Shown in pieces: positions 1 through 42,110 of a stretch of 42,110 nt of DNA; within the stretch, counting starts at the first letter, position 1, and each line of letters starts with the position of its first letter. Both the position numbers and the translations under genes were made by a program. Below the pieces are notes generated by a model, which did not search any database, was not told the origin of the DNA, and saw only the letters and a program-made list of their open reading frames with translations. Origin of the DNA: a virus; IMG/VR virus record IMGVR_UViG_3300037117_000312, positions 1-42,110 of that record. One strand, given 5' to 3'.

Positions 1-1332
1 TCAGATGGGCATGCGGCTGTCAGGACCAGAACCCTCTGTAGGGGCCAGCAGGACTGGCGCGAACCCTCCGCCCGGCGTTCTCATATTCGTAGTCTGGCCC
101 CGGTAGAGACGTGCGGCCGTCAGCAGCACCCGGCCTTCGTATGTGTAGAGTCGCACGTCGACTTTCAATTCGGCGCGCGCGCCGTCGTGTTGCACATCCC
201 GAAGCCCCGGCTCGGCGTAGGCTTGCGCAACATAATTTGCAGCCGAGATCTCGCCCCAAACCCGACGCGTGAGCTTGTCGCCGCGATATGCTGCCTTGCT
301 GGCGTGACCCTGCGCGGGTTTGAAAAACCAATTTCGGCGTTCGCGCCATAGCTCGTCGGCGTTGTTGACGTTTACGAGAATGGTCGGAAGCGCCGCAGCC
401 GCCAAGACGCTGAGATGTGACGTCGCAAGGCCCCAAATTCTCAGTTGCTCGATGTTAGAAAGCAGGCAGAGATTCCGTTTGTCGGCGAACATGGCATAGA
501 CGTGTGGATTGGGCGTCACCACGACGACACCGTCCCGGTAGCCGTCACGCAAGATCGCGTGTGCCGGATCTTCGAACGCGAAGTCAACCAATCGATTGTA
601 GACCATGTCGATCGATTGGCCCGCTAAGGTCATGATGTCGCCGTCGCGGGAAAGCTCGCGGGGATCTCCGATGACCGTCTCTATTCCTTGCGATTGTAAG
701 ACCGCTTGGGCGAGCTTGAACTCGGGCAGAAGAAACTGCGCCTCGGGCGCATCGTCGAGTATCGCGATGCGCCGCGGCCGACCGGTTCCTCTTTGATGGA
801 CCCACTCCTTTAGGAACATCCCTGCGATTTCAGTGGTGAAGTCCGCTAAGCCAGCTTCCTGCACGAGTGTCGGCGCGCAACAGGCCCGCTGGGCGCGCGC
901 GAGTGGGGCGTTGAGGAAAGCGCCGCCCGCATTTGTATTGATCTCGATGAGTTTGGCGCCTTCCGACGTCACATGGAAATCGTACCCCATCAAAGCGCCG
1001 ACGGGTCCGAAATCGCGGCGAGCCAGAGGTGTTGCCCAACTCAGAGCGGCCTCGCGATACCCAGCCAGACCGGTCGCGGCTTCCACGGCAGCAACCACCT
1101 CGATCATCTCGGCCAGGACGCTAGTCGGGACAAACACGGGCACATTTGAGAACAACAAGGGGTGGGACCGCGCTAGCGCGTCGGCGAAACCTGCGGTCCC
1201 CACTTCCCGGTCGAAGACATCCGCGAGTGCCTTGCGATCGAGCGTAATGCAGAAGCAGCCCCGATTGAGCCGCTCCGCTGCGTCCAACCGCACGACCCCA
1301 CCATCGGGCGTCGTTCTAGGGCTTTGAACCAC
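1..1332 (-). CDS. ATP-grasp-like protein of unknown substrate
   Basis: The protein has features of the ATP-grasp superfamily (carboxylate-amine ligases, including glutathionylspermidine-synthase-like proteins). There is a Glu/Asn-rich segment LIEINTNAGG, the type that binds metal-ATP. Later come WFFKPAQGHASK, a Lys/Gly-rich segment that could hold nucleotide, and a basic C-terminal part with ELKVDVRLYTYEG and RGQTTNMRTPGGG. The substrate cannot be read from sequence. An in-frame TTG lies at 1350, but AGGGAGG at 1341-1347 sits eight bases before a GTG at 1332, so I start there (443 aa). A TATATG hexamer at 1361-1366 is a possible -10 box. The stop codon is the first three bases of the window, so the gene is complete. 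It is not a usual phage gene; it may be host sequence outside the prophage or a cargo gene. Confidence 0.72.
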   Translation of the reverse strand: MVQSPRTTPDGGVVRLDAAERLNRGCFCITLDRKALADVFDREVGTAGFADALARSHPLLFSNVPVFVPTSVLAEMIEVVAAVEAATGLAGYREAALSWATPLARRDFGPVGALMGYDFHVTSEGAKLIEINTNAGGAFLNAPLARAQRACCAPTLVQEAGLADFTTEIAGMFLKEWVHQRGTGRPRRIAILDDAPEAQFLLPEFKLAQAVLQSQGIETVIGDPRELSRDGDIMTLAGQSIDMVYNRLVDFAFEDPAHAILRDGYRDGVVVVTPNPHVYAMFADKRNLCLLSNIEQLRIWGLATSHLSVLAAAALPTILVNVNNADELWRERRNWFFKPAQGHASKAAYRGDKLTRRVWGEISAANYVAQAYAEPGLRDVQHDGARAELKVDVRLYTYEGRVLLTAARLYRGQTTNMRTPGGGFAPVLLAPTEGSGPDSRMPI

Positions 1333-1443
1333 TGGCCTGACCTCCCTCAATCACAAAACCCATATAGTTTGTCGTCGCGCGAGCTGACTGGAAGCAAAAT
1401 GCCTACGGGAGTTGTCCCCAAAGCGTTGGGTATTCCTGCCGCC

Positions 1444-2358
1444 TCAAAAATTGGTGTAAGTATCTAATTCCTCAGCTTCGCCTGGGTCGTCGTTTAGCTG
1501 TCGCGGCGGTGGCACATCCGGATAGACTAGGAGAGAAATGGTCATCTCGTCGTAGCGAGTGAAAACCGTCATCTCGTGGACGGTCTCATCGCCCCGCCAG
1601 ATCCCCCTCTTATGCACGACGCCTGCCCTGGCGATTTCCTCATCGACACGCAAGGCAGCCAGAGACTGGCTGGGTAGCTCGATAGTCTGCTGTCGCGCAG
1701 CGTAGTAGATTCGTGACTTGAAGAGCGCGTCGCTCGACCAGGCCCAATCGATGAATCCATCCTTACCAACCACTACCATTGCCCGCTTGTCGGTGAATTC
1801 GAGCCACTTCAGAATTGCGGCGGTGATCGAGACTTCGTAGCGATCCGACAGGTGGCGCATGAGATCCATCGTGATCTTTTGACCGCAGACCTGCACCCGA
1901 AAGTCGTCGAGCGGCATCAAAAGAAACGATGCGAATGTGTTGGCCTGCGCTTCGATCTGACCAAGTTCGGATTTCCAGTCGAGCATGTCGCGAGGGGAAC
2001 ACCGAATCCCGGCCGGCGAAATCTGCCTATGAAGTAGGTAGTGACAGAGCTCATGTGCCAGGGTGAAGTTGATGCGCCCCTTCGAGGTGATCGACTTGTT
2101 ATAGACAATGCCCCACTCACCGTTTTTGTCCGGATGAGGCATCAGCATCCCTTCGAACTTGGCAGACAGGTCCAAGCCCTCCACCTTGGTGATCGGTGCG
2201 TCGGGAAAGACGTTTCGCGAATACTCCTTGGCAATTGCCGCGACCTTGATCGGAAATCGGTCCAGTCCGTGCGCGTTGTGAAATGCCTTCACGAGCAGGG
2301 ACAGATGGTTGGCCCATCCTTGAGGCGTCGTCGGCAGCTTCATTTTTTTTTCGGCCAT
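1444..2358 (-). CDS. ImmA/IrrE-family zinc metallopeptidase
   Basis: This is a cytoplasmic metalloprotease of the ImmA/IrrE (DUF955) family, whose members cleave or inactivate an XRE-type repressor and so switch on its targets. The zinc motif HELCH is at residues 102-106, followed by the third-ligand region EAQANTFASFLLMP with Glu136. The C-terminal half (about residues 165-304) is less conserved and may sense the signal. The protein is 304 aa, a normal length when a C-terminal extension is present. The gene lies downstream of the XRE gene on the same strand and overlaps its end by 19 bases, so the two are co-translated. The overlap carries an A9 tract allowing a -1 fusion (see the slippery-site entry). 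The likely substrate is the neighbouring XRE protein; that is inferred from IrrE-DdrO and ImmA-ImmR precedents. Confidence 0.9.
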   Translation of the reverse strand: MAEKKMKLPTTPQGWANHLSLLVKAFHNAHGLDRFPIKVAAIAKEYSRNVFPDAPITKVEGLDLSAKFEGMLMPHPDKNGEWGIVYNKSITSKGRINFTLAHELCHYLLHRQISPAGIRCSPRDMLDWKSELGQIEAQANTFASFLLMPLDDFRVQVCGQKITMDLMRHLSDRYEVSITAAILKWLEFTDKRAMVVVGKDGFIDWAWSSDALFKSRIYYAARQQTIELPSQSLAALRVDEEIARAGVVHKRGIWRGDETVHEMTVFTRYDEMTISLLVYPDVPPPRQLNDDPGEAEELDTYTNF

Positions 2359-2660
2359 GCGTCGATCATTTGCTCGATCTTCTTTTGGTCCTCGACATCA
2401 AGCTTCGTGAATTTTCGGAAGAACGCCTCCCTTACGACCCGCTCATCGGGCGTCGCCAATTCATCGAGAAGGTAATCGGTCGTGACCGACAGTGCCTGCG
2501 CGATACGGGTCAGTTTTTCGGCAGACGGTTTTCGTGTATCGCGATTCTCCAATTCCCAGATGTAGCTTTTGCTCGATTCGGTCAGCTCCGCGAGCCTGTC
2601 CAGGGAATAGCCCTTCTCTTTACGGTGCCTGCGGATTTTCTCCCCCAACGACGACGCCAT
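2340..2660 (-). CDS. XRE-family helix-turn-helix repressor
   Basis: This is a 106-aa cytoplasmic DNA-binding protein with one XRE/Cro-type helix-turn-helix at about residues 6-62 (KEKGYSLDRLAELTESSKSY is the core). A short charged tail ends in Pro-Lys-Lys-Lys. It has a strong ribosome site, GAGGAGAGAGG, just before the ATG at 2660. It is transcribed leftward and divergently from the two-gene unit at 2850-4959. The shared promoter region holds two 18-bp palindromes that are natural operator candidates for this dimeric repressor. It is probably inactivated by the co-encoded ImmA/IrrE protease. It could be the prophage lysogeny repressor or the regulator of a separate accessory module; the sequence does not decide between these. 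Confidence 0.92.
   Translation of the reverse strand: MASSLGEKIRRHRKEKGYSLDRLAELTESSKSYIWELENRDTRKPSAEKLTRIAQALSVTTDYLLDELATPDERVVREAFFRKFTKLDVEDQKKIEQMIDAWPKKK
2343..2351 (-). other. A9 slippery tract at repressor-protease overlap
   Basis: On the minus strand the XRE reading frame ends CCG AAA AAA AAA TGA. The protease frame is -1 relative to it and reads GCC GAA AAA AAA ATG. A -1 slip on A-AAA-AAA, just before the XRE stop, would enter the protease frame at its residue Met6 and give a fusion of about 405 residues. Transcriptional slippage on A9 would have similar effects. The geometry is seen directly; that slippage occurs is inferred. Confidence 0.5.
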
Positions 2661-2702
2661 CCTCTCTCCTCGATTTGCCAGTCAAAAGCCGGTGGCTGGT
2701 CC

Positions 2703-2720
2703 GTTCGATGTATGCCGAAC
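2703..2720. promoter_or_regulatory. Operator candidate 1, imperfect palindrome
   Basis: The 18 bases GTTCGATGTATGCCGAAC form an imperfect dyad with outer arms GTTCG and CGAAC. The site lies in the divergent region between the XRE gene and the 2850 gene, nearer the XRE side. It is followed by GAAATCGT, similar to the AGAATCGT after operator 2. The two sites start exactly 50 bases apart. Confidence 0.65.
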
Positions 2721-2730
2721 GAAATCGTGC

Positions 2731-2759
2731 TTGACAAGGATGCCGCGTGAATGTTCGAT
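2731..2759 (+). promoter_or_regulatory. Rightward promoter for the 2850-4959 unit
   Basis: A perfect TTGACA -35 hexamer is at 2731-2736. A 17-base spacer leads to TTCGAT (2754-2759), a poor -10 match that lies inside operator candidate 2. A repressor bound there would block RNA polymerase. The weak -10 means the exact start is a guess. Confidence 0.45.
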
Positions 2760-2770
2760 CTACATCGAAC
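2753..2770. promoter_or_regulatory. Operator candidate 2, perfect palindrome
   Basis: GTTCGATCTACATCGAAC is a perfect 7-base inverted repeat around a 4-base centre. It overlaps the presumed -10 region of the rightward promoter. Together with site 1 it fits two dimers of the XRE protein bound five helical turns apart. Confidence 0.7.
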
Positions 2771-2849
2771 AGAATCGTATCTGAGGGGAGTCCTTCCAAC
2801 GGTGGATGCGGGCGTCCCGCAACACCATAGTTTGACGGAGAACTGAATC

Positions 2850-4016
2850 ATGGCTTCGGTGACGAGCTTCGTCCGTAACACTCCAAAGGCTTCGCTGCGG
2901 ACATATTTCGACCAGACCGGCATCGCGCTGGTTCCCCCGGTTAACTGGGATGCGACCGAACCCGACGTCGTTCGGCCCTTACTCCAGGCCGTCGATGAGA
3001 TGGACGACGACGCCCGGGCGCGCGTCATAAGCGATGCCGAACGGGTCACGGAAATGGCCGAGGAGGCGGGGCAGTCTGCGATCTACAGCATCGCTCAGGC
3101 TCCCGAACGGCTCGACGAACTTCAGAACGCCCATGATCGCGCTCTCTGGGTCTTTCTCAACGACGCGGCCGGTTTCAGACGTGCGGAGGAGGTGCGGTTC
3201 ACCGACGAACACCGCCGCGGGCGTAAATGGGATGGCTTCATCGGCCAACCCAATTTGATACTGCGGCGTGATCAAGTCGCCGTCGACGCGTTCAAGATCG
3301 CAATCCGCGAGAGATTTCAGTCGAACAACGTCCACATTGACATCTTCGATCGGCAGCGCCCGTCCTTTGACGATATCAAATTCTCGTTGGTACAGGTCAC
3401 CATCTATCGCGAGGGCCGCCTCGATTCGCGGCCGGAATTTGTCAACGGACAACTCGACCGCCGGCCTTGGCATCCGGTTTTTGAGGCGGCTATCACCTAC
3501 GAGTGCGCGACCGGCATCATCGAGGTTGTCGCCCACGACCGCGAGAGCCGCGAGGATCTCGTCCGGCTGTTCGCTCGTGATCTTCTGGCTTCCGAATTCC
3601 GCCAGCAGCGGGTACCCCTAAGACAATTCGATCTTCGTATTCTTCAGCATCCGTTCGCTTTTCCCACCGAACCGAAGGATGGGATCGAATTCGTTCGCGT
3701 CAACTCTCTCCGGCTGATGCCTGTCGATACTGTGGGAGAGCGCGTAACCCTCGAATGCATGCGGCATGCGACACAGACCATTTGGCAGATGGCCCTGGAG
3801 CGCTTCGGCGCCAACAGTCCGCTCGCGGGTGGGTGGGTTGTGACGCAGGCCAAGTTGACAATCCGTTTCCATCCCAATGCAGACTCACGTAAAGGCAGGA
3901 CCTTACCGTTGACCATCACGATGCCGGCCGGATGCGATCTGAAGGACCGCACCGAACGCGAGCGCATGATTGGCGAGAAATATCTGCGCCGTTGGGGCAT
4001 TGTGAGGGATGTCTGA
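2850..4016 (+). CDS. Unrecognised 388-aa protein under XRE/ImmA control
   Basis: I do not recognise a family. The protein is soluble-looking, charged, and has no signal peptide or membrane segment. The N-terminal third is acidic and helical (about residues 45-130). The middle and C-terminal parts look like mixed alpha/beta with many Arg and Asp residues, for example residues 185-260. The start ATG at 2850 follows GACGGAGAAC, a fair ribosome site. The gene is first in a two-gene unit: the 3' end overlaps the next gene by eight bases, indicating translational coupling. It faces the XRE repressor across two operator-like palindromes, so it is probably kept off until the ImmA-type protease acts. 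No function is proposed; the layout suits a stress- or phage-induced accessory module. Confidence 0.85.
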   Translation: MASVTSFVRNTPKASLRTYFDQTGIALVPPVNWDATEPDVVRPLLQAVDEMDDDARARVISDAERVTEMAEEAGQSAIYSIAQAPERLDELQNAHDRALWVFLNDAAGFRRAEEVRFTDEHRRGRKWDGFIGQPNLILRRDQVAVDAFKIAIRERFQSNNVHIDIFDRQRPSFDDIKFSLVQVTIYREGRLDSRPEFVNGQLDRRPWHPVFEAAITYECATGIIEVVAHDRESREDLVRLFARDLLASEFRQQRVPLRQFDLRILQHPFAFPTEPKDGIEFVRVNSLRLMPVDTVGERVTLECMRHATQTIWQMALERFGANSPLAGGWVVTQAKLTIRFHPNADSRKGRTLPLTITMPAGCDLKDRTERERMIGEKYLRRWGIVRDV

Positions 4017-4959
4017 TACAAAGCGGGGTCTCAGCCACGCGGCAGTTGATCTCCTGCTCCGAGTCGTCGAGACATCAAACGCGGTGATCGCTGGGCCGGT
4101 ACTGACGGACTACTATCGACCAGTCGCAAACCAACTTCAGACGCATGGCCTGCTAGTGCCGGATGGATATGAAGCCGCGACGACCTCGCTTGCGGATCAC
4201 GATGACGTGCCCGTATCGGTGACGTGGTCAGCCGAGGCTGGGGGCTACGGATATTTCAGCGCCAGTGCCGGTTGGATAGCCGTGCCGACCAATCGACTGA
4301 ACACATTTCGCGTCAGCTTCGATCAGCTTTTCGATTGGGTTTTAGCGCGGCTCGATCTTTCGACCCACGAATCGCCTACGTCGCTCCGGCCCGATGTCTT
4401 GTGGGAGATCGGCGAGGTGCGGCTTCCAGGTCGCAGCAAGCGCGTTTCTCTCTGGATAGGTCGCAGGCTTGCTGATCCAAAAGTTTGGAATTGGTTCTGC
4501 GATACTGTTCGGGCGCGGCCAGCACCTGGATTGAGGGTCGTCCTCAGTCTGACGCCAGCCGATCAGCTCCCCGCGCAGGTCCTCCAAGGCCATTCGATCA
4601 TCGCAGTCCGAGATATCGCGGATCAGGCCGGCAGCCTGGTTGTCGATCCCAACCTTCTGGCTGCACGCGTCGCGTCGGGAACTCAACAGGGCGATGGGCT
4701 GATCTCAATAGCCGCCGACGGAGCATCGGTCATGGTTCGCGGTCAGCGTTACGTATTTTCAGGATCGAAGCAGCGCGCAATCATTCGACATCTCTACGAA
4801 GCCTGGCACTCCGGCAGTGCGGACTGCCTCACGGCGGAGGTCCTCCAGCACGCCGGATACTTGGACAGCGTCAACACGCTCACGAAAGCATTTTCCCGCA
4901 GAACAGACTGGCGCGACTTTATCGCGGAGAAGAATGGCCGCTGCTGGATGTTTCTCTGA
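4009..4959 (+). CDS. Unrecognised 316-aa protein, winged-helix-like C terminus
   Basis: No family is recognised over most of the length. The C-terminal 75 residues (RYVFSGSKQRAIIRHLYEAW onward, ending RCWMFL) have the pattern of a winged helix: a beta hairpin, helices with conserved hydrophobics, and a closing aromatic strand. This pattern is common at the C terminus of uncharacterised accessory proteins. The N-terminal 230 residues are alpha/beta and may form an effector or sensor part. The gene overlaps the upstream 388-aa gene by eight bases and must be translated with it, so the two proteins probably act together. There is no membrane segment. The role is unknown; a DNA-contacting partner of the 388-aa protein is a reasonable guess only. 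Confidence 0.82.
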   Translation: MSDTKRGLSHAAVDLLLRVVETSNAVIAGPVLTDYYRPVANQLQTHGLLVPDGYEAATTSLADHDDVPVSVTWSAEAGGYGYFSASAGWIAVPTNRLNTFRVSFDQLFDWVLARLDLSTHESPTSLRPDVLWEIGEVRLPGRSKRVSLWIGRRLADPKVWNWFCDTVRARPAPGLRVVLSLTPADQLPAQVLQGHSIIAVRDIADQAGSLVVDPNLLAARVASGTQQGDGLISIAADGASVMVRGQRYVFSGSKQRAIIRHLYEAWHSGSADCLTAEVLQHAGYLDSVNTLTKAFSRRTDWRDFIAEKNGRCWMFL

Positions 4960-5125
4960 GTCGCCACGTATTCCCCGACCATTAATTGCCCAAGGCGACT
5001 TTCTTGCTTGCGGCACGGCAAATCATCGATTCCTACCTTGAATCCTACCTCGCACCTTCCCGGTTCCTTCCCCCACACCCCGCATCTTCCTCGCAGTTTT
5101 TCGTTGCAACCTGCTGGAGGACGCA
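4960..5125. other. Intergenic region before early phage genes
   Basis: This 166-base gap separates the two-gene module from the AlpA-type gene. The plus strand is very pyrimidine-rich from 5031 to 5092 and starts with TCCTACCT repeated at 5031-5038 and 5043-5050 (12-base period). GGAGG just before 5126 is the ribosome site of the next gene. I see no convincing sigma-70 promoter. It may carry the early promoter or a regulator site. Confidence 0.4.
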
Positions 5126-5347
5126 ATGTCCGTCAAACACCTGAATCAAATCGATCTGGCCTGCCGTTGGGACATCAGCCCGCGCACTCTTGAGCGCTGG
5201 CGTTGGCTCGGTCAGGGACCTCGCTACATCAAGATCGGCGGCCGGGTCGTCTATCGCCTTGACGACGTCGAGGCATACGAAGTGCAGCAAGCGCGCACAA
5301 GCACTTCAAATATTCCCGAGGTCTCGTCCCACACGAGCCGTGCCTGA
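5126..5347 (+). CDS. AlpA/excisionase-type helix-turn-helix protein
   Basis: This 73-aa protein has the MerR-like winged HTH of AlpA and phage excisionases. CRWDISPRTLERWRWLGQGP contains the recognition helix, and KIGGRVVYRLDDVEAYE contains the wing and the typical closing helix. In phages and integrative elements such proteins direct excision or activate early genes. The start is an ATG preceded by GGAGGACGCA, a strong ribosome site. It is the first gene of the early operon, 20 bases upstream of the primase-helicase. The far-away integrase at 40953 would be its partner if it acts as an excisionase. The short Ser/Thr-rich tail is not part of the fold. Confidence 0.85.
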   Translation: MSVKHLNQIDLACRWDISPRTLERWRWLGQGPRYIKIGGRVVYRLDDVEAYEVQQARTSTSNIPEVSSHTSRA

Positions 5348-5367
5348 ACTCACAACGGCAGATTTTG

Positions 5368-7725
5368 ATGATGACCGACGGAGCAGGCGCCAACCAACCG
5401 GTTGACCCGAACCCAGCGATGATCGGGATCTTTGTGAAGATCCTGTTCAATTATTGCGAAGGCTGGGTCGCGGTACGCGAGTTTCCTGAAAAGGGAGGCG
5501 CAAATCGAGCGCCGAACACGCCGTTTTTCGCCACCAATTCCAATCTTGCGGACAAGCTCGCGAACGAAGCAGACGCCGCCGCCAAGACGGGGCTGGCCCT
5601 TTATGTCATTGCCGGCACGGTGTCGGCGCCCGGCAACGCAAAGGCTGCAGACGTCGTTGCCATGCAGGTGGTCCTGGTCGACTTGGACCACGGCGACATC
5701 GCAAAAAAACGCCAGCACCTGGTCGATCATCTCGGGACGCCGTCCCTTGAGGTCGCGTCCGGCGGAGTCACACTCGAGGGACAACGCAAACTTCACCTCT
5801 ATTGGAAGCTGACCGAACCAGCCCAAGGCGATGGCATCGGCACGGTTTGCCGCCTGAGGGGTGTGATTGCTGCCAAGGTTGGCGGCGATCCTTCGTTTCG
5901 TTCGGCACATCAGCCGATCCGTGTCGCGGGATCCGTATACCGAAAGGGCGGCGTCCAGCGCCTCACCACCATCCTTGCCGAGAATCCAGCCGAGTACGAT
6001 CTCGCCGAGTTGACCGAGGTGGTCACGGCGATGCCCGCACTCGCGGGCGAGGCCATATCTGACTCCGCCCCCAATAATGGAAACGCGCCCAAGGGCACGG
6101 TCACCGAACTGTTCGGTCAACGCATCCGAGAAAACGGCGTCGATGGCACGACTCGCTTCGAAGCCTTGAGCCGAATTATCGGTTACTGGATTCGCCGTTG
6201 CCGCGATGGGCAGGTGACGCGAGAGAAGGCTTGGGAGGAGATCGTTGCCTACAACGAGGCGCGTATCGAACCGCCCTGGCCGCTCGATCGACTGACGCAC
6301 GAAGCCGAGCAGTTGTGGCGTCGGGATATGAAACAAAACGGCGACGCCAGCGGAGGCGTTGGTGGCACGGCCGGCGGGGACAGTGGCGGCGAATCCGTCC
6401 CGGCGAAATTCACCGAAGATGCCATCGCTCTCGAGTTCACCGTTCGCTTTGGTGCCAACTGGTCATTTGTGGCTGCTTGGGGGCAGTGGCTCACATGGTC
6501 GGGCGCGCGGTGGGAGCGTGAGACGACGCTGCGTGCCTTCGATCTGGCGCGTCTCGTCTGTCGCGATTCGGCGGCGTCGTGTCCCAAGGCGAACATTAAA
6601 GCCAGACTTTCTAGCGCGAGTACTGTAGCGGCGGTCGAGCGCCTTGCCCGTGCCGATCGACGGCATGCGGCCGAAAGCGATCAGTGGGATCGCGACCCGT
6701 GGCTGCTCAATGCGCCGGGAGGAATCGTCGACCTTCGCACCGGCGAATTGCTGGCCCACGACCGGGACCTCGCCATGACCAAGATGGCGACCGCGAGCCC
6801 AAATGGCGACTGCCCGGTTTGGCGGCAATTCCTGCAAACCGTAACCGCCGGCGATGCCGAGCTGCAGGCATATATCCGCCGTGTCGTTGGCTACGCCCTC
6901 ACCGGCGCTACGACCGAGCACGCGTTGTTTTTTCTCTATGGCACTGGCGCCAACGGAAAGTCGGTCTTCGTCAACGTGATTTCTACGGTACTCGGCGACT
7001 ACGCGACCACAGCCCCGATCGACATGTTCATGGCGACGACCGGGGATCGACACCCGACCGATATGGCAGGACTGCGCGGCGCGCGCCTGGTTGCAGCAAT
7101 CGAAACGGAGCAGGGACGCCGCTGGGCCGAGAGCAAGCTTAAGGCGTTAACCGGCGGCGACAAAATCACCGCGCGCTTCATGCGGCAGGATTTTTTCGAG
7201 TTCACCCCCCAATTTAAGCTTGTCATCGCCGGCAACCACAAGCCCGCCATCCGCAACATCGATGAGGCCATGCGTCGGCGCCTACACATGGTCCCGTTCA
7301 CCGTGACCATTCCCCCGGCCCAGCGCGACAAGACCCTGACCGACCGCCTGCTGGCAGAGCGCGACGGCATTCTCGCTTGGGCAGTTGAGGGGTGCCTCGA
7401 ATGGCAGCGCGTCGGTCTCAACCCGCCTCGTGCTGTGCTCGCTGCGACCGAGGAATATTTCGACGACGAGGACGCGATCGGCCGGTGGATTTCGGAGGCT
7501 TGCGTCAAGGGTCCGTCCTACACGGAGTTGGTCTCGACGCTCTTCAATGCCTGGAAAACCGCGGCGGAGGCGACTGGCGAGCATTTCGGCTCGATCCGCA
7601 GCTTTTCGCAGAACCTTTCGGCGCGCGGCTTCGAGAAATGGCGCGAGCCGGTGAGTACCAAGAGAGGGTTTCGGGGCATTGCTCTCAAGTCGGGCAGCCA
7701 GTCGACCCCGGACATGGGGATTTGA
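5368..7725 (+). CDS. P4-family primase-helicase (RepB-like primase plus D5/SF3 helicase)
   Basis: This bifunctional replication initiator has an N-terminal archaeo-eukaryotic-type primase region (about residues 1-230). VVLVDLDHGDI supplies acidic metal ligands, and LEVASGGVTLEGQRKLHLYW resembles RepB-like primases. A Gly/Ser-rich linker near residues 325-345 leads to a D5_N/SF3 helicase. Walker A is GTGANGKS at about 525-532, then RLVAAIETEQGRRW, and the motif-C/sensor stretch FKLVIAGNHKP. A winged-helix end follows. Unwinding and priming by one protein is typical of P4-like phages and plasmids. An in-frame TTG at 5365 precedes ATG ATG; I use the first ATG. No other replication protein is present, so this enzyme probably drives prophage replication, perhaps from the repeat structure just downstream. 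Confidence 0.92.
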   Translation: MMTDGAGANQPVDPNPAMIGIFVKILFNYCEGWVAVREFPEKGGANRAPNTPFFATNSNLADKLANEADAAAKTGLALYVIAGTVSAPGNAKAADVVAMQVVLVDLDHGDIAKKRQHLVDHLGTPSLEVASGGVTLEGQRKLHLYWKLTEPAQGDGIGTVCRLRGVIAAKVGGDPSFRSAHQPIRVAGSVYRKGGVQRLTTILAENPAEYDLAELTEVVTAMPALAGEAISDSAPNNGNAPKGTVTELFGQRIRENGVDGTTRFEALSRIIGYWIRRCRDGQVTREKAWEEIVAYNEARIEPPWPLDRLTHEAEQLWRRDMKQNGDASGGVGGTAGGDSGGESVPAKFTEDAIALEFTVRFGANWSFVAAWGQWLTWSGARWERETTLRAFDLARLVCRDSAASCPKANIKARLSSASTVAAVERLARADRRHAAESDQWDRDPWLLNAPGGIVDLRTGELLAHDRDLAMTKMATASPNGDCPVWRQFLQTVTAGDAELQAYIRRVVGYALTGATTEHALFFLYGTGANGKSVFVNVISTVLGDYATTAPIDMFMATTGDRHPTDMAGLRGARLVAAIETEQGRRWAESKLKALTGGDKITARFMRQDFFEFTPQFKLVIAGNHKPAIRNIDEAMRRRLHMVPFTVTIPPAQRDKTLTDRLLAERDGILAWAVEGCLEWQRVGLNPPRAVLAATEEYFDDEDAIGRWISEACVKGPSYTELVSTLFNAWKTAAEATGEHFGSIRSFSQNLSARGFEKWREPVSTKRGFRGIALKSGSQSTPDMGI

Positions 7726-7727
7726 TT

Positions 7728-8135
7728 ATGACGAAGCGCGCAGGATTGCGAAGGACTGAGCCCCTGACAGATCTGACAGATAGATCGGTTATAGGCGTCA
7801 CGCGCGCGCGCGCGCGCACGCAAACGGTGAAACCGAAATCATCCGTCAGATCTGTCAGGGCCCCGCAATCCCCGGACGCAAGGGGAGAGAAGCTGCTGTA
7901 CGAGGCAGCTTCCGTATTTGCCGACCGTTGTAAGCAGTATGGCGGGCCACGTGCATTCTTCGAGGCTCTCGCCAAGCGTTGGTCGCTGACGCTCGGGCAC
8001 ACGGTCACACCGGCCGAGGTCGTGCTCTGCATGATCGATCTGAAGCTCGAACGGCTGGCGAACAACCCCGCGCACAAGGACTCGATTGTCGATATCGCCG
8101 GCTACGCCGCCGTGTTGCAGGAGGTGACGCGATGA
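7728..8135 (+). CDS. DUF6378-like phage protein
   Basis: This 135-aa protein has a C-terminal half (residues about 60-135) that matches the pattern of DUF6378 proteins: AADRCKQYG-like start (here VFADRCKQYGG), a central TPAEVVLCMIDLKLERLANNP, then DSIVDIAGYAAVLQEV. The family is small, helical and of unknown function, common in phage early regions beside primases and nucleotide-metabolism genes. The fold may relate to MazG-like helical proteins, which I infer from the acidic helix pattern. The N-terminal 55 residues are low complexity and are encoded by an inverted repeat around a CG tract (see separate entry), so their sequence may be set by DNA function rather than protein function. The ATG at 7728 is one base after the primase stop. 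The 3' end overlaps the next gene (ATGA). Confidence 0.82.
   Translation: MTKRAGLRRTEPLTDLTDRSVIGVTRARARTQTVKPKSSVRSVRAPQSPDARGEKLLYEAASVFADRCKQYGGPRAFFEALAKRWSLTLGHTVTPAEVVLCMIDLKLERLANNPAHKDSIVDIAGYAAVLQEVTR
7762..7860. repeat. Inverted pair of 9-bp tandem repeats flanking a CG tract
   Basis: The left arm 7762-7781 contains CTGACAGAT twice in tandem. The right arm 7841-7860 is its reverse complement with one mismatch in 20. Each arm has the palindrome CAGATCTG at its centre (7768-7775 and 7848-7855). Between them lies an alternating CG run at 7801-7817, a sequence able to adopt Z-DNA. The structure sits inside the DUF6378 gene directly after the primase-helicase, as an iteron-type origin might. 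It could also form a long-loop hairpin. Confidence 0.7.
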
Positions 8136-8353
8136 GATGGGCGCCACGCGGTTATGGCGGAGAACGGCGTCCGCCCGAACAGGTCAAGCGCGACGGCTGG
8201 CGCGAGCAGGGCGTGCTGGTGATTGCCATCAGCGACAATCGCCTCAACTGGCCCGAGCGCGAGATGGTCCGCCAGCTGGGCGAGAAACTCTACGGCGCTT
8301 CATACAGCCGCGCCGCGCCGACACAGATCAACACACAGAAGGACAAAGCCTAA
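8132..8353 (+). CDS. Small hypothetical phage protein
   Basis: This 73-aa basic cytoplasmic protein starts with MRWAPRGYGGERR and contains VLVIAISDNRLNWPEREMVRQLGEKLYG. That is probably a beta strand followed by an amphipathic helix. No family is recognised; the pattern is typical of small early proteins of rhizobial prophages. Its ATG overlaps the stop of the DUF6378 gene (ATGA) and its own stop overlaps the next start (TAATG), so three genes are translationally coupled. It may be an accessory protein for replication or for host takeover, but nothing in the sequence proves it. Confidence 0.75.
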   Translation: MRWAPRGYGGERRPPEQVKRDGWREQGVLVIAISDNRLNWPEREMVRQLGEKLYGASYSRAAPTQINTQKDKA

Positions 8354-8889
8354 TGACAAAAAAACACAACCGCACACGCAACAAGACCTCGATCGCCATC
8401 GTCCCGCGCGAGGAGCCTTACGTTCCCAAGGCCGGACCCGGCCAGGTGTTCGTGCAGGAAGGCGAGCGTGAAAACCGGCATTATCGCAACATCGCCAATC
8501 ATCCACTGGATCTTGCCCTTGACCGCGGACAGATTACCCCCGAGCTCCACGCCGCCGGCAACACCTACCGCGCAATGTTCGAAAGGCTCGGACGCTCCGG
8601 TATCGATGGCACGCACATGATGCTGAGCGGCGGCGGCGGCGGCGCACAATCCGTCCCCTTCACCGACGCCCAGGTCGACGCTGTCCGCGCCATGCAGAAG
8701 ATCGAACAGGTTATGCCGAGACGCTGCTATCGCATCGTGCGCAAGTTCTGCGGCGAGGGCTATGCGATGGCAGAGGCCGTGATGCAGGTCACGCCCTGTC
8801 ATCCCAGCAACGTCAAGTACCGCATGATCGAGGCGCTCGAAGGGTTGGATGATGCGCTCGATAGTTTGCGCGTTCGGCGGGTGGGGTGA
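8353..8889 (+). CDS. Phage early protein, helical C-terminal domain (DUF6456-like pattern)
   Basis: This 178-aa protein has a basic start (MTKKHNRTRNKT). A segment NHPLDLALDRGQITPELHAAG followed by TYRAMFERLG resembles the helical pattern HPL-x-L-x-x-G-x-Ixx-x-xAAG seen in DUF6456-type alphaproteobacterial regulators. After a Gly-rich stretch (residues 93-98) comes a compact helical region to the C terminus. The resemblance suggests a DNA-binding or transcription-control role, such as a late activator or antiterminator placed just before the packaging genes. That is inference only. The gene starts on the TAATG junction with its upstream neighbour. The start given uses the first ATG after that stop. 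Confidence 0.75.
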   Translation: MTKKHNRTRNKTSIAIVPREEPYVPKAGPGQVFVQEGERENRHYRNIANHPLDLALDRGQITPELHAAGNTYRAMFERLGRSGIDGTHMMLSGGGGGAQSVPFTDAQVDAVRAMQKIEQVMPRRCYRIVRKFCGEGYAMAEAVMQVTPCHPSNVKYRMIEALEGLDDALDSLRVRRVG

Positions 8890-8910
8890 GAATGACCCAA
8901 GTAATTCTGG

Positions 8911-9204
8911 ATGGCGATAAAGAATTGTTTGGTGGTTCTGCGTAGCGGAGAGAAAGTCACAGTTTGGATAGCAACAACAGATGGCGTTTCGACTGTTGAC
9001 ACCCTGATCAAACGCACACTACGAATAGGCATTCTCGAAGAGTTGCGCCTCGCAGTCGTAATGGCTCGCGGGGCGATTTCATTTGGGACGTGTGATGGCG
9101 AAGGTCCCGAGCATCTCATCGCGCATTGTCACTCTCGACACCCGTTCGGCAGCACCGCCTCCCAAGACCGCAGAGCCTATCTACGCAACGCGCGAGTACG
9201 CTGA
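8911..9204 (+). CDS. Doubtful small ORF in the gap before HNH
   Basis: The gap 8890-9094 contains an open frame starting ATGGCGATAAAG. Its first 60 residues look protein-like (LVVLRSGEKVTVWIATTDGV). Codon use is clearly less GC-rich than in neighbours, and the frame runs 110 bases into the well-supported HNH gene in another frame. It may be a real gene acquired separately, truncated at its 3' end, or a chance ORF. No function is assigned. Confidence 0.3.
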   Translation: MAIKNCLVVLRSGEKVTVWIATTDGVSTVDTLIKRTLRIGILEELRLAVVMARGAISFGTCDGEGPEHLIAHCHSRHPFGSTASQDRRAYLRNARVR

Positions 9205-9439
9205 GTGGCGCCGCATCGTGATCCGACGTGCGCACGGCTACTGCCAAGATCCGGCCTGCAAGTATCCGAACCGCTATGGCATTCGTCTGTTCGCCGATCA
9301 CGTTGTCGAGCTGAAGGATGGCGGCGCGCCGTTAGATCCTGCCAACGGCCTGGCGCGCTGCGGCTCGTGTCATACGATCAAGACTGTTGCCGAACGCAAC
9401 AAGCGCAGTGCCGCGCGCTGCGCTCCTGAAGAAGGGTGA
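9095..9439 (+). CDS. Phage HNH endonuclease beside terminase
   Basis: This 114-aa HNH nuclease has its zinc knuckle in Cys50/Cys55 and Cys89/Cys92. The catalytic core is FADHVVELKDGG with His69, then DPANGLARC with Asn84, then SCHTIKT with His93. Small HNH proteins next to the terminase genes assist specific DNA cleavage by the terminase in HK97-type phages, and this gene lies in that position (terminase small subunit at 10950). A TTG at 9083 is in frame, but the ATG at 9095 is the more natural start. The gene is followed by a 140-base non-coding GC-rich region that is a reasonable place for a cos site. Confidence 0.9.
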   Translation: MAKVPSISSRIVTLDTRSAAPPPKTAEPIYATREYAEWRRIVIRRAHGYCQDPACKYPNRYGIRLFADHVVELKDGGAPLDPANGLARCGSCHTIKTVAERNKRSAARCAPEEG

Positions 9440-9579
9440 CAGCAGAGTGATGGGGGGTGGGGGTTTCCATACACCCTGCGCCTTTGCGCTCAACCGCCTT
9501 GGGTCCCATTCGGAGAATTTTTTTCGTCCGCCCACGCGCGCGCAGGCAGCGCCCCGTTGGCTGGTTTCGCGGGGGTGGA
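9440..9579. other. Non-coding gap, cos-site candidate
   Basis: A 140-base region between the HNH and ParB-methyltransferase genes contains G-runs (9450-9466), a T7 run inside GAATTTTTTTCG near 9520, and alternating GC stretches near 9535-9545. It is the only sizable non-coding DNA between HNH and terminase. In HK97-type phages the terminase acts with HNH on a cos site near these genes, so this is the best location in view. No defined cohesive end is visible. Confidence 0.3.
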
Positions 9580-10941
9580 ATGGCTAGGCCCATACTGAAA
9601 CCCGCCCCGGTCGGCGCCCTGTGGCCTGCTGATGAGGTTAAGCGCCAGGCTGTCGCTGAGCTCGTTCCGTATGCCGGCAACGCGCGCACGCATTCCGACG
9701 CCCAAGTGGCGCAAGTCGCCGAGTCGATCAAAGCCTTCGGATTCACTGTGCCAGTGCTGATCGATCCGGCTGGGGGGATTATTGCCGGGCATTGCCGCGT
9801 CATGGCGGCCAAGCTGCTCGGCCTGACTGCCGTGCCGGTGATGGTGGCGAACGGCTGGACCGAGGCGCAGAAGCGCGCCTATGTAATCGCCGACAACAAG
9901 CTGGCTGCGAATGGCGGCTGGGACGATGCGCTCTTGCGCGCCGAGCTGGAGGCGCTACGCGGCACCGACTTTGATCTCGGTCTCACAGGCTTCGATTCTT
10001 CTGAACTGGCTGGCATTTTCGATATGCGGCCGAACGGTTTTGTTGATCCCGACGACGCGCCCGAGGTGCCTGTTGTACCGGTCTCTGCGCTCGGCGACTT
10101 GTGGATACTAGGCCGGCACCGGCTTTTGTGCGGCGATGCAACGGTTTCTGCCGACGTCGAAAAATTGCTTGGAGGCGCCAAGCCTCACCTGATGGTCACC
10201 GACCCGCCGTATGGGGTGAACTACGATCCGGCTTGGCGTGAGCGGGCCGGCATCGGCCGCGGCGGTGCTGCAAAAGGCGTGGTCTTGAATGACGACCGCG
10301 CCGATTGGCGAGAAGCCTGGGCGCTGTTTCCCGGTGCTGTCGCCTATATCTGGCATGGGGGGCTGCATTCGGCGACGGTTGCGCAGTCGCTTATCGCGGA
10401 GAAGTTTCAGATCAGGGCGCAGATCATCTGGGTCAAAAGCCAGTTGGTGATTAGCCGAAGCCATTATCACGGCCAGCACGAGCCGGCGTTCTACGTCGAG
10501 AAGGAAGGATCCCTCGACGACCATTGGCGCTTTGAGGAAGACCACGAGAACGTCATCTATTCGGTGCGCGCTGGCGAGCCGGCCGATTGGGGCGGCGGGC
10601 GCAAGCAATCGACGGTCTGGAAGATCGACAAGCCTCGCAAAAGTGAGACCGGCCATAGCACGCAGAAACCTGTCGAATGCATGAAGCGTCCGATCGAGAA
10701 TAATTCCAAGACTGGCGATGCGGTGTATGAGCCGTTTTCGGGCAGCGGCACGACAATCATCGCCGGCGAAATGACAGGCCGCAAAGTCTACGCAATAGAA
10801 TTGAACCCGGCTTACGTCGATGTTGCCATTAGTCGCTGGCAGACCTTCACCGGCCTGCAGGCCACGCTCGACGGTGACGGCCGGACGTTTCCCCAGATCG
10901 CATCTGAGCGCGCGCCTGCAATTGAGCAGGCCGCCGAATAG
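9580..10941 (+). CDS. ParB-like nuclease domain fused to DNA methyltransferase
   Basis: This 453-aa fusion has an N-terminal ParB/Spo0J-type domain (about residues 20-115; HSDAQVAQVAESIKAFGFTV and GGIIAGHCRVMAAKLLG). Its C-terminal part is an amino-methyltransferase of the beta class: catalytic DPPY at 208-211 and the S-adenosylmethionine motif FSGSGTT from 386. It methylates N6-adenine or N4-cytosine. The target is unknown. Such fusions are frequent orphan methyltransferases in phages, where they may protect phage DNA or mark packaging sites. A longer frame begins at 9457, but GGGGGTGG just before the ATG at 9580 is a good ribosome site and the ParB fold begins there. It lies directly upstream of the terminase genes. 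No matching restriction enzyme is adjacent. Confidence 0.92.
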   Translation: MARPILKPAPVGALWPADEVKRQAVAELVPYAGNARTHSDAQVAQVAESIKAFGFTVPVLIDPAGGIIAGHCRVMAAKLLGLTAVPVMVANGWTEAQKRAYVIADNKLAANGGWDDALLRAELEALRGTDFDLGLTGFDSSELAGIFDMRPNGFVDPDDAPEVPVVPVSALGDLWILGRHRLLCGDATVSADVEKLLGGAKPHLMVTDPPYGVNYDPAWRERAGIGRGGAAKGVVLNDDRADWREAWALFPGAVAYIWHGGLHSATVAQSLIAEKFQIRAQIIWVKSQLVISRSHYHGQHEPAFYVEKEGSLDDHWRFEEDHENVIYSVRAGEPADWGGGRKQSTVWKIDKPRKSETGHSTQKPVECMKRPIENNSKTGDAVYEPFSGSGTTIIAGEMTGRKVYAIELNPAYVDVAISRWQTFTGLQATLDGDGRTFPQIASERAPAIEQAAE

Positions 10942-10949
10942 CAGGCACC

Positions 10950-11384
10950 ATGACAAACGAAACCAAGAAGCCGCGCGGCCGACCGCCGCATGAGCCGACC
11001 GAGAAGCTGCGTCGCCATGTCGAGATGATGGCGGCGTTCGGCAACACCGAAGATCAGATTTGCCAGATCATTGGCATTAGCGGTCCGACATTGCGGCTGC
11101 ATTATCGGACCGAGCTGGACGTTGGCTTTGTCAAAGCGAACAACGCCGTCTCGATGAACTTGTTTCTTCAGGCGACGAAGGACGATGCGCGTTGCACGCA
11201 GGCGGCCATGTTCTGGCTGCGCTGCCGTGCCGGCTGGTCTGAATACATGCTGTTGCCGAAGCCCCCGACAAAGGACTCGGCGCTCGGCAAGAAGGAACTG
11301 GCTGCGCTTGCTGCGCAGAACCCCGACACTGAGACTTCCATGGGCGAGCTGATGGCGCGGCGTGCCGGCATGCTCTCAAACTAA
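10950..11384 (+). CDS. terS: Terminase small subunit (predicted)
   Basis: This 144-aa protein begins with an AT-hook-like KKPRGRPPHEP, followed by a helix-turn-helix (about residues 25-52; NTEDQICQIIGISGPTLRLHY). That is the DNA-recognition pattern of terminase small subunits, which bind the packaging site and load the large subunit. The middle part (NAVSMNLFLQATKDDARCTQAAMFWLRCRAGW) is helical, as needed for ring assembly. The gene is eight bases after the methyltransferase and its stop overlaps the start of the terminase large subunit (TAATG). Assignment rests on the HTH plus position; direct homology is weaker. Confidence 0.78.
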   Translation: MTNETKKPRGRPPHEPTEKLRRHVEMMAAFGNTEDQICQIIGISGPTLRLHYRTELDVGFVKANNAVSMNLFLQATKDDARCTQAAMFWLRCRAGWSEYMLLPKPPTKDSALGKKELAALAAQNPDTETSMGELMARRAGMLSN

Positions 11385-13078
11385 TGAAATGGAATCTGTC
11401 TTGTCCTGACTGGCAAGACCGGATCCGAACTGGCAAGTCGCTTATTCCGACGCTTCCGCTGTTTCAGACCGAAGCCGACCTGGCGGTTAAGTTCTACGAC
11501 AATCTGCATCTGCCGGACGTTGTTGGCTTCCCGACCATGCGAGAGGCGTCTGGCGATTGGTTCCGCGACATTGTCCGCACCCTGTTCGGCGCGCGCGATC
11601 CGTCTACGAACACGCGCTACGTCGAAGAGATATTCGCGCTCGTCGCCAAAAAGAATTCCAAGACGACGAACGGCGCCGCGCTGATGTTGACGGCGATGCT
11701 GATGAACACAAGGCCGCGGGCGGAATTTCTATTCGTCGCGCCGACGCAGGCAATTTCGGATCTGGCCTATAGCCAGGCCACAGGCATGATCGAGGCGGAC
11801 GCCGAGCTGCGCAAGCGCTTCCAGGTCCGTGAGCACATCAAGGAAATCAAAGACCGTTTCAACGGCGCGAAGCTGCGCATTAAGACGTTCGACCTCGACA
11901 TTCTGACCGGGCCGCGGCCCGCCGGGGTGCTGCTCGACGAGCTCCACCTTCTGGGCAAGAATTCGCACGCATCGAAAGTGCTCCGCCAGTTGCGCGGCGG
12001 CCGGCAGTCGATACCGGAAGGCTTCCTCGTCATTCTGACGACGCAGTCGGATGAGCCGCCGTCGGGCGTGTTCCGCGAAGAGCTGATGAATGCGCGCGCC
12101 GTGCGAGATGGACGAGCGGCGGGCATTGTCTTGCCGATCCTGTATGAATTCCCGGCTGAATTTACCGGCCAGATGCGGCCCGGTCAGACTCCGGTTTGGT
12201 ACGATCCGAAGCTCTGGCCGATGGTGATGCCTAACTTGGGGCGGTCGCTACGGCTCGAAAGCCTTATCCAGGATTTCGAGACCGAGAAATTGAAAGGCGA
12301 TGCCGCCATTCGGGTGTGGGCCTCGCAGCATTTGAACATCGAGATCGGCGTCAGCCTGCAGTCCGATCGCTGGGCAGGCACCGACTATTGGGAAGGCGCC
12401 GTCGGCGAGACGCTTTCGTTCGATGCCATTTTGGAGCGCTGCGAGATCGCGGTGGTCGGCATCGATGGCGGCGGCCTGGACGACTTGCTCGGCATCGCCG
12501 TGCTGGGCCGTGAGAAGCAAACGCGCCGCTGGCTCCATTGGGGTCACGCTTGGGCCCATACCAGCGTCTTTGAACGACGCAAGGACATTGCGGCCAAGCT
12601 GCACGACTTCGAGGCGGACGGCGATCTGACTGTCGTTGACCGCATCGGAGACGACGTTCAGGCAGTGGCTGACATCGTCGAACAACTTGAGAATGTGGGC
12701 CTACTGCCTGCGAAGATCGCAATCGGTGTCGACCAGGTCGGCATTAGCGAGATCGTCGATGAGCTTTGTGTTCGCGGCATCGCGCCGGAGCGGGTTGGCG
12801 GCGTGCCGCAGGGCTGGAAACTGACCAACGCGATCAAGACGACAGAACGCAAACTCGCTGGCCATTCACTTGTGCACGGCGGTTCGCGGCTGATGGCATG
12901 GACGGTCGGCAACGCGAAGGTCGAGGCGCGCGGCAACGCGGTGATCATAACCAAGCAGAACGCAGGCTCGGCCAAGATCGACCCGCTTATGGCTCTGTTT
13001 AACGCTGTCGTGGCGATGGGACAAAATCCCGAAGCCTCAGAGTCCATTTATGAATCGCGCGGTCTGCTGCTGGTCTGA
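11384..13078 (+). CDS. terL: Terminase large subunit
   Basis: This 564-aa packaging motor pumps DNA into the prohead using ATP and cuts concatemers. The ATPase half has a Walker A-like VAKKNSKTT (residues 87-95) and Walker B with DELH at 185-188. The nuclease half has the RNase H-like acidic motif GIDGGGLDD starting near Asp361 and a late DPLMALFNAV. The length and motif layout are those of the HK97/Terminase_1 family. The ATG overlaps the terminase small subunit stop by one base. It acts with the portal ring encoded at 13293. It looks intact, so the packaging module is likely functional. Confidence 0.95.
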   Translation: MKWNLSCPDWQDRIRTGKSLIPTLPLFQTEADLAVKFYDNLHLPDVVGFPTMREASGDWFRDIVRTLFGARDPSTNTRYVEEIFALVAKKNSKTTNGAALMLTAMLMNTRPRAEFLFVAPTQAISDLAYSQATGMIEADAELRKRFQVREHIKEIKDRFNGAKLRIKTFDLDILTGPRPAGVLLDELHLLGKNSHASKVLRQLRGGRQSIPEGFLVILTTQSDEPPSGVFREELMNARAVRDGRAAGIVLPILYEFPAEFTGQMRPGQTPVWYDPKLWPMVMPNLGRSLRLESLIQDFETEKLKGDAAIRVWASQHLNIEIGVSLQSDRWAGTDYWEGAVGETLSFDAILERCEIAVVGIDGGGLDDLLGIAVLGREKQTRRWLHWGHAWAHTSVFERRKDIAAKLHDFEADGDLTVVDRIGDDVQAVADIVEQLENVGLLPAKIAIGVDQVGISEIVDELCVRGIAPERVGGVPQGWKLTNAIKTTERKLAGHSLVHGGSRLMAWTVGNAKVEARGNAVIITKQNAGSAKIDPLMALFNAVVAMGQNPEASESIYESRGLLLV

Positions 13079-13083
13079 AAGTG

Positions 13084-13293
13084 ATGGCTATGACGCAGAT
13101 AAAAAACGCTCTGCGCTTCCTCGCCGACCTGGCGATCGTTGGCGCACCGCCACTGCTTCGTGACACATGCGGAATTGCAGGAGCCTGTCTTGTGGCATAC
13201 GGCACATGGCGGATCTATGAGCCTGCAGGATTTATCACGGCCGGCGTGTTGCTGCTGGCAGGCGCGATTATTACAGGCCGGAGTGCCGCCTGA
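13084..13293 (+). CDS. Small membrane protein between terminase and portal
   Basis: This 69-aa protein has a hydrophobic C-terminal half (about residues 30-66, GIAGACLVAYGTWRIYEPAG then FITAGVLLLAGAIITG) with one or two membrane helices. The N terminus is amphipathic and basic. GTG (13081) and ATG (13084) are both possible starts; I use the ATG. The stop overlaps the portal start (TGATG). No family is recognised. A holin-like role is possible on hydropathy alone, and no other holin is visible in the prophage, but its position within the head operon is unusual for one. Confidence 0.75.
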   Translation: MAMTQIKNALRFLADLAIVGAPPLLRDTCGIAGACLVAYGTWRIYEPAGFITAGVLLLAGAIITGRSAA

Positions 13294-14624
13294 TGCGCGG
13301 GATCTTTGGCCGCATCGCGGGCACGCCTGTGCAGCGTGCCAGCGCCGGTGTGCCGAGCTACGGCATGATCCCGCCGCTAGGCTCCATACCGTCAGCGTCC
13401 GGGCTGCTCATCAGCCAGGCGACGGCTATGACCGTTTCCTCAGTTTATGCGTGCGTCCGTCGTCGCGCCGTCGATGTCGCTCGCTGCACGCCTTCTCTGT
13501 ATCGCCTCAAAGACGACGGATCCCGCGAGCCGGTGACCGGACATCCGTTGAACGCGCTGTTCGACCGTCCGAACCGCCAGCAGACCTGGTTCGAATGGAT
13601 GGAGCAGCAACAGGTCGCCTATCTGCTGCGTGGCAACGCCTACGCCGCAGTCAAGCGTGACGGCCGCGGTGATCCGAACGAACTCATCCCGATCAATCCT
13701 GACGCGGTGATGGTGCTCGAGGCTGGCGACGGTTCGATTTTCTACAACGTGAACCGGATTGGCCTTTGGCAAATTGCCATGTTGCGTGAATTCCCGGTCG
13801 CGATGGCCGAAGAGGATATTCTTCATCTGCGCGGGCTGACCTTTAACTCGCTGGTAGCCGTCTCGACGATTGGGCTTGCCCGCGACGCCATCGGCCTTGC
13901 AATGGGACAGGAACAGCAGGCTTCGCGCTGGATCGGCAACGGCGCGCGCCCGTCCGGTGTGCTGAAATCGCCCAAGCAACTGACCGAGGTGGCCGCGAAG
14001 CGTCTGAAGGCGAGCTGGGACGAGTTCACCTACGGCATTCAGAATACAGGCCGGACGGCTGTGCTCGAAGAGGGCGTCGAATGGCAGCAGCTGCAGCTGA
14101 CCTCGGTCGACCTTGAGTTTTTGGCGCAGCGCAACTTCTCTGTGCTTGAGATTTGTCGTTTCTTCGGCGTGCCGGCGCACAAGGTCGGTGTCGTCGATCG
14201 CGGCACGGTCCAGAACCTGCCGCAACAGGATCAGGACTACGTCAATTCGACCGTCAGTCAGGATCTCGAGCGCTGGGAACTGAAGCTGCGCCACGTCTTT
14301 GGGCTCGACAAGGAGGGCCTCTACGTCGACCTCAACGAGTCCAAGCTGCTGCGCGCCGACATTCTGTCCCGCCGCAATGCTGCACGCCTTGGCATCTTAA
14401 GCGGGCTGACCACGATCAACGAAGAGCGCCGCGGCGAACATCTGCCGCCGCTACCCGGCGCCGACCGGCTGCTCGTCCCGGCAAACACCGCAGCCCTTGG
14501 CTCGGACATGACCGGCACCGCGCCCGACAAGGCCGGCCGGCCGAAAGACGGTCATTTGCCGGAGCCCGGTACCAGCACCAGCGGCGATCAGCCCAACGCC
14601 GACGACATCGCGCCCGAAGCCTAG
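13293..14624 (+). CDS. HK97-family portal protein
   Basis: The portal forms the dodecameric ring at the unique head vertex through which DNA enters and leaves. The 443-aa sequence has HK97 portal hallmarks: MTVSSVYACVRRRAVDVARC, HPLNALFDRPN, YLLRGNAYA, LRGLTFNSLVAVSTIGLARDAIGLA, and the core LEFLAQRNFSVLEICRFFGVPAHKVG. The C-terminal 40 residues are low complexity, as usual. The ATG overlaps the stop of the small membrane protein. It stands between terminase large subunit and protease as expected. Confidence 0.96.
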   Translation: MRGIFGRIAGTPVQRASAGVPSYGMIPPLGSIPSASGLLISQATAMTVSSVYACVRRRAVDVARCTPSLYRLKDDGSREPVTGHPLNALFDRPNRQQTWFEWMEQQQVAYLLRGNAYAAVKRDGRGDPNELIPINPDAVMVLEAGDGSIFYNVNRIGLWQIAMLREFPVAMAEEDILHLRGLTFNSLVAVSTIGLARDAIGLAMGQEQQASRWIGNGARPSGVLKSPKQLTEVAAKRLKASWDEFTYGIQNTGRTAVLEEGVEWQQLQLTSVDLEFLAQRNFSVLEICRFFGVPAHKVGVVDRGTVQNLPQQDQDYVNSTVSQDLERWELKLRHVFGLDKEGLYVDLNESKLLRADILSRRNAARLGILSGLTTINEERRGEHLPPLPGADRLLVPANTAALGSDMTGTAPDKAGRPKDGHLPEPGTSTSGDQPNADDIAPEA

Positions 14625-14635
14625 GAGTCCCTGCC

Positions 14636-14689
14636 ATGCGCGATGAACTGGTCGACGGGCGCACCATTTATCGCATCAGGGTGAACTGA
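14636..14689 (+). CDS. 17-residue micro-ORF coupled to protease
   Basis: A short frame encodes MRDELVDGRTIYRIRVN, preceded by TAGGAGTCCCTGCC with a good GGAG ribosome site. Its TGA overlaps the protease ATG (ATGA). The portal stop is 11 bases upstream. It may be a real minor peptide or a translational-coupling device that sets protease and scaffold dosage. There is no independent support beyond the ribosome site and overlap. Confidence 0.45.
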   Translation: MRDELVDGRTIYRIRVN

Positions 14690-15891
14690 TGACGATGATC
14701 CGCAAACTTGTTCAAGCGACCATCAACACGCTTGGGCCCGACGAAGTCGAGATCACGATGTCGACGGCGGCCCTTGCTCGCGACGGTCATATTCTGATTC
14801 CGCAAGGCTGCGTGCTCGACAATTATCGCGCCAACCCGATTGTGCTGTGGCAGCACGATCCGGAACACCCCGTCGCCTCCGCCGAGAACATTCAGGTCGA
14901 GCCCGACAGCATCACCGCCCGTGTTCGCTTCGCGCCAGACGGCATCTCGCACAAGGCCGACGAGGTTCGCGGCCTGGTCAAGGCCGGCATTGTTCGCGCC
15001 GTGTCCGTTGGCTTCGATCCGATTGACGGCGTGCCATTGGACCCGAAGAAGCCTCGCGGCGGTCAGAGATTCACAAAGTGGGAGCTTCTCGAATGCTCAT
15101 TTTGCAGCGTGCCCGTCGATACGGGAGCGATCGTGACGGCGCGCGCGGAAAAGTTGTCCGATCCGAAGGAGAAATCAAAAGTGAGCGATGAAAAAAAAGG
15201 CGTGGAGGACGGCATCAGGCAGGCTCAAAAACGGGCCTTGGCGAGAGTTCCTTCGGTGCCGAGGTTTCGTGGCCTGTTTGAAGTAGCGCAGCTTGCCTGC
15301 CAGATGGAGCAACTTGGTTTCGCCAAGGACTGCGCCGACTGGGAGACCGCACTAGAGGGCGACAACAGCGAAGTGCCTGGGATGCTGGGCGAGGCGCTGA
15401 TGGCTCTCGGAGAAGCGCTCATTGCGATGACGCATGAAGAGGTCGAGGAGCTGATGGACGCGCACGAGCCCGAAGAGGATGCGGGTGAAGAGTCTCAGGC
15501 CGCGCTTGGCGAGGAGCAGAACGCCTATATTGTCGCGGCGCCGAATGCCCGCGCTCGCCAATGGCGCCGTGGCATTGCAATCGCGAAGATACGCTCCGGC
15601 AAGATGCTGTCGGAAGAAACTGTCCGGTGCCTGCGTTCCGCGCTCGGCGATCACGCCGAGGCGATGGATCACCAACGCGCTGCCATGCGTGCGCACAAAC
15701 GCGCCATTGGCACGGTGAACGATCTGATGGATCGCGCTGGCGTTCCTGCCGAGGAAACAGACGCCGAAAACAAGGACGGCGATTCCAAGGACATCCAGAA
15801 GTCCGATGGCGTCGCCGAGGATGAAGGCAGCCGCAGCGTCGATTACCGGCGCCGGCAGTCCGAAAAGCTGGCGCTCAGCGCCGTTCACTGA
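14689..15891 (+). CDS. HK97-type prohead protease with C-terminal extension
   Basis: This serine protease trims capsid and scaffold during head maturation. The herpesvirus-like fold has its catalytic His in WQHDPEHP (His56) and Ser in RAVSVGF (Ser106), then WELLECSFCSVPVDTGA. The catalytic part ends near residue 160. Residues 165-400 are Glu/Ala/Arg-rich and helical, far longer than the HK97 protease. They probably act as a built-in scaffold, a role taken elsewhere by the capsid delta domain. The start is the first of two ATGs (14689 or 14695) and overlaps the micro-ORF stop. The last 50 residues are acidic and repetitive (Glu, Asp, Lys). Confidence 0.93.
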   Translation: MTMIRKLVQATINTLGPDEVEITMSTAALARDGHILIPQGCVLDNYRANPIVLWQHDPEHPVASAENIQVEPDSITARVRFAPDGISHKADEVRGLVKAGIVRAVSVGFDPIDGVPLDPKKPRGGQRFTKWELLECSFCSVPVDTGAIVTARAEKLSDPKEKSKVSDEKKGVEDGIRQAQKRALARVPSVPRFRGLFEVAQLACQMEQLGFAKDCADWETALEGDNSEVPGMLGEALMALGEALIAMTHEEVEELMDAHEPEEDAGEESQAALGEEQNAYIVAAPNARARQWRRGIAIAKIRSGKMLSEETVRCLRSALGDHAEAMDHQRAAMRAHKRAIGTVNDLMDRAGVPAEETDAENKDGDSKDIQKSDGVAEDEGSRSVDYRRRQSEKLALSAVH

Positions 15892-15903
15892 ATTTCCCGA
15901 ACC

Positions 15904-15991
15904 CCGCCGTGAGGCGGCTAGCCCAAACGCCGCTTGGGCAACGGCACTAGCGCCGTCGTGAGACGCCGCATTCCCTCAGATGGAGCCCCCT
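15904..15991 (+). promoter_or_regulatory. Structured 5' leader of capsid gene (copy 1)
   Basis: Three hairpins lie in series. H1 is CCGCC-GTGA-GGCGG at 15904-15917. H2 is GCCCAA / TTGGGC at 15921-15939 with loop ACGCCGC. H3 is ACGGC / GCCGT at 15941-15956. A conserved GGAGCCCCC ribosome site then precedes the ATG. A second copy stands before the tail gene at 20591. H2 and its surroundings are identical over 29 bases between copies, and H1 and H3 differ only by changes that keep pairing. Probably an RNA element that sets stability or translation of abundant virion proteins. Confidence 0.75.
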
Positions 15992-17368
15992 ATGAGCACG
16001 GTCACTGACCTTGTGAAGAAGCGCGCGCTCGCCTTTGACGCATTCAAGGCGCTCGCCGACAAAGAAACTCTCAGCGAAAACGAGGCGAAAGATTACGACA
16101 CGAAGAAGCGTGCCGTGACCGATCTCGACGGACAGATCACGCGCGCCAAAGACGCAAGTGATTTGGCCGCCGCCACCGCACAGCCGGTTGCTGGCCAGGA
16201 GGTGCGCACCGTTCCCGCAGCGGTCGAGACCGACCGCTACGTCAAGGAGCGCAGCCTGGTCATCGGCGGCGTGATGAAAATGCTCGGACGCGGCCATGGC
16301 AGCGTGCGGCTCGCTCACGAGGAATCGGTTTCGATCTATGGCGAGAACCATCCGGTCACGCGTGCGCTGATTACTTCGGCTGGCGCTTCGGGTGGATTTA
16401 TCGTCCCGCCCGACTACATGAACGAGATCATCGAGCTCTTGCGCCCGATGGCCGTCGTTCGTGGCGCCGGTCCCCGCGTCATTCCTATGCCGCGCGGAAC
16501 AATGACGCTACCCGGTCAGGCCAGCGCCGCAACCGCGACTTACGGTTCGGAAGTGGCCCAGATCGCATCGTCCCAGCAGTCGCTCAACCAAATCGTCGCT
16601 AGCTACAAGAAGCTGACGGCCCTGGTGCCAGTCTCGAACGACATGATGCGCTATGCGGACCCCGCCGTTGACGCCTTCGTGCGCGACGACCTGGTCAAGG
16701 TCATTGCCCTGCGTGAAGACCTAGCGTTTCTGCTCGGCGACGGGACCCTGTCGACGCCTCGTGGTTATACTTCATTCGCAAACGGCTATGCGACGGCAAA
16801 CGCCGGCACCGCGGGCATTTGGTCTTCGACCGCCAACTCGACTGCAGCGTCGGGCGGCAACTTCATCACCAGCAACGAGACCTATACTCTCGCGACGGTA
16901 GCGACGGAGCTTGGCGGTCAGGTCAATAAGCTGGACACCGCAAACGTTCCCGACATCAAACGGGTGTGGTTCATGCACCCGCGTTCCTACAACTACCTCT
17001 ACAACGTGCAGAACTCGCTCGGCGTCTATGTGTATCGCGATGAGCTCTCGACCGGAAAACTCATCGGCTATCCGGTGAAGCGCACGACACAGATCCCGAT
17101 CAACATCCACGACGCCAGCAGCACGCACACCGATTGCTCGTTCGTGTTTCTCGCCGAAATGGAAGAGACCATGATCCTTGATTCCATGTCGCTCGAGCTC
17201 GCCGTCAGCCGCGAGGGCACCTATGTCGACGGCTCCGGCAATACGATCAGCGCGTTCCAAAACGACCAGACCCTGATCCGCGCCATCGCCGAGCATGACT
17301 TCCAGATGCGTCACGACGCGTCTGTCGCGGTCAACCAGTTCGTGCGCTGGGCTCCGGCCATCAGCTAA
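15992..17368 (+). CDS. Major capsid protein, HK97 fold
   Basis: This 458-aa protein is the head shell subunit. The N-terminal 115 residues are coiled and Ala/Lys/Glu-rich (delta or scaffold part) and are probably removed by the protease. Then come SGGFIVPPDYMNEIIELLRP, MPRGTMTLPGQASAATATYGSE, ASYKKLTALVPVSNDMMRYADP and LAFLLGDGTLSTPRGYTSFAN, all typical of HK97-like capsids. An in-frame ATG at 15980 exists, but GGAGCCCCC (15982-15990) directly precedes the ATG at 15992, matching the arrangement at the tail gene, so I choose 15992. The gene has its own structured leader and so is likely translated at a different level from the protease. Confidence 0.96.
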   Translation: MSTVTDLVKKRALAFDAFKALADKETLSENEAKDYDTKKRAVTDLDGQITRAKDASDLAAATAQPVAGQEVRTVPAAVETDRYVKERSLVIGGVMKMLGRGHGSVRLAHEESVSIYGENHPVTRALITSAGASGGFIVPPDYMNEIIELLRPMAVVRGAGPRVIPMPRGTMTLPGQASAATATYGSEVAQIASSQQSLNQIVASYKKLTALVPVSNDMMRYADPAVDAFVRDDLVKVIALREDLAFLLGDGTLSTPRGYTSFANGYATANAGTAGIWSSTANSTAASGGNFITSNETYTLATVATELGGQVNKLDTANVPDIKRVWFMHPRSYNYLYNVQNSLGVYVYRDELSTGKLIGYPVKRTTQIPINIHDASSTHTDCSFVFLAEMEETMILDSMSLELAVSREGTYVDGSGNTISAFQNDQTLIRAIAEHDFQMRHDASVAVNQFVRWAPAIS

Positions 17369-17431
17369 CCGGCTGAACACGGGTCGGCTTCACTTGGCCC
17401 GCGCCTCTCAATCTCATTAGGAGAATTCCCC

Positions 17432-17905
17432 ATGTCCGACATCGTAGACGTCCACAATATCGGTTCAAAAATCCGCGCCGCCATCGGTTCTGCTTTCACA
17501 TCCGTTACCGCGGGAGGCGCCGGCAACGCCGTTCCCGTGGTCGGCGCGACCATCGACCGGCTCGATCCAAACACCGGATCACTCGGCGCCAGCGCGCAGC
17601 TCGACATCTTCTGGTCGGCCACGCTGACGGCGACCAAAACGCTCTCCCTCACCGGCCTCAAAGTGGAGCAGTCCGCGGACGGCACCAATTGGGCAGCGAC
17701 GTCCTATCTCACTTTCCCCGATCCCGGCGTCGTCGACAGCGGCACTGGCTCTGGAAGCGGCGTCTACTCGGTGTCTGCCGATCTCAACGCTGCCATGCGC
17801 TATGTGCGTTTCGACTGGACGCCAACCCTCTCGAACACGGCAACCGACACTGCAACGCTGCTCGGAGCCGCCGTTTTGGCTGGCTACGACCGCCTCGCGG
17901 CCTAA
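17432..17905 (+). CDS. Predicted virion protein (head decoration or stabiliser)
   Basis: This 157-aa protein is rich in Thr, Ser, Ala and Gly. The sequence suggests a beta sandwich (ASAQLDIFWSATLTATKTLSL, GLKVEQSADGTNW, AAMRYVRFDWTPTLS). It is not a recognised family. It follows the capsid gene with a clear AGGAGAATTCCCC ribosome site, where decoration proteins are usually encoded. It is related in style to the 136-aa protein at 18116 (SADGTNW versus SIDNGVTWFDI, both followed by a strand), so these may be paralogous virion surface proteins. Role inferred from position and composition. Confidence 0.78.
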   Translation: MSDIVDVHNIGSKIRAAIGSAFTSVTAGGAGNAVPVVGATIDRLDPNTGSLGASAQLDIFWSATLTATKTLSLTGLKVEQSADGTNWAATSYLTFPDPGVVDSGTGSGSGVYSVSADLNAAMRYVRFDWTPTLSNTATDTATLLGAAVLAGYDRLAA

Positions 17906-17918
17906 TGCGAGAGGTCTC

Positions 17919-18119
17919 ATGAAAATCGTCACGCTCACCAGAGACATGCGCCCCTGGCGGGCGGGCGATCGCCCTGTCGTTCCCGATCTGATTGCCGAAG
18001 CGCTGATCACCGCCGGTGACGCAAAGGACCCGCAGTCGTTTCCGCCGGAAGAAGTCGCCGGGCCGGAAATCCGACCCCCGAAGGGTCGTTATCTGACCCG
18101 AAAGGCTGGCGCTCGATGA
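17919..18119 (+). CDS. Small hypothetical head-region protein
   Basis: This 66-aa protein starts MKIVTLTRDMRPWRAGDRPVVP and ends with a basic tail. The first half is a probable beta strand followed by a short helix (LIAEALITAGDA). The pattern matches small head-region proteins of many phages with unknown function. The ATG follows GAGAGGTCTC, a fair ribosome site, and the stop overlaps the start of the next gene (ATGA). A role as a minor head or connector accessory is inferred from position only. Confidence 0.7.
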   Translation: MKIVTLTRDMRPWRAGDRPVVPDLIAEALITAGDAKDPQSFPPEEVAGPEIRPPKGRYLTRKAGAR

Positions 18120-18526
18120 ACCTTCTGACGCTGGGCGGCATCACCACGGCGCTGGCAGCTACGCCTGGGCCATCGGTTCTCTTTAACGGCACGCCGCGCG
18201 AGATCGCGATTCAGGCGAACTTCACCTATGGCAGCGGCGGTACATCCGTTGATGCCTACGTCCAGTCGAGTATCGACAATGGCGTGACGTGGTTCGACAT
18301 CGCAAATTTTCACTTCACAACCAGCAGCGCCATCCGGCAATTCAACTTGTGCTCGTCGACGCCGCAGACCACACAAAAAACGCCGACCAGCGGCTCGCTC
18401 GCCGCGAACACTTGTATCGACGGCATCATGGGCCAGACCTTCCGCACGCTGTACGTCACGACCGGAACCTATGGCGGAACGACGACTCTCAGCATCGACA
18501 TAACAACCGACACCACGCAGACCTGA
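18116..18526 (+). CDS. Predicted beta-rich virion protein
   Basis: This 136-aa protein is Thr/Ser/Gly-rich with alternating hydrophobics (AIQANFTYGSGGTSVDAYVQSS, GVTWFDIANFHF, TTTLSIDITTDT), indicating a beta sandwich. It has an N-terminal hydrophobic stretch, but a secretion signal is unlikely in a virion operon. It overlaps the previous gene at ATGA. The motif around VDAYVQSSIDNGVTWFDIA is seen in phage structural proteins that recognise or decorate the capsid. Function is inferred from context. Confidence 0.75.
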   Translation: MNLLTLGGITTALAATPGPSVLFNGTPREIAIQANFTYGSGGTSVDAYVQSSIDNGVTWFDIANFHFTTSSAIRQFNLCSSTPQTTQKTPTSGSLAANTCIDGIMGQTFRTLYVTTGTYGGTTTLSIDITTDTTQT

Positions 18527-18550
18527 TACCTGGATCGGTGAGGCAACATC

Positions 18551-19465
18551 ATGGGCGTTGCGATCCTAAAGACCGTTCGTGCGCCCGCTGCTGATTACGA
18601 TTTGACCGATCTGGCGACGGTCAAGGATGAGCTGAACATTCCCTCCACGGACACGTCGAACGACACCTGGCTTGCCCGCGCGATCAGTCAGGTTTCGGCG
18701 ATCGTTTCACGCTACTGCAACCGCGTGTTCCTGCCAGAACTATTGCTCGAAACCCAGTACATCGAACAAGACGCTTATCCCAATCAGACTCCTGGTGGTA
18801 TCGCGCCGCTACAGCTCAGCCGCTGGCCCATCCTCAGTCTGGTATCCGTAGCGCAAGTCACGGCGATCAATTCAAGACAGGCGCTCGTTCAGGGCACTGA
18901 TTTCGCGGTCGACTTCGATAAGGGCCAGCTGATCAGACTTAACCCTTTCACCGGCGTCGCGATGGTTTGGGCAGCGCTTCCCACCATCATCGAATACAGC
19001 GCCGGCTATGGAGCGGTCGCAGCGGAAAATCAAACGGTGCCGGCCACGCCGGGCCCTTACACGGTAACAGTCAACAATGCGGCCACATTCTCTTTCGACG
19101 GCGGCGTTACTTACGCGAATGGAACTGAGTTCACGGCGGTCACTGGCACGCCGGCGACTGCTGGCGAATACAGCGTCGCTATGGCCACCGGCATCTACAG
19201 CTTCAACGCGGCCGATCAGGGCGCGTCAATCGTCATCGACTACGGCTATTCGGATATCCCCGACGACTTGATCGATGCGGTGCTGCGCGTCGTCACGCAG
19301 CGCTTCAAGCAGAAGGATCGCGATCCCATGCTCATGTCGATCAATCAGCCCGGCGTCGGCGAAAAGCGCTGGTGGGTCGGCACAACCGCCGGGCAGAACG
19401 GCGCCCTGCCGCCTGAGATCACCGGCCTCTTGGATGGTGTCTACCGCGTGCCCGTGATCGGGTGA
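18551..19465 (+). CDS. Head-tail connector (gp6-like) with inserted beta module
   Basis: The N terminus (DLATVKDELNIP, WLARAISQVSAIVSRYCNRVFLPE) and C terminus (IPDDLIDAVLRVVTQRFKQKDRDP) are those of HK97 gp6-like connectors, which form the ring joining portal to tail. Typical members are about 100-200 aa; this one is 304 aa. The extra material, roughly residues 155-235, contains AGEYSVAMATGIYSFNAADQ followed by GASIVIDYGY. A related stretch lies in the tail tube protein (20683). The module probably adds a surface-exposed beta domain to the neck. The ATG at 18551 has GGTGAGGC upstream. Confidence 0.88.
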   Translation: MGVAILKTVRAPAADYDLTDLATVKDELNIPSTDTSNDTWLARAISQVSAIVSRYCNRVFLPELLLETQYIEQDAYPNQTPGGIAPLQLSRWPILSLVSVAQVTAINSRQALVQGTDFAVDFDKGQLIRLNPFTGVAMVWAALPTIIEYSAGYGAVAAENQTVPATPGPYTVTVNNAATFSFDGGVTYANGTEFTAVTGTPATAGEYSVAMATGIYSFNAADQGASIVIDYGYSDIPDDLIDAVLRVVTQRFKQKDRDPMLMSINQPGVGEKRWWVGTTAGQNGALPPEITGLLDGVYRVPVIG

Positions 19466-19965
19466 TGGCAGACAACATCAATATCGTCATCAATAACGAG
19501 CGACGGCTCGGGCTCAAATTCGATAAATTCCCCGAGGAATTTCGGGTGAAGCTGCTTTCGGCAATAGAGGATCTGACGCAAAAGCTGCTCGCGCGGGTGC
19601 TGGCGGCAGCGCCGAAAGGCCAAACCGGTCGGCTCGAGCGCTCGATCCACGCGCAGATTTTCAACGATAAAACGAAAGTCACCGGGCGCGTGGTCGTCGG
19701 CGCTGATTTGGCGAAGGCTGGCGCGCTGGAATATGGCGGCACCGGCGAACCGTTCAAAGTTAAAGCGCATTCGGCCCGGCTTGATCATGTGTTCCGCAAC
19801 AAGCTGGCGAGCCCGCTTGATGTGATGGTGGCGGCCCATAGCCGACAGTTGAACATGGTGGCTCGCCGCTTCCTACGCGATCCGGCAGCAGCGATTGAAC
19901 CGGAGGTCGTCTCGGAACTACGCGAAGCGGTCAACCAGACGGTCGAGGAATCGAACAGTGAATAA
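19465..19965 (+). CDS. HK97 gp10-family head-tail joining protein
   Basis: This 166-aa protein matches the HK97-gp10/head-closure family: an N-terminal helix (FRVKLLSAIEDLTQKLLARVLAAAPKGQTGRLERSI), the central strand pattern TGRVVVGADLAKAGALEYGG, and a basic helical C terminus. Such proteins help complete or attach the tail. A GTG at 19462 and an ATG at 19465 are both in frame; the ATG overlaps the connector stop (TGATG) and is used. The 3' end overlaps the next gene by eight bases. Confidence 0.88.
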   Translation: MADNINIVINNERRLGLKFDKFPEEFRVKLLSAIEDLTQKLLARVLAAAPKGQTGRLERSIHAQIFNDKTKVTGRVVVGADLAKAGALEYGGTGEPFKVKAHSARLDHVFRNKLASPLDVMVAAHSRQLNMVARRFLRDPAAAIEPEVVSELREAVNQTVEESNSE

Positions 19966-20587
19966 CGCCCACGAAGCAATTCTGTCGGCGCTCTTCACGC
20001 TGTTGCAAGACTCGGTGGTCGTTAACTTCACCGGGAACGGTGCCAGCACCTCGCCGACGGTCTCGACCCTCAGTTCGACGATCGGCTTCTTCACTGGCTT
20101 GCCTGTGTTCGGCCCCGGCGTCCCTCGCGGCGCGGTGATCAGCTCGTTCGACCCACTCGCGGCAACGGTCACGTTGGATCAAAACTTGACCGCCAACAGC
20201 ACGAGCGGCGCGTTCGCGACAGGCTTCCTGACGGCAAGTCGTCGTTTGGAGCTTTGGACCGAGGTCTCTGCGCAGCCCGCCTTGTTCTTACGCCACACTG
20301 GTGACACGGACGATTACCAGAACACGGTCTTGCAAAAGACGACGCTCGAAGCCGAAATCTGGATTTATTCCAAGTCGGGACAGAATCCCAACGGCGTGCC
20401 GGATACAGCGCTGAACAACCTGATCACGGCAGTTCGCTCGGCGCTGGCGCCCGATCGGCGTGGCTATCCTCAAACGCTTGGCGGGCTCGTTCAATGGGCG
20501 CGCATCGAAGGTCGCAGCGAATACGACCCCGGCGATCTCGACGATCAGGCAAAGGCACTGATCCCCGTCAAGATTCTCTGTCCCTGA
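19958..20587 (+). CDS. Tail terminator/completion protein with inserted module
   Basis: The 209-aa protein starts VNNAHEAILSALFTLLQDS, and after residue 75 continues FLTASRRLELWTEV, PALFLRHTGDTDDYQN, TLEAEIWIYSKSG, then a C terminus AKALIPVKI. This is the pattern of gp17-like tail completion proteins. Residues about 20-72 are an insertion with GLPVFGPGVPRGAVISSFDP and VTLDQNLTANSTSG, resembling a small beta repeat known in other phage tail proteins. The GTG at 19958 has GAGGA eight bases upstream and overlaps the previous stop; a longer frame from 19895 lacks such a site. It should cap the tail tube at the head end. Confidence 0.8.
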   Translation: MNNAHEAILSALFTLLQDSVVVNFTGNGASTSPTVSTLSSTIGFFTGLPVFGPGVPRGAVISSFDPLAATVTLDQNLTANSTSGAFATGFLTASRRLELWTEVSAQPALFLRHTGDTDDYQNTVLQKTTLEAEIWIYSKSGQNPNGVPDTALNNLITAVRSALAPDRRGYPQTLGGLVQWARIEGRSEYDPGDLDDQAKALIPVKILCP

Positions 20588-20590
20588 ACG

Positions 20591-20682
20591 CCGCTACCTA
20601 AAAAGCGGAGAGCCCAAACGCCGCTTGGGCAACGGCACTCGCGCTGTCGAGAGACACCGCATACCTACAGACGGAGCCCCCA
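20591..20682 (+). promoter_or_regulatory. Structured 5' leader of tail tube gene (copy 2)
   Basis: This is the second copy of the leader found before the capsid gene. H1 is CCGCT / AGCGG (20591-20595 and 20604-20608): the innermost pair is T-A where copy 1 has C-G. H2 GCCCAA / TTGGGC at 20612-20630 is identical, loop included. H3 ACGGC / GCTGT near 20632-20647 replaces a G-C pair by G-T, which still pairs in RNA. GGAGCCCCC precedes the ATG. Spacing between H1 and H2 (three bases) is the same in both copies. Confidence 0.75.
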
Positions 20683-21459
20683 ATGACTACGAATACCGTT
20701 CCGCAGGGGCTTTTTGGCCCCGGCATTCTTTATTTGACGCGCACCGACATTGCGAACGCGACGCCGACGAATGTCGGCTACGTCAACGAATTCTCGACGG
20801 ATTTCACATTCTCGACGAAGGAGCTCTACGGACAGAACCAGTTCCCGCTGCTCGTCGCGCGCGGCACGGCCAAGTGCACCGGCAAGATCAAGGCGGCAAC
20901 TCTGTCCGGGCAGGCGCTCAACTCGCTTCTAATTGGTGGCACATGGACGGCGGGAACGCAGTACGAGATGGCTTCGACGGCTGCGACGCCGATCCCGACG
21001 ACGCCATACGAGATCACGCCGACCGTGCCGTCGAGCGGCACTTGGAACAGCGATCTTGGTGTGGTCAATGCGGCAACCTACGAGCCGCTGACGCAAGTCC
21101 CAAGCGCTCCCACGGCCGGGCAGTATTCGGTCTCGGCGGGCGTTTACACTTTCTCGTCCGCCGATCACGGCTCTGCCATCAGCGTGATCATCACCTACAG
21201 CTATACATTCGCCTCTGGTGCCACCGGGCAGAGCATGACGATCACCAACCAGCCGATCGGTACCACGCCCACCTTCCAGCTTGACTACAAGACGTCGCTT
21301 TATGGTTCGACCTATTACATCCGGCTTTTCCAAGCCGTCGCAAACAAATGGACTATGGGCCACAAGCTCGAAGATTTCGCGATGCCGGAATACGACTTCA
21401 GCTTTTTCGCCAATGCAGCGCAGCAGATCGGCATCATCAGCCTCGCAACGCTGGCGTAA
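20683..21459 (+). CDS. Major tail (tube) protein with beta module
   Basis: This 258-aa protein occupies the major tail tube position after the terminator and before the tail chaperones. N-terminal GPGILYLTRTD and VGYVNEFSTDFTFSTKELYGQ and C-terminal KLEDFAMPEYDFSFFANA are typical of rhizobial siphovirus tube proteins. Between them lies PTAGQYSVSAGVYTFSSAD followed by HGSAISVIITYSY, a module shared with the connector at 18551, perhaps exposed on the tail surface. It has a structured leader like that of the capsid gene and the same GGAGCCCCC ribosome site, consistent with both proteins being needed in very high copy number. Confidence 0.86.
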   Translation: MTTNTVPQGLFGPGILYLTRTDIANATPTNVGYVNEFSTDFTFSTKELYGQNQFPLLVARGTAKCTGKIKAATLSGQALNSLLIGGTWTAGTQYEMASTAATPIPTTPYEITPTVPSSGTWNSDLGVVNAATYEPLTQVPSAPTAGQYSVSAGVYTFSSADHGSAISVIITYSYTFASGATGQSMTITNQPIGTTPTFQLDYKTSLYGSTYYIRLFQAVANKWTMGHKLEDFAMPEYDFSFFANAAQQIGIISLATLA

Positions 21460-21485
21460 CTCACCTCTGACACCAAAGGAACTCC

Positions 21486-21821
21486 ATGGCCGATTCCCGA
21501 GAAGTCGTCCTTGCAGGCAACGCCTACAAGATCACCGTCCCGCTCACCTTGGGACAGCTCATTGACGCCAATGTCGGTCTGGCGCTGCCCCGGCATGACG
21601 ATGCGCAAGAGGAAGCACGACGATCCTACCAGCGCACGCTGGAAGTCGTTTCGGCTGCCCTAAAGGTGGAGCATCCCGAGCTGACCGTTGAAGCGCTGCG
21701 CGATTTGCGCGGCGCAACTCTGCGCGAGTTCAATGTCGCGGCTCTACTCATTTTCGAGGAGTCGGGACTGATCTCCCGCAAGGATGGCGGCGTGGGGGAA
21801 GCGACAGCGGAGGCGGCATAG
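21486..21821 (+). CDS. Tail assembly chaperone, upstream frame (G-like)
   Basis: This 111-aa protein (start MADSREVVLAGNAYKITVPLTLGQLIDANVGL) matches the beta-then-helical pattern of tail assembly chaperones that coat the tape measure protein before tube assembly. It lies in the canonical place between tail tube and tape measure. A clear AAAGGAACTCC ribosome site precedes the ATG. The frame ends at 21821, near a G-rich slippery candidate (21794-21800). A -1 shift there would read into the downstream frame to 22186, giving a longer G-T type product of about 233 residues, as in many siphoviruses. Confidence 0.86.
   Translation: MADSREVVLAGNAYKITVPLTLGQLIDANVGLALPRHDDAQEEARRSYQRTLEVVSAALKVEHPELTVEALRDLRGATLREFNVAALLIFEESGLISRKDGGVGEATAEAA
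21794..21800 (+). other. Candidate -1 frameshift site in tail chaperone
   Basis: The upstream frame reads GTG GGG GAA GCG here. The heptamer G-GGG-GAA allows the P-site glycine tRNA to re-pair on GGG. The -1 frame is open from 21692, so 21692-21821 is the only window in which a shift can link the two frames. The heptamer is not the canonical GGGAAAG, so the exact site is tentative, but the linked-frame layout is well supported. Confidence 0.55.
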
Positions 21822-21832
21822 ATTGGCCCTGG

Positions 21833-22186
21833 TTGCTCGGCAGGCTCGCTACGGGCCTGAAGAAGCTGCCGTCAGAGGTTCGATCCATGACGTTTCCGCA
21901 GGTCTATCAGCTTTTCGACTATTGGCGATCGTTTCCGCCGGAGCACGAAATCCTCGCCATGCTGGCCAGCGTCTATACGACCTGGAAGCCGAACGCGGAA
22001 AAGTTGGCGCCCGAACAAGCGCACCGCCGCTCGCTCGAAGAGCGCTGGAAGTCCGGCGCGATGAGCGTCAAGCAGATGTTCGAGTCGCTAGGCGGCGTCA
22101 TCTCTTTCGACAATCGCGGTGGCAGCCACCAGCTGACCGGCGCTGATCTGCCCGGCATCGGGCCCTTTCCCGGCGCTCTGCATTAG
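21833..22186 (+). CDS. Tail assembly chaperone, downstream frame (T-like)
   Basis: The region 21692-22186 is open in the -1 frame relative to the first chaperone. The only near-start is a TTG at 21833 without a good ribosome site. Sequence before the TTG (WPWLLGRLATGLKK begins upstream at the codons for Asp-Trp-Pro-Trp, 21821-21832) looks like real protein, which supports entry by frameshift. The rest (MTFPQVYQLFDYWRSFPP and helical segments to the end) resembles the T extension that contacts the tape measure. The coordinates given start at the TTG for convenience; the true product is probably a fusion with 21486. Confidence 0.72.
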   Translation: MLGRLATGLKKLPSEVRSMTFPQVYQLFDYWRSFPPEHEILAMLASVYTTWKPNAEKLAPEQAHRRSLEERWKSGAMSVKQMFESLGGVISFDNRGGSHQLTGADLPGIGPFPGALH

Positions 22187-22240
22187 CGCAGGTCGCAGCT
22201 CACGTCGGCACATCATTTTTGCGAGATAGGGTGAGTTGTC

Positions 22241-24655
22241 GTGGCTTCAAATGTCGACGTCAAAATCACAGCTGACGTTGTCGATCTGCAGGCGAAGTTT
22301 GCCGTCGCCAAGGCGGAATCCTCGGCCCTTACTGCCGAACTGAACAAGCTGGCACGTCAGGCCGCCGCGTCAGGCGGCACCATGTCGTCGGAGCTGAAGA
22401 CCTCGCTCACCCAGGCCGCGGAAGCTGCTGTGCGGGCGAAAGCCGAGGTCGCGGAGCTCAATTCGCAGCTTAAGGGCACGACCAGCGGCGGCAGCAGCAT
22501 GGTTGGGATGCTTGGCAGCCTCAAAGGCGGTCTCGCCTCGCTGGGCGTCGCGATTACCGCAGGCCAGATGCTCGCGTTCGCGAAAACTGTCGAGGAGTCC
22601 TCGGCTCACATCGCGCACGAAGCCGAAGTTCTGCAGCTCTCTATTACCGCCTATCAGGCCTTCTCGCAGGCCGCGATCGATTCGGGCGTCGACACCGAGA
22701 CCGCCGACGGCGCAATCCGTCGCTTTACCACCGCGCTTGGCCTGGCGCAGGAAGGTATGGGCGTCCAGGCAAAGGCGTTCGTCGAGCTGGGAGTCAGCGC
22801 GCACCAGACCGGCGATGTTGCCCTGCCGCAGGTCGCGCAGGCGCTGCTCGCCGTCAAGGACGATGGCGATAGGGCGCGCCTGGCGACAGAGTTGTTCGGA
22901 AAGTCGGGCGCGGAGCTCATCCCGCTGTTGCAACAATGGGCGCAAGGCACCGACAACCTCACTGCCAAATATACGGCGCTTGGGCGTATTCTTGATCCGG
23001 AGACGGCGAAGGCGGCGGAAGCCGCCGACATCAAACTCGAGGGTGCCTGGGAACACCTCAAGGTCGCCGCAGCTGGTCCCATCGCGGTTGCGACAAACGC
23101 GTTGGCCGGGTTCGTCGATATGCTCACGCGCGTTCGTGTCGAAGTCGGCACGTTCGAAGGGCTTCAACTGCCGTTTTTGCCCGGTATTGGTTTGACTCTT
23201 GCTCCACCGGTTACGCCACCGGCACCCAAGCCTCCGCCCAAGCCGGTGGCCCCTACGGAGCAGGATGAGATTGCCGCGCTCGACACCGTCGACAGCAAGA
23301 TGCGTCAACGCGCACTGCTCGAGAAGGAAGTCGCGATGGCCCGCAAGGCCCTCAACGATGCCGAGAAGGCCGGCGACACCAAGGGCATTGAAAAGGCAAC
23401 GCAAGCTGTCGCCGACCTCAAGAAAGAGCTCGACGCGCTGAACAAGCCCGAAGCAGACCCCGGCGCGAAGGCGGCAGCTGCGGCGGCCAGGAAGGCAAAG
23501 CAAGAAGAAGCGGCGTTCGATCGCATGATCGCCGAGATGCTGAACGCCGAAGCAAAAAGCGATTCAGAGACCCAGCTAACGCTCGCCAAGCTCACCTTGG
23601 ACGGCAAAAAATCTCTGCTGCAAGAAGAGTTCGACGCCCACAAGATTACGGCGCAGCAGAAATACGACGCCACCGTCGCGGCGTTGAACGCCGAAGCCGA
23701 CGCGGAGAAGAAGGCCAAGCAAGACATCATCAATTCGGACGACACCACCGTCGTCGAAAAGTATGAGGCAGCCAACCAGATCAAAATCATCGACGCGCAA
23801 ACGAACGCGGCGATCGCTGCGGCCGCACGCACCCTCACGGCCGACCTGAAAGCCGAAGACCAGAAACGCTATGAGAGCTGGCGCACCGTAAACTCGGAAA
23901 TCGAGAGCGCCGAGAGCACGCTGGTGAACGACATTTTCACCAAACGCCAGGGCCTGGCGCTCGATCTCTTGCAGATCGGCGCGAAGTTGGTGGAAGACGA
24001 AATCGCCAACGAGCTGAAGCTGCTGACCGAGCATGAATTGGTCAATCTCGGGATGCTCAAATCGGATCAAGTCACTGCCCAGGAAGGCTTGCTTGGAAAG
24101 CTCATCGCATATGCGACGGAGACGGCAGCCACCACAACCAAGGAGACGTCGCAGACAGCAGCGACGGCGGCAGGCACCGCGGCGCGTACTTCAATCACAT
24201 CATCGGGCGTGATCGCCTCGAAAACGATCACGACCACGGCGGCGGCGAGCGAGATTTCGCAGGACGCGGCCAAGGCTGGAGCCGGCGCTTACGCGTCGGT
24301 GGTCGGCATCCCGATAATCGGCCCCATACTCGCCCCCATAGCGGCTGGCGTTGCGTTCGCGGCCGTTGAGGCGTTCGGATCGTTTGCTCAGGGCGTCAAC
24401 GTCGTGCCGCACGACATGATCGCACAAGTCCATGCTGGCGAGCGCATCATCCCGGCTGCTGACAACCGCGCACTGATGGGAGCGCTCGGCGGATTGCAGG
24501 GCGGCAAGGCGAGTGGCGGTGACGTCCATTTGAACTACTCGCCTGTCATCAACGCACCGCAGCACAAGAGCCTTGGCACGATGCTCGACGAAGAGAGCGG
24601 CAGGATGCGCGCCTGGTTCCAGTCGCAAATGCGCGACGGCTATATCCGCACATAA
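22241..24655 (+). CDS. Tape measure protein
   Basis: The 804-aa protein sets tail length and is ejected with DNA. It is rich in Ala, Glu and Lys and has long coiled-coil segments (about residues 15-80 and 360-600). A hydrophobic region lies at about 75-110. The end (residues 690-804) includes GAYASVVGIPIIGPILAPIA and VNVVPHDMIAQVHAGERIIPA, the classic tape measure C-terminal signature. At roughly 1.5 angstrom per residue the length suggests a tail near 120 nm; that scaling is general knowledge, not measured here. Start is GTG at 22241 with GGGTGAG upstream. Confidence 0.93.
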   Translation: MASNVDVKITADVVDLQAKFAVAKAESSALTAELNKLARQAAASGGTMSSELKTSLTQAAEAAVRAKAEVAELNSQLKGTTSGGSSMVGMLGSLKGGLASLGVAITAGQMLAFAKTVEESSAHIAHEAEVLQLSITAYQAFSQAAIDSGVDTETADGAIRRFTTALGLAQEGMGVQAKAFVELGVSAHQTGDVALPQVAQALLAVKDDGDRARLATELFGKSGAELIPLLQQWAQGTDNLTAKYTALGRILDPETAKAAEAADIKLEGAWEHLKVAAAGPIAVATNALAGFVDMLTRVRVEVGTFEGLQLPFLPGIGLTLAPPVTPPAPKPPPKPVAPTEQDEIAALDTVDSKMRQRALLEKEVAMARKALNDAEKAGDTKGIEKATQAVADLKKELDALNKPEADPGAKAAAAAARKAKQEEAAFDRMIAEMLNAEAKSDSETQLTLAKLTLDGKKSLLQEEFDAHKITAQQKYDATVAALNAEADAEKKAKQDIINSDDTTVVEKYEAANQIKIIDAQTNAAIAAAARTLTADLKAEDQKRYESWRTVNSEIESAESTLVNDIFTKRQGLALDLLQIGAKLVEDEIANELKLLTEHELVNLGMLKSDQVTAQEGLLGKLIAYATETAATTTKETSQTAATAAGTAARTSITSSGVIASKTITTTAAASEISQDAAKAGAGAYASVVGIPIIGPILAPIAAGVAFAAVEAFGSFAQGVNVVPHDMIAQVHAGERIIPAADNRALMGALGGLQGGKASGGDVHLNYSPVINAPQHKSLGTMLDEESGRMRAWFQSQMRDGYIRT

Positions 24656-24668
24656 GGGAGCGACCGCC

Positions 24669-25769
24669 GTGGCTCTCAAAGTCTGGGACGGATTTGATCA
24701 CTATCTCACCGCGACCGATTGGAAGTCGCGTTTGAATAATTTCGTGCAGTATCAACAGCCCGCCACAAATGGAACGCCGATCAGTTTTGTCACAGGACGC
24801 AATGGCTTCGGCAAGGCGCTGTATCTAGAACAGGGCAACACATACTCCTATGCCGTCTTCGGGCAGCGGGTCTCGAGCGCCTTTGTCGGGTTCGCATGCC
24901 AATTTAACGAAACCGGCACCGGAGCGGACTTCACGTTCTTCGACACGGTGACGGGACTGGGCAACGTCAACGTGTTCTTCAATCCCGCGAATTACTCGGT
25001 GCAGATTTATCGCGGCGATCGCCAGGTCTCGGGAGCGGTATTGCTTTACGCTGGGCCAAATAATCAGTGGGCGGACAACGTCTGGAATTTCATCGAGATT
25101 TGGCCGGTCATCGACGCATCGACCGGCTCGGTGACGGTGCACGTCAATGGTGTAACGGTTGCTGCGGTCACAGGCGTCAACACGGTCTTCAGCGAGACGA
25201 GCTATCCGTTTATCACGGCGAACGCCTGGTGGGATGCGATGGCGATGCGCGCCTACAATATCTCGGGCAGTCCGGGGATGTGCATTGACGACCTGTATTA
25301 TGCCGATACGACAACCGGGCCCGGCCTTACACCCTGCAACACCTTCCTTGGCGACTGCCGCGTGCAGACGCTCTTCGCAACCGGCAACGATGCGGTTCAA
25401 TGGACGCCCTTGGCCGGCTCGAACTGGCAGGAAGTCGCCGAGACGGCGATGGATTCGGATACGTCCTACAATTACACGTCCACGCCAGGCCAGCAGGACA
25501 CGCTCAATTTCGGGGCGCTGGCCGGCACCATCACGACCCTATACGGCATCCAACTCACCTATGCAGCGCGCAAGGACGATGCGGGCGCCCGTTCGGTGAA
25601 ATCGATCGTCAAGATCGCCGGCACGTCCTACGCCGGCGCGACGAACTCGCTCCCCGACGACAGCTACGCCTACTTCACCGACCAGTGGATTCTCAATCCG
25701 AACACCGGACTGAATTGGGTGATCAGCGGCGTCAACGGCGCGGCCTATGGCTACAACATGGTGAGCTGA
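24669..25769 (+). CDS. Tail protein with LamG/concanavalin-like fold
   Basis: This 366-aa protein starts VALKVWDGFDHYLTATDW, the pattern of phage tail proteins with a jelly-roll (concanavalin A-like) domain: long strands with conserved Asn, Gly and aromatic residues (FVGFACQFNETGTGADFTFFD, VTVHVNGVTVAAVTG, MCIDDLYYAD). The C-terminal third (residues 240-366) contains alternating beta motifs. It follows the tape measure gene. AAGGGAG lies before GTG 24669, which I prefer over the longer frame starting at 24573. It is probably a distal tail or carbohydrate-binding component; ligand unknown. Confidence 0.78.
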   Translation: MALKVWDGFDHYLTATDWKSRLNNFVQYQQPATNGTPISFVTGRNGFGKALYLEQGNTYSYAVFGQRVSSAFVGFACQFNETGTGADFTFFDTVTGLGNVNVFFNPANYSVQIYRGDRQVSGAVLLYAGPNNQWADNVWNFIEIWPVIDASTGSVTVHVNGVTVAAVTGVNTVFSETSYPFITANAWWDAMAMRAYNISGSPGMCIDDLYYADTTTGPGLTPCNTFLGDCRVQTLFATGNDAVQWTPLAGSNWQEVAETAMDSDTSYNYTSTPGQQDTLNFGALAGTITTLYGIQLTYAARKDDAGARSVKSIVKIAGTSYAGATNSLPDDSYAYFTDQWILNPNTGLNWVISGVNGAAYGYNMVS

Positions 25770-25770
25770 T

Positions 25771-26673
25771 ATGGCCGACCGCATCAGCCAAGAGGTCGTC
25801 GAGGCTGAAATCGTCGGGGCACCTAACGCCAGGGTCAGCCAGGAAGTCGTCGAGACCGAGGTTGTCGGAACGCCTGTTGCGCGCGTCAGCCAAGAGGTTG
25901 TCGAGGCTGAAGTCACTGCGACCCCGAATGCGCGCATCAGTCAGGAAGTTGTTGAGGCGCAAGTCGCCGCCACTCCGAACATTCGGATTTCACAGATCGT
26001 CGTCGAGTGCCTCGTCCCGGACATAGGGGTTTTCATGCCGCTCGTTTACCCAACCCTCCCGGGCCTCGGCTATTCGGTGCTGTGGAAGCCAAAGTTCTTC
26101 AATATGCCGACGCAGACAACGACGATGGGCGCCGACCTCGATCTTGGATTGGCGAGCACACCGCTACATGACTTCGAGCTGACCTATGAGCTGCTGCGGG
26201 ACACGTTTGCAGTCGGCACGTCGGAATTCAAAACCATGCTCGGCTTTTTTGGCGCGATGAGCGGCAATCTCGGGCGCTTCCTGTTCAAGAATCCCGACGA
26301 CAATTACGTTGCCTCTCAGGCCATCGCCACGACGGACGGCACAACGCATTTGTGGACGCTGAACCGCACCTACGGCGTCGGCGAATATTCGTGGACGGAG
26401 CCGGTCGGCTATATCGATCTGACGCTGCCGTTCAATGTCTATTTGGGCGGAGTGCTTCAGGACCCAAGCAGCTATTCGGTGCAGGTGACTGAGCCCGCGC
26501 TGCAGCAGATCCAGTTCACTTCGACGCCTGCGACCGGACAGGAGATCACGGTCGACATGAGCTATTTTTATTACTGTAAGCTGTCGGCCGACACGCTGAG
26601 CTTCGAAAAGTTCATGAATAAGCTCTGGCTGCTGAAGAAGGTGACGCTTCACTCCTGCAGAGCCGGGGCGTGA
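25771..26673 (+). CDS. DUF2460-like tail protein with 17-residue tandem repeats
   Basis: The C-terminal 200 residues (VLWKPKFFNMPTQ, FELTYELLRD, FKTMLGFFGAMSGNLGRFLFKNPDDN, GVGEYSWTEPVGYID) match the DUF2460 distal-tail family of siphoviruses and gene transfer agents. The N terminus adds four full and one partial copy of a 17-residue unit built on RISQEVVEAEV and an Ala/Gly-Thr-Pro turn. This repeat is not part of DUF2460 and probably forms a short beta solenoid or fibre-like spike. The gene lies one base after the LamG-like gene stop (TGATATG) and just before the DUF2163 gene. Confidence 0.87.
   Translation: MADRISQEVVEAEIVGAPNARVSQEVVETEVVGTPVARVSQEVVEAEVTATPNARISQEVVEAQVAATPNIRISQIVVECLVPDIGVFMPLVYPTLPGLGYSVLWKPKFFNMPTQTTTMGADLDLGLASTPLHDFELTYELLRDTFAVGTSEFKTMLGFFGAMSGNLGRFLFKNPDDNYVASQAIATTDGTTHLWTLNRTYGVGEYSWTEPVGYIDLTLPFNVYLGGVLQDPSSYSVQVTEPALQQIQFTSTPATGQEITVDMSYFYYCKLSADTLSFEKFMNKLWLLKKVTLHSCRAGA
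25780..26022 (+). repeat. 51-bp tandem repeats encoding RxSQEVVE units
   Basis: Units start at 25780, 25831, 25882, 25933 and 25984 (last partial). Each encodes Arg-Ile/Val-Ser-Gln-Glu-Val-Val-Glu, a short strand, then a Thr-Pro or Ala-Pro turn. The DNA units differ at many synonymous positions while the protein is kept, so selection acts on the protein and the array is not a recent duplication. Confidence 0.8.
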
Positions 26674-26674
26674 G

Positions 26675-27565
26675 ATGGCCGACTATCTTCGAACCTGTTC
26701 GCCGGCCCTCGCGCTCGCGCTGCAAGGCGGCGTCCAGCTGTGGTCGGCTGATATTTTCAAATTCGCGCTCGTCGACGGCGTCACCGTCTATTATTGGGCC
26801 GCCTGGGACAGCGATCTGAAGGTCGGCAGCACCGTTTATTCCTCGCGCGCGCCGTGGCTTGAGCGGTCCCAATGGAACGTCTCGAACAAGATGGAGGTTC
26901 CTTCACTCAAGGTCACACTTGCGGCCCTGAACGACAGCTTCGAAGGTGGCGGAAATATCAAGCTGCAGATCCACAATGGCATTTTCGATGGCGCAACATT
27001 CCTGCTATCGCGCGTGTTCATGGATTCGCCGGGCAATACGGTGGCGCTCGGAGCAATCGACTTGTTCGGCGGAAGCGTTTCCGCCATCGAGCTCAGCGGC
27101 ATCGCGGCCAACATAACAATCAAGGGCAAGGTCAATCTGCTCGATCAAAACGCTCCGCGGAACGTGTTCCAGATCGGTTGCAATCACGCCTTCTGCGATA
27201 CGGGATGCACCCTCAACCGCGCCACCTACACCACCTCTTACACCGTGGGCACATCGCCTACGACGACCTTTATTCCGTGGACCTCGGCACCGTCGAATCC
27301 CACGCGCTACATCAACGGAACGATGGCGCTGACCGGAGGTGCGGCATCCGGGCAGCGACGCAATATTGCAAATGCGGACAGTACAGGCCTGACCCTCGCC
27401 TATCCGCTCTATGTCCTGCCCTCAGCCGGCGATGCCTTTACCGCGTTCGAGGGCTGCGACAAGACCTTTAACGCTGCCGGCTCGGTGCAGAGCTGTACCG
27501 CGCGTGGCAACACGCAGCACTATCGCGGCTTTGAGTACGTTCCGCCGCCCAATTCGGCCTACTGA
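26675..27565 (+). CDS. DUF2163-like baseplate hub protein
   Basis: The 296-aa protein matches the DUF2163/BR0599 family found with DUF2460 in siphoviruses and gene transfer agents. Landmarks are LRTCSPALALALQGG, VYYWAAWDSDLKVGSTVYSS, the central FLLSRVFMDSPGNTVALGAIDLFGG, and a C-terminal Cys-rich region (QIGCNHAFCDTGCTLN and GCDKTFN, SCTARGN) with at least six cysteines probably coordinating a metal or Fe-S site. It is a tail-tip hub protein connecting tube and peptidase. The gene begins one base after the previous stop. Confidence 0.9.
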   Translation: MADYLRTCSPALALALQGGVQLWSADIFKFALVDGVTVYYWAAWDSDLKVGSTVYSSRAPWLERSQWNVSNKMEVPSLKVTLAALNDSFEGGGNIKLQIHNGIFDGATFLLSRVFMDSPGNTVALGAIDLFGGSVSAIELSGIAANITIKGKVNLLDQNAPRNVFQIGCNHAFCDTGCTLNRATYTTSYTVGTSPTTTFIPWTSAPSNPTRYINGTMALTGGAASGQRRNIANADSTGLTLAYPLYVLPSAGDAFTAFEGCDKTFNAAGSVQSCTARGNTQHYRGFEYVPPPNSAY

Positions 27566-27567
27566 CC

Positions 27568-28110
27568 ATGCAGATCGAGGTGGACGGACGGCGCGTCATC
27601 ATCGGCGGGCCGGCACCGGAGATTCACGAGTTCGCCACGGCCGACGCGGCGGACAAGCGCGCCCGCTTTATGCGCGAGGCTCTTACCTGGGTTGGAACCC
27701 CCTTCGGGGACTGCGCGGACATCAAGGGCCGGGGCGGCGCCGTCGATTGCGCGATGCTGCTGGTGCGCTCTTCTGTCGATACCGGCCTGCTCGAGCCTTT
27801 CGACCCTCGCCCCTATTCGCCGCGCTGGCATCTGCATCGCAGCGAAGAGAAAATTCTAAATATGATTGAGGGGACGCTCGGCGCGCATGAAGTGGACGAG
27901 CCGCGCTTGGGTGACGTCATTGTCTATCAGTTCGGACGCACCTTCTCGCATTGCGCGATAGTCCTAAGCTCGAAAGAGATCGTGCACGCATGGTTCGCTG
28001 CAGGCATGTGTTTGACGTCGCGCCGCGACGAGGCGCTGCTCAACTGGATTGCGTTCCGCGGCCAAAACATCAAGCGGCCAGCCAAATCGTTCTCGGTATG
28101 GGGAGGCTAA
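27568..28110 (+). CDS. NlpC/P60-type cell-wall peptidase in tail tip
   Basis: This 180-aa cysteine peptidase has the catalytic Cys in GRGGAVDCAMLLV (Cys61), His in TFSHCAIVL (His128) and a possible third residue His140. The family cuts the peptide stems of peptidoglycan. In gene transfer agents and siphoviruses such a protein is part of the tail tip and opens the wall on entry. It is the only peptidoglycan-degrading enzyme visible in the phage. It starts just after the hub protein stop and is followed by the J-like gene after a three-base gap. Confidence 0.9.
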   Translation: MQIEVDGRRVIIGGPAPEIHEFATADAADKRARFMREALTWVGTPFGDCADIKGRGGAVDCAMLLVRSSVDTGLLEPFDPRPYSPRWHLHRSEEKILNMIEGTLGAHEVDEPRLGDVIVYQFGRTFSHCAIVLSSKEIVHAWFAAGMCLTSRRDEALLNWIAFRGQNIKRPAKSFSVWGG

Positions 28111-28113
28111 GGC

Positions 28114-30969
28114 ATGGCATCCCTGCTTGGCCTCGGCGGCGCCAACGCCGTTCGCCCGATCCAGTACTCAGGCCTGAACGTCAGCTCGTCGAAGATGGAT
28201 ATGCCCGTTCCCATTTTCTGGGGGATGCGCCGCCTCACAACAAATGCCATCTGGTACAACAATTTCAAAAAACACAGCGTCTCCAAGGGCGGGAAGGGCG
28301 GAGGCAAAGGCGGCCAATACGACTACACCGCGGCCGTGATCGTCGCGCTGTGCGAAGGCACAGTCGATTCGATACAGAACATCTGGGCGCAAGCCTCGAC
28401 GACCACGACGACGACTCTGTCCAAGCTGAACATGACGTTTTTCAACGGCACGGCAGCCCAGACGCCGTGGAGCTACGTCACGACGAACTACCCGGCGCAG
28501 GCCCGGGCGTATGCGCTGACAGCATACCTTGCCTGCCCAAAACTTGATCTTGGCGAGGCGGCGACGATCCCTGACAACCAGTTCGAGTGTCAGCGGTTGA
28601 TGAGCTTCTCCTACACGCACACGACGCCGGGCTATATTAATCCGACGACGCTGGTGCAATCGAATGGCATCGACGTTCTGCTCTCGGATGTCATTCCAGA
28701 CTTCCTGACGAATGCGCAATACGGCATGGGCTTCTCGTCTGGCGACATCGGCGATCTGACGCAGTTCGCAGCCTATCAGCAAGCACAAGGGTTGTTCTTT
28801 TCGCCCGCCGTCGATCAGCAAGACAAAGCGACGTCAATCCTCGATCGTTGGGCCGAGCTTGCGAACACATGGATTTATTGGAGTGGTACGCAGCTTCAGT
28901 TTGTTCCGCTGGGCGACACTTCGATCACCGGCAACGGCGTCACCTACACGCCGACGATTGGAGTCTCCTATGCTCTCGGACCCGCAGATTTCGTCGGCGA
29001 CGTGCCGATCAAAGTCTCTCGCGTCGATCCGGCCGACGCCTATAATCGCACGCGTCTCGACATCACCGATCGTACGCTTGGCTATGTCAGCAATCCGATC
29101 GAGTACAAGGATCAGACGCTCGTCGATGAGTTCGGCTTGCGCGACAATGCCGGCGTCGATGGCAAAGACATCTGCGACCCGATCGTCGGCAAGATTGTCG
29201 TGCAGCTCATTGGCAAGCGCGCGGCTTATATTCGCAACACCTACGCGTTCAAGGCGACCTACCGGCTGCTGCGCTGCCTGCCGGGCACGGTCCTGACTCT
29301 CACCGAGCCGAACATCGGGCTCAACCAGGTGCGCGTTCGTGTCCGGACCATTTCGGAAGGTCAGGACAACACACTCGATTTTGTCTGCGAGGAATTTCCC
29401 GGCACGATCGCAACCTACGCGGCAAGCGATCCCAGTGCCGGAAATGTCGCGACCACGCCGAACAGTTACGCCGATCCCGGTCCGGTGAACACGCCCTGCA
29501 TCGTCGAGCCCAGCTCTGCGTTCACCGGCGGCGTCGCCAAGCTCTTGATCACGGCTTCGGGCGGCGCGAACTGGGGCGGTGCGCAGGTCAACCTGTCGTT
29601 TGACGGCACCACCTACACGCCCATCGGGAACATTATCGCGTCGGCCCCACAGGGCGTGCTGACGTCGGGGCTGGCAAACCACGCCGATCCCGATACGGTC
29701 GATACGTTGGCCGTCAATTGCGCAGAGAGCCTGACCGTTCCGCAGCCGGTCACAAACGCAGATGCGGACGCGCTGCGAACGTTGTCGATGGTCTGCGCGC
29801 AGCCCAGCCTGGTCGGCGGCGCCTATGTCATGCCTTCGAATGGCGAGCTGCTGGCGTTCGGCGCGGTCGCCACGACCGGCACCTACACGGCGAACCTGAC
29901 CTACCTTCGTCGCGGGCAATACGGCACCGCTCCCTCTGCCCACTCCACCGGAGACCAATTCACCGTCATCGACGTCCTGGGAAGTTCGGGAACGACCGTC
30001 TCCTATGATCTGCCGGCCCAATATGTCGGCATCCCGCTCTACGTAAAGTTCTGTTCTACCAATAGCTTCGGTCTTGCCACCGAGGACATCAGCACTGTCG
30101 CCGAATACCAATACACGCCCATCGGCACCGGCTTTGGCGGCGGCGCCGGCGGCATTCCGACCATCCCGACCGGCCTGACGGCGACACCGGGCAACGGCCA
30201 GAACCAGATCGCATGGGCGGCAAATCCCTCGACCGACAGCGTCACCGCATACACTTTATATGCAGCGCCTGGCTTGGGTTCGGGGTTTGGGTCGGCGGTC
30301 GCGATTTTCACCGGATCGGCGACCGCCTTCACCCACTCGGGTCTGGGCAACAGCGCGCCGTACACCTACTTCGTGCTGGCGACGAATGCCGTGGGCTCAT
30401 CGACCCACACGGCGGGCGTGAGCGCGACCACGAACGCCGCGGGCATGGGAACCGTCTCATCCATCGCGACGGGAACCGGCCTGACGGGTGGGCCAATTAC
30501 TGGCTCTGGTACTGTCAGCTTGGCGTCCGTTGCAGATGGCGACGTCCTTGCCAATACGTCAGGCGGCTCGGCGGCTCCTGTGCCGACGGCGCTCTCGGCC
30601 TGGCTCGATCACGTTCTTGGCAACACACGCGGCGATCTGATCTTCCGAGGCGCAACTGGCTGGGCGGCGCTTGCGGCGGGCACGGCAACTAATGTGTTGA
30701 CGTCAAACGGTGCGGGCACTGATCCGTCTTGGAATGCAGCGGGCGGCGGTGGCGGTTCTAGCCTTATCGTCAAATCAAATGGGGTGACGGTCGATTCCGC
30801 AGCAGTCAGCGAGAACTTCGCAGGCGTGGGATCGATTGTGACGACCGATGGATCGCACAATGTCACGATTCTTATCGTCGGCACTTCGCTTTTGGTGAAC
30901 GGCGACACTCAGGGCCCGGCATTTATCGCGGATGCAAGCGGACAACCGATTGCCGTTCCGTTGCAGTAA
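28114..30969 (+). CDS. J-like tail tip and host-specificity protein
   Basis: This 951-aa tail tip protein is of the phage J/Phage-tail_3 type. The N-terminal half (residues 1-430) contains PVPIFWGMRRLTTNAIWYNN, the Gly/Lys-rich loop KGGKGGGKGG, VPIKVSRVDPADAYNR, and RLLRCLPGTVLTLTEPN, which form the central hub. A fibronectin-type-III-like domain follows (IPTIPTGLTATPGNGQNQIAW). The C-terminal 200 residues are Gly/Thr/Ser-rich, tail-fibre-like (GTGLTGGPITGSGTVS and NVLTSNGAGTDPSW), a pattern seen at fibre attachment regions. It recognises the host surface or carries the fibre. The next two genes are probably its receptor-side partners. Confidence 0.93.
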   Translation: MASLLGLGGANAVRPIQYSGLNVSSSKMDMPVPIFWGMRRLTTNAIWYNNFKKHSVSKGGKGGGKGGQYDYTAAVIVALCEGTVDSIQNIWAQASTTTTTTLSKLNMTFFNGTAAQTPWSYVTTNYPAQARAYALTAYLACPKLDLGEAATIPDNQFECQRLMSFSYTHTTPGYINPTTLVQSNGIDVLLSDVIPDFLTNAQYGMGFSSGDIGDLTQFAAYQQAQGLFFSPAVDQQDKATSILDRWAELANTWIYWSGTQLQFVPLGDTSITGNGVTYTPTIGVSYALGPADFVGDVPIKVSRVDPADAYNRTRLDITDRTLGYVSNPIEYKDQTLVDEFGLRDNAGVDGKDICDPIVGKIVVQLIGKRAAYIRNTYAFKATYRLLRCLPGTVLTLTEPNIGLNQVRVRVRTISEGQDNTLDFVCEEFPGTIATYAASDPSAGNVATTPNSYADPGPVNTPCIVEPSSAFTGGVAKLLITASGGANWGGAQVNLSFDGTTYTPIGNIIASAPQGVLTSGLANHADPDTVDTLAVNCAESLTVPQPVTNADADALRTLSMVCAQPSLVGGAYVMPSNGELLAFGAVATTGTYTANLTYLRRGQYGTAPSAHSTGDQFTVIDVLGSSGTTVSYDLPAQYVGIPLYVKFCSTNSFGLATEDISTVAEYQYTPIGTGFGGGAGGIPTIPTGLTATPGNGQNQIAWAANPSTDSVTAYTLYAAPGLGSGFGSAVAIFTGSATAFTHSGLGNSAPYTYFVLATNAVGSSTHTAGVSATTNAAGMGTVSSIATGTGLTGGPITGSGTVSLASVADGDVLANTSGGSAAPVPTALSAWLDHVLGNTRGDLIFRGATGWAALAAGTATNVLTSNGAGTDPSWNAAGGGGGSSLIVKSNGVTVDSAAVSENFAGVGSIVTTDGSHNVTILIVGTSLLVNGDTQGPAFIADASGQPIAVPLQ

Positions 30970-31028
30970 GCGACCCAACGACCGCCAGTCTCACATTCAC
31001 GGAAAGCACTGGCCGAGCGGAGAACGAA

Positions 31029-31841
31029 ATGTCGAGCAGCACCCTCATCACCGACTACCTTGGGAGCGGCACCCATGCGAGTCGTCCAGCGACGCCACCC
31101 ATTCCGGCTGGCGGCACGGCTTTCTATTATGAGACCGACACGACGAACACCTTCGTGTGGATCGGTGCGTCGTGGGTGCAGATAAACGGAGGGGGCGCAT
31201 CCGAGCCCAGTATCAGTGCGTTCACGACCGTTCCAACACATCCCGGTTGGGACCCTCTCTATTCGGGTGCCGCAAGCGAAATCATTCTGTCGAACAGCAA
31301 CAAAACGGCGACACCCGCATCCGGTAGCCCGTACAATCAGCTTTTCGGCACACCAGCCCAGTACACCGGCAAGAAGTATTTTGAGTTCGTTCCCGGCGGC
31401 ACCACCTTTGTTGTTGCCGGAGTTGCAGGCGGCGGAGGTCACTTCAAGCGCGGCAATGGCGGCAACTTCGGCCAGAGGTCGTACGGACAGATCGGCTGGG
31501 CGAACGACGGCACGGTGAAGGCTTGTGACAATACAGGAAGCATCATCACCATTGCGACGATTCAGACTTGGGCAACCGGCAATAATTGCTGTGTGGCGGT
31601 CGATCTCGACACCAAACTGATCTGGTTTCGGACCAACGGCGGAAACTGGAATAACAACGGATCGAACGATCCTGCGGCCGAGGTGGGCGGCATAGACCTG
31701 ACATGGGCGCTCACTGGCGCGTCGAACAATCTCATCTGGCCCGGAGCAAACGCAGGCGATACCAACGCGCATGTGCTGCACCTGCTCAGCGCTGACTTCG
31801 GGCAGACGGTTCCATCAGGCTACGCCCAATGGGGCGCGTGA
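31029..31841 (+). CDS. SPRY-like tail fibre/receptor protein
   Basis: This 270-aa protein begins with a fibre-attachment style segment (LITDYLGSGTHASRPATPP, then FVWIGASWVQINGG), found at the N terminus of phage fibre proteins. After residue 80 it has the pattern of a SPRY/concanavalin-type beta sandwich, including WFRTNGGNWNNNGSNDPAAE, a classic Asn/Gly-rich loop. The Gly-rich GVAGGGGHFKRG may be a binding loop. It probably binds the host receptor. The gene follows the J-like gene by 59 bases with GGAGAACG as ribosome site. The fold assignment comes from the pattern only. Confidence 0.78.
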   Translation: MSSSTLITDYLGSGTHASRPATPPIPAGGTAFYYETDTTNTFVWIGASWVQINGGGASEPSISAFTTVPTHPGWDPLYSGAASEIILSNSNKTATPASGSPYNQLFGTPAQYTGKKYFEFVPGGTTFVVAGVAGGGGHFKRGNGGNFGQRSYGQIGWANDGTVKACDNTGSIITIATIQTWATGNNCCVAVDLDTKLIWFRTNGGNWNNNGSNDPAAEVGGIDLTWALTGASNNLIWPGANAGDTNAHVLHLLSADFGQTVPSGYAQWGA

Positions 31842-31893
31842 ACGGTCCCCCGATATTGTGATCTCGCTCGTCTGAAACTCCGGGAGATAAAAC

Positions 31894-32418
31894 ATGCTCA
31901 CGAGCCTCATGCTCGCGCCGGCGGCAAATGCCACCTACGTCACGACGTCGGGACAGGCATATCTGTCGAACGGCTACGGTGTCATCAACAATATCCAGAC
32001 GACGCAGGACCAAACCGACCTCGTCGCTGCCGGTTGCGCGATCCTGTCGCCGCCGCCCACCGATCTTCTATTTTATCTCAGAGCCGCAAACTTCAACGTC
32101 ACCACCGATCAAATTCTGACGCCGACCTTCAACGGCAAGTTTCGCGCGAAGCGGATCGTCGTCATCAATACGTCGGTCAATGGTATGAGCACCGCCGCAG
32201 GCGGTGTCTACACCGCGGCGAGCAAAGGCGGTTCGGCGATCGTCTCTACTGGACAGATCTACACAGGTCTCACCAATGCGCTGACGGCACTCGAACTCAC
32301 CCTGGCGCTTCCGAACCTCGCCTTCGTTGCCGGGACGCCGCTCTATTTTGCCCTGACGACGGCGCAGGGCGCAGCCGCATCCGCCGACATCTATGTCTAT
32401 GGCGACGTCTACGTTTGA
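31894..32418 (+). CDS. Hypothetical tail-associated protein
   Basis: This 174-aa protein starts MLTSLMLAPAANATYV, contains QAYLSNGYGVINNIQTTQDQTDLVAAGC, and ends in a beta-rich region (ADIYVYGDVYV). The N-terminal segment resembles a motif in phage fibre proteins that stops short, with a Cys then a Pro-rich turn. The C-terminal 100 residues look like a beta-rich domain. It is the last gene of the virion operon and may be a minor fibre or receptor-side component. It has a GGGAG ribosome site (31881-31885). Confidence 0.7.
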   Translation: MLTSLMLAPAANATYVTTSGQAYLSNGYGVINNIQTTQDQTDLVAAGCAILSPPPTDLLFYLRAANFNVTTDQILTPTFNGKFRAKRIVVINTSVNGMSTAAGGVYTAASKGGSAIVSTGQIYTGLTNALTALELTLALPNLAFVAGTPLYFALTTAQGAAASADIYVYGDVYV

Positions 32419-32652
32419 GTAACGTCGAAGATGCAGGGCATTCAATATGCCGTCTTCTCAGCGAAAGCTGGCTCCTGGCGAGCCTGCTTGGTGCGTTGGG
32501 AGGTTCTTGGGTGGGAAGCGGGTGGCCGCACAAATAGATTTGATCGATACACTAGCAACTTGTGTGGTGCGATTCGCGAAGAAGAGAAACAGTTCCACGT
32601 GCCCAGAGAGAAACCAGCTTTACCGACCATGTTCTGAACGTACCGAGCAATG
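32419..32652. other. Junction between tail operon and cargo island
   Basis: This 234-base gap lies between the rightward tail operon and the leftward HNH gene. A short hairpin GGCAT-TCAAT-ATGCC (32437-32451) followed by a T-rich stretch is a weak terminator candidate. A 68-aa frame at 32431-32637 has no ribosome site and no recognisable features. No lysis gene is present here, although this is the usual place for endolysin and holin. It is a plausible insertion point of the cargo. Confidence 0.45.
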
Positions 32653-33645
32653 TCAGCTCGCGATGCGCGTTTTAAACGCTCGCCAACGCTTTTCCAAGAG
32701 CAACCTTGCGGGCCGCTTCTTCCCGCTTGTTTGCAAGGTGCGCCCGTTGAGCTGGGCGTAACCCGAGGAAAGCGCCTGGGGGTGAAACTCGATCCGTAGG
32801 CTTTCTGGCTCAATGCCGAGCAAATCGAGGTCGAATAGCGTATGCAGGTCCGCCCGCAACAGCAGACCATTCTGGACGTGATGGCTGGCTTCGCCACGGT
32901 AGGGCCAGATATGCGCCGCTTCGACTATCTCAAAAAGACCGCAGCCTGAAACCATGCACATGGCACCGTAGCGACGCCGCAACTGATCGCGAAACTTGCG
33001 TTGCCCACGGCGCAACTTGATCTCGCGAAGCACGGTTTTGCGAAGATCGTCCGAAGATAGGTCCGGATCGCTCTCATCAGCATCTTCGAGCCCATCGTTA
33101 GGGTCCGGGCGAACATTCTGGGCCGCCAAGTCGAACAACGCCGAAAGCTTGGGATCAGCTTTCACGAGGACACCTTCAAGGGGGCCGGGATTCACCTCTT
33201 CGATGGCAAGCTGGTCGTTTGGCCGGAGTGCAGCAGCTTTCAGATGCGTGACCGGAATTCCGGGGGGAACACCTCTGAAGGTTCCGCCATAGCTGGCCTC
33301 AAAGGCCGTGACCTTTACACTATCGATCGTCGGCTCGTCGAACTCATGATTGTTCACGCAGCGCCAGCGCGGGAGCTTTGTATGTCGCTCCTTTATACCG
33401 ACTGAACCGCATTTCGGACACCGGCGCCGAACCTTCGACGCGGTTTTCGAGGTCACCTTCTCAATAATCGCGATCCCGGTCAGTGACTTTCGATCGCGAA
33501 TGAAGACGAGATCACCTACGGCGAGTTGTCGAGAATTTGGAACGTTGCTGTCATATCGATAAGTATGTTGCGGATCATCGACGTATCCGACGTTCCCGCC
33601 GTACTGGCGATCATCACCTAATGCTGTGAGAGCCCATGCGCGCAT
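32653..33645 (-). CDS. HNH endonuclease with PUA/EVE-like start and zinc ribbon
   Basis: This 330-aa predicted restriction-type nuclease has three parts. The N-terminal domain (about 1-70; AVGDLVFIRDRKSLTGIAIIE) resembles PUA/EVE-like modified-base readers. A zinc ribbon follows with Cys76, Cys79, Cys96 and His100. After an acidic linker (180-200) comes an HNH domain from residue 213: CMVSGCGLFEIVEAAHIWPY with catalytic His245, Asn259 in VQNGLLL and His268 in DLHTLFD. HNH_2-type proteins of this shape occur in restriction systems, including some that cut modified DNA. In frame an upstream TTG exists at 33663, but ATG 33645 begins the conserved MRAWALTALGDD. It is last in the leftward operon, 51 bases after the receiver gene. 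Target sequence unknown. Confidence 0.88.
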   Translation of the reverse strand: MRAWALTALGDDRQYGGNVGYVDDPQHTYRYDSNVPNSRQLAVGDLVFIRDRKSLTGIAIIEKVTSKTASKVRRRCPKCGSVGIKERHTKLPRWRCVNNHEFDEPTIDSVKVTAFEASYGGTFRGVPPGIPVTHLKAAALRPNDQLAIEEVNPGPLEGVLVKADPKLSALFDLAAQNVRPDPNDGLEDADESDPDLSSDDLRKTVLREIKLRRGQRKFRDQLRRRYGAMCMVSGCGLFEIVEAAHIWPYRGEASHHVQNGLLLRADLHTLFDLDLLGIEPESLRIEFHPQALSSGYAQLNGRTLQTSGKKRPARLLLEKRWRAFKTRIAS

Positions 33646-33696
33646 CGGAAGGCCTATTTTCAAGACACGGATCTTCTGGTTTCACCATCATTTGCG

Positions 33697-35052
33697 TCAG
33701 ACCCTCAAAATGCCAGGACGCGAAAGATACACGTTTACGTGAGATATGAGTGTCATGAGCAGTTGTTCGCGGAGTCGGTAGCGCACTACCCATTGAGCGG
33801 CCTGCGCAGCTGGCAGCGTAATCGGGAATCTGCAATTCACGTGTAGCGTGAAGGCTCCTCCAACTCCGTCCAGTGTGAGTACAGGGGTTGCCCATTCTGA
33901 AGCCGGAGATATCGATGGCGTTCCATCGGGAAGCGGCTGGCGTTGAATTCCGGATGGAAGCTCCAGCGCCAACAAGTAAGTCAGTGGCCCGCGACGCCCT
34001 TGTGCGTGATCGCACGCCGCACCAACCCGAACGAGACATGGTCTGCAGTTTGGCCGGTCAGCGGGGGCAATCTTGAACTCATCGCCATATATCTGTCCTT
34101 CTGTCACGCCAAACAGGCTCTGCAAACTGGCGTTGTTCCAACGATCGGCTGGAAACTGGACAACTGCACCCCAATCAGTTGACCGGATTACCTCCGGACC
34201 GGGCACCGCGAGATGAAGCATGCGATTTATGCGCCCTGACTCTTCGGCCGTTAGCTGAGGTAGCTGACCGGTCAGCCTGGTAACAGCTTGCGACCACAGC
34301 TGTGACGCCTGGGCACTAGCAGCCTGATTGACAATACGATCTGCCAAAATTGGTGCCAAAGCTGACGAGATCGCCGCCCGCGGATCAGCCGCAACATTTC
34401 CCCTGCCGACAGCCTCACGAGCAAGCCTACTAAGAACAACATCAAGGGCCGCCGGAAACGCGGTCGTCGTTCGCTCCGCAGCAGGCACTAATGATGCGAG
34501 TGTCGATAGAGTCGCACCGGCCGCCGCCAGCAGATCACCTTCCCAATCAAGCAGTGCCCGAAGTTGCGGCACAGAGTTGATCTCAGCTTCGACGCAATCG
34601 CGTAGCGCTGTGGCCGCTGCATCCGAAATCGGACCTCCGGTCGCGACATTGATGTACTGGGTCTTGTCCAGAGCCAGCACCGCGACAGGACGGGAATACG
34701 GCTTCTGGGGATCAATGTTCGCGTTGAGATAGTCAGTAAGCCCCTGCCGCAGCTGGGCATGTTCGGTCCACACGATGAGAACGTAGGGGCCGCCGTCTTC
34801 ATGGATATTGTTTTCAAGCAACGATGCGATCAAGGCGTAGTGCTGTGTAGGATCAGTCGTTGCACCGCTGTCCACCAAGTGAAGATCAACCAGCAGGCAG
34901 CGGATACCTCTGAAGTGATTGCGATCCAGCGCCCCGGCTGGGTTGTAGTGCACGCCCAAGCAGGGCGACCCCAACTGTCGGAAGACCTCGATGATCGCTC
35001 GCAAATGAGTTTCCTTGTCATCTATGACTAGAACTCGTGGAGCGGCAAACAT
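33697..35052 (-). CDS. Receiver-domain protein with large C-terminal domain
   Basis: The N-terminal 130 residues are a CheY-like receiver with complete acidic pocket: Asp11-Asp12 (VLVIDDK), phosphoacceptor Asp56 (LLVDLHL), Thr96 (LIVWTE) and Lys130 (ALDK). So it can be phosphorylated. The remaining 320 residues are not a known output domain. They include a possible metal site (CRPC, then ACDH, residues 335-352) followed by a beta-rich end. No DNA-binding HTH is evident, so output is probably not classic transcription. Its ATG overlaps the stop of the GHKL gene (ATGA), which argues for strict stoichiometry and a kinase-receiver pair. The downstream gene is the HNH nuclease. Confidence 0.85.
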   Translation of the reverse strand: MFAAPRVLVIDDKETHLRAIIEVFRQLGSPCLGVHYNPAGALDRNHFRGIRCLLVDLHLVDSGATTDPTQHYALIASLLENNIHEDGGPYVLIVWTEHAQLRQGLTDYLNANIDPQKPYSRPVAVLALDKTQYINVATGGPISDAAATALRDCVEAEINSVPQLRALLDWEGDLLAAAGATLSTLASLVPAAERTTTAFPAALDVVLSRLAREAVGRGNVAADPRAAISSALAPILADRIVNQAASAQASQLWSQAVTRLTGQLPQLTAEESGRINRMLHLAVPGPEVIRSTDWGAVVQFPADRWNNASLQSLFGVTEGQIYGDEFKIAPADRPNCRPCLVRVGAACDHAQGRRGPLTYLLALELPSGIQRQPLPDGTPSISPASEWATPVLTLDGVGGAFTLHVNCRFPITLPAAQAAQWVVRYRLREQLLMTLISHVNVYLSRPGILRV

Positions 35053-37214
35053 CAGACTTTCTCCGCCGCACCAAACACAAGTGCGAGCACTGCGCCGTCG
35101 ATGCCTTCCGGCACGTCGGCTTCGGCGGCGTCTGGAAACGCTAGCCGACCGCGGTTCAATTCCATGACCATGTTTGTGTAATAAAGTCCGATCCCCATGC
35201 CGTCCGGGCGCCTGCTGAAAAACGGCCGAATTAGCCGTTGGGGATCATCTTGGAATCCAGGACCGTTGTCGGCAACCACCACAGCGGGTCCCTCCGCCAT
35301 GTCAGTGTTGATGTTGATGTAGATCGTTCTGCGCTCTCCCGTGTTCGCGCTGTCGTCAGGCCACCTCACACGGAGCCAGTAAAACGCGTTATCGAGGAGA
35401 TTGTTCAGCGCGCCTAGCGCGAGGCCAAACGCGAACGTGAGTTTGACGTCTGGAAAGTTCTCGTCCAGCGCTGGACATACGAGCCGGACCTTGTGGCTTC
35501 TGAACCTGACCTGGTTGATATCGCGAACCTGCCGGATCAACGCCTTCAGACTGTTTTCGCGCCGGTCGCCCTTCCGAAGAAGCTCTGTAAACCCGTCAAG
35601 GATTCGAACCAGCTCCTTGGCCTGTGTCTGAATGGTTTCGAGCTTCGTACCTGAGGCAATGGCGTCATGAAGCACCCGAACGCCCTGCTCCACTTCATGA
35701 AACACGACCGAAAGGCCCATGCCCGATAGTCCAGCGCGCAGCATTGCATCGCGCATCTCTTCATAGTCTCGCTCGACCTTATCAATCAGCGGGTCCAGCT
35801 CAGCCGACAGATGGTGTTGGCGAACGGCATCGCGCAATTTTTCAAGGGGCTTCGAAATTTTCTCGACTTCCGGATCGCGACCGGTGTCCGTGAGCTTCCG
35901 GATGTTGTCCTTGTCGATCTTCCGTTCGACTTCGAGGACAGCCAGGCCACCAAGGACAATTTTCTTCAAACGGCGAAAGGCATCGTTGTCGACAAACCCT
36001 TCGCGATTTGTCTTCTCCTGCAACGCTTCGCTGGCTTCAAGTGACAGATCGATGGCGCCGACAACTATGTTCCGACTGATGTTTCGAGTGGGTGTATTTA
36101 CTCGTCTGAGGTCCAGGCCAAGCCAGTCGTCACTCGGTTCGCCGTAATTGTAGACCCGGATGCCGTCGCGATAGACGCGCACGCCACCGTTCTCATCCAG
36201 AAAGTTTCCCAACAGCTGGGAATCGCCAAGCTTGTTGAGTACTACTTTTTCGCGGTCATAGACAAAGAACTCTCCCGTTACCGGTCCGATACCATCTGCG
36301 AGCTTGGAACCTGCAACAATCGATTTAGGCCGCCCCGTCTTGACCCCTTGCGCGCTGCCAAATTCGTCATAATCCCGATCCTGCACCACCAGCAAAGGCT
36401 GCTCTTTCTTAGACTCTTCACGCTTCTCCAGCTTGATCCCGGAGACGCCGCGAAATTCGTATTTCCATTCGAGCAAGCCATTCTTGAATAAAAAACGGAA
36501 GTGCCAAGGGGCCCTCCCCAGAAGTCCTTCGACGTCGGGAACACTCTCTATCCAGTCGGGATGCTCTGGAACCTTCAGAATGGCCTTGAAGTGATCGGAC
36601 TTCGTTCCAAACGGCGACGATATTGACGTGATCTGGCGAAGCAGCCTGCGAATATCACCGCGCGACCAGTTGTTCTCTCTCAGGTTCGAGATCGTGATCC
36701 TGGTGCCAGTGCTGTCCTTGAATACCTCTGGCTCGCGGGTCCGCACCGACACTTCTGCATCCGAAAGAAACGGTTTGCGGATCAACGCTGTCCAGTCAAT
36801 TGTCACAACGCATTCAGCGCTGTCTTTCGCGCGCGTTACCAGTTCGATCTGTTCGCCAAGCTTATGAACCGCAAATCTGCCAACGCCCTTCTCCCCCAGT
36901 GGGAGCCGGTTCAACCTTGTACGCCGCCGCGCCCTACGCTGAAGGTCCCTGTGGTCATGCGCGGGCACGAGCCAGATGTCACGGATCGTCTCCAGTGTCA
37001 TTCCGTCGCCGTCATCCCTGACTGTAATAAGCGTGCTCGGCGTACCGATCTTGTCGATGGTGACGACGACCTCAGTAGCGTCAGCATCGTAGGCATTTTT
37101 GACAAGCTCAAAGACAGCGAGCCGGGACGTTCCAATCAGCTGGTCGCCCAGCAATTGCAGGAGCCGGGCTCTCGGCCGAAACGGCAGATTCAGTTCTTCT
37201 CCGGGGTTGCTCAC
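35052..37214 (-). CDS. Dual GHKL ATPase with Hsp90/MutL-like and histidine-kinase-like modules
   Basis: This 720-aa protein has two ATPase modules. The N-terminal one (about 15-200) has the GHL pattern: N-box Glu36 to Asn40 (FELVKNAYDADA), DDGDG at 67-71, and GEKGVGRFA at 107-115. A central S5-like part follows (GGVRVYRDGIRVYNYGEP at about 343-360). A coiled helical part (450-560) contains FHEVEQGVRVLHD with His506, similar to a histidine-kinase H-box. The second ATPase has LNNLLDNAFYW (603-613), ADNGPGF from 648 and DGMGIGLY (671-678). Similar GHKL proteins occur in restriction operons (MutL-like and MORC-related proteins). The gene lies 22 bases after the RHH gene and is coupled to the receiver gene. 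Kinase activity is inferred. Confidence 0.86.
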   Translation of the reverse strand: MSNPGEELNLPFRPRARLLQLLGDQLIGTSRLAVFELVKNAYDADATEVVVTIDKIGTPSTLITVRDDGDGMTLETIRDIWLVPAHDHRDLQRRARRRTRLNRLPLGEKGVGRFAVHKLGEQIELVTRAKDSAECVVTIDWTALIRKPFLSDAEVSVRTREPEVFKDSTGTRITISNLRENNWSRGDIRRLLRQITSISSPFGTKSDHFKAILKVPEHPDWIESVPDVEGLLGRAPWHFRFLFKNGLLEWKYEFRGVSGIKLEKREESKKEQPLLVVQDRDYDEFGSAQGVKTGRPKSIVAGSKLADGIGPVTGEFFVYDREKVVLNKLGDSQLLGNFLDENGGVRVYRDGIRVYNYGEPSDDWLGLDLRRVNTPTRNISRNIVVGAIDLSLEASEALQEKTNREGFVDNDAFRRLKKIVLGGLAVLEVERKIDKDNIRKLTDTGRDPEVEKISKPLEKLRDAVRQHHLSAELDPLIDKVERDYEEMRDAMLRAGLSGMGLSVVFHEVEQGVRVLHDAIASGTKLETIQTQAKELVRILDGFTELLRKGDRRENSLKALIRQVRDINQVRFRSHKVRLVCPALDENFPDVKLTFAFGLALGALNNLLDNAFYWLRVRWPDDSANTGERRTIYININTDMAEGPAVVVADNGPGFQDDPQRLIRPFFSRRPDGMGIGLYYTNMVMELNRGRLAFPDAAEADVPEGIDGAVLALVFGAAEKV

Positions 37215-37236
37215 TAGGTGTTCACCATCTTACAAA

Positions 37237-37464
37237 TCACTCGCGCGGCTTTCTTCGATCCTGCAACTCTGCGTCTGCTATTCGAAATCCTGACGCGCGC
37301 AGAGCTCGAAGAATAATCGTACGCTGTGTGGTTCCCTCCATCGCTGCCCGCACTCCAATTTCATGCTTTACATGGGGCGGCAACATGACTTGCAGTGCTA
37401 CGTCACCATCCTCCCCTCGCTTCGCCCTGTTCTTGGGGATGGAACGCGCACGCAAAGAGCTCAT
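37237..37464 (-). CDS. Small ribbon-helix-helix-like regulator
   Basis: This 75-aa protein has a basic start (MSSLRARSIPKNRAKRG), then a strand DVALQVMLPP, helix HVKHEIGVRAAMEG and helix TTQRTIILRALRASGF. That is the ribbon-helix-helix layout of small repressors or antitoxin-like regulators. AGAGG lies seven bases before the ATG at 37464, strong support for a real gene. It is the first gene of the leftward operon, 22 bases before the GHKL gene, facing the Dcm operon across the divergent promoter. It is a probable autoregulator of the operon; targets are not determined. Confidence 0.72.
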   Translation of the reverse strand: MSSLRARSIPKNRAKRGEDGDVALQVMLPPHVKHEIGVRAAMEGTTQRTIILRALRASGFRIADAELQDRRKPRE

Positions 37465-37731
37465 TTGCCGCCTCTAGTTCACTACTTCATGATATCAGGA
37501 CTTCCAGGATTGAACATCTCTTTGTTCGAGAGGGGGGTCCCGGCGATCGTCCCTCCCGATTCCCAATTCGTCGCCGCCCGGAAACGATCAAGTCCGCAAG
37601 GGCGTGCACCAGCAAAGTGCCCAAAAGTCACAGGAAAATACTTCGCGGACCTTATCGGCGTTCTTGCGTTGTTCTCCGGAAGCGAATCTGACATCCTGTC
37701 AAAAATCGACCTAGATGATTTGGGGGTGTCC
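37465..37731. promoter_or_regulatory. Divergent control region between the two cargo operons
   Basis: This 267-base gap lies between the RHH start and the methyltransferase start. A 13-base palindrome TGACATCCTGTCA is at 37689-37701. CTGACA (37688-37693) may be a -35 box, with a weak -10-like TAGATG 18 bases on, leaving a very short leader before the ribosome site GGGGG at 37722-37726. The palindrome overlaps that -35, so the HTH of the methyltransferase, which starts the next gene, could autoregulate here. The divergent operon promoter is not identified. Confidence 0.55.
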
Positions 37732-38964
37732 GTGACCGAGTTTGCTTCACTTCGTCAGAAGGCGGGACTGTCAGTGACGGACGCCGCACAACATCTCGGT
37801 TACACCGAACGCCAGATATACCGGCTGGAGAGCGGCGAGATTCAGGCCCGCAAGGCAATCCTCGATCTGTTACGCGCCATGCGGCCCGCGAATGACCGGC
37901 GCGACGAAGACAGCGCCAAGTTCACATTCATCGACTTGTTCGCTGGCATCGGCGGCATGCGGATGGGCTTTGAAGCTGCGGGCGGCAGATGCGTCTTCAC
38001 TTCGGAATGGAATACCTACAGCCAGAAAACCTACCGCGCGAATTTTCCGTCGGACGATCATGAGATTGCTGGCGACATTCGTGGAGTGCGCGAGCAGTAC
38101 ATCCCGGCGCACGATGTCCTGGTGGCCGGATTTCCGTGCCAGCCCTTTTCGATTGCAGGCGTGTCAAAGAAGAATGCGCTCAACCGTCCGCACGGTTTTG
38201 ACTGCGAAACCCAGGGCACGCTGTTCTTCGACATCGAACGCATTCTTGCGTATCACCGGCCCCGCGCTTTCCTGCTTGAGAACGTGAAAAACTTGGTCAA
38301 TCACGACCAAGGCCGCACGTTCGCCGTGATCCTGAACGTGCTCCAGCGCAAACTCGGCTATCACGTGAGCTGGCGGGTGATCGACGCCAAGCCGTGGGTT
38401 CCCCAACATCGCGAACGCACATTCATTGTCGGGTTCAGGGACAAGTCGGACTTTTCGATGGAGTCATTGGAGGTCCCTGATGTGAAGCGTGGACCCAAGC
38501 TGTCGAGCATTCTCCATTCGCACGCCGAGGAGCCCGAGTTTCCGTATTCGGTAGATGGCCGTGCGTCCGACAAGTACACGCTGACGCCGCACCTCTGGAA
38601 CTATCTTCAAAACTACGCGGCAAAGCATAAGGCTGCGGGTAATGGTTTTGGCTTCGGGATAAATGGCCCGGATAACGTGGCGCGCACACTCTCTGCCCGG
38701 TACTACAAGGACGGTTCTGAAATTCTCATCAAGCAGCGGGGCAAGCCACCGCGCCGTCTGACGCCGCGCGAATGCGCTCGGCTGATGGGTTTTGACGCAC
38801 CGGGAAGAATGCCCTTCAAAATCCCGGTCTCCGATACGCAGGCTTACAAGCAGTTCGGCAATGCTGTGGTTGTGCCGGTGGTGACAAAGGTAGCAAAATT
38901 CATGGCACCGCATATTGTCGCCGCCACGGAGACGCCAAAAAGAAAGCGGGCCACACGTGGCTGA
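37732..38964 (+). CDS. dcm: HTH-fused cytosine-5 DNA methyltransferase (Dcm type)
   Basis: This 410-aa enzyme transfers a methyl group to cytosine C5. The first 45 residues are an XRE-like HTH (VTEFASLRQKAGLSVTDAAQ, then RQIYRLESGE), as in some Dcm/EcoRII-type enzymes that repress themselves. Catalytic motifs follow in order: FIDLFAGIGGMRMGF, GFPCQPFSIAG with catalytic Cys136, LLENVKNL, QHRERTFIVGF, a target-recognition region, LTPRECARLMGF, and QFGNAVVVPV at the end. An upstream in-frame start at 37363 would overlap the RHH gene; I choose GTG 37732 because GGGGG stands before it and the HTH begins there. It starts a tight operon with vsr and an MvaI-like nuclease. CCWGG-type specificity is inferred from these partners. 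Confidence 0.93.
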   Translation: MTEFASLRQKAGLSVTDAAQHLGYTERQIYRLESGEIQARKAILDLLRAMRPANDRRDEDSAKFTFIDLFAGIGGMRMGFEAAGGRCVFTSEWNTYSQKTYRANFPSDDHEIAGDIRGVREQYIPAHDVLVAGFPCQPFSIAGVSKKNALNRPHGFDCETQGTLFFDIERILAYHRPRAFLLENVKNLVNHDQGRTFAVILNVLQRKLGYHVSWRVIDAKPWVPQHRERTFIVGFRDKSDFSMESLEVPDVKRGPKLSSILHSHAEEPEFPYSVDGRASDKYTLTPHLWNYLQNYAAKHKAAGNGFGFGINGPDNVARTLSARYYKDGSEILIKQRGKPPRRLTPRECARLMGFDAPGRMPFKIPVSDTQAYKQFGNAVVVPVVTKVAKFMAPHIVAATETPKRKRATRG

Positions 38965-39424
38965 TATCGTGGATGCGGCCACAAGAAGCCGGATGATGTC
39001 CGGCATCAGGTCGCGTCACACGAAACCCGAGCGGATCATCCGCAGCGGGCTGCACCGGCTCGGCTTCCGCTTCGGTCTGCACCGCAGGAAGCTGCGCGGC
39101 ACACCTGATCTGGTGCTGCCGAAATATCGAGCGCTGATCTTTGTCAATGGCTGCTTCTGGCACGGCCATTCCTGCAAACTGTTCAAGCTGCCCGGCACAC
39201 GCACAGAATTCTGGGGGGCCAAGATCGGCCGCAACCAGCAGAACGACACTGCGGCCAGGAGCGAACTGCTTCGTGATGGCTGGCGGGTTCTGACCGTCTG
39301 GGAATGTGCACTGCGTGGCAGGAAGGACCAGCAGATCGCTGCACAGCTGGCACGCATCGCGAAATGGCTGAAATCATCGCGCCGGTCACTGGAGCTTCGC
39401 GCTCCCCAAACCAAGGGGGCCTGA
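38957..39424 (+). CDS. vsr: Vsr very-short-patch repair endonuclease
   Basis: This 155-aa nicking enzyme repairs T:G mismatches left by deamination of 5-methylcytosine in the methyltransferase's sites. The pattern is complete: MMSGIRSRHTKPE, RGTPDLVLPKYRALIFVNGC, FWHGHSC with zinc and active-site residues, and a C-terminal WRVLTVWECAL. A GTG at 38957 overlaps the methyltransferase stop by eight bases, so it is coupled; a longer frame from 38915 lies inside the methyltransferase gene. It is commonly paired with Dcm-type enzymes. It follows directly from methyltransferase activity and so supports 5mC modification of the locus. Confidence 0.94.
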   Translation: MADIVDAATRSRMMSGIRSRHTKPERIIRSGLHRLGFRFGLHRRKLRGTPDLVLPKYRALIFVNGCFWHGHSCKLFKLPGTRTEFWGAKIGRNQQNDTAARSELLRDGWRVLTVWECALRGRKDQQIAAQLARIAKWLKSSRRSLELRAPQTKGA

Positions 39425-39425
39425 G

Positions 39426-40745
39426 ATGGAACCGGACTATGGTGATCTCGACCGCCTGAAGAACATGATGGCCGCTGCTGGCGTTCGCCGCCTGGTCGCA
39501 AAGCGGCTGGCATCGAACGACAATTCGAAGAACCAGGTCTATCTGGGCGGTGGCTTCGAAGCGCTGAACACCCTGCCGTTTGGCGAGATTTACGAAGACA
39601 GCAGCGAGAAGAACCAGATTTTGAAAGCGCCACTGAATTTCAGGTGGCTGAATCCGGACGGCACGACCGTCAACGCGCCCAGTGCGCAGCTCATCCTCTA
39701 TCCGCAATATCCCGAAGTGCGGATGTCAGGGTTTCTGAAAGGCACAAAAAACGCGCCTGCCGACCTGATGGCCGAGCGTATGGCCGGCCGCGTGCTGTTC
39801 ATGGGCATTGATGACAACGGCGTCATTACAGGCGTCGTCGTCTCGCCGGAGTCTGCCCTGGCGCGGGAATTCGAGGCGGCTGTTGCTGGCCAAGATGATC
39901 GCGTTTTCTACGAACTTGCGATCACCGCAGCTGCTGTGGACACAAGGGCGCGCCTGATTGCCGAACTGAAGCGCATCAGCGGTCTTGGCTGGATCAATTC
40001 GAAGCGGCTGCGCGGTGATGGCTCGCTTGGCCCATGCGAAGCGCCCAACTGCGGCGGTTATACACTTGAAGCTGAACTGGGCGTCAAACCAAACGGGTTC
40101 TCCGAACCGGACTTCCTCGGCTGGGAAGTAAAACAGCATACCGTGAGCAATATCACAAAGCCGACAAGCGGCGGTCCGATCACCCTGATGACCCCGGAAC
40201 CGACCGGAGGGTTCTATCGCGACAAGGGCGTCGAGGCCTTCCTGCGCAAATACGGCTACGCCGATCGCATGGGCCGCGAAGACCGGATCAATTTTGGTGG
40301 CGTCTATCGCGTCGGCGCGAAAGTCGAGCTGACAGGCCTGACCATGACGCTCGACGGCTATGACGCCGCCTCGGGCAAGATCACCGATACCTCGAAAGGC
40401 ATCACGCTGGTTGATGACAAGGGCAACCACGCCGCGGTCTGGGGTTACACTGGGCTCATCAAGCACTGGGCGCGGAAGCACGAACGCGCCGTCTACATTC
40501 CATCCCTGGTGCGCAATGAGCCGCAGCGCCAGTATCAGTATTCAAATTCTGTGCTGCTGGGACAGGAAACGGACTTCTTCCGGTTTCTGCGGGCGATGTC
40601 GGCGGGACAGATTTATTACGATCCAGGCATCAAACTCGAAGCCGCATCCACCAAAGCGCCAAAGACCAAGCGGCGCAGCCAGTTCCGCGTCCGGGTACAG
40701 GACCTGTCGCGACTATATAAGAGAGCAGATCGCGTCGAAGTCTGA
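39426..40745 (+). CDS. MvaI/BcnI-family restriction endonuclease
   Basis: This 439-aa nuclease matches the MvaI/BcnI family, monomeric PD-(D/E)XK enzymes that cut CCWGG or CCSGG. The catalytic core is EPDFLGWEVKQHT with Asp229, Glu234 and Lys236, preceded by CGGYTLEAELGVKPNG and followed by KPTSGGPITLMTPEPTGGF. The N-terminal 190 residues are an extension relative to the small MvaI enzyme (about 250 aa), perhaps a recognition or accessory domain. It follows vsr by one base and the whole is a type II restriction-modification unit with Dcm. The exact site is unknown; Dcm and Vsr make a CC(N)GG-type target likely. Confidence 0.88.
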   Translation: MEPDYGDLDRLKNMMAAAGVRRLVAKRLASNDNSKNQVYLGGGFEALNTLPFGEIYEDSSEKNQILKAPLNFRWLNPDGTTVNAPSAQLILYPQYPEVRMSGFLKGTKNAPADLMAERMAGRVLFMGIDDNGVITGVVVSPESALAREFEAAVAGQDDRVFYELAITAAAVDTRARLIAELKRISGLGWINSKRLRGDGSLGPCEAPNCGGYTLEAELGVKPNGFSEPDFLGWEVKQHTVSNITKPTSGGPITLMTPEPTGGFYRDKGVEAFLRKYGYADRMGREDRINFGGVYRVGAKVELTGLTMTLDGYDAASGKITDTSKGITLVDDKGNHAAVWGYTGLIKHWARKHERAVYIPSLVRNEPQRQYQYSNSVLLGQETDFFRFLRAMSAGQIYYDPGIKLEAASTKAPKTKRRSQFRVRVQDLSRLYKRADRVEV

Positions 40746-40952
40746 AGCGTTGATTGAGGCGCCTGCGCAAGAATGGTCGGTGCACGATCGTCTCTAAGTC
40801 ACTATGAACCGCTCCGGATTTTCCGGCCGCCATTTGGTTTAAGTCGCGCTGCCATGGCTGGCTCATCCAGCCTAGGCTAATAACGTCCCTTGGCTGGACT
40901 GGCCGGATGTTGGCGACGGGGTCGATGGAAGAAGCTGCGATTTTTCTACCCC
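40746..40952. terminator. Convergent gap with two hairpin candidates
   Basis: The restriction gene and the integrase gene converge here. CCGGA-TTT-TCCGG is at 40814-40826, with T-rich DNA a little downstream. GGCTGG-CTCAT-CCAGCC is at 40856-40872. Either may end transcription, but neither has a clear T-run. Nothing else is seen in this stretch. No att site could be found by eye. Confidence 0.35.
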
Positions 40953-42110
40953 TCACCCCGCCAGCGCACCCGCCAATATCGCCGACACATCGTTCGCCGC
41001 CGACTTCACCGGCTCGGCCGCGAGATGCGCGTATCGGGCCGTGGTTTGTACCTGGGTATGGCCGAGCAGCTTGCCGATCATGTGCAGGCCCTGACCGGAA
41101 GCCACCGCGGTTGACGCGAATGTGTGCCGCAGATCATGGATCCTGACGTCTTTGAGGCCGGCTCGGGCACGTACCCGCTGCCAGAAGGGCTGCAGGTCGG
41201 TAAGGCGGGCACCCGGAAGGGCGCCAGTGATCACCCATGGGTTCTTCTCGATGCGCTCTATTTTTTCCAGCACGTCGATCACTGCGTCGCCGATATGGAC
41301 AACCTTAGCGCCGGTCTTTGAATCCGGAAGACGCAGCGCCTTGCCGGGGATGTCGACGTGCTCCCATCGCAGCGTCATGATTTCGTTGAGCCGGCAGCCG
41401 CTCATGATCAGCAAGCGGATCGCGGCGATCGCAGAGTCCAGTTCGATGCCTTCATCCTCAATCTCCCGCAAAACTTCACCCACCCGCTTGAGTTCGGCCG
41501 CGCTCAGGAATCGCTGGCGCATCTCCTCGGGGTATTTCTTGATGTGCTTGCGCGGGTTCGAGCCGTCGGGCCGAAAGCCCCAAAGTTCGGCCAGGTTGAA
41601 CATTTTGGAAACCACTTCGAGGCAGCGGTTGGCTTGGTAGGGAATGTGTCTCAGGCCGTGGTGGAACTTGGCGACGTCGGCCCGGGTGACCGCAATCACC
41701 CGTGAGCTCCCGAAGGCCGGCAGGATGAACCGGCGCAGGTTGCGCCGGTATTCCCCGGCCGTGCTCTTCTTGAGCCGCAGGGCGATGTGCTCTCGGTCGA
41801 ACCGCTCGGACAGCTCCTTGACAGTTATGGCAGCCCGGTCCGCGTCCCGGTCGGCTGCCGGGTCGCCACCGTTGCGGACGGCGGTCAGGATGCCCATAGC
41901 CTTCGTCCTGGCCTGCTCGCAGGAAAATACGGCGCTGAGCCCGATGCTGATGCGGCGCGACCGCCGGCCGGCGCGATACTGGACGACGTAGCCCTTTCGT
42001 CCGTTGGCCAGGATCCGCAGGCCAAAACCCGGCAGCTCGTCATCCCAGAGGAAATACTCACTCCCCCGGTTCTCGGCGGCTTCGACGACACGCTTGGTGA
42101 TCTTCGGCAT
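40953..42110 (-). CDS. int: Tyrosine integrase (phage P4/DUF4102-like)
   Basis: This 385-aa site-specific recombinase has an N-terminal DUF4102-like domain (residues 1-95, LWDDELPGFGLRILANGRKGYVVQYRAGRR), an arm-binding SAM-like region (about 98-185), and a catalytic domain with Arg240 (SGCRLNEI), Lys265 (DSKTG), His325-x-x-Arg328 (IHDLRH), His351 (LLGHTQ) and nucleophile Tyr360 (TARYAHL). All catalytic residues are present. It integrates and excises the element, probably with the AlpA-type factor at 5126. The ATG is the last three bases of the window, so its ribosome site and attachment site lie beyond. Leftward, it points toward the cargo island. Confidence 0.96.
   Translation of the reverse strand: MPKITKRVVEAAENRGSEYFLWDDELPGFGLRILANGRKGYVVQYRAGRRSRRISIGLSAVFSCEQARTKAMGILTAVRNGGDPAADRDADRAAITVKELSERFDREHIALRLKKSTAGEYRRNLRRFILPAFGSSRVIAVTRADVAKFHHGLRHIPYQANRCLEVVSKMFNLAELWGFRPDGSNPRKHIKKYPEEMRQRFLSAAELKRVGEVLREIEDEGIELDSAIAAIRLLIMSGCRLNEIMTLRWEHVDIPGKALRLPDSKTGAKVVHIGDAVIDVLEKIERIEKNPWVITGALPGARLTDLQPFWQRVRARAGLKDVRIHDLRHTFASTAVASGQGLHMIGKLLGHTQVQTTARYAHLAAEPVKSAANDVSAILAGALAG

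Follow-up and report, generated by a model that had tools for sequence, protein, structure and literature searches.

A putative pseudoknot RNA element in the leaders of major capsid and tail tube genes of a viral contig and its relatives

Introduction

Regarding short elements repeated before phage genes, the nearest described system to the leaders reported here is SAS/ESAS of the Cluster K mycobacteriophages, which is similar in place but unlike in structure and gene class. SAS/ESAS are repeats located immediately upstream of start codons, including the Shine-Dalgarno sequence (SD, GGAGCCC), and about half of the SAS are extended by an inverted repeat; their function is unknown, with a role in translation suspected (PMC3203893). 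They consist of a conserved DNA sequence, GGGATAGGAGCCC, and 17-bp imperfect inverted repeats, and accompany assorted genes within one phage cluster (PMC3203893). The leaders analyzed in our study, on the contrary, hold a covarying pseudoknot and are found in unrelated phages, at genes for the major capsid protein (MCP), the tail tube and the sheath. Their classification as SAS/ESAS was rejected, because only GGAGCCC is in common and the conserved 17-bp repeats are absent.

Several other systems resemble the element in particular traits. The leader of T4 gene 32 also has a pseudoknot upstream of the ribosome binding site (RBS) of a phage mRNA, and it binds the product of its own gene, whereas a large variety of unrelated virion proteins is encoded downstream of our element. 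A very small pseudoknot adjoining the RBS is likewise present in translational riboswitches of preQ1-I size, yet here there is no Rfam match and the candidate controlled genes are virion genes only. The HK022 put antiterminator RNA is a small cis-acting phage RNA with hairpins as well, but its place is in early transcripts and its target is RNA polymerase, while the element described here keeps a fixed spacing to the start codon. Finally, the Mu-gpT-DE motif is an RNA motif beside a phage major head gene, located downstream of the gene, going by its name. In our case, no Rfam 15 family matched the window or the related loci at the curated threshold, or at E-values up to 0.5-5 on short stretches. 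No description of the element was found in the literature, where subscription papers could hold one, and what we observe is apparently a portable control element, not reported before, on the genes of the most abundant virion proteins.

Results and Discussion

The window, i.e., the whole stretch of DNA analyzed, is the complete record of a viral contig (42,110 bases). Its self-comparison revealed an ungapped match of 85% identity between positions 15914-16000 and 20605-20691, representing leaders of about 87 nt that precede an MCP gene of HK97 type and a gene whose product has no Pfam match and corresponds to phrog_8234 (Table 1). The AlphaFold model of this product resembles solved structures of tail tube proteins, with 8xkn_B as the best Foldseek match (E 5.1e-12), and this predicted fold confirms the gene as a tail tube gene. 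Within the leader pair, a 29-nt run from AGCCC to GGCACT, around the core, is without differences, GGAGCCCCC is common to both leaders, and the 24-nt core (at most 3 mismatches) has 2 sites in the window compared to 0 expected from shuffles. A leader duplicated before the capsid and tail tube genes, 29 identical bases around the second of three stem-loops (H2) and an unchanged ribosome site had all been proposed by an earlier sequence-only reading, which these results bear out. The MCP leader also contains an upstream in-frame ATG at 15980, with ACG at the same place in copy 2.

Table 1. Positions of the leader elements and associated genes in the window.
Feature	Position	Strand	Evidence
MCP gene, HK97 type	15992-17368	+	PF05065, E 2.4e-36; phrog_10
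Tail tube protein gene (phrog_8234)	20683-21459	+	AF2 pLDDT 87.4; Foldseek 8xkn_B
SD GGAG, then CCCCC, then MCP start ATG (15992-15994)	15982-15994	+	sequence
SD GGAGCCCCC and tail tube start codon	20673-20685	+	sequence
H1 hairpin copy 1, CCGCC-GUGA-GGCGG, just 5' of pseudoknot	15904-15917	+	fold; hairpin in most relatives
Pseudoknot copy 1	15921-15945	+	covariation in relatives; R1 model, 29.2 bits
Copy 1 helix S1, GCCC with GGGC	15921-15924 with 15936-15939	+	covariation
Copy 1 helix S2, GCCG with CGGC	15929-15932 with 15942-15945	+	covariation
Copy 1 pseudoknot loops, L1 AAAC, L2 CUU, L3 AA			
H3 hairpin copy 1, GCG-C-CGUC-GUGA-GACG-C-CGC, GNRA loop, 1x1 mismatch (C.C)	15950-15969	+	fold; covariation
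H1 hairpin copy 2, CCGCU/AGCGG, 8-nt loop	20591-20608	+	fold; compensatory C-G to U-A vs. copy 1
Pseudoknot copy 2	20612-20636	+	leader match; 29-nt identity; R1 model
Copy 2 helix S1	20612-20615 with 20627-20630	+	
Copy 2 helix S2	20620-20623 with 20633-20636	+	
H3 hairpin copy 2, GCG-C-UGUC-GAGA-GACA-C-CGC	20641-20660	+	fold; compensatory C-G to U-A vs. copy 1

Several other features of the window were also observed. The C-terminal residues 162-235 of the head-tail adaptor (18551-19465) match the tail tube family phrog_8234, which suggests a shared domain. Adjacent genes at 37363-38964 and 39426-40745, coding for a C5 cytosine methylase with an N-terminal helix-turn-helix and for an MvaI/BcnI-type restriction endonuclease, are predicted to be a phage-borne restriction-modification pair. 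At 25780-25976, 51-nt tandem units are located within coding DNA (ORFs 25400-26026 and 25771-26673), the latter ORF carrying a DUF2460 domain.

Single-sequence folding of the two window leaders was unremarkable (z -0.46 and -1.29), and since these values are non-significant, folding energy was dismissed as proof of structure; two window copies alone cannot provide such proof, which has to come from relatives. Protein-anchored loci were taken from viral contigs (80 for related MCPs and 80 for related tube proteins) and from bacterial genomes (25). The same core was found upstream of most related MCPs, with the left arm of H2, as originally drawn (GCCCAA/UUGGGC), kept only as GCCC. The conserved unit is a compact pseudoknot of 24-30 nt, GCCC-N3..11-b-CUU-GGGC-AA-b', where b' is complementary to b and the strand order GCCC (a), b, GGGC (a'), b' is that of an ABAB pseudoknot. 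The b/b' forms include GCC/GGC, GCCG/CGGC, CGGC/GCCG, GCGG/CCGC, GAGC/GCUC, UCC/GGA and others. Fitting by eye added the divergent loops CGGGGG/CCCCCG (locus L004), GUGCCGC/GCGGCGU (L057) and GACGC/GCGUC (L082), as well as a GGCC/GGCC form of S1 (L050).

In a loop-anchored alignment of 59 related-MCP leaders, chosen by loop similarity only, 92.4% of the S2 cells and 88.6% of the S1 cells were paired, and the covariation score of S2 was 0.389, in comparison to 0.118 after shuffling and at most 0.135 with slid partners. The inner three S2 pairs were kept in 19 of 20 distinct b/b' combinations (re-dealt mean 8.5, maximum 15 in 2000 rounds), and a complete S1 partner was present in 52 of the 59 leaders, compared to 12.9 with the upstream sequence shuffled (maximum 22 in 1000). 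The fourth S1 pair occurs as C-G, G-C, A-U, U-A and U-G in a gapless set (n = 25) chosen for S1 pairing. Furthermore, viral contigs were scanned twice with this pair left free and with no condition on the downstream gene; among the scan matches listed, it was Watson-Crick in 26 of 34 strict leaders, versus 15.2 when permuted (0/5000). As three S1 pairs and the loop were invariant in the scan pattern, variation of S1 and of the loop is under-sampled. At L368 the tube copy lost the fourth pair, and some tube copies are without it.

Two interleaved helices, each with compensatory changes, are what defines an H-type (ABAB) pseudoknot, and both were found here. The pairing of S1 and of S2 is supported by covariation across the compared leaders, and we infer that the two helices would form simultaneously in one molecule; the same covariation also fits two alternating states, in which case S1 and S2 could be alternatives of a switch instead of one knot. 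With only 4 pairs in S1 and 2 nt in L3, the unit is tight for a classical H-type pseudoknot, and the short L3 suggests a kissing-like loop-to-strand geometry rather than the classical H-type stack. As regards the three stem-loops of the sequence-only reading, a structured element is present in the form of a pseudoknot with a hairpin on either side, but independent stem-loops were rejected, since only GCCC of the left H2 arm is conserved and the H2 loop pairs downstream. H2 is one of the two helices in the pseudoknot, and S2 had been overlooked. Further covarying copies, as sought by the same reading, were found both in relatives and in the scans of viral contigs.

Repeats at gene boundaries of mosaic genomes, together with a core that is a partial inverted repeat, could also point to a site acting at the level of DNA, such as a late promoter, a regulator site or a recombination boundary for module exchange. 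Such a site is hardly credible, given that the S2 arms change together with complementarity kept, that L1 is variable, and that the element shows both a spacing to the start codon and a bias to the sense strand (95 sense and 2 antisense in the protein-anchored loci).

The pseudoknot is accompanied by hairpins. A hairpin at the position of H1 is found in most relatives, usually abutting the pseudoknot, with a mean z of -2.5 and a freely variable sequence; between the window copies, its change from CCGCC/GGCGG to CCGCU/AGCGG keeps the pairing, as previously claimed. H3 is present in 94 of 142 leaders (about two thirds), approximately 4 nt after the pseudoknot. A GNRA loop is common in it, as is a 1x1 mismatch (A.C or C.C) located two or three pairs from the base, and its covariation score is 0.611 in comparison to 0.197 after shuffling. 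This hairpin replaces the H3 drawn earlier, apparently GGC..GCC, and the supported difference between the window copies is C-G to U-A on both sides instead of the G-C to G-T change described for it.

Terminator-like hairpins with a T-run were observed immediately ahead of the SD in MCP leaders, in loci with the knot (L023, L034, L230) as well as without it (L042, L047, L353). An element acting on transcription, either as a put-like antiterminator or as an attenuator with H3 as its terminator, would be in accordance with such hairpins in relatives devoid of the knot and with a T-run following H3 in 7 of 142 leaders (e.g., L023, L230). However, most H3 hairpins have no T-run, and those of the window are without the U-run of an intrinsic terminator. 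In addition, a fixed start-codon spacing would be needless for such an element, and it is placed locally before two genes, not once per operon, making a transcriptional role very improbable.

The position of the element relative to the start codon is narrowly constrained. In leaders with H3, the distance to the start codon is 51 nt from the loop end (IQR 49-53) and 23 nt from the end of H3 (IQR 22-24), while in leaders without H3 the median distance from the loop end is 25.5 nt and the last helix of the knot ends near 21 nt. Accordingly, about 20-24 nt separate the end of the last helix from the start codon, which places this helix just behind the footprint of the initiating 30S subunit, and this is the fixed spacing expected of a translation-initiation element. 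The SD is in a GGAGCC context in 73 of 142 element leaders, in comparison to 23 of 230 control GGAG starts. An element that simply keeps the RBS open was rejected, because its predicted accessibility is nearly equal in element leaders (0.49) and control starts (0.46). Among the three roles offered in the sequence-only reading, namely stability, processing and translation, we infer that translation initiation is favored, as the spacing is fixed and the last helix falls just behind the 30S subunit.

The main and best rival to translation is transcript stabilization, or mRNA end protection, which we nevertheless consider unlikely. A late polycistronic mRNA would be cut upstream of the element, H1 and the knot would protect the resulting 5' end against RNase E or RNase J, and the MCP and tube segments would outlive their neighbors. 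The restriction of the element to the highest-copy genes is in line with such a role, as is an H1 that abuts the knot and has good stability with nearly any sequence. A compact knot would block RNase J, an enzyme that occurs in alphaproteobacteria, and the spacing could also suit the mark of a protected 5' end. On the other hand, end protection does not require narrow spacing to the start codon, and no cleavage signature is known.

In regard to the genes carrying the element, MCP, tail tube/major tail or sheath genes follow 76 of the 84 distinct leaders among the scan matches listed (MCP 33, tail tube/major tail 40, tail sheath 3, others 8). The scan class termed coding accepts any open frame of 150 codons on either strand of G+C-rich DNA, and for this reason it also contains real leaders. 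Downstream proteins belong to at least 6 MCP families (PF05065, PF03864, PF11651, PF20911, phrog_1005, phrog_1357, phrog_4523), at least 5 tube families (PF06199, PF18906, phrog_8234, phrog_158, phrog_807, phrog_1407) and the sheath family phrog_23. With so many families and so few gene roles, the element goes with what the gene does and not with its ancestry. Of 41 distinct MCP loci that extend far enough downstream, 13 (the window included) contain a second element 3.8-6.1 kb further downstream, before a gene of about 258 codons, which is the tube gene in the loci checked. Copies within one phage can differ, as in L170, with GCCC/GGGC before the MCP gene and GCCG/CGGC before the tube gene. 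The proposal that the two virion genes of highest copy number carry an RNA element is strongly supported by its covariation, its sense bias and its repeated occurrence upstream of unrelated MCP, tube and sheath families.

A regulated switch, in which S1/S2 states or a host or phage factor or ligand restrain the virion genes until late infection, could account for the conserved unpaired CUU and AA in a small pseudoknot near the RBS, reminiscent in dimensions and location of translational riboswitches and of the leader of T4 gene 32. We regard it as improbable, since the SD is paired weakly or not at all in the minimum-energy folds of both window leaders, and since the downstream capsid, tube and sheath families are unrelated, which excludes autoregulation by the product as a general rule. 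The same lack of relationship suggests a reader of the element common to the cell, such as the ribosome, an RNase or another RNA-binding protein.

The distribution of the element was inspected with a covariance model of 26 positions (R1), which scores the window copies 29.2 bits. Few matches were obtained in 385 genomes of Alphaproteobacteria and 399 phylum-wide genomes; the leader-like ones were in prophages only, upstream of tail tube genes (L376, L380), and no housekeeping copy was found by R1 in these genomes, where the other inspected matches were chance-like and inside genes. Among the cultured phages examined, only Rhodobacter phage RcapNL carries it, before the GTA-like major tail (tail tube) gene, and it is absent from Rhizobium phage 16-3, RHph_Y3_1, RHph_TM3_3_14B, LagS-V1, phi2LM21, phiAP1, phiKM1 and R4C. 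BLASTN comparison of the leader with phage records gave chance-level matches only. A rhizobial attribution, as in the sequence-only reading, could not be upheld, because the element is missing from the named prophages of Rhizobium, Agrobacterium, Mesorhizobium and Ancylobacter that encode an MCP of this family, while it is present in other alphaproteobacterial prophages and in metagenomic phages.

MCP leaders of prophages from these four genera present another hairpin, with a variable stem and a constant GACAG loop, about 60-110 nt before the MCP gene (L175, L177, L178, L180, L187, L028, L030, L038, L062). Its forms include CCGGC-GACAG-GCCGG, CCGAC-GACAG-GUCGG and CUGGC-GACAG-GCUGG, and in L081 it occurs together with the pseudoknot. 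Phage 16-3 and the RHph phages have yet another structure in their MCP leaders, a closing stem GGCAGGAC/GUCCUGCC around a CCGGC..GCCGG hairpin, found upstream of 4109 in 16-3 (L404), of 3856 in L405 and of 3155 in L406, and in RHph phages there is additionally a GCAA-capped hairpin. The MCP of 16-3 (4109-5375) is annotated with a ribosomal slip leading to a longer product.

Conclusions

The element can be viewed as a cis-acting structured RNA composed of a variable H1 and the pseudoknot, joined by H3 in about two thirds of leaders, with the last helix placed just behind the 30S footprint. Most likely, it would dock to the 30S platform, or to a protein on the platform, and such docking, with a host factor as the reader of the element, would raise or time initiation on the mRNA of MCP, tube and sheath genes. 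Judged from comparative sequence evidence, we give about an even chance to a cis-acting RNA that operates at translation initiation through 30S docking and a host factor. Its broader interpretation, as a portable, host-factor-recognized ribosome-docking RNA common to unrelated phages and serving as a high-expression tag for abundant virion proteins, is possible, and is put forward more tentatively.

Phages have to produce hundreds of capsid and tube copies versus few portals from one operon, and the setting of these ratios is only partly understood. An RNA module marking exactly the high-copy virion genes would make the ratio question testable with one small element. At the same time, the element may provide a sequence flag by which MCP, tail tube and sheath genes could be recognized in phages without annotation.
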